Made by a program: the position numbers and the translations under genes
IMG/VR virus record: IMGVR_UViG_3300044733_001499
Coordinates: 1 to 20,077 of that record
DNA length: 20,077 nucleotides
Strand: one strand, 5' to 3'
Origin: a virus
The notes under the pieces: model-generated
Databases searched by the model: none
The model's input: only the letters and a program-made list of their open reading frames with translations
Told to the model about the DNA's origin: nothing
Part shown: piece by piece, positions 1-20,077 of the stretch
Layout of the letters: the number at the start of each line of letters is the position of its first letter
How positions within the stretch are numbered: the first letter of the stretch is position 1

Positions 1-14
1 GCAATGTTATCCAT
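1..14 (-). CDS. Start of the next leftward gene (truncated by window edge)
   Basis: An ATG on the minus strand at 14-12 is followed by GAT AAC ATT and then the window ends. It overlaps the TAA stop of the gene at 7-210, in the same style as the other junctions here, and GGGAG lies just upstream at a usable distance. Only the first few codons (M-D-N-I) are visible, so nothing can be said of its product. Confidence 0.4.
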
Positions 15-210
15 GTTTACTCTCCCTTATTTTCTTAGCCGCATCTGGTAGGCCCATATCATCACAGATCTGGGCGCACCGCTCTCTCTCGCCTATAGAG
101 ACAATCTCTGAAAACCTGTGCATCCATTGCACCGCAACTTCGTCAGGCGCGTACACAAGGTTCTTTTCTTTGGCGACTTGTTTAGCAATCTTCAGAAGCT
201 GTTTATCCAT
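7..210 (-). CDS. Small phage protein of the ERERCAQIC family
   Basis: This 67-residue protein has no assigned function. Its central stretch (HRFSEIV, then ERERCAQICDDM) followed by a basic AAKKIRES tail matches the layout of three other small proteins in this window (7874-8137, 8342-8584 and 10296-10478): a helix with RF-x-x-(L/I)(V/I), then an E-R-E-x-x-A/C-x-I-C helix, then an A-x-x-I-R end. Such proteins are common in phages of Proteobacteria. No signal peptide or membrane segment is seen. The ATG overlaps the stop of the upstream gene (TAATG), so translation is probably coupled. Role unknown. Confidence 0.7.
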   Translation of the reverse strand: MDKQLLKIAKQVAKEKNLVYAPDEVAVQWMHRFSEIVSIGERERCAQICDDMGLPDAAKKIRESKHG

Positions 211-467
211 TAAAGCAAATGATCAGCAATGAACTTGACTGCGGGTATCAGCGCCGCCGTCATCAGCCAAACCAGCAGGACAAACAGTATCCAGTCCAGT
301 AGTTTGGCCGAGCGCGTACTAGCAATACTCTGCGGATCTGGAGTGCCGCACAGGATTAGCTCCTGCACGAACTCATCCTCCGGCGTCGGCTGCTGCTGAT
401 TACTGGGGTGGTAGTAGGCACCTATTCTGATAGGGTCTTCCTTAATAAATTTGCCATCACGTAGCAT
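210..467 (-). CDS. Small C-terminal-anchored membrane protein
   Basis: This 85-residue hypothetical protein has a polar N-terminal half with a QQQ/PTPEDE stretch and one strong hydrophobic segment at about residues 57-80 (rich in L, V, I, A and W), followed by a very short tail. That pattern predicts a single-pass inner-membrane protein with most of its mass on one side. The start is supported by GGGAGG seven bases upstream. It sits directly behind the DUF5672 gene with a two-base gap. No family is recognised. It lacks the dual lysis-gene context expected for a holin, so a lysis role is not proposed. Confidence 0.7.
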   Translation of the reverse strand: MLRDGKFIKEDPIRIGAYYHPSNQQQPTPEDEFVQELILCGTPDPQSIASTRSAKLLDWILFVLLVWLMTAALIPAVKFIADHLL

Positions 468-469
468 AG

Positions 470-1267
470 TTATCCTCCCTGAGATTGATGAACCATTTGA
501 TAACCGTAGTGGTCTGAAAAGAGATCGTAAACCTTAAGCTCTAATGGAATCAACTTGGTGGTTTTGATATCTAATTTCCAGGCCATTGTGTTTTCGTCTG
601 CCAATTCTCGGAACCGGCTGTGGTGTCCGAAGATCTTGGTGATGTCTACATCCTTGTGAGCATCCGGCGACAGGTGTTCAAATGAAAACATCTTGGCTTC
701 TTCGTCTGGCGCAAACTTGATGCCAACCTTTTCCAGCGTTGGGCGCAGGATGCCGGTTAGCTGCACATCTTCGTTGTTCAGCATTTGCTCGCCGTGCATT
801 TGGGGAATGATCCCGTGCTGGATTGGCGCCTGCATAAACTTTTTGCTTCTCAAGCTGAAGCCACCGTTTTGTATGACTATCGGATTGCTCTTCCCAAACC
901 ATTGGAAGCCTGTGTAAAGTTGATTCCCTACTACTCCTGCGTGGGTAAGCCCGCCGATGTAGTCGTACCCTAGCCAGTCATCGTTCCAGTTGTCTTTGGA
1001 CAGCGCCCAGCCATCATGCTGAACAATGAAGGCGTAGTCTGTCTCGATGAAGTTGTGCAGGGCATACATACAGAAGCTGCTGTAGCCTGAGTAATCCAGC
1101 GGCGCGGCGATCAACTTCTGCGGTATGTCTGTTGCTAACTGCTGATTGGTAATCAGCAGCTTACGGCAGCCTGGGAAGCAGGCCGCAGTCTTCTCCAATG
1201 CTGGAATAGCCCGCAGCCCCTGCCCGTGACCGTAGATAGCGACAACCGTTATCTGGTCGTAGTTCAT
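470..1267 (-). CDS. DUF5672-family protein, glycosyltransferase-like
   Basis: The 265-residue product matches my recollection of the DUF5672 family, found near glycosyltransferases and in phages. Visible landmarks are QHDGW (83-87), a W-rich stretch leading to YDYIGG (101-106), NGGFSLRS (134-141) and NEDV (165-168). These resemble the sugar-nucleotide and acceptor loops of GT-A folds, with the acidic pair in NEDV as a possible catalytic or metal-binding site. The start overlaps the upstream glycosyltransferase stop by four bases (ATGA), with GGAG upstream, so the two are translationally coupled. The likely role is transfer of a sugar to phage DNA, a virion protein or a host surface glycan. 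The acceptor cannot be told from sequence. Confidence 0.8.
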   Translation of the reverse strand: MNYDQITVVAIYGHGQGLRAIPALEKTAACFPGCRKLLITNQQLATDIPQKLIAAPLDYSGYSSFCMYALHNFIETDYAFIVQHDGWALSKDNWNDDWLGYDYIGGLTHAGVVGNQLYTGFQWFGKSNPIVIQNGGFSLRSKKFMQAPIQHGIIPQMHGEQMLNNEDVQLTGILRPTLEKVGIKFAPDEEAKMFSFEHLSPDAHKDVDITKIFGHHSRFRELADENTMAWKLDIKTTKLIPLELKVYDLFSDHYGYQMVHQSQGG

Positions 1268-2013
1268 TCTTTCTCCGGGAACTTAGGTGCAAGTGCGCCA
1301 TCAAACAGATATGTACCCACATGCCCCAACTGTACCCACGGTGCAGCATAGACCTTGCCGCCTGCCTCACGCCACTTACGGCAGAAATGATAGTCCTCCG
1401 ACAGCAGGTGCTGCGTCTCAGGCTCGATGCTGGTAGTGAAGAACTCTTTGATCTCGTCATTGGCAATACTGCCGCTCAGATCGTGGGCGTTATTGAGATA
1501 GCTGCCAACGTGCGGCGTAAGCTTGTCGAACACCTCGCGCTTGATCATCATAAAGCCCGTGCCGCCATTCCAGATCTCGGCAGGCTCTGAAGCATTAAAC
1601 TCGGCATGGCCTTTGTGGTCAGCCAGGTTTACAACGTGCGATCCAGAGTAGTACTTCAGCTGATCAGCTGGGATACCTGCGTCAGATGCCTGCTTCACCA
1701 GACCCCAGTTGATTTCCTTCTTAGGATAGATGCCGCAGATAACTTCCTTGTCAGCTAGCAACATGGAGACTACATCGCTCGGATTGAACTTGATGTCGGC
1801 GTCGATAAACATCAGGTGCGTAAACCCAGACCGCAGGAAGTTAAATGTCAACGCATTACGGGCGCGGGTGATCAGGCTCTCGTTGAACATAAAGCTTGCT
1901 GCCATGTCGATGCGGTTCTGCTGGCAGATACCTTGCAGCTGTAGGATTGCTTGGGTGTAGTACCCGGTACACATGCCGCCATACATCGGTGTTGCTATGA
2001 AAAGCTTTGCCAT
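1264..2013 (-). CDS. GT-A fold glycosyltransferase (family 2-like)
   Basis: The 249-residue protein begins with a Rossmann-like strand (LFIATPMYGG), followed by an N-E-S-L-I-T-R-A-R-N stretch and the metal-binding DxD signature as DAD at 71-73 within LMFIDADI. Further on are WNGGTGFMMIK (an acceptor-side loop) and LSEDYHFCRKW, where the ED pair suits the catalytic base region, then LGHVGT near the C-terminus. This arrangement fits soluble phage glycosyltransferases that use a nucleotide sugar and a divalent metal. The start has AGGAG (CTAGGAGATAAG) upstream. It lies between a methyltransferase and the DUF5672 gene, forming a three-gene modification cassette. Substrate and acceptor are unknown. 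Confidence 0.85.
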   Translation of the reverse strand: MAKLFIATPMYGGMCTGYYTQAILQLQGICQQNRIDMAASFMFNESLITRARNALTFNFLRSGFTHLMFIDADIKFNPSDVVSMLLADKEVICGIYPKKEINWGLVKQASDAGIPADQLKYYSGSHVVNLADHKGHAEFNASEPAEIWNGGTGFMMIKREVFDKLTPHVGSYLNNAHDLSGSIANDEIKEFFTTSIEPETQHLLSEDYHFCRKWREAGGKVYAAPWVQLGHVGTYLFDGALAPKFPEKE

Positions 2014-2022
2014 TCTTATCTC

Positions 2023-2541
2023 CTAGGGTTTTTTGAGGCCAACGAAATACAAGTCTTTTGATGCTTTGTTTACCAAGAATCTGTACCCAATGTATGGATC
2101 CATATTGCAGTTCGCCAGAAAGTCAGATGCTTTCAGGTTCTGGTAATAGTCTCCGCAGAAGGGCGCGTCATGTGGCGTAGTCCTGGTGGTGCCATGCTCT
2201 GGCCGTCCGGTGGTAGCGCATGAGAAGAACACCAGATACTTTGCCATTCTTGTCATGTTGTCGAACGTACGCACCCACTCAGGGTTATGTTCGAAACATT
2301 CACATGAACACACCAGATCAAACGATTTGTCTGGGAAGTCTAGATCCTCGCCCTTGCCTACAAGGTCAACGTCTTTGCCGGGAGCAAGGTCCACGCCGGT
2401 GTAGTCGCAGGAATCAAAGAACTCACGAATAGATCCGTTGATATTCAGGCTTCCTATTTCCAATACTTTGGTGCGGACGAACAAGTCGGCGTAGCTTTGC
2501 TTTACTGCGGCTACAAATTCCATCTGTGCTGGGTGGCTCAT
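2023..2541 (-). CDS. SAM-dependent class I methyltransferase
   Basis: The 172-residue product has the compact layout of a Methyltransf_11-type enzyme: motif I as VLEIGS (27-31), the acidic residue ending strand 2 as YTGVD (47-51), a GEDLDF stretch, and motif IV as SFDLVCSCECFEH (73-85). The glycine-rich loop is short and the protein is smaller than typical DNA methyltransferases. It has no (D/N)PPY or PC motif, so DNA-base methylation of the classic kinds is not indicated. Methylation of a sugar or small molecule would fit its position upstream of two glycosyltransferase-like genes. The ATG overlaps the stop of the ribbon-helix-helix-like gene (ATGA). Confidence 0.8.
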   Translation of the reverse strand: MSHPAQMEFVAAVKQSYADLFVRTKVLEIGSLNINGSIREFFDSCDYTGVDLAPGKDVDLVGKGEDLDFPDKSFDLVCSCECFEHNPEWVRTFDNMTRMAKYLVFFSCATTGRPEHGTTRTTPHDAPFCGDYYQNLKASDFLANCNMDPYIGYRFLVNKASKDLYFVGLKKP

Positions 2542-2822
2542 CTTGCTGGCATCTCCGCGATAGCTGCGATCACTGTGTCAGCAACAGTCTCGCCGGCGAA
2601 GGAGAGATCGTTAGCCAGTTTGTGTGATCGGATAACTCTGACCACATCTCGCAGCGCCTGTGCGTATCCAGCATTGAACGGATCTTCTTTGCTTAAGATC
2701 ATGTCAATAGCATTGCGTACCAGGCTGGATGCCTGTCGTTTCTGTGCGTGTTGGCGCAACGCCAGATAAGTTTCTTCTGGCAAGTTGACCGAATACGGGA
2801 TCATCCGTTTGCTAATTTCCAT
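2538..2822 (-). CDS. Ribbon-helix-helix-like small DNA-binding protein
   Basis: In this 94-residue protein, the segment VNLPEETYLALRQHAQKR followed by SSLVRNAIDMIL (about residues 12-44) has the strand, helix, turn, helix pattern of ribbon-helix-helix repressors of the Arc/CopG type, in which the polar strand residues read DNA. The C-terminal half is alanine-rich and helical and is of unknown function. It overlaps the gene upstream by 22 bases and the methyltransferase downstream by 4. A role as regulator of part of the leftward operon is inference. A structural role in DNA handling is also possible. Confidence 0.65.
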   Translation of the reverse strand: MEISKRMIPYSVNLPEETYLALRQHAQKRQASSLVRNAIDMILSKEDPFNAGYAQALRDVVRVIRSHKLANDLSFAGETVADTVIAAIAEMPAR

Positions 2823-3223
2823 GTCTTAAATTCCTCTTTCATTCCTAGAAGTTTCTCGATAGCCGATTGGCTCTTGGGTATGTCAGCCCGGCTGTCCACC
2901 TTCAGATACTTGTACATCCACTCTGTTGCTTCTTTCTCTGACTGTCCAAATATCTCGCCCGCGTCCTCGAGAAACGCCCAGAACTTAGGGTCACGGCACA
3001 ACATTCCTGACGCCCGCACCATATCTTTGGCCAGCTCCTGCTCCCGGTTCATAGGTCTTTCTTCTTCATTCATCCGAACAAGAACTGCCATGTACCTAGC
3101 GCCCACAAAGTCACGCAGAATTTCCTCCGGCACATCATCCGGGTGTATGCGCAGAGTCAGGATGTAGCCAGAGTTATCCTGCTTCATTGCTACCTTTACT
3201 GCTTCAAACTGGCTGGTATTCAT
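2801..3223 (-). CDS. Phage hypothetical protein, 140 residues
   Basis: I recognise the general type but no function. The N-terminal part (GYILTLRIHPDDVPEEILRD, then GARYMAVLVRM) is beta-rich and the C-terminal half (MNREQELAKDM... FWAFLEDAG... EWMYKYLKVDSRADI) is helical. A similar arrangement occurs in small proteins from phage replication regions, often beside annealing proteins and SSBs. No catalytic motif, Cys/His cluster, signal peptide or membrane segment is visible. The start is supported by AGGA eight bases upstream. Confidence 0.65.
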   Translation of the reverse strand: MNTSQFEAVKVAMKQDNSGYILTLRIHPDDVPEEILRDFVGARYMAVLVRMNEEERPMNREQELAKDMVRASGMLCRDPKFWAFLEDAGEIFGQSEKEATEWMYKYLKVDSRADIPKSQSAIEKLLGMKEEFKTWKLANG

Positions 3224-3226
3224 TAG

Positions 3227-3523
3227 TTATCCTATCCCGTGCCATTTTTCTATCAACACGCCAAGCTCTAGGCCGGTTTTGTTTGGACACATGTCATACA
3301 GTCTTTTCATTTCATAAAAACCCATCGGACGCCTACCTTTTCTATCAGCTAGCAACTGGCCGTAAGTCATGCCACAGTGGTAAATCACCGGCCATATAGA
3401 CACCCATAATTCGTATAGATCTTCATCACTTAGAGGAAAATCATAGCCTTCTGGAAATTGGGCGTACGCACGAGAGAACCAATCCCAAAACTTTTCATCA
3501 CATTTATTTAATTTAATTTTCAT
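3227..3523 (-). CDS. Hypothetical protein, 98 residues, aromatic-rich
   Basis: No family is recognised. The protein is rich in aromatic residues (W, Y and F in FWDWFSRAYAQF and LYELWVSIWPVIY) with a short basic patch (DRKGRRP) near the middle. It is probably a small soluble globular protein, since the hydrophobic stretches are too interrupted for membrane segments. GGGAG lies upstream of the ATG. Its DNA is more AT-rich than its neighbours and uses A-ending lysine codons near the start (KIKLNK), which could mean a separate origin. Its start is 18 bases downstream of the preceding gene's stop. Confidence 0.6.
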   Translation of the reverse strand: MKIKLNKCDEKFWDWFSRAYAQFPEGYDFPLSDEDLYELWVSIWPVIYHCGMTYGQLLADRKGRRPMGFYEMKRLYDMCPNKTGLELGVLIEKWHGIG

Positions 3524-3541
3524 CTTGCTCCCTCGCTCTCA

Positions 3542-3859
3542 TCATTGCGCACACACCTTTGATTCCCACAGGGTAACTACCATGCCATGAACCGTTAGGC
3601 TCTGAGCGCGTACCCATCCATGTGGCTGGATTAAACCTTCCCTGTGGGCTTTCCTTACCACCGCCCCCCAGGCTCTCCTATCTGGTGGCTCTGGTAAATC
3701 GTCATTAGCGGCTCTAACTTGCTCGGTCGTGAAGTATTTGTTTGTTACCGCATGTTTGCGTACAGCGTCTAAAGCTATTGCTACCCAGTCGCCCCCTGCG
3801 TTTTTAGCGGCAACTTCCGCCATTGCGTGACCGAGTGCTAGTCCTTGATGTTCCGTCAT
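3542..3859 (-). CDS. Phage winged-helix-like protein
   Basis: The 105-residue product resembles a widespread phage family from replication regions. It has an N-terminal helix, a W-x-x-x-A-x-D-A-V-R helix, F-T-x-E-x-V-R-A, then the pattern PPDRRAWGAVVRKAHREGLIQPHGWV and a terminal H-G-x-x-V-T-L-W strand. The last part reads like a recognition helix and wing, so a DNA-binding role is plausible but unproven. Its start overlaps the stop of the 58-residue gene upstream by four bases and has GAGGGAGAG as ribosome-binding site. Confidence 0.7.
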   Translation of the reverse strand: MTEHQGLALGHAMAEVAAKNAGGDWVAIALDAVRKHAVTNKYFTTEQVRAANDDLPEPPDRRAWGAVVRKAHREGLIQPHGWVRAQSLTVHGMVVTLWESKVCAQ

Positions 3860-4032
3860 ACACTCTCCCTCGCTTCCATCATCGCGTCAGCCCAGAGATA
3901 CGCCACTTCTGCTGTTTCTGCTGCGTCTGATGCCCAATCTGGATCGGAAGCAAAACCTTGCATAGCCTTCGCCGCAAAGTAATCCCGCAGGTCCATTCCT
4001 TTCTCGCCGGTCATGTTTGGAAATGCTTTCAC
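3856..4032 (-). CDS. Small phage protein of the LRDYFAAKAMQ family
   Basis: This gene is only 58 codons long. The product contains MDLRDYFAAKAMQGF followed by an acidic and alanine-rich helix ending AYLWADAMMEARE, the hallmark of a very common small phage protein in which an amphipathic helix pair is conserved. The GTG at 4032 overlaps the stop of the putative nuclease gene by four bases (GTGA). An ATG at 4014 would shorten it by six residues. Function unknown. The ATGA overlap downstream couples it to the winged-helix-like gene. Confidence 0.75.
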   Translation of the reverse strand: MKAFPNMTGEKGMDLRDYFAAKAMQGFASDPDWASDAAETAEVAYLWADAMMEARESV

Positions 4033-4346
4033 GATATATCCTCCACTCTCAGTGCATACTTTCCGTTAGCCCGCTTAGTCCAGCCGTGTACTTCCACTCT
4101 GATGCCCGCTTCCCTGACGTGCGCGATGGTGTCGGACTCCTGGATCTTCTTGATCCTTGATGACACCCCGCTGCTCGTCACCTGCACGGCCAGCACTTCA
4201 TCTCTGCGGATAGCCAGGATGTCGCACCAGCCCCAGAGATCCTGACGCACGCGCTTCCACGGGTTCCACTTCTCTACCACTTCACAGTGATAGCCCTGCT
4301 CCCGTAGATACTCGAGGCTGCGCTGCGTCGGGGATTTAGCTGCCAT
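4029..4346 (-). CDS. Putative PD-(D/E)XK-type phage nuclease or resolvase
   Basis: The 105-residue protein starts KSPTQRSLEYLREQGY and continues with VVEKWNPWKRVRQDLWGWCDILAIRRDEVLAVQVTS. The buried D42 followed by E50 and Q55 on the next strands, ending in V-Q-V-T, resembles a divergent PD-(D/E)XK core in which the lysine is replaced by glutamine. This is typical of a phage family found next to recombination genes. A KKIQES helix and IRVEVHGWTK strand follow. It may be a junction resolvase or a structure-specific nuclease. The altered catalytic triad means activity is not certain. It overlaps the helix-turn-helix gene upstream by 11 bases. Confidence 0.65.
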   Translation of the reverse strand: MAAKSPTQRSLEYLREQGYHCEVVEKWNPWKRVRQDLWGWCDILAIRRDEVLAVQVTSSGVSSRIKKIQESDTIAHVREAGIRVEVHGWTKRANGKYALRVEDIS

Positions 4347-4539
4347 ACGCGATCCGCTTAATCTCTTTCACCGGCATATCGAAAGCTTCGTGGACTTTCA
4401 ATATGAAGGAAGGCGTCAGCGACATATGGCCATGGCGCAGCTTCGAGATGGTCGGCGGGTGAACGCCCAACAACTTGGCCAGTACAGCATCGTTAGGCAG
4501 CATGTACTCGTGCCGTAAGTAATCTATCAAATGGTCCAT
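4336..4539 (-). CDS. Cro/CI-type helix-turn-helix regulator
   Basis: The 67-residue protein is essentially one helix-turn-helix domain: DAVLAKLLGVHPPTISKLRHG places the turn at LGV and a recognition helix at PPTISKLRHG, followed by LTPSFILKVHEAFDMPVKEI, as in Cro and plasmid YdaS-like repressors. I chose ATG 4539, preceded by GAGGAC, over a longer reading beginning inside the SSB-like gene. It has no oligomerisation or cleavage domain. It is the only Cro-like protein in the window and so is a candidate ligand for the operators near 9250-10270 or 18140-18197. That link is inference. Confidence 0.8.
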   Translation of the reverse strand: MDHLIDYLRHEYMLPNDAVLAKLLGVHPPTISKLRHGHMSLTPSFILKVHEAFDMPVKEIKRIAYGS

Positions 4540-4546
4540 GATGTCC

Positions 4547-4828
4547 TCAGAAGGGGATGTCCCCGTCATCCATTACTGGCGGCTTGGGTGCTTCCAATGT
4601 CTCTGTCTTCTTCCAAGTGTTTACCTGGATAGAAAACCATGGACCATAGTTGCCATCCTTCTGCCAGCCAGATAGACGGATGACGATGTTGTCTTCGTCT
4701 GTCTCTTGCAGTAGCTGCTTCAGCAGGCCGCGCTCGATTGCAATCTCACCGTACAGGTCAGGGCTAGACTGGTTGATCTTCTGCTTGCTGTAGTTCAGCC
4801 TGCCTCTATTCGGGAACGTATTCGACAT
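4547..4828 (-). CDS. Putative single-strand DNA-binding protein with SSB-type tip
   Basis: The 93-residue product ends in MDDGDIPF, the acidic-hydrophobic tip that bacterial SSBs use to recruit partners. The body (IAIERGLLKQLL... NIVIRLSGWQKDGNYGPWFSIQVNTWKK) has the alternating strands and basic or aromatic residues expected of a small OB-like fold, but it is shorter than canonical SSB (about 170 residues) and has little of its sequence. It sits immediately behind the ERF-type annealing gene, overlapping it by 22 bases, a typical place for a phage SSB. The function is inferred from tip and context together. Confidence 0.7.
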   Translation of the reverse strand: MSNTFPNRGRLNYSKQKINQSSPDLYGEIAIERGLLKQLLQETDEDNIVIRLSGWQKDGNYGPWFSIQVNTWKKTETLEAPKPPVMDDGDIPF

Positions 4829-5525
4829 TCTCTTGCTCCTTAAATTTTTCTTTCATTACTTTAAATCTATCCAGCAACATGGAGTACGTCACACTGTCCA
4901 GTTCTTTCAGTCTGTCGTACACAACCTTGTTGACCTTGTAGATGATGTTGACATCAGCAACTGACTGCGCCATTTCCAGAGCAAAGTTAGTGGTTTCAGC
5001 AATTGTTGATGACCAATCATCTACGGTAGTATCAGGCTCGGCAGATACCTTCAGCTGCCATTGACTGACTATGCCTGCCAGATTTGCCGGTGGCGCGTCT
5101 GGAACTTTAGCTACAGGCTTGGGCATAGCTTTTGGAGCAGCAACCGGCGTAGTCTTTGTTGCATGGTTACCATCATCCTCTTCTGGCGCGATACCGCAGG
5201 CGGCCATCAGGCTATATCTCCGAGCGTACGAAAGCGCACTTCCGAAGCCCTGCGCGTCATGCTTACTGGCCGGCATGAAGAGTGTGCCGCCCGATAGCTG
5301 CTCACCTGATTCATGGATGAAGGTGGTGGATACCTTTACTCCACCATCATGCTCATCCGTCAGCTGCATTAGGTAGATGCCGTTGTTATTTAATGCGTCG
5401 ATGACGGCTTCAATACAGGCAGACAGATCTGCGTAGCGGCTGCGAAAGTGTGGATTGGTACTGGTCTTCAGCGCAGGACCAAACTCCTTCTGCGCTTTGA
5501 CCAGTGCGGCGGCTATAGCTTTCAT
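4806..5525 (-). CDS. erf: ERF-superfamily single-strand annealing protein
   Basis: The 239-residue protein opens with the ERF signature: a helix with ALVKAQKEFGPALKTSTNP, then FRSRYADLSACIEAV and the strand pattern leading to GGTLFMPASKHDAQGFGSALSYARRYSL (about residues 80-107), which carries the conserved G-S-A-x-S-Y-A-R-R-Y motif, followed by MAACGIAPEEDDGN. ERF proteins (P22 Erf type) pair complementary single strands for phage recombination and genome circularisation. The central linker is rich in A, P and K, and the C-terminal helical part likely aids oligomerisation. With the PD-(D/E)XK nuclease upstream and the SSB-like gene downstream it forms a recombination module. The start has AAGGAGAACG just upstream. 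Confidence 0.93.
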   Translation of the reverse strand: MKAIAAALVKAQKEFGPALKTSTNPHFRSRYADLSACIEAVIDALNNNGIYLMQLTDEHDGGVKVSTTFIHESGEQLSGGTLFMPASKHDAQGFGSALSYARRYSLMAACGIAPEEDDGNHATKTTPVAAPKAMPKPVAKVPDAPPANLAGIVSQWQLKVSAEPDTTVDDWSSTIAETTNFALEMAQSVADVNIIYKVNKVVYDRLKELDSVTYSMLLDRFKVMKEKFKEQENVEYVPE

Positions 5526-5534
5526 TCGTTCTCC

Positions 5535-5684
5535 TTAGTAGCAATTCGTATTGCACACTCCGCCGTAGCAGCACGTTGTGCAGAACGTGCAGTTGCCACG
5601 GTTGTCGCAGAAGTTGTGGCTGGTGCAGCTTGCGTATGCCATGCTCGCGGAGGCAAGCGCCCAGATAGCGATTAAGTATTTCAT
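5535..5684 (-). CDS. Cysteine-rich exported small peptide
   Basis: The 49-residue product begins with a signal-peptide-like stretch (MKYLIAIWALASASMAYA, cleavage expected after AYA), leaving a mature peptide of about 31 residues with eight cysteines, including a CC pair, and several N, T and G residues. Such a pattern suits a small disulfide-bonded periplasmic peptide. ATG 5684 is chosen because AGGAG lies seven bases upstream. A longer frame reading back to 5810 runs through the nuclease gene and is rejected. It lies between recombination genes but has no obvious link to them, so it looks like an inserted accessory gene. Function unknown. Possibilities include envelope modification or superinfection exclusion. 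Confidence 0.7.
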   Translation of the reverse strand: MKYLIAIWALASASMAYASCTSHNFCDNRGNCTFCTTCCYGGVCNTNCY

Positions 5685-5685
5685 G

Positions 5686-6579
5686 TCATTCTCCTGATTC
5701 AAAAGTTGATTGGGTTTGTTGCAGGTACTGCTGGTACTGAGAGCAGAACTGACTGACATTGCAGAAGCTTGCGCATCTGGTTCTGCCGCCCAGCCTAGTC
5801 TCAATCTCATGATCCTTTACTGTCTTCAAAAATGTTTCTGCCTCCGAGCGGGAATCAAACACACGCTTAGCACGTACGCCGCCAGTCTTCTTCACAGCGT
5901 AAGTCGTAGGCTTCTCCCACATGTCCTCTGCCGTACATTCAGGTAGCTCATGCCCAATCTGTACAGACAGGCTGGCCTCGCTGTGTTTGTTGAGTCGCTC
6001 TTTGACAAATGCTTCCTGCTGTTCTGGTTCCCAGAGCGGGATGTCGATGGTAGCGATTGGCGCTTGTGGGTAGCCCTCTTTGTTTACTGCATCGCGGCGG
6101 CTCCAGTCACGAATGATGGCCACGATCTGTATGCTCTTTACCTCTACGCCTTTAGCCTTCTCCACTAGCCAAGCGTAGATGTTCAGCTGGTTGTGCCAGT
6201 CTGCCTTCTCTGCCTGCACCGCCCAGGCTGATGTCACCTTGTAGTCTTTGATAGCGATACCGTCTTCGTAGATCTCTTGCAGATCTATCTGGCCGCTGAT
6301 CCGCCAGCCGTCCACGTCGGTGAAGATGCGCTCTTCTACGATGTGATGATCATCCTTGCCATGCTCGAGGATGTTGTGTACGGCTGTGCCGAACAGGCTC
6401 CAGACCATCTCGCTAGCGTCCTGCTCAATCTCTGCGTCATGCTTGGCACGGAGTTGAACTATCTGCGGCGGCGAGAGCAGCTCTGTAACAGACACATGGC
6501 TGTTGCCCTTGCTGTATTGCGGGCGCTTCAAGACATTGACGATAGTGTCCGGCAGCCCAAATTTATTTGTCAGTATCAT
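5686..6579 (-). CDS. RecB/Cas4-like PD-(D/E)XK exonuclease
   Basis: The 297-residue protein shows the RecB-family nuclease motifs in order: GTAVH with H68, GQIDL with D99, the catalytic IKDYK (D112 and K114), and QLNIY (Q131, Y135), the QxxxY motif. Four cysteines, C215 and C269-x3-C273-x5-C279, resemble the iron-sulfur cluster ligands of Cas4/AddB-type nucleases, though spacing differs slightly. It probably resects DNA ends to make single strands for the ERF annealing protein encoded next, as exonuclease and annealase pairs do in other phages. The ATG overlaps the previous stop inside an AAGGAGAAGAACACATGA junction. Polarity and cofactor cannot be told here. Confidence 0.88.
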   Translation of the reverse strand: MILTNKFGLPDTIVNVLKRPQYSKGNSHVSVTELLSPPQIVQLRAKHDAEIEQDASEMVWSLFGTAVHNILEHGKDDHHIVEERIFTDVDGWRISGQIDLQEIYEDGIAIKDYKVTSAWAVQAEKADWHNQLNIYAWLVEKAKGVEVKSIQIVAIIRDWSRRDAVNKEGYPQAPIATIDIPLWEPEQQEAFVKERLNKHSEASLSVQIGHELPECTAEDMWEKPTTYAVKKTGGVRAKRVFDSRSEAETFLKTVKDHEIETRLGGRTRCASFCNVSQFCSQYQQYLQQTQSTFESGE

Positions 6580-6743
6580 GTGTTCTTCTCCTTGTACTGC
6601 CTCAATTTATTTTTCTTCCAAAGCATATCGTCCAGCAACTCATAAAATTTTTTCAGTCGGTCTTGTGCGCCTTTACTCTGTTCCATCGCTTGCTCGACTT
6701 CTTCAACCGTCAGGGCATGAAATTTCTTTTTGGTCTCCGTCAT
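6576..6743 (-). CDS. Small charged phage protein (55 residues)
   Basis: This short gene encodes a highly charged, likely all-helical protein: KKKFHALTVEEVEQAMEQ, then RLKKFYELLDDMLWKKNKL and the terminal KEKNT. The heptad-like spacing of L, F and V suggests a coiled coil or helical hairpin. No family is recognised. Both ends are formed by the same 18-nt junction (AAGGAGAAGAACACATGA), which provides its start with a ribosome-binding site and its own last codons, so it looks like a cassette that could be swapped in or out. Confidence 0.65.
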   Translation of the reverse strand: MTETKKKFHALTVEEVEQAMEQSKGAQDRLKKFYELLDDMLWKKNKLRQYKEKNT

Positions 6744-7183
6744 GTGTTCTTCTCCTTCAGCTTTTCCTCCACCATTCGAGCAAAATGACGTGGCATGTTG
6801 TTTAACTTAGCCTCAAACGCCAACCCCCATAACCAGTCTATTTCCTCATCCGTCAGCCCTTGCCATTCGCGGTCGGTGTCAAAGCGGTTGTCAAACTCTT
6901 CCTCATAGACAGCATGATCGGTCTTAATCCATTCGCCTTGTGTTTTGCCCGGACGTTTTTCTCGCACCGTAAATCTTGCCCTTACTTGGAACTTCTGTGG
7001 GCTGTCGTCATCTGGCTTTTGCTCTGTCAGTTGAATGACATAAGGCGAGACACGCACGATCACATCACATTCGTGCAGTAGGCACTCAAGAGTATGTGTA
7101 ATGCCATCTTTCATGCCCTGTGCGTAGTCGGACGACTCGCAGAATGCGGAAAATGTTATCGGCACTGATCGTTTAATTGGCAT
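6740..7183 (-). CDS. Phage hypothetical protein with EWQGLTDEEI tail
   Basis: A 147-residue protein is expected from ATG 7183, which has GAGGAG upstream. A longer reading to 7294 lies inside the neighbouring gene. The N-terminal two thirds alternates strands (ITHTLECLL, VIVRVSPYVIQL, QVRARFTVREK) and may be one small alpha/beta domain. The C-terminal part carries the widespread phage segment REWQGLTDEEIDWLWGLA, followed by an amphipathic helix ending LKEKNT. That tail is shared in pattern with the gene at 7542-7877 and looks like a mobile C-terminal module. Function unknown. Confidence 0.65.
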   Translation of the reverse strand: MPIKRSVPITFSAFCESSDYAQGMKDGITHTLECLLHECDVIVRVSPYVIQLTEQKPDDDSPQKFQVRARFTVREKRPGKTQGEWIKTDHAVYEEEFDNRFDTDREWQGLTDEEIDWLWGLAFEAKLNNMPRHFARMVEEKLKEKNT

Positions 7184-7349
7184 TGTTCTTCTCCTCGTAT
7201 TCAATACACCCACGCTCACAGCACACATCGCCAATATGCGGCAGGTGTTTATCAAGGACTTCCAACAGCTTGTACGGTAGTTCCTGACTTGCATGGAACA
7301 GGATTGCTGCGTCGCATAGCTCGCGCATGAGTTCCTTTTTATACTGCAT
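7173..7349 (-). CDS. Small phage protein, 58 residues
   Basis: Starting at ATG 7349 (MQYKKELMRELCDAAILF) the protein is helical for most of its length, then ends with a polar tail carrying VCCERGC and an EEKNNAN terminus. The three close cysteines could bind a metal, but three alone are not a recognised zinc site. The AGAAGAG upstream is a weak ribosome-binding site, and a start further back would extend into the gene upstream. It overlaps neighbours by 11 bases on both sides. No family is recognised. Confidence 0.55.
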   Translation of the reverse strand: MQYKKELMRELCDAAILFHASQELPYKLLEVLDKHLPHIGDVCCERGCIEYEEKNNAN

Positions 7350-7545
7350 GGCTCTTCTCCATTTCTTTCCCTGCCTCCATGCCCATCTTGTAAGCGTCTT
7401 CCCAGCCATTGACATTGACAGACGCTGCATCCCAGCCGCGAGAGAACGCTTGCCAGTGTGAGGACTTCTTGATCATGTCCCAGTCGTACTCAATGTAGCC
7501 TATGGATTCTTTCATCCACATGAGCCATGCTTCCTCTTTGGTCAT
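7339..7545 (-). CDS. Small phage protein with W-rich repeats, 68 residues
   Basis: The protein from ATG 7545 begins TKEEAWLMWMKES and contains HWQAFSRGWDAAS and GWEDAYKMGMEAGKEMEKS. The pattern F/Y-x-x-G-x-x-A appears twice, as in many small phage proteins of the type 'FxxGWxAA'. The start lies inside the repeated junction AAGGAGAAGAACACATGA, which gives a strong ribosome-binding site and overlaps the previous stop. It is all-helical and soluble. Function unknown. Confidence 0.6.
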   Translation of the reverse strand: MTKEEAWLMWMKESIGYIEYDWDMIKKSSHWQAFSRGWDAASVNVNGWEDAYKMGMEAGKEMEKSHAV

Positions 7546-7877
7546 GTGTTCTTCTCCTTTAGCCTTGCCTCCAGTGCAGCCACCATATCTACAACATACG
7601 GTACATTCGCTACACAAAGTTCTCTAGCTTCTTCTTTGGTCAACCCTTGCCATTCGCGCTGTGGTGGGGCGGTGCATCCCATACTGCATTCGCCAAAAGC
7701 ATTTGCTCTGCATCCATACTTGTGAGTCCACGCCACCGGCTCCGGTTCAGGCTGCGCTAGTCGGGCGCGGAGTGCTTCTGCTGCATCACATGGCGCACCG
7801 CCGCCTTCACACCGACAATTCCTTGCGTAGCCTTCCAACGCATCTAGCGCTTGCTGCATCAGTTCTCGGTCAGTCAT
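7542..7877 (-). CDS. Modular phage protein, MTDRELMQQALDALE family
   Basis: The 111-residue protein belongs to a widespread mosaic phage family. The N-terminal MTDRELMQQALDALEGY helix and AAEALRARLAQPEPEPVAW linker are its signature. A variable cysteine-containing centre (CRCEGGGAPC, YGCRANAFGECSMGC) follows, then TAPPQREWQGLTKEEA and a final helix ending ARLKEKNT. Members share ends and differ in the middle, so they appear to recombine. The six cysteines in the centre could bind metal. Function unknown. It overlaps the next gene's start (ATGA) in the shared junction cassette. Confidence 0.75.
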   Translation of the reverse strand: MTDRELMQQALDALEGYARNCRCEGGGAPCDAAEALRARLAQPEPEPVAWTHKYGCRANAFGECSMGCTAPPQREWQGLTKEEARELCVANVPYVVDMVAALEARLKEKNT

Positions 7878-8137
7878 GGCGCACCTCTCTCGCGGATAGC
7901 AAACGCGCAGTCTTCTGCATCATTCCGCATGTCGAGTCGTTTATCTGGCGATGCGTCCATCCACTCCATCCATTTATCCATGCACACCTTCGCACAAGCC
8001 TCGCGCTCCGCTGCTGCGACTAGGTTGGCAAAGCGTTCAAGCGACGCTCGACTACAAATCACATCAGCCGTACTAACGTGGCTAATAGGTGTCATTCCAG
8101 CTTCGTGCGCTATACGAATAATGTCATCCCTGTTCAT
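7874..8137 (-). CDS. Small phage protein, MNRDDIIR family, copy 1
   Basis: The 87-residue product starts MNRDDIIRIAHEAG, has ERFANLVAAAEREACAKVC in the middle and ends AFAIRERGAP. It is a close paralogue of the gene at 8342-8584: start, AEREACA helix and end are nearly identical, while the intervening stretches differ. The family is common in phages of Proteobacteria and has no known function. The helices are amphipathic, so a small helical bundle is likely. Its stop overlaps the start of the following gene (ATGA) and its own start lies inside the end of the zinc-ribbon gene. Confidence 0.72.
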   Translation of the reverse strand: MNRDDIIRIAHEAGMTPISHVSTADVICSRASLERFANLVAAAEREACAKVCMDKWMEWMDASPDKRLDMRNDAEDCAFAIRERGAP

Positions 8138-8345
8138 AACTTTTTCCCCTGCTTGATAGTTTTCTCATTTCAGCCATGTGTTCAGGTGTACGCCTTCCAC
8201 CCGCTTTTCTGCCCGTATCAATAACTCTTTCATGAGTAGTAAACCTTGTATTACAACTTTGGCAAAAAAACCTGCGTCTAACATAATCCCGAACATGGCG
8301 AGTATCTATCGCCGTAGCTTTAAATTTGCACTCAGGACATTTCAC
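8124..8345 (-). CDS. NrdR-like zinc-ribbon protein
   Basis: In this 73-residue protein CPEC (C3, C6) and CQSC (C28, C31) form a treble-clef zinc ribbon. The segment YVRRRFFCQSCNTRFTTHERV closely follows the N-terminal zinc ribbon of NrdR, the repressor of ribonucleotide reductase genes, where RRRxxC..C..RFTTxE is typical. The ATP-cone domain of NrdR is absent. The C-terminal tail is basic (GRKAGGRRTPEHMAEMRKL), so nucleic-acid binding is likely. It is flanked by two paralogous genes and may have been inserted between them, or the flanking copy arose by duplication. Which promoter it acts on is unknown. Confidence 0.75.
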   Translation of the reverse strand: MKCPECKFKATAIDTRHVRDYVRRRFFCQSCNTRFTTHERVIDTGRKAGGRRTPEHMAEMRKLSSRGKSYEQG

Positions 8346-8584
8346 GGCGCACCTCTCTCGCGGATTCGTATGGCGATATGCTGCTTAACAAAATCAACGC
8401 CCTTGGCGTGAGGGCCAAACCCTTCATAAGTATCGTGAGCAATCTGCGCACACGCCTCGCGCTCCGCTGCTGCGACTAGGTTGGTAAAGCGTTCAACTTC
8501 TTCCCAAGTCCACTCAACGCCGCCAGACCATGCAGGTTCACCACAGGCCTCCCGCGCCATGCGGATAATGTCATCTCTGTTCAT
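8342..8584 (-). CDS. Small phage protein, MNRDDIIR family, copy 2
   Basis: The 80-residue reading from ATG 8584 starts MNRDDIIRMAREAC, as its paralogue at 7874-8137 does, and overlaps the upstream stop by four bases. A start two codons earlier (8590) is possible. It shares ERFTNLVAAAEREACAQI and the AIRERGAP end with copy 1 but has a different centre (WSGGVEWTWEEV and GFGPHAKGVDFV). At DNA level a 20-nt end block is identical in the two copies and a longer block of about 45 nt in the middle is nearly so. Function unknown. Confidence 0.72.
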   Translation of the reverse strand: MNRDDIIRMAREACGEPAWSGGVEWTWEEVERFTNLVAAAEREACAQIAHDTYEGFGPHAKGVDFVKQHIAIRIRERGAP

Positions 8585-8745
8585 TCCCATCCTCGCGCCC
8601 GAATGGCTGTTGCTATGTACAAGGTTCCAAATCCTTCTATACCCATCAACTCAACCATCGCTGCTATTTCTTCACGCTCTTTCTTGACCGCTGCCTTGAT
8701 CTTCTCAGCCTGGATACGGGCAGCCTCTGCTTCCTGATCAATCAT
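8581..8745 (-). CDS. Small helical phage protein, 54 residues
   Basis: The protein is mostly one long charged helix (IDQEAEAARIQAEKIKAAVKKEREEIAAMVELM) followed by GIEGFGTLYIATAIRARG. The first part could form a coiled coil. The end I-R-A-R-G recalls the tail of the AEREACA-type small proteins, of which it may be a diverged relative. The start overlaps the stop of the membrane-protein gene upstream (ATGA), and AGAGGAAAC lies before it as ribosome-binding site. Function unknown. Confidence 0.65.
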   Translation of the reverse strand: MIDQEAEAARIQAEKIKAAVKKEREEIAAMVELMGIEGFGTLYIATAIRARGWE

Positions 8746-8954
8746 AGTTTCCTCTGGCAGTTGAACGCCTGGATGTCCACGCGGAAAGCCGAAGCAAACT
8801 TGCAGTCAGATGCAATACGTCCTTCTGTCTGGACAGTTCCTATCAACAGGCCAAGGAAGAATAGGGAAACCGCTATCAAGCTCTTCGCCCAGATTCGGTT
8901 GACCCAATCCCACGCCGCCTGCCAATTAAACGGAGCAAATAATTTATCGTTCAT
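8742..8954 (-). CDS. Small single-pass membrane protein, 70 residues
   Basis: ATG 8954 overlaps the upstream stop by four bases, and a longer reading to 8975 is not needed. Residues about 26-44 (SLIAVSLFFLGLLIGTV, preceded by WAKS) form one transmembrane segment. The N-terminal side has aromatic WQAAWDWVNRIW and the C-terminal part is polar with two cysteines. It resembles small inner-membrane proteins frequent in early phage operons. A role at the host membrane (exclusion or modulation) is a guess. Confidence 0.65.
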   Translation of the reverse strand: MNDKLFAPFNWQAAWDWVNRIWAKSLIAVSLFFLGLLIGTVQTEGRIASDCKFASAFRVDIQAFNCQRKL

Positions 8955-9196
8955 GTCCGCATCCCGACTGGCCATGCAGTTTTATTTGTCAGCGCCCGGC
9001 CAGACCAGTAAGCACTAAACGGCATGTGTACAAATATTCTGGTATCCAATCTAGGATCCTTATCGCCATGAAAGAATTTCTCCGGCGCAAGTAACTTCAC
9101 TAAATCAAGCGCATCATGAAACTCGTCACGATCTCCGGTTTGTTTGAAACGTTCATACGCTCTGACCAACATCGCACGGTGTTCTGGATTCAACAT
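8951..9196 (-). CDS. First gene of leftward operon, 81-residue phage protein
   Basis: The protein from ATG 9196 begins MLNPEHRAMLVRAYERFKQTGDRDEFHDALDLVKLLAPE. This N-terminal helical pattern is seen in small phage proteins, but no function is known. The C-terminal part (RIFVHMPFSAYWSGRALTN) is more hydrophobic and aromatic. The start is fixed by AGGAGG at 9205-9210, only a few bases after the predicted transcription start, so it is the promoter-proximal and probably best expressed gene of the operon. A longer upstream reading would run through the promoter and is rejected. Confidence 0.72.
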   Translation of the reverse strand: MLNPEHRAMLVRAYERFKQTGDRDEFHDALDLVKLLAPEKFFHGDKDPRLDTRIFVHMPFSAYWSGRALTNKTAWPVGMRT

Positions 9197-9218
9197 GTTA
9201 TTGCCCTCCTCAGATCTA

Positions 9219-9247
9219 AATATAGTTCGACATTTAGTGAGTGTCAA
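9219..9247 (-). promoter_or_regulatory. Strong sigma70-type promoter of the leftward early operon
   Basis: Read on the minus strand, TTGACA (9247-9242) is followed by a 17-bp spacer and TATATT (9224-9219). This is a perfect -35 and a 5/6 -10 at the optimal distance. Transcription should start near 9212 and give a leader of only about 15 bases before the first gene's ATG at 9196. CTAAAT and ATTTAG form a 6-bp inverted repeat (10-bp gap) over the spacer and -10, a possible operator. Confidence 0.85.
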
Positions 9248-9260
9248 CAGTTAATTTGTA

Positions 9261-9278
9261 ACAGGAACAATGTATTGA
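9261..9278 (-). promoter_or_regulatory. Motif A: TCAATA-N3-TGTTCCTGT upstream of leftward promoter
   Basis: This 18-nt site reads TCAATA, three bases, TGTTCCTGT on the minus strand. The same motif, with identical spacing, occurs at 9485-9502 and 10244-10261 on the plus strand. Here it lies 13 bases upstream of the leftward promoter's -35 element, centred near position -57. That would suit an activator or an auxiliary operator. The flanking hexamers are not promoter-like in this copy. Confidence 0.6.
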
Positions 9279-9300
9279 AAAGTGGTAACGTTTCCATTTT
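9278..9300. repeat. Repeated palindrome, copy 1 (core TGGtAACGTTtCCA)
   Basis: A 19-nt sequence, AAGTGGTAACGTTTCCATT (9280-9298), recurs exactly at 19082-19100 in the same orientation. Its 14-nt core is a palindrome with a single mismatched pair. Here it is extended by AAAA on the left and TTTT on the right, with one unpaired G. The other copy is extended by different but again complementary bases. It is probably an operator, with a nucleic-acid hairpin as the alternative. Confidence 0.7.
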
Positions 9301-9364
9301 GCCCTGAAAACCCGCATGTTTCCTAGGGGTGGCAATACATGGGTTGCCATGCTATTGTGGTGAT

Positions 9365-9474
9365 GAAGCTACCTGGTCGCTCTCTCTCTTTCTCCTCTGG
9401 CCAGGTTTCTTCGCAGCGGCGACGCTCCCGTGTGGGAGCTTGAGGGCGCGACGATCTCCGGCGCCCTCTTTTTT
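9365..9474 (+). ncRNA. Candidate small RNA with pyrimidine-rich loop and intrinsic terminator
   Basis: No convincing coding frame covers this stretch. It can fold into three hairpins in series: ACCTGG/CCAGGT (9371-9376 with 9401-9406) closing a 24-nt loop of almost only C and T; GCTCCC-GTGT-GGGAGC (9424-9439); and the terminator hairpin at 9442-9468 followed by six T. A weak promoter-like pair, TGGCAA (9330-9335) and TATTGT (9353-9358) with 17-bp spacing, would start it near 9365, giving about 110 nt. The TCTTTCTCC in the loop is complementary to Shine-Dalgarno sequences. The 5' end is uncertain. Confidence 0.45.
9442..9474 (+). terminator. Rho-independent terminator T1
   Basis: GAGGGCGC (9442-9449) and GCGCCCTC (9461-9468) form a perfect 8-bp GC-rich stem around an 11-nt loop, followed by six T (9469-9474). 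Orientation is rightward. It ends any transcript coming from 9240-9440 and insulates the promoter that follows at 9479. Confidence 0.85.
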
Positions 9475-9478
9475 GTCG

Positions 9479-9507
9479 TTGCTCTCAATATACTGTTCCT
9501 GTATACT
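9479..9507 (+). promoter_or_regulatory. Promoter with motif B as its spacer
   Basis: TTGCTC (9479-9484), a 17-bp spacer and TATACT (9502-9507) form a plausible sigma70 promoter starting near 9514. The spacer is the shared motif TCAATA-N3-TGTTCCTG(T) (9485-9502). Around it, TATAC (9489-9493) and GTATA (9501-9505) form a dyad, and CTCTCAATAT occurs twice (9482-9491 and 9506-9515), once on each side of the dyad. This density suggests an operator embedded in the promoter. Confidence 0.6.
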
Positions 9508-9513
9508 CTCAAT

Positions 9514-9859
9514 ATCGAAAGCGGATGTCGGCGAGTTCCCGGACTCACCACCGGATGAGAGAAAGCGCCGGACGCAGCGAGTAGTGACAGCCAGGAAAGA
9601 CTGGCAGCAACACGCATGAGGATTGGTTGGCTGCTGGAGATCGCGACGAAGGCAGTCAAATCAGCGGAGTGTCCTTAGTGACTAGGCGGATCATTGACCG
9701 ATCGCAGTCCTCAGTCGTGTTGCAATCTATTTGAATCTGTCCTACACTGTGCGCGTCACTGTGTCAGGCGGCGACAAACCCGAAGCCCTCAAGCTTTGGT
9801 TCTCTCCCTTCAGTGGGAACGTGCCTGACACACGGAGAGCCAAGCCTTGAGGGTTTTTT
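9514..9859 (+). ncRNA. Candidate 345-nt non-coding RNA ending in a three-way-junction terminator
   Basis: The interval between the promoter at 9479-9507 and terminator T2 lacks a believable gene. Frames across it have atypical composition and no ribosome-binding sites. It can form several local helices, for example GCCAG-GAAAGA-CTGGC (9590-9605) and a GATC-based hairpin at 9687-9706, before the elaborate 3' element at 9786-9859. CACTGTG is repeated at 9745-9751 and 9758-9764. TGTGTCAGGC (9760-9769) could pair over 10 bp with GCCTGACACA (9823-9832) inside the terminator element, giving an alternative fold. It could be a trans-acting RNA or an attenuated leader of the rightward operon. No Rfam family is recognised. 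Confidence 0.5.
9786..9859 (+). terminator. Terminator T2 with branched (three-way) stem
   Basis: The 19-nt arms at 9786-9804 and 9835-9853 pair with one mismatch and two G-U pairs. The top opens into two small hairpins, TCCC/GGGA (9805-9808 with 9815-9818) and CGTG/CACG (9820-9823 with 9831-9834). Six T follow (9854-9859), so the element should terminate rightward transcription. The branched top is unusual for a plain terminator, and the 3' hairpin overlaps a possible 10-bp pairing with 9760-9769. Confidence 0.8.
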
Positions 9860-9896
9860 CATGGCCGCTCGCCGCAGACCGTACCTTCCACGATAG

Positions 9897-10152
9897 CAGT
9901 GTGCCTGCATGGGCAGCCGAAGAGAAAACACTGGCAGAGGTCTCACCCGCCTACTAGCCACGCAGCCTGTCAGTGAGGGACTGCACAAGACGGAGGATCC
10001 CGTGGTGAGACATGTCCTCCATCGAGATAATCGCTGCCTTCTGGGAGCTGTAGCAAGTCTGGCAACATCAGACAAGTTCCAGCAGCTAGGAGTAGCTGGC
10101 ATCACAGGCTACTCTGGGCAGGTGTGATACTCCAGCGAGTGTGCTGCGCACT
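9897..10152. other. Hairpin-rich non-coding block between divergent operons
   Basis: No gene is supported here. Perfect inverted repeats are CAGTGT/ACACTG (9897-9902, 9928-9933) enclosing CTGC-ATGG-GCAG; GTCTCACC/GGTGAGAC (9940-9947, 10004-10011); GGAGGA/TCCTCC (9992-9997, 10015-10020), which crosses the previous pair as in an H-type pseudoknot; GTCTG/CAGAC (10057-10061, 10069-10073); CAGCTA-GGAG-TAGCTG (10083-10098); ATCACA/TGTGAT (10101-10106, 10123-10128); and AGTGTG-CTG-CGCACT with one G-U pair (10138-10152). It may be structured RNA or a replication origin. Strand and ends are unknown. The remainder up to about 10237 shows only AT-rich sequence. Confidence 0.4.
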
Positions 10153-10237
10153 TGGATCGGGCTATCACCCATGGGGACGCTATTGTCTTTTACTTTTCCA
10201 AGCCTATTGATTTTTTCTCAGCGATAAAAATTTACAA

Positions 10238-10266
10238 TTAGACTCAATAGTTTGTTCCTGTAGGAT
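10238..10266 (+). promoter_or_regulatory. Promoter of the rightward operon with motif C as its spacer
   Basis: TTAGAC (10238-10243), 17 bp and TAGGAT (10261-10266) align exactly with the promoter at 9479-9507, with the shared motif TCAATA-N3-TGTTCCTGT at 10244-10261 as spacer. The hexamers are weak matches to sigma70, which would fit a promoter needing an activator or a phage-specific factor. Start near 10273 leaves a leader of about 23 bases before the ATG at 10296, with GGGAGG in it. Confidence 0.55.
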
Positions 10267-10295
10267 CGCAACTGTTGTGCTTATGGGAGGATGAG

Positions 10296-10478
10296 ATGAA
10301 AGACGATCAAGACTTAGCTGAGGACTCAGGGCTATTGATGTACGAGCATCCAGGACTGCGAAGGTTTGCCAAGTTAATTGCTGAACGTGAGCGAGAGCGG
10401 GCGGCGATGATCTGCCACCAGCTGCGGGATGTAGAGTACGCAGCAGACGAGATAGCAAACCGCATCATGGCCAAATAG
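10296..10478 (+). CDS. First gene of rightward operon, ERERERAAMIC-type small protein
   Basis: The 60-residue protein from ATG 10296 has HPGLRRFAKLIAERERERAAMICHQLRD followed by an A-D-E-I-A-N-R-I end. This is the same layout as the AEREACA-type proteins of the leftward operon (7-210, 7874-8137, 8342-8584), so related genes lie in both arms. The start has GGGAGG at 10285-10290, five bases before the ATG. A reading beginning at TTG 10275 is less likely. The charged helix could pair with itself. Function unknown. Confidence 0.7.
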   Translation: MKDDQDLAEDSGLLMYEHPGLRRFAKLIAERERERAAMICHQLRDVEYAADEIANRIMAK

Positions 10479-10486
10479 GAGGGCGT

Positions 10487-10684
10487 ATGGACAATTTTTT
10501 TGAGGCAGACCTAGTGTTTACCGCTAGACTAGCGTTCCGTTCCTCTGACGGGCTTTCTGACGAGCTGACGGGGCATGTATACCGAGCGCTGGAGCGTACG
10601 TTAGAGCAGATTGCTAGAGACAACGGCTTCCTGTTTGACGTAGCCAGAGCATCCATCACTACTCGAGAGGAGTCTACGCTGTGA
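10487..10684 (+). CDS. Small phage hypothetical protein, 65 residues
   Basis: The protein (MDNFFEADLVFTARLAFRSSDGLSDEL at its N-terminal side) has strand-like segments VFTARLAF and FLFDVARASITT around a helix HVYRALERTLEQIARDNG, a beta-alpha-beta order. No family is recognised. AGGAGG seven bases upstream makes this start clear. Its TGA overlaps the GTG of the next gene, so the two are coupled. Confidence 0.7.
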   Translation: MDNFFEADLVFTARLAFRSSDGLSDELTGHVYRALERTLEQIARDNGFLFDVARASITTREESTL

Positions 10685-10887
10685 TCAAAAGCAAAGCCGA
10701 CGCACTAGCTGATTATCTGGAAGAACGCGCCCGCAACGGCCTGGATTCTGAGGCGGCTAGGTTGCTGCGGTACTTTGCGAAGGTTCACGCGTCTGCGTTT
10801 GATATGGTCATGGCCAGAGATGACATGGCTAGCAAGGCGGCCTACTGCGAGATGATTGATTTAATCAAAGGTAAACAGGGGGAGTAG
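10681..10887 (+). CDS. Small helical phage protein, 68 residues
   Basis: The gene starts with GTG inside the previous stop (GTGA) and encodes a helical protein: ADALADYLEERARNGLDSEAARLLRYFAKVHASAFDMVMARDDMASKAAYCEMIDLIK. The pattern of leucines and alanines fits a helical bundle. There is no signal, membrane segment or known motif. It ends with TAG overlapping the GTG of the tiny membrane-peptide gene. Function unknown. Confidence 0.7.
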   Translation: MIKSKADALADYLEERARNGLDSEAARLLRYFAKVHASAFDMVMARDDMASKAAYCEMIDLIKGKQGE

Positions 10888-10991
10888 TGGATACATTCAC
10901 CACTATCGTTTTGGTCGGCGGCATCCTGATCGGCGCAGGTAGCATCATCGGTCTGGCAGTCGCTGCATTTATTGCATTTGCATGGGAGTGA
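10887..10991 (+). CDS. 34-residue single-span membrane peptide
   Basis: A GTG start overlapping the preceding TAG stop, with GGGGAG just upstream, opens a 34-codon frame: MDTFTTI, then a long hydrophobic segment of V, L, I, G and A residues, ending AFAWE. Small-residue spacing (GGILIGAGSIIG) suggests helix packing in the membrane. The frame exactly fills the gap between two genes and its TGA lies just before the ParB-like start. No homologue is recognised. Confidence 0.55.
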   Translation: MDTFTTIVLVGGILIGAGSIIGLAVAAFIAFAWE

Positions 10992-10993
10992 AT

Positions 10994-11779
10994 ATGCACC
11001 TGAGTCTGGACAAAATAACAATCGACGCTGGTACACAAGCCAGAGCAGCACTGAAGAAAGAGACCATCGCAGATTATGCGGAGGCTATGAGGGAAGGGGC
11101 AGATTTCCCACCATGCCTGCTGTATCACGACGGCGAGAAGTACTATTTGGTTGACGGATTCCACCGTTACTTTGCAGCCAAGAAGATTAAAGCGCCGAGC
11201 ATCCTTGTAACGACAGTGTCTGGCACGTTGCAGGAAGCGATTGAGAAAAGCTGGTCGGTCAATGACAAGCATGGTCTGCCGCGCACCAGAGAGGACAAGC
11301 GCAAGGCGGTGGTGTCTGCGCTGGCAACGGATGTTCATCGCGGTAAGTCTGATCGAGAGTTAGCCAAGCTGTGTGGTGTGACGCACCCATTCGTTGCGTC
11401 GATCAAGAAGGAGTTGGAAGAGGGCAAGCCAAAGGTGGATACGAATCCACCTCCAGCAACGACGCCCGCACCCAAGCAAGAAGAGCAGGAGCCAGATGAG
11501 AACGCCGTCTTCAATGAGGAAATGGAAGCGACGATTCAGTTATTGAAAGCCGAGAACGAAGCGCTGTCGGACAAGCTGGCAATCGCCGGTATGGATGCGG
11601 ATGAACTGGACAAAGCTATGGCCGAGTCAGTCATTAAAGATTTACGCGCACAGATCCGCGTGTTAGAGATAGAATTAAAAGGTGTCACGGATTCCCGTGA
11701 TTCTCTCCTGAGAGAAAACAATCAGCTCATGAAGCAGGTTGCATCTCTTACCAAGAAGCTCAAGAAACTCGAACAATAA
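10994..11779 (+). CDS. ParB-like protein with C-terminal coiled coil
   Basis: The 261-residue protein from ATG 10994 (GGGAG five bases upstream) has a ParB/Srx-type N-terminal domain: an ARAALKKETIADYAEAMREGADFPP segment, then the YHDGEKYYLVDGFHRYFAAKKI core with the conserved D-G-x-H-R at about residues 53-57. A helix-turn-helix follows (SDRELAKLCGVTHPFVASIKKEL), then a proline-rich linker and a long C-terminal coiled coil with heptad leucines. Phage relatives lie beside replication genes and may bind DNA, act as nucleases or use CTP as chromosomal ParB does. No ParA is nearby, so partition is not implied. A start four codons earlier is possible. Confidence 0.85.
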   Translation: MHLSLDKITIDAGTQARAALKKETIADYAEAMREGADFPPCLLYHDGEKYYLVDGFHRYFAAKKIKAPSILVTTVSGTLQEAIEKSWSVNDKHGLPRTREDKRKAVVSALATDVHRGKSDRELAKLCGVTHPFVASIKKELEEGKPKVDTNPPPATTPAPKQEEQEPDENAVFNEEMEATIQLLKAENEALSDKLAIAGMDADELDKAMAESVIKDLRAQIRVLEIELKGVTDSRDSLLRENNQLMKQVASLTKKLKKLEQ

Positions 11780-11786
11780 GCCCAAG

Positions 11787-11806
11787 CCGGCGGGCGTGTG
11801 TGCCGG
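11787..11806 (+). other. Hairpin upstream of the helicase ribosome-binding site
   Basis: CCGGC (11787-11791) and GCCGG (11802-11806) form a 5-bp stem with a 10-nt loop in the 42-base gap between the ParB-like and helicase genes. There is no T tract, so it is not an intrinsic terminator. It ends a few bases before the helicase Shine-Dalgarno (AGAGAGGA) and might affect mRNA processing or initiation. Confidence 0.35.
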
Positions 11807-11821
11807 TAGAGAGAGGATTCA

Positions 11822-13315
11822 ATGTCACTTCAACTTCGCTCCTATCAGGAGGATGCTCTGACACTTTTGCGTCAGGGTTTTGCGGCAGGTAAGAAGGCGC
11901 AGATCTTAGTAGCTCCGACAGGGGCGGGCAAAACTGAGATGGCAATCGCGCTGATGAAGGCGGTAAAAGAGAAGGGCAACAAGGCAGCCATGCTGCTTGA
12001 CCGTATCGTTCTGTGCAACCAGACCAGCGGTCGGCTAGAGAAGTACGGTATTGATCACGGCGTATTGCAGGCAGGTCATTGGCGGTATCGCCCGTGGGAA
12101 AACATCCAAGTATGTTCTGCTCAAACTGTCGAGAAGCGCGGTGCGTTTCCAGGTTTGGATCTGCTCATCATTGATGAGGCGCATCAAACCAGACAGGCAA
12201 CGATCGAGTTTATCAAGGCCAATCCACACATTCGCGTAATTGGTCTGACCGCTACACCATTCACCAAAGGTTTAGGCAAGGTCTACGACAACGTAGTCAG
12301 TCCTGTCACGACTAAGCAATTGGTGGGTGAGCAGCTGCTGGTTCCGCTGCGCGTGTTCATTGCCAAAGAAATTGATATGTCCGGCGCAAAGAAGGTGGCG
12401 GGCGAGTGGTCACAAGCAGAAGCAACAGAGCGCGGCATCCAGATCACGGGTGACGTGGTGGCAGAGTGGATCAAGAAAACCCATGAGATATTCGGTCGGC
12501 CTCGCAAGACCATCGTGTTCTGCGCGGGCGTGGATCATGGTGTTGATCTCAGTCGGAAGTTTGCGGACGCGGGTTATAACTTTGTGTGCGTCAGCTACAA
12601 AGACGATGACGATTGGAAGCGCGACATCATCGAAGATTTCAGTCGGCCAGATACGAAGATCCATGGCTTGGTTGCAACAGACATCCTCACAAAAGGATTT
12701 GATGTGCCGGATGTAATGATCGGTATATCTGCTCGGCCATTTAGCAAGTCACTTTCATCACACATTCAGCAGATGGGGCGTGTCATGCGGGCGAATCTAA
12801 ATGATCCGGCTGACAAACCTTTCGCCGTCTGGCTGGATCACAGCGGTAACTACCTGCGATTCCAGGATGATTGGGATGATGTTTATTCCGAGGGCGTTCG
12901 GCGGCTGGATGATGGGAAGGAAAAGGCAAAGCCGGAACCGTCTGAGCGCAAGAAGAAAGACAGTAAATGTCCGGCGTGTGGTGCGTTGTGGGTGGTCGGT
13001 GAAGATAAATGTATTAGCTGTGGTCATGTAAGGGAAAGGATCAATGCAGTACGCACACTTGATGGAAAGATGGAAGAGCTTGTTGCTGGAGCTGGAGTCA
13101 GTCGACAGTCCAAGCAAGACTTCTGGAACCAGATGGTCTGGTATCAGCGGTACAAAGGATGGTCAAGCGGGCGAGCAGCTCACACCTACCGAGAGATGTT
13201 CGGAGTCTGGCCGCGAGGACTAGATGACAACAGGCCAACGATGCCAACGCCAGAAACGCAGCGGCTTGTGAATAAAAAACTAAAACAATTTCTTAAAACG
13301 ATAGGACGGAGATGA
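11822..13315 (+). CDS. SF2 DEAD/DEAH-box helicase with zinc ribbon
   Basis: The 497-residue protein begins with a Q-motif-like LRSYQEDAL, then Walker A APTGAGKT (31-38), DEAH (118-121), LTATP (142-146), a linker, and the second RecA domain with TIVFC, VATDILTKGFDVPDV (motif V) and HIQQMGRVMR (motif VI). A zinc ribbon follows (CPAC then CISC, about residues 382-405), then a helical C-terminal region. This architecture is that of ATP-dependent phage replicative or recombination helicases of superfamily 2. It lies directly upstream of a zinc-ribbon gene and a Toprim primase-like gene, so it probably unwinds DNA at the phage replication fork. The stop overlaps the next start (ATGA). Confidence 0.95.
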   Translation: MSLQLRSYQEDALTLLRQGFAAGKKAQILVAPTGAGKTEMAIALMKAVKEKGNKAAMLLDRIVLCNQTSGRLEKYGIDHGVLQAGHWRYRPWENIQVCSAQTVEKRGAFPGLDLLIIDEAHQTRQATIEFIKANPHIRVIGLTATPFTKGLGKVYDNVVSPVTTKQLVGEQLLVPLRVFIAKEIDMSGAKKVAGEWSQAEATERGIQITGDVVAEWIKKTHEIFGRPRKTIVFCAGVDHGVDLSRKFADAGYNFVCVSYKDDDDWKRDIIEDFSRPDTKIHGLVATDILTKGFDVPDVMIGISARPFSKSLSSHIQQMGRVMRANLNDPADKPFAVWLDHSGNYLRFQDDWDDVYSEGVRRLDDGKEKAKPEPSERKKKDSKCPACGALWVVGEDKCISCGHVRERINAVRTLDGKMEELVAGAGVSRQSKQDFWNQMVWYQRYKGWSSGRAAHTYREMFGVWPRGLDDNRPTMPTPETQRLVNKKLKQFLKTIGRR

Positions 13316-13497
13316 TGGAGCGAGTGGACAGATGCCCGATCTGCAAACAGAGAAACATTGTGCAGACGCAGAGTTATCATGAAAAAAATAAAGTGCGGGA
13401 TGACATGGAGTGTTCGGACTGCAAGGCTACATGGCAGAACGTGTACGCATTCTCGCGGCACTACAAAGTGACAGAGGGTGAACCGTGGACTTCATAA
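13312..13497 (+). CDS. Small zinc-ribbon protein
   Basis: The 61-residue protein has CPIC near the start and CSDC about 25 residues later, giving a four-cysteine zinc ribbon, followed by an aromatic WQNVYAFSRHYK tail. Phage replication regions often carry such ribbons as separate genes or fused to primases. Here it lies exactly between a helicase and a Toprim protein that has no zinc finger of its own, so it may supply the template-recognition part of the primase. That is inference. ATG 13312 overlaps the helicase stop, and ATG 13315 is the alternative. Confidence 0.75.
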   Translation: MMERVDRCPICKQRNIVQTQSYHEKNKVRDDMECSDCKATWQNVYAFSRHYKVTEGEPWTS

Positions 13498-14339
13498 ACT
13501 TCTGCCAATCACATGGCATTCTGATCTCCGAGCATCCACCATTCGGACAATGGAAGCGGTATCCAACAGAGGATCATCCTCACAGTAGAAATGGGGCGGT
13601 GAAATACATGGGCGATGTTGGATTTGTACAGAACCACGCAACGTCAACGGTGGTCAGCATTTGGAAGCCTGACTCGCGGGCGTCTGATCTCCCAACAGCT
13701 AGGGACTTGGCCATCAAGCAGAAGCAAGCGGAAGCGGACACGAAGAAGAAGCAAGCAGAAGCGGTGCGGCGGGCGGTCGAGATGCTGAATCAAAGCGTGA
13801 CTCAATCGCATCCATACCTTGTGAAAAAAGGATTCCCAGAGGAGCAGGGTCACATTTGTTTCCAGGGTGGGCAGCCAATTCTTCTGATCCCCATGCGCGT
13901 AGGTGGCAGCCTCGTCGGCGTTCAGCAGATAGATGCTCTGGGAACCAAGCGGTTTCTGTATGGGCAACGGACTGCGGGCGCGGCGTTCACGTTCGATAAC
14001 AAGGGCGTGAATATTGTGTGCGAAGGGTACGCGACTGCGCTGTCGGTGCGGGCTGCGCTGAAGCAAATGAAACAGCGCTATCGTCTGCACGTTTGTTTTT
14101 CTGCGGGCAACATGGTGCGCGTGGCCGGTGGACTCGAGCAGGGTATCGTCATTGCAGACCATGATCTTTCAGGTACAGGGCAGCAAGCGGCGCAGGAAAT
14201 AGGCTGGCCGACTTGGATATCTGATCTCGCGGGCGAGGATGCCAACGACTACCACCAGCGCAAGGGATTGTTTGCGTTGTCGCAAAGCCTGACTCAGTTA
14301 ATGCTCGACATCGGTGCGAGTAGGCAATGCGAAGTGTAG
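13485..14339 (+). CDS. Toprim-domain primase-like protein
   Basis: The 284-residue product, from a GTG start overlapping the zinc-ribbon gene, has an N-terminal region resembling phage primase-associated domains (HGILISEHPPFGQWKRYPTEDHP, then MGDVGFVQNH), a basic coiled linker (KQKQAEADTKKKQAEAVRRAVEML) and a core with YLVKKGF, ILLIPM and G-V-Q-Q-I-D. The Toprim part has the conserved glutamate in CEGYATALS (E180) and the acidic pair in IADHD (D225, D227). It should synthesise or regulate RNA primers together with the helicase and zinc-ribbon protein encoded upstream. It lacks a helicase domain of its own. Its last 42 bases overlap the convergent gene on the other strand. Confidence 0.88.
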   Translation: MDFINFCQSHGILISEHPPFGQWKRYPTEDHPHSRNGAVKYMGDVGFVQNHATSTVVSIWKPDSRASDLPTARDLAIKQKQAEADTKKKQAEAVRRAVEMLNQSVTQSHPYLVKKGFPEEQGHICFQGGQPILLIPMRVGGSLVGVQQIDALGTKRFLYGQRTAGAAFTFDNKGVNIVCEGYATALSVRAALKQMKQRYRLHVCFSAGNMVRVAGGLEQGIVIADHDLSGTGQQAAQEIGWPTWISDLAGEDANDYHQRKGLFALSQSLTQLMLDIGASRQCEV

Positions 14340-14498
14340 TTCGCCATCGGTGAAGGGCTGGATTTCTTTGAGCGACTGCATAATTTCTATGCCGAGCGCA
14401 AGGCATCTCTGGCCTTCTCCAGACCAATCAGAAACAACCCTCACCTGACCGTCTGAATCTTCGATCAGGTGAAGGGTAAACATGGCTTGGCTAGTCAT
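14298..14498 (-). CDS. Small phage protein, 66 residues, last gene of leftward accessory arm
   Basis: The protein contains MFTLHLIEDSDGQVRVVSDWSGEGQRCLALGIEIMQSLKEI, a beta-beta-alpha pattern seen in small phage proteins of unknown function. The start at 14498 overlaps the NinX-like stop by eight bases. An alternative ATG at 14483 would begin at MFTL. Neither has a strong ribosome-binding site, so translation is probably coupled. Its 3' end overlaps the Toprim gene tail-to-tail by 42 bases, and no terminator is visible between the converging operons. Confidence 0.6.
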   Translation of the reverse strand: MTSQAMFTLHLIEDSDGQVRVVSDWSGEGQRCLALGIEIMQSLKEIQPFTDGELHFALPTRTDVEH

Positions 14499-14853
14499 GG
14501 GCGCAGGATAACAGTTCTTCCGGCACTTCTACCTCAGTACCTAGTTTACTTGCCACATAGCAGCGCATTGCTGCTTCGAGTGGGGTTGTGCCACTATAAA
14601 TAACGTCACCTGCTGTGCCACGATCTATAAACGCGCACCACGGGGCAACATCATCCGGTGCAACAGTAATCCCCTCATACTCAATGATCGCGCCACCTTG
14701 CGCCCAATCGGTTGAGGGCTTAAACGTGCCGCCTTGCATATCTGATACCGCATCGACTCCGCTGAGTGTTCCATCCCAACCTTCACACCCTTCAAACTCA
14801 CACTTTGCTACTGCCCAATCAAGGGCTGCGCCTGTTAGGTCTGCTGTTCTCAT
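14491..14853 (-). CDS. NinX-like (DUF2591) phage protein
   Basis: The 120-residue protein starts MRTADLTGAALDWAVAKCE, the characteristic opening of the NinX/DUF2591 family found in lambdoid and other phages, and continues with FKPSTDWAQGGAIIEYEGI and a C-terminal TPLEAAMRCYVASKLG, also typical. NinX proteins have no established biochemical role. Length is normal for the family, and EFEGCEGWDGTLSGVDAV is an insertion-like middle. The start has the repeated cassette (ACAGGAGATCAGACG) as its ribosome-binding site. Confidence 0.85.
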   Translation of the reverse strand: MRTADLTGAALDWAVAKCEFEGCEGWDGTLSGVDAVSDMQGGTFKPSTDWAQGGAIIEYEGITVAPDDVAPWCAFIDRGTAGDVIYSGTTPLEAAMRCYVASKLGTEVEVPEELLSCAHD

Positions 14854-14867
14854 CGTCTGATCTCCTG

Positions 14868-15125
14868 TTATAAAACTGCTAAGTATTTTTTAAGTACGTC
14901 AAAATCTGCTTCGGGTATCTCTCGGTAGTCATCGACGCAAATCATGGTTTCGTCGCACCAATAACCCTGCAACCCTTTATCCCAATCGCTTTTGGTACAG
15001 CCGCGCCAATCTCTTGCCACCTTGTCGGCGTGTTTTGCTGGGCTGCCCTTCGTGGCGAACAGGTACGGCGTGTCGTACTCAAAACCGCAGTTTGTTTCGT
15101 TGATACGTGCGAAGTAGTATTTCAT
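14868..15125 (-). CDS. Hypothetical protein, 85 residues, with cysteines and tryptophans
   Basis: The product begins MKYYFARINETNCGFEYDTPYLFA, followed by a helix (AKHADKVARDWRGC) and WDKGLQGYWCDETMICVDDY, and ends in an acidic helix. It is beta-rich with four cysteines but no clear metal site. There is no signal peptide. It is preceded by the repeated cassette AGGAGATCAGACGC and overlaps the previous stop by four bases. Similar small proteins occur in plasmids and phages, but no family name is offered. Confidence 0.65.
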   Translation of the reverse strand: MKYYFARINETNCGFEYDTPYLFATKGSPAKHADKVARDWRGCTKSDWDKGLQGYWCDETMICVDDYREIPEADFDVLKKYLAVL

Positions 15126-15310
15126 GCGTCTGATCTCCTGTCAGTAATGATCTGCTCTGCTTTGATGGCGGCGGCAGGGTAATTGGTGAAGCGGAAAATA
15201 TTATTTGTTTGTCCGTCTGATCTGCGCTGCGCGACTGTGTATCCTGAATCGGTCTTGTATATGAGCGCGGATTGTTCGGGCGTGTAGTATTCAGCGACGA
15301 TCTTCATCAT
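15122..15310 (-). CDS. Small hypothetical protein, 62 residues
   Basis: The protein (MKIVAEYYTPEQSALIYKTDSGYTVAQRRSD, then a helix YPAAAIKAEQII) has two or three strands and one helix, a common small-domain pattern. Its last residues, DRRSDA, are the repeated ribosome-binding cassette of the next gene read in this frame. Start and stop both overlap neighbours. Function unknown. Confidence 0.62.
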   Translation of the reverse strand: MMKIVAEYYTPEQSALIYKTDSGYTVAQRRSDGQTNNIFRFTNYPAAAIKAEQIITDRRSDA

Positions 15311-15491
15311 CCGTCTGATCTCCTGTTTGCTCTATGTTGATGGTTTCCTCGTGGTAACTTTCAGGCCACAAAAAATCGGGCGCGACTGTGAACAGTTCAT
15401 GCGCGGCGATGTAGGCTGAATCTTCATCGGCTGCGTTGACCGTTATCGTTTTATAAACTTCTGCTTTGATTGTGACGTTGTAAGTGTTCAT
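15291..15491 (-). CDS. Small hypothetical protein, 66 residues
   Basis: The N-terminal part (YNVTIKAEVYKTITVNAADEDSAYIAAHELF) resembles short beta-beta-alpha proteins in which a strand pair precedes an alanine-rich helix, a pattern found in several phage and plasmid proteins. Its end TGDQT is the repeated cassette of the next gene translated in this frame, followed by an acidic tail. It has its own cassette copy (AGGAGATCAGACG) at the start. Function unknown. Confidence 0.62.
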   Translation of the reverse strand: MNTYNVTIKAEVYKTITVNAADEDSAYIAAHELFTVAPDFLWPESYHEETINIEQTGDQTDDEDRR

Positions 15492-15505
15492 CGTCTGATC
15501 TCCTG

Positions 15506-15853
15506 TCAGGCTAGTTCATGATCGAATGCGTAGGTCGATGCTACCGGCTCGGCAAAAGGCTCGGCGCGTAGTTGTTCGGCGTTAAAAACGTCAACGATTA
15601 TTCCCTCCTCGGTGGTGTGCAGGTAAACGGTAAACCCGCGAACGTCTATCCATACGGCGCAGTAATCCTCTGCTTTGTAATCGCCATCTGGTAGTGTTAC
15701 GGGCTTTTGCCCGCTACCGTCTGACCTAAATGCTATGTCGTAGTTCGCTCGTTCATCCGCTGGCACGATGACTACTGCGCCGTTTTCGTCGCGGACTTCG
15801 TTGCCAGAATTGTCGAGTGCAACGCCTGTGCTGGTTATGTAATTGAATTTCAT
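15506..15853 (-). CDS. Hypothetical protein, 115 residues, beta-rich
   Basis: The protein is acidic and beta-rich: MKFNYITSTGVALDNSGNEVRDENGAVVIV at the start, then YDIAFRSDG, YCAVWIDVRGFTVYLHTTEEGIIVDVFNAEQL. It has a single cysteine, no signal peptide and no membrane segment. The order of strands would suit a small beta-sandwich or barrel, but no family is recognised. The repeated cassette AGGAGATCAGACCG precedes the ATG. Confidence 0.65.
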   Translation of the reverse strand: MKFNYITSTGVALDNSGNEVRDENGAVVIVPADERANYDIAFRSDGSGQKPVTLPDGDYKAEDYCAVWIDVRGFTVYLHTTEEGIIVDVFNAEQLRAEPFAEPVASTYAFDHELA

Positions 15854-15868
15854 CGGTCTGATCTCCTG

Positions 15869-16012
15869 TTAGTTGTGGTCGGCTGCGCCGCCGATGTAGG
15901 CATCCATCGCGCGGCAGATAAGCCAAGAATCAACCTCGGCAACGTTTTCCTCGGCGAGATAGTCGGCAATATAGGCGGCCATGTCGCGCAGTTCTTTTTC
16001 TGTGATGTTCAT
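15869..16012 (-). CDS. Small acidic helical protein, 47 residues
   Basis: ATG 16012 is chosen because the repeated cassette (AGGAGATCAGACGAT) stands directly upstream. A longer frame to 16072 would begin inside the neighbouring gene and translate the cassette itself. The product, starting MNITEKELRDMAAYIADYLAEENVAEVDSW and ending GGAADHN, is acidic and helical and may be a small two-helix protein. Function unknown. Confidence 0.65.
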   Translation of the reverse strand: MNITEKELRDMAAYIADYLAEENVAEVDSWLICRAMDAYIGGAADHN

Positions 16013-16025
16013 ATCGTCTGATCTC

Positions 16026-16196
16026 CTATCGGCTGGCGGGTATTCCGGCTTTGCGGGCGCGGGTGATTGCAATCTTGGCGGCGTGTGTGCTGCTGAATCT
16101 GCGGCCTAAAAAGTAAAATGTATCGTCGGTTACATAACAGTCATCGCGGGAAAAACTGCCGTTGATATACATTCCATTGTAGTAAAAAGTAAACAT
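16026..16196 (-). CDS. Small basic protein, 56 residues
   Basis: The frame starts at ATG 16196 with the repeated cassette AGGAGATCAGACCC upstream. The product has aromatic strands at the start (MFTFYYNGMYINGSFSRDD), then YFLGRRFSSTHAAKIAITRARKAG, a helix rich in lysine and arginine. A beta-beta-alpha fold with a basic helix suggests possible nucleic-acid binding, but no family is recognised. Its stop lies inside the cassette of the next gene. Confidence 0.65.
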   Translation of the reverse strand: MFTFYYNGMYINGSFSRDDCYVTDDTFYFLGRRFSSTHAAKIAITRARKAGIPASR

Positions 16197-16208
16197 GGGT
16201 CTGATCTC

Positions 16209-16532
16209 CTATGCGTTTACCGTCTGATCGCCTGTTGCGCGGGCGATGGCGGCGCGGGCGCGGGTTTCCATCTCGTTAGTAATTCGGCACATATCAATTT
16301 CGCAATCATCTGCTAGTGCGTCGAGAAAATATTGAAGGGCGGCCAACAAATCAGGCGCGGCGGCCATTAATCGGGCGTTGGCGATTGCTTCGTATAGGTA
16401 TTCGTTGGCTACACCGTCATCTAGGTCGCAAACATGGGCGATATGTTCACCCTGTGCATCTCTGATATATCTGACGTACTCGTGCGAGTGACTGTGCGAC
16501 AGTTTCCAGGGGGCGATTGAGAATTTATTCAT
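16209..16532 (-). CDS. Common phage protein with NARLMAAAPDLLAAL motif
   Basis: This 107-residue product belongs to a frequent phage and prophage family recognised by a beta-rich start (WKLSHSHSHEYVRYIRDAQGEHIAHV), the segment YEAIANARLMAAAPDLLAALQ and a final ARAAIARATGD helix. The function of the family is unknown. Its last residues (TGDQT) come from a degenerate copy of the repeated cassette read as codons. A full cassette (AGGAGATCAGACCC) provides its ribosome-binding site. Confidence 0.8.
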   Translation of the reverse strand: MNKFSIAPWKLSHSHSHEYVRYIRDAQGEHIAHVCDLDDGVANEYLYEAIANARLMAAAPDLLAALQYFLDALADDCEIDMCRITNEMETRARAAIARATGDQTVNA

Positions 16533-16547
16533 GGGTCTGATCTCCTG

Positions 16548-16748
16548 TTATGCGCTGGCTAGTGCGCCAAATGTTTTCGGGGCGGTCTGCTCGATCTCGA
16601 TCTCGTAGCCGAGCGCGTCGATATCGCGCAGGGTGTGGCGGGTTAGCGTTTTGGTTCCTGCTATGCGGGCGAATAGTTCGGCGGCAGGGCAAGCGGGGTA
16701 GTAGGTTAGAACCCCATAATTTTTGTCGGCGCGAATAGTTATTTTCAT
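16548..16748 (-). CDS. Small hypothetical protein, 66 residues
   Basis: From ATG 16748 (GGAG eight bases upstream) the protein reads MKITIRADKNYGVLTYYPACPAAELFARIAGTKTLTRHTLRDIDALGYEIEI, a beta-alpha-beta arrangement resembling small proteins on plasmids and phages of Pseudomonas and relatives. A longer frame to 16949 overlaps the neighbouring gene and is rejected. No function is known. Confidence 0.7.
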   Translation of the reverse strand: MKITIRADKNYGVLTYYPACPAAELFARIAGTKTLTRHTLRDIDALGYEIEIEQTAPKTFGALASA

Positions 16749-16761
16749 TTTGATAACTCCA

Positions 16762-17211
16762 TTAGTTGAACCATTGGCGGGCGACTGATCGGGAAAATTC
16801 GCGGCGGGCGGCGCGTTGTATGCGGTCGCGGCCTTCTGATCGGCTGTCTTTTGTATCGTCGCGTAATTGGTACCAGGCGGCATGGGCGAGCAAGGCGCAA
16901 GCTGCGCGGCGATACTCGGTCGGCCAGTATTGACCTGTGCAGTAGTCAATCTCGTATCCTGTGGCGGTCTTTTGCAGGGTCAAGCGGCCGGAGTAGGCGC
17001 GTTGGCTCGCTTCGATTAAATCCTCGGCCTTGATGCTGTCGCGGCGGGCGACATAGGCGAGCATTTCGCGGGCGTGGTGTAGGTCGCGGGTAATATCGCG
17101 GCTCTCGCTGCGGTAAGCGGTCGGGTCGCCATAATTGGCATAGTCAAGGCCTGGGCGTTGGCGAATCCAAGCGGACAAGGCGGCGAGTATTTGATCTTTT
17201 TCGGTTTGCAT
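16762..17211 (-). CDS. Phage/plasmid protein with IRQRPGLDYANYGD signature
   Basis: The 149-residue product matches a family common on plasmids, integrative elements and phages of Pseudomonas, Xanthomonas and Burkholderia relatives: LSAWIRQRPGLDYANYGDPTAYRSESRDITRDLHHAREML near the start, then SGRLTLQ, YEIDYCTGQYWPTEYRRAACALLA and a final RREFSRSVARQWFN. Conserved arginines, histidines and the single CTGQYWPTEYRR block suggest a defined binding site, but no activity is known. It is helical at both ends and strand-rich in the middle. The ribosome-binding site is a degenerate copy of the repeated cassette (AGGAGAATCAGACC). Confidence 0.85.
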   Translation of the reverse strand: MQTEKDQILAALSAWIRQRPGLDYANYGDPTAYRSESRDITRDLHHAREMLAYVARRDSIKAEDLIEASQRAYSGRLTLQKTATGYEIDYCTGQYWPTEYRRAACALLAHAAWYQLRDDTKDSRSEGRDRIQRAARREFSRSVARQWFN

Positions 17212-17227
17212 GGTCTGATTCTCCTGG

Positions 17228-17512
17228 TCAATTTAGGTCAAGGGCGTGTTGCTGCGGGGTGAGCGCGTGATTAGTGAAATGAAAGCGGACTGTGTAGCAG
17301 TCTGCGTGTAGGTCGGAAACCTCGTCAACGGCAAAGCTAGATTCATCGTCGACAATCTCGATAGTCATATCTGGCAAGCGGTAGTATTGGCGCATAAAAG
17401 CGGCTAGGTCTGCGGATTCCTCGTCAGATAGTCCGGTTTCATCGCCGTTAATCAGGGCGGGCAGCCAATGTCCGGCGAGTGTCAGTTCATAGTGGTCGTT
17501 TAGTAGTGGCAT
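17228..17512 (-). CDS. Plasmid/phage accessory protein, 94 residues
   Basis: The product (MPLLNDHYELTLAGHWLPALINGDETGLSDEESADLAAFM, then a strand-rich, acidic second half, TIEIVDDESSFAVDEVSDLHADCYTVRFHF) belongs to a small family that, from memory, travels with the IRQRPGLDYANYGD protein on mobile elements. I cannot assign a domain number with certainty. It is strongly acidic, and DNA mimicry is conceivable but untested. No signal peptide is seen. It lies directly upstream of the 149-residue gene in the same operon. Confidence 0.78.
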   Translation of the reverse strand: MPLLNDHYELTLAGHWLPALINGDETGLSDEESADLAAFMRQYYRLPDMTIEIVDDESSFAVDEVSDLHADCYTVRFHFTNHALTPQQHALDLN

Positions 17513-17524
17513 GGTCAGTAATCC

Positions 17525-17608
17525 TCAGAATGAAAGCAAAACAAAAAGAAAAGCCCACATAATCAAAAAACCAATAAATCCGGCGAGTATCTCGGCAAGT
17601 GTTTGCAT
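17525..17608 (-). CDS. 27-residue membrane peptide
   Basis: An ATG at 17608 with GGAG eight bases upstream opens a 27-codon frame that is nearly all hydrophobic after MQTLAEILAG: two phenylalanine-rich stretches around a W form a single predicted membrane helix. It ends a few bases before the next gene. The size is close to the lower limit for believing an ORF. Composition and spacing support it. Confidence 0.45.
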   Translation of the reverse strand: MQTLAEILAGFIGFLIMWAFLFVLLSF

Positions 17609-17622
17609 GGTCTAGGCTCCAG

Positions 17623-17643
17623 AAAATGCCCGCCGAGGCGGGC
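17623..17643 (-). terminator. Intrinsic terminator T3, leftward
   Basis: Read on the minus strand, GCCCGC, a CTCG loop and GCGGGC (17643-17628) are followed by ATTTTC. The stem is short but wholly G-C and the T run is four long, so it is likely a partial terminator that lowers expression of the genes beyond it. It lies between the 54-residue gene and the 27-residue peptide. Confidence 0.6.
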
Positions 17644-17651
17644 GGGTCGGG

Positions 17652-17816
17652 TTAGTAGTCGAATTCATCTTCTAAGCTAGTCACAAGACCGTCGAAGTCC
17701 TCATTCGGGCCGAGTATTGATGCCAGCGCGAATACAGCATCGCGCGGGTATTCTTCGGCGAGTGATTCCAGATACTCGCGGCGGTTAGCGAATCCGTTTG
17801 CTTGGTAGTCGTTCAT
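17652..17816 (-). CDS. Small plasmid/phage protein, MNDYQANGFANRREYL family
   Basis: The 54-residue product begins MNDYQANGFANRREYLESLAEEY and contains VFALASILGPNEDFDGLVTSLEDE. This is a family seen beside the ITDPGHGWLEVP and IRQRPGLDYANYGD proteins on plasmids, integrative elements and phages. It is acidic and helical and is of unknown function. AAGGAAACC before the ATG gives a fair ribosome-binding site. Terminator T3 follows immediately. Confidence 0.75.
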   Translation of the reverse strand: MNDYQANGFANRREYLESLAEEYPRDAVFALASILGPNEDFDGLVTSLEDEFDY

Positions 17817-17827
17817 GGTCGGTTTCC

Positions 17828-18079
17828 TTATGGTTGAAAGCGTGGCAGGTTGCGAACGAAAGTATTTTCTTGGTAGTGCTCGGTATATTTCACAGGCTCG
17901 GCGCGGGCGGCTTTGGCGGCGGCGAAGCGGGAAAAATCGCAGTCCTCCTCCAGATAAACCATATCGTTGCGCTGGTATGAGTACTCGCTGATTGAATGAC
18001 GAATTCCAAGCGCGTCAAGTTCGGCGCGTGGTACTTCCAGCCAGCCGTGGCCGGGGTCGGTAATAAAGCGGTATGTCAT
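17828..18079 (-). CDS. Plasmid/phage protein with ITDPGHGWLEVP motif
   Basis: The 83-residue product has the signature ITDPGHGWLEVPRAELDALGI near the start, ISEYSYQR, VYLEEDCDFSRF in the middle and YQENTFVRNLPRF at the end, typical of a family common on proteobacterial mobile elements. It is the first gene behind the promoter at 18128-18155 and is probably the most strongly expressed of this arm. The H, the D-C-D motif and the aromatic end are conserved in the family, but no activity is known. Confidence 0.85.
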   Translation of the reverse strand: MTYRFITDPGHGWLEVPRAELDALGIRHSISEYSYQRNDMVYLEEDCDFSRFAAAKAARAEPVKYTEHYQENTFVRNLPRFQP

Positions 18080-18127
18080 GGTGTGATCTCCTCATGTAGG
18101 CGCTACTGGGTGCAGCGCATGGAAGGG

Positions 18128-18155
18128 ATATTAGTCGATCAATACAATATGTCAA
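18128..18155 (-). promoter_or_regulatory. Promoter of the leftward accessory arm
   Basis: Read on the minus strand: TTGACA (18155-18150), 16 bp and TAATAT (18133-18128). The -35 is perfect and the -10 matches 4/6. Start near 18121 gives a 42-base leader before ATG 18079. The spacer contains a copy of the repeat CATATTGTATTGAT, so a repressor bound there would block it. Confidence 0.7.
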
Positions 18156-18197
18156 GGGGTAATCAATACAATATGCTCATTGTATTTTTATATTGAT
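18138..18197. promoter_or_regulatory. AT-rich operator cluster
   Basis: ATCAATACAATATG occurs twice in direct orientation, 24 bp apart (18138-18151 and 18162-18175). The second copy is part of a dyad: AATACAAT (18165-18172) and ATTGTATT (18179-18186) form an 8-bp perfect inverted repeat with a 6-bp gap, and ATCAATA (18162-18168) pairs outward with TATTGAT (18191-18197). The first copy overlaps the promoter's spacer and touches its -35. This is a classic repressor target, and the repressor is unknown. Confidence 0.65.
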
Positions 18198-18252
18198 TGC
18201 GCGGTATTGATAGCACTGCTATTGCCAGGCTTGCGGCGATAGAACCAGGCTA

Positions 18253-18281
18253 TTGATTTTCCGGTTTTGTTCCGGTATCTT
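18253..18281 (+). promoter_or_regulatory. Candidate promoter of the packaging operon
   Basis: TTGATT (18253-18258), a 17-bp spacer and TATCTT (18276-18281) match sigma70 at 4/6 in each hexamer. The start near 18288 would precede the small-terminase gene by about 23 bases. CCGG occurs twice in the spacer, seven bases apart. Strength is uncertain, and a late-acting regulator could be needed. Confidence 0.45.
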
Positions 18282-18310
18282 CCGCGCGTGATTGTCCGGC
18301 GGGCGGGCAA

Positions 18311-19090
18311 GTGAGCGCGAGCGAACATCGGCACAACATGAACCGAAAAGCTATAAGAGATACAGTCAAGGCTAAAGGGATAGAAGGGGCTATGCGTATT
18401 AAAAAAGGTACGCTAACACCCAAAATGCGTAAGTTCGCAGAAGCGGTGGCATTGGGCAATACAGGGGCGGATAGTCTGCGTATCGCATATAACAGCAAAG
18501 CAAAGCCTAAAGCGGTGGGTGATATGGCGAGCAGGCTCAAGGCCGATGCCAGAATCAAATCGGAAATAGAACGGATAGAACGGGCTAACGAGCTGGCTGC
18601 GCTACATTCTGCCGCTGGCTTGCACTCCATCGTCATTTCAACCCTGGCCGAAATCGCCACTAATCCAGAAGCTAAAGACGCTACACGCATACAGGCGGTG
18701 CGTAGCATCGGGCAGCTGGTCGGGGTCGATGCGTTCAGGGAAACCAAGCGGGTCGAACACGTCAAGGACTCCGGCGAAATCAGAGCGCAGATACTGGATC
18801 AGCTGCGGACTATCACCATGCAAGCGGATAGTGTGCAGGAGGTCGATGCGACTGCGCTACTGGATGAGCTGACAGGGGCAGGGGCTGACGAGAGCGCCCA
18901 GGCAGACCCCACCGGAGGGGTACACCCCCAAACGGCAGCATGGGACTCCGGCTCTGACATACATAGTAGTTCACACCAACAGTCACCCCAAATATCGGAA
19001 ACCACCCCCATCTCTTCCAACACGCCCACCCCCCGGGGGGATATTTTGGAAGAAAAAGATGATGCTGCACCGCACCAACCGAAGTGGTAA
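18311..19090 (+). CDS. terS: Terminase small subunit-like protein
   Basis: The N-terminal half carries a helix-turn-helix of the terminase small-subunit type, with LTPKMRKFAEAVALGNTGADSLRIAYNSKAK followed by a second helix pair, then helices (ALHSAAGLHSIVISTLAEIA, DATRIQAVRSIGQLVG) and a low-complexity tail rich in S, T, P and acidic residues from about residue 185. In tailed phages this subunit recognises the packaging site and hands DNA to the large terminase, which is encoded 359 bases downstream. The GTG start at 18311 is the longest reading and has no good ribosome-binding site. ATGs at 18338 and 18392 (AAGGGG upstream) are alternatives. The stop lies in the repeated palindrome. Confidence 0.78.
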   Translation: MSASEHRHNMNRKAIRDTVKAKGIEGAMRIKKGTLTPKMRKFAEAVALGNTGADSLRIAYNSKAKPKAVGDMASRLKADARIKSEIERIERANELAALHSAAGLHSIVISTLAEIATNPEAKDATRIQAVRSIGQLVGVDAFRETKRVEHVKDSGEIRAQILDQLRTITMQADSVQEVDATALLDELTGAGADESAQADPTGGVHPQTAAWDSGSDIHSSSHQQSPQISETTPISSNTPTPRGDILEEKDDAAPHQPKW

Positions 19091-19103
19091 CGTTTCCATT
19101 CGG
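19079..19103. repeat. Repeated palindrome, copy 2
   Basis: The 19-nt sequence AAGTGGTAACGTTTCCATT (19082-19100) is identical to 9280-9298. The 14-nt core is flanked by CCGAA and TTCGG, which also pair, while the flanks of copy 1 are AAAA and TTTT. The site covers the small-terminase stop codon and the GTG start reading of the following gene. Confidence 0.7.
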
Positions 19104-19449
19104 GTCTGAGAACGTAGTGTTTATGCCAAATGATGTCGTGATGCAGCGCACCAAATTGTTGATTAACAGGGAAATGGTGGCCAAGAGGCGGGAGAAGACG
19201 TTTGCGGAATGTGAGGGGATGGAGATGACGCCGGCGCAGCGGGAAGTGTTTTTGATAGTGGATGAATGGTGGAAGCAGAAGGGATTTGGGCCTTCTATCA
19301 GGGATATATGTGAGTTACGTGGTAAGGGTGGGATGGGGAATACGAGTGAGATTATTGGGCGGTTGGTGAAGTTGGGGGTGTTGAAGAAGGTGAAGGGTGC
19401 GGTGAGGAGTGTGCGTCCGGTGTATATACAGTTTAGGTATCTTGAGTGA
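19084..19449 (+). CDS. LexA-type winged-helix DNA-binding protein without protease domain
   Basis: Residues about 48-115 (MTPAQREVFLIVDEWWKQKGFGPSIRDICELRGKGG, then SEIIGRLVKLGVLKKVKGAVRSVRP) match the LexA N-terminal DNA-binding domain, where GxxPSIRxI is the start of the recognition region. The Ser/Lys autoprotease half is missing, so it would not respond to RecA as LexA does. The GTG at 19084 is the longest start. ATGs at 19123, 19174, 19219 and 19225 are possible, the last having GAGGGG seven bases upstream. Its stop overlaps the large-terminase ATG (TGATG). The position between small and large terminase suggests a regulator of packaging genes, or a second DNA-recognition subunit. Confidence 0.7.
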   Translation: MVTFPFGSENVVFMPNDVVMQRTKLLINREMVAKRREKTFAECEGMEMTPAQREVFLIVDEWWKQKGFGPSIRDICELRGKGGMGNTSEIIGRLVKLGVLKKVKGAVRSVRPVYIQFRYLE

Positions 19450-20077
19450 TGGATTTAAGTGAGCTGATAGGGAAGTTACCGCGAGCGGAGCAGGAGAAGC
19501 TGCTGGAGCAGGTGGGGCAGTATCGTGACGCGGTGGTGCGGGAGAAGGCGCAGGCATCTTTTATGGGGTTTGTGAAAGAGATGTGGCCTGGGTTTATCCA
19601 TGGGAGACACCATGCTCTTATGGCCAAGAAGTTTGAGGAGATAGCGGAGGGGAAGTTAAAGCGGCTGATAATTAACATGCCGCCGCGGCACACGAAAAGT
19701 GAGTTTGCGAGTTACTTATTGCCTGCGTGGTTTTTGGGGAAGTATCCGAATAAGAAGGTGATCCAGACGTCGAACACGGCTGAATTGGCGGTCGGGTTTG
19801 GGCGGAAGGTGAGGAACCTGGTAGATAGTGAGGCGTATGCGAAGATCTTTCCGAACGTTGGGTTGCGCGCGGATTCCAAGGCAGCGGGACGCTGGGCGAC
19901 TAGTCACGGTGGCGATTACTTTGCTATTGGTGTCGGCGGTACTGTTACCGGTAAGGGTGCTGATCTACTTATCATCGATGATCCCCACTCGGAACAGGAA
20001 GCGAGATTAGCGCAGGGGGATCCTAGCGTATTTGATAGTGTGTACGAATGGTATACGTCGGGTCCGCGTCAGCGTTT
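19449..20077 (+). CDS. terL: Terminase large subunit (truncated by window edge)
   Basis: The first 209 codons are present. After a helical N-terminal lead the ATPase domain shows Walker A as MPPRHTKS (77-84, with K83), an adenine-side GKYPNKKVIQTSNT, and Walker B as LLIIDDPH (173-180). The segments DSKAAGRW and GVGGTVTGKGAD are typical of phage terminases of the Terminase_6/TIGR01630 type. It powers DNA translocation into the procapsid and cuts the concatemer. The C-terminal nuclease lies beyond the window. The ATG overlaps the previous stop, so it is translationally coupled to the LexA-type gene. Confidence 0.95.
   Translation, partial: MDLSELIGKLPRAEQEKLLEQVGQYRDAVVREKAQASFMGFVKEMWPGFIHGRHHALMAKKFEEIAEGKLKRLIINMPPRHTKSEFASYLLPAWFLGKYPNKKVIQTSNTAELAVGFGRKVRNLVDSEAYAKIFPNVGLRADSKAAGRWATSHGGDYFAIGVGGTVTGKGADLLIIDDPHSEQEARLAQGDPSVFDSVYEWYTSGPRQR

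Follow-up and report, generated by a model that had tools for sequence, protein, structure and literature searches.

Two conserved structured RNAs, the first ending in a pseudoknotted terminator, at the divergence of early operons in metagenomic phages

What is encoded in the gene-free interval between two divergent phage operons, and does an alternative pairing seen there in one sequence matter? We analysed a 20,077-base IMG/VR virus record (the window), in which a 1-kb gene-poor stretch holding the interval under study separates a leftward operon, with an ERF annealing protein and a PD-(D/E)XK exonuclease-like protein, from a rightward operon with a ParB-like protein, a helicase and a Toprim protein. 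The usual place of repressor-type switches is between a recombination operon that runs leftward and a replication operon that runs rightward. A reading of the window from its sequence alone (the sequence-only reading) had proposed a single 345-nt RNA that starts at 9514 behind a promoter-like sequence at 9479-9507, ends in a branched terminator at 9786-9859 and contains a 10-bp pairing that competes with this terminator. All three elements are present at these positions; the strand TGTGTCAGGC (9760-9769, S1) is perfectly complementary to GCCTGACACA (9823-9832, S1') over 10 bp. In one sequence alone such a pairing is weak evidence, since by our estimate it has a chance of about 5% in 350 nt, and it is the homologues that settle the matter. 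What had been observed earlier is one part of a larger, conserved locus with two RNAs, called A and B here.

Homologues were collected in several ways. A helicase scan, confirmed by tblastn, gave 80 loci, and a terminator-arm pattern gave 14. When window positions 9250-10300 were compared with these loci using blastn, conservation ran on past the terminator; positions 9737-9860 and 9860-10180 are both conserved and non-coding. A 17-nt motif from the 3' part of B retrieved 104 IMG/VR stretches, nearly all of which contain B in an nhmmer search (69 copies non-redundant at 97%). A different B motif provided a fresh test set of at least 88 new loci, at least 63 of them with B, from which 25 non-redundant new copies were taken. 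Together, the two RNA families occur in no fewer than 94 non-redundant phage loci from metagenomes (69 + 25). A blastn search of the window region and two diverged B copies against 50,697 isolated-phage records returned no relative. The 58 matches of a pattern search in bacterial genomes were nearly all due to chance, and B was present only in a Burkholderiales MAG (L195). A second strong B match was absent among 399 Burkholderiales genomes, so no host is established beyond this Burkholderiales lead.

RNA A has the following features in the window.

9720-9748, + strand: sigma70-like promoter of RNA A, with TTGCAA (9720-9725), a 17-nt spacer and TACACT (9743-9748); start expected at about 9755.
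9755-9859, + strand: RNA A, about 105 nt, with a pseudoknotted intrinsic terminator at its end (covariation in 30 homologues, z -4.3, GU/AC asymmetry).
9760-9769, + strand: pseudoknot strand S1, near the 5' end of A; complementarity to S1' is kept despite sequence change.
9786-9853, + strand: terminator stem 9786-9804 / 9835-9853, with hairpins 9805-9818 and 9820-9834 (covariation).
9823-9832, + strand: pseudoknot strand S1', in the second small terminator hairpin; complementarity to S1 is kept.
9854-9859, + strand: terminator U-tract (T6); T4-T6 in all homologues of the window's terminator type.

In most terminator types of the homologues, a sigma70-like -10 element ends 11-15 nt before the S1 strand, and hexamer matches before S1 average 7.2 of 12, compared with 5.4 in shuffled segments. 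Because the homologues have this separate promoter before S1, the conserved unit is about 105 nt long (about 9755-9859), with S1 near its 5' end, and the single 345-nt RNA has to be given up. The start at 9514 belongs to the promoter of another conserved element, X (9514-9600). The promoter at 9720-9748 had been overlooked, as had the conserved non-coding block that continues to 10183, which is B.

Compared with dinucleotide shuffles, the fold of 9756-9859 has a z of -4.3, the terminator hairpin alone -4.7 and the whole 348-nt interval -3.3. Among 30 aligned relatives, 97% of the cells of the terminator stem are paired, and 11 of 22 pairs show double-sided changes. This stem opens into two small hairpins, and the branched terminator covaries in the homologues; the second hairpin (CGUG/CACG) is conserved with A-U swaps in two relatives, and a 5' hairpin of A (CUGU/GGCAG, with flanks GUC/GAC), the other local partner of the pairing strands, is conserved too. 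Wobble cells in A are GU in 68 cases and AC in 20, an excess that fits the + strand as the RNA. A has the GC-rich stem and U-tract of an intrinsic terminator, kept as structure, and the GC stem with a T-tract recurs in all terminator types. The interval does not code for protein: most indels are not multiples of three, relatives do not keep a frame open, and an antisense ORF at 9764-10105 was rejected as coding. Among the outcomes that the sequence-only reading had named as counting against it are a stem without covariation and conservation only as a protein frame; in the homologues the stem covaries and no protein frame is conserved.

The pairing between S1 and S1' is conserved in the same 30 relatives, with 98% of cells paired and double-sided changes in 7 of 10 pairs; one position shows U-A, A-U, G-C and C-G across relatives. 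The covariation score of A is 0.292, compared with 0.147 in shuffles (0 of 500 reach the observed value), and the signal collapses in slid-partner controls. S1 and S1' occur in ten or more variants among near relatives and as unrelated sequences elsewhere, and they are always complementary; TGTGACGGCA is one of the variant types.

The comparison was extended to 55 loci with a strong terminator upstream of B, within 9-25 nt in most; most of these loci were found through the far-3' B motif or the helicase gene, not through A. Clustered at 60% identity, their terminator arms form about 25 groups, many of which have no recognisable similarity in sequence. A crossing pairing of at least 7 bp is present in 87% of the 55 loci, compared with 11.7% for strands of mismatched loci and 6.1% for a shuffled loop; at 9 bp or more the values are 45%, 1.2% and 0.2%, respectively. 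Crossing pairs of unrelated sequence include ACGCTAATG/CATTAGCGT (L111), GGCAGAGAC/GTCTCTGCC (L142) and CTGCCAGGCG/CGCCTGGCAG (L170). In L113 the pair GTCGCAACC/GGTTGCGAC was read by eye, whereas the script counted CGCAACC. The result was replicated in the fresh set: 20 of the 25 new copies have a terminator, and a crossing pairing of at least 7 bp is found in 65% of these 20, compared with 8.5% in mismatched controls. No recognisable A lies close by in 5 of the 25 new B loci and in several loci with inserts. In the alignments, compensatory change preserves the S1-S1' pairing. The competing pairing of the sequence-only reading is therefore a genuine conserved pseudoknot in a phage RNA, and we consider it very probable that it is functional.

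Behind A, the window contains the second RNA.

9879-10183, + strand: RNA B, pseudoknotted, about 305 nt (nhmmer, covariance model at 256 bits, double-sided changes, GU/AC asymmetry).
9885-9922, + strand: helix 9885-9888 / 9919-9922 of B; 4 of 4 pairs doubly changed, with 3-5 pair types.
10004-10169, + strand: long-range pseudoknot of B, GGUGA (10004-10008) with UCACC (10165-10169), which joins a hairpin loop to the 3' end.

B measures about 245-270 nt in most homologues and about 250-320 nt overall. In 55 aligned copies, the 44 pairs that we named by hand are 92.9% paired. Double-sided changes number 400; shuffles give 111, and slid controls no more than 85. Since we drew the structure by eye from the same sequences, the slid control is lenient; the shuffle control is not a probability. 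Ten helix segments were counted. The loop of a CGY..RCG (CGU/ACG) hairpin pairs with the strand behind a GCC..GGC hairpin, three further hairpins covary, and a CUGCC/GGCAG helix is weaker (81%). The long-range pseudoknot is nearly invariant, which makes covariation uninformative there; its general form is GGUGA(UA)/(UA)UCACC, with GGUGAUAG/CUAUCACC in many relatives and GGUGAA/UUCACC in L079. In the well-aligned helices GU outnumbers AC by 28 to 6, which again points to the + strand as the RNA. The covariance model gave 256 bits for the window, itself a member of the model, and 121 bits for the Burkholderiales copy, which lies outside it. Single-sequence folding energies of B are no better than those of shuffles for most members, and the case for B therefore rests on covariation. 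Only 53 of 411 indels in B are multiples of 3, and open frames occur in a minority of the B sequences. That A and B are real structured RNAs seems to us close to certain.

A is followed by B within about 10-25 nt in most relatives. No recognisable promoter of B's own was found, nor was a terminator in a simple scan of the 130 nt behind B, which weak terminators may escape. B could come from an unrecognised phage-specific promoter or from read-through of X. ORF-bearing inserts between A and B in three loci (L104, L015 and L008) show that the two are separable units. Two unrelated short ORFs lie between or across A and B (L104, 7156-7422; L015, 547-999). In L006 (2446-2910), A is followed by a different long gene-free stretch, structured-RNA-like and without an Rfam match, instead of B. 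L094 (8820-9090, - strand) combines the 5' domain of B with another 3' part whose end is a strong terminator, with a gene behind it, an arrangement that suggests domain swapping in B.

Upstream of A, further conserved elements are present.

9441-9475, + strand: intrinsic terminator of a further upstream rightward RNA (8-bp stem, T6, -17.3 kcal/mol, z -3.4).
9479-9586, + strand: promoter (TTGCTC-17-TATACT, 9479-9507) and conserved element X (GAAAGCGGATG ... GACGCAGCGAGTAG), conserved in 10 aligned loci.
9484-9512, + strand: shared promoter/operator-like repeat TCAATA-N4-TGTTCCTGTA (repeat search and pattern scan).

The hairpin of X changes in sequence and keeps its pairing, and X is probably a third structured RNA, to judge from its alignment. 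Since X has no terminator of its own, a transcript from its promoter would read through X and A to 9859. The terminator at 9441-9475 ends a rightward RNA-like stretch with three hairpins (9360-9475). Further copies of the TCAATA-N4-TGTTCCTGTA repeat lie at 10243-10271 (+), 9260-9278 (-) and 18268-18277 (+, core only); the pattern scan found 4 compared with 0.86 expected. The repeat precedes the leftward operon, X and the rightward operon, its core lies just before the small-terminase gene, and the promoter of RNA A is without it. A 32-nt stretch (AAGTGGTAACGTTTCCATT...) occurs at 9280-9311 and, 10 kb away and with 84% identity, at 19082-19113, where it lies at the end of the small-terminase gene. 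A motif (Y)AASACGCATGRGGATTG, in up to two copies, is found at 9590-9625 of the window and in L016, L017, L034, L053, L087 and L095; it recurs in many loci, often behind a small hairpin such as CCAGGAAAGACTGG, and is possibly the 3' half of a CRISPR-type repeat or another RNA tag.

In most loci, A-B lies at the divergence of leftward recombination and rightward replication/methylation operons. Among the diverged loci that we inspected, most have genes pointing away from A-B on its A side and genes running in the direction of A-B on its B side; the left operon encodes Erf or Sak annealing proteins with RecE-like exonucleases, and the right operon DNA methyltransferases, PAPS reductase, helicase or primase. 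tRNA genes lie near A-B in a few phages (L176, 1900-2170; L181, 11180-11254; L150, 843-918), and the idea that A-B belongs to tRNA islands was dropped because this holds in few loci only. The rightward operon of the window-like clade has a start of its own: at a constant distance behind B, immediately ahead of the first rightward gene, lies a strong promoter (TTGACA-17-TATCCT/TACACT). In the window, the only promoter candidate behind B is weaker and is found beside the repeat copy at 10243-10271. The promoter of the window-like clade means that A is not a simple gate of the rightward operon's main promoter. The attenuator-like logic that the sequence-only reading proposed ahead of the rightward operon fits this position.

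A search of Rfam 15, proposed earlier for the interval, was run: no family exceeded the gathering threshold in the window or in 12 diverged loci, and 7 more loci gave tRNAs only. With a relaxed threshold, the best match over A was a microRNA, at 23.8 bits versus 51. The GOLLD and ROOL family covariance models had no match in the window or the tested loci, and no description of the A-B pair was found in the open-licence literature. A and B are a previously undescribed pair of structured phage RNAs, absent from Rfam.

Known systems resemble parts of the locus. The pT181/pIP501 plasmid leaders, P4 CI RNA and P1 C4 RNA are attenuators with mutually exclusive pairings before an intrinsic terminator. 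A likewise has competing pairings, with specificity strands that vary yet remain complementary; it differs in that no antisense gene was found on its opposite strand, it pairs its own 5' end with the terminator in a pseudoknot, and a structured RNA comes next. Like an attenuator, A has two conserved alternative pairings of the same strands before a terminator; that these exclude each other is argued from their overlap and the length of the linker. ToxI-type (type III) antitoxin RNAs are small, pseudoknotted tandem repeats followed by an intrinsic terminator and a toxin gene. A is also small and pseudoknotted, with an intrinsic terminator and a second product behind; unlike ToxI, it is single copy, its terminator lies within the pseudoknot, and B or a short ORF comes next, with no recognised toxin gene, so that we do not assign A to this type. 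Nearest in kind to B are GOLLD and ROOL, large pseudoknotted non-coding RNAs of phages and prophages; these ornate phage RNAs are of unknown function and often lie near tRNA genes (PMC12286853). A few B loci are near tRNA genes as well (L176), and most are without one. B differs from GOLLD and ROOL in its much smaller size (about 250-320 nt), in matching neither family in Rfam, and in its place at the divergence of early operons behind terminator A.

How the two pairings of A relate to each other depends on geometry and energy. The linker between S1' and the 3' arm of the terminator is only 3-4 nt long, a geometry in which a complete S1 helix and a complete upper stem should be mutually exclusive. 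Mean energies, in which the pseudoknot values are crude, are -47 kcal/mol for the nested fold, -45 for the pseudoknot with the full stem, if sterically possible, and, also as a crude estimate, -38 with S1 forced and no terminator. The nested and pseudoknot estimates are close, as a switch needs. At equilibrium the terminator is estimated to win in nearly all members, so that regulated read-through is assumed here rather than seen.

The reading that we put forward, tentatively, is that A is a conditional terminator that gates read-through into B. We infer this from the close energies of the alternative folds, the order in which the strands are made and the conservation of the alternative pairings. 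Since transcription reaches S1' ahead of the terminator's 3' arm, S1-S1' could form first. On arrival of the 3' arm, the terminator stem and the local CGUG/CACG hairpin would compete with the 10-bp S1-S1' helix. Where the terminator wins, transcription would stop, releasing a compact, stable sRNA whose 5' end is sequestered. Anything that keeps S1-S1' paired, be it a protein, a second RNA or rapid elongation, would let the polymerase read through and make B. As B has no recognisable promoter, its synthesis would then be set by A, and with both RNAs at the divergence of two early operons, the device would tune early phage expression.

It is possible, though we are doubtful, that A and B are instead independent RNAs that act in trans or bind proteins, with S1-S1' as a constitutive fold (5'-end protection or a protein site) and a terminator that only ends A. 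A does have its own promoter and a strong terminator; a paired S1, about 5 nt from the expected 5' end, would block 5'-dependent decay; the pseudoknot with the full terminator is estimated at only 2 kcal above the nested fold; and L094 has a B-like 5' domain, a strong terminator and then a gene. This reading leaves unexplained why B, without a recognisable promoter, follows A at about 10-25 nt in most types, and the 3-4 nt link between S1' and the 3' arm speaks against both full helices coexisting. A further reading, which we think unlikely, is that A-B forms a new kind of control system made of two RNAs, in which released A pairs through S1' with S1 of nascent A from the same phage type, enforcing termination, with B as the gated effector.

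Rather improbable, too, is that B is a cis leader of the rightward early operon, acting either through put-like, RNA-only antitermination or on translation, and that A is an attenuator upstream of it. B lies at the start of this operon, with no terminator found within 130 nt behind it. In a diverged clade (L118, L142, L169, L178, L172, L174 and others), B ends in GGGG-N5-CUAUG, and the AUG is the start codon of tiny ORFs (M[SAP]K..) or of small cysteine-rich genes, which in some cases overlap the start of the next gene. However, the window and the window-like clade lack this AUG (CCUAAAC, CUAUUG), and B as a translational leader was rejected as a general rule because the CUAUG end is absent from that clade, where moreover the TTGACA-17-TATCCT/TACACT promoter often lies behind B. 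The HK022 put RNA is about 70 nt long with two stem-loops (PMC9378689) and shares with B only the position at the start of an early operon; B is four times larger, has long-range pseudoknots and a terminator in front, and falls outside the put type in size and stem-loop number.

The ligand sensing suggested by the sequence-only reading found no supporting evidence. Alternative conserved pairings before a terminator would suit a riboswitch, but A has no compact, sequence-conserved pocket or ligand-binding core, the terminator types sharing architecture and hardly any sequence, and no Rfam riboswitch matched; we regard a riboswitch as very improbable. The conserved block could also act as DNA (an origin, packaging or recombination site), its palindromes being read as single strands; its location between divergent operons would agree with this, but the wobble asymmetry between strands in both A and the well-aligned helices of B, together with the promoter and U-tract anatomy, makes it a slight prospect at best. 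Terminators are common in phage intergenic regions, but an ordinary one with a chance inverted repeat is contradicted by the covariation and by replication in independent loci and has practically no chance of being correct.

Retention of a pseudoknot between an RNA's own 5' end and its terminator in about 25 terminator types strongly suggests that the pairing itself is under selection. Should released A pair in trans, S1/S1' would be a drifting, always self-complementary specificity code, and autogenous control, or immunity to superinfection, would be type-specific and need no protein repressor. If A gates B, phages of a widespread group would have in this locus a device, made of RNA alone, for early decisions or dosage.
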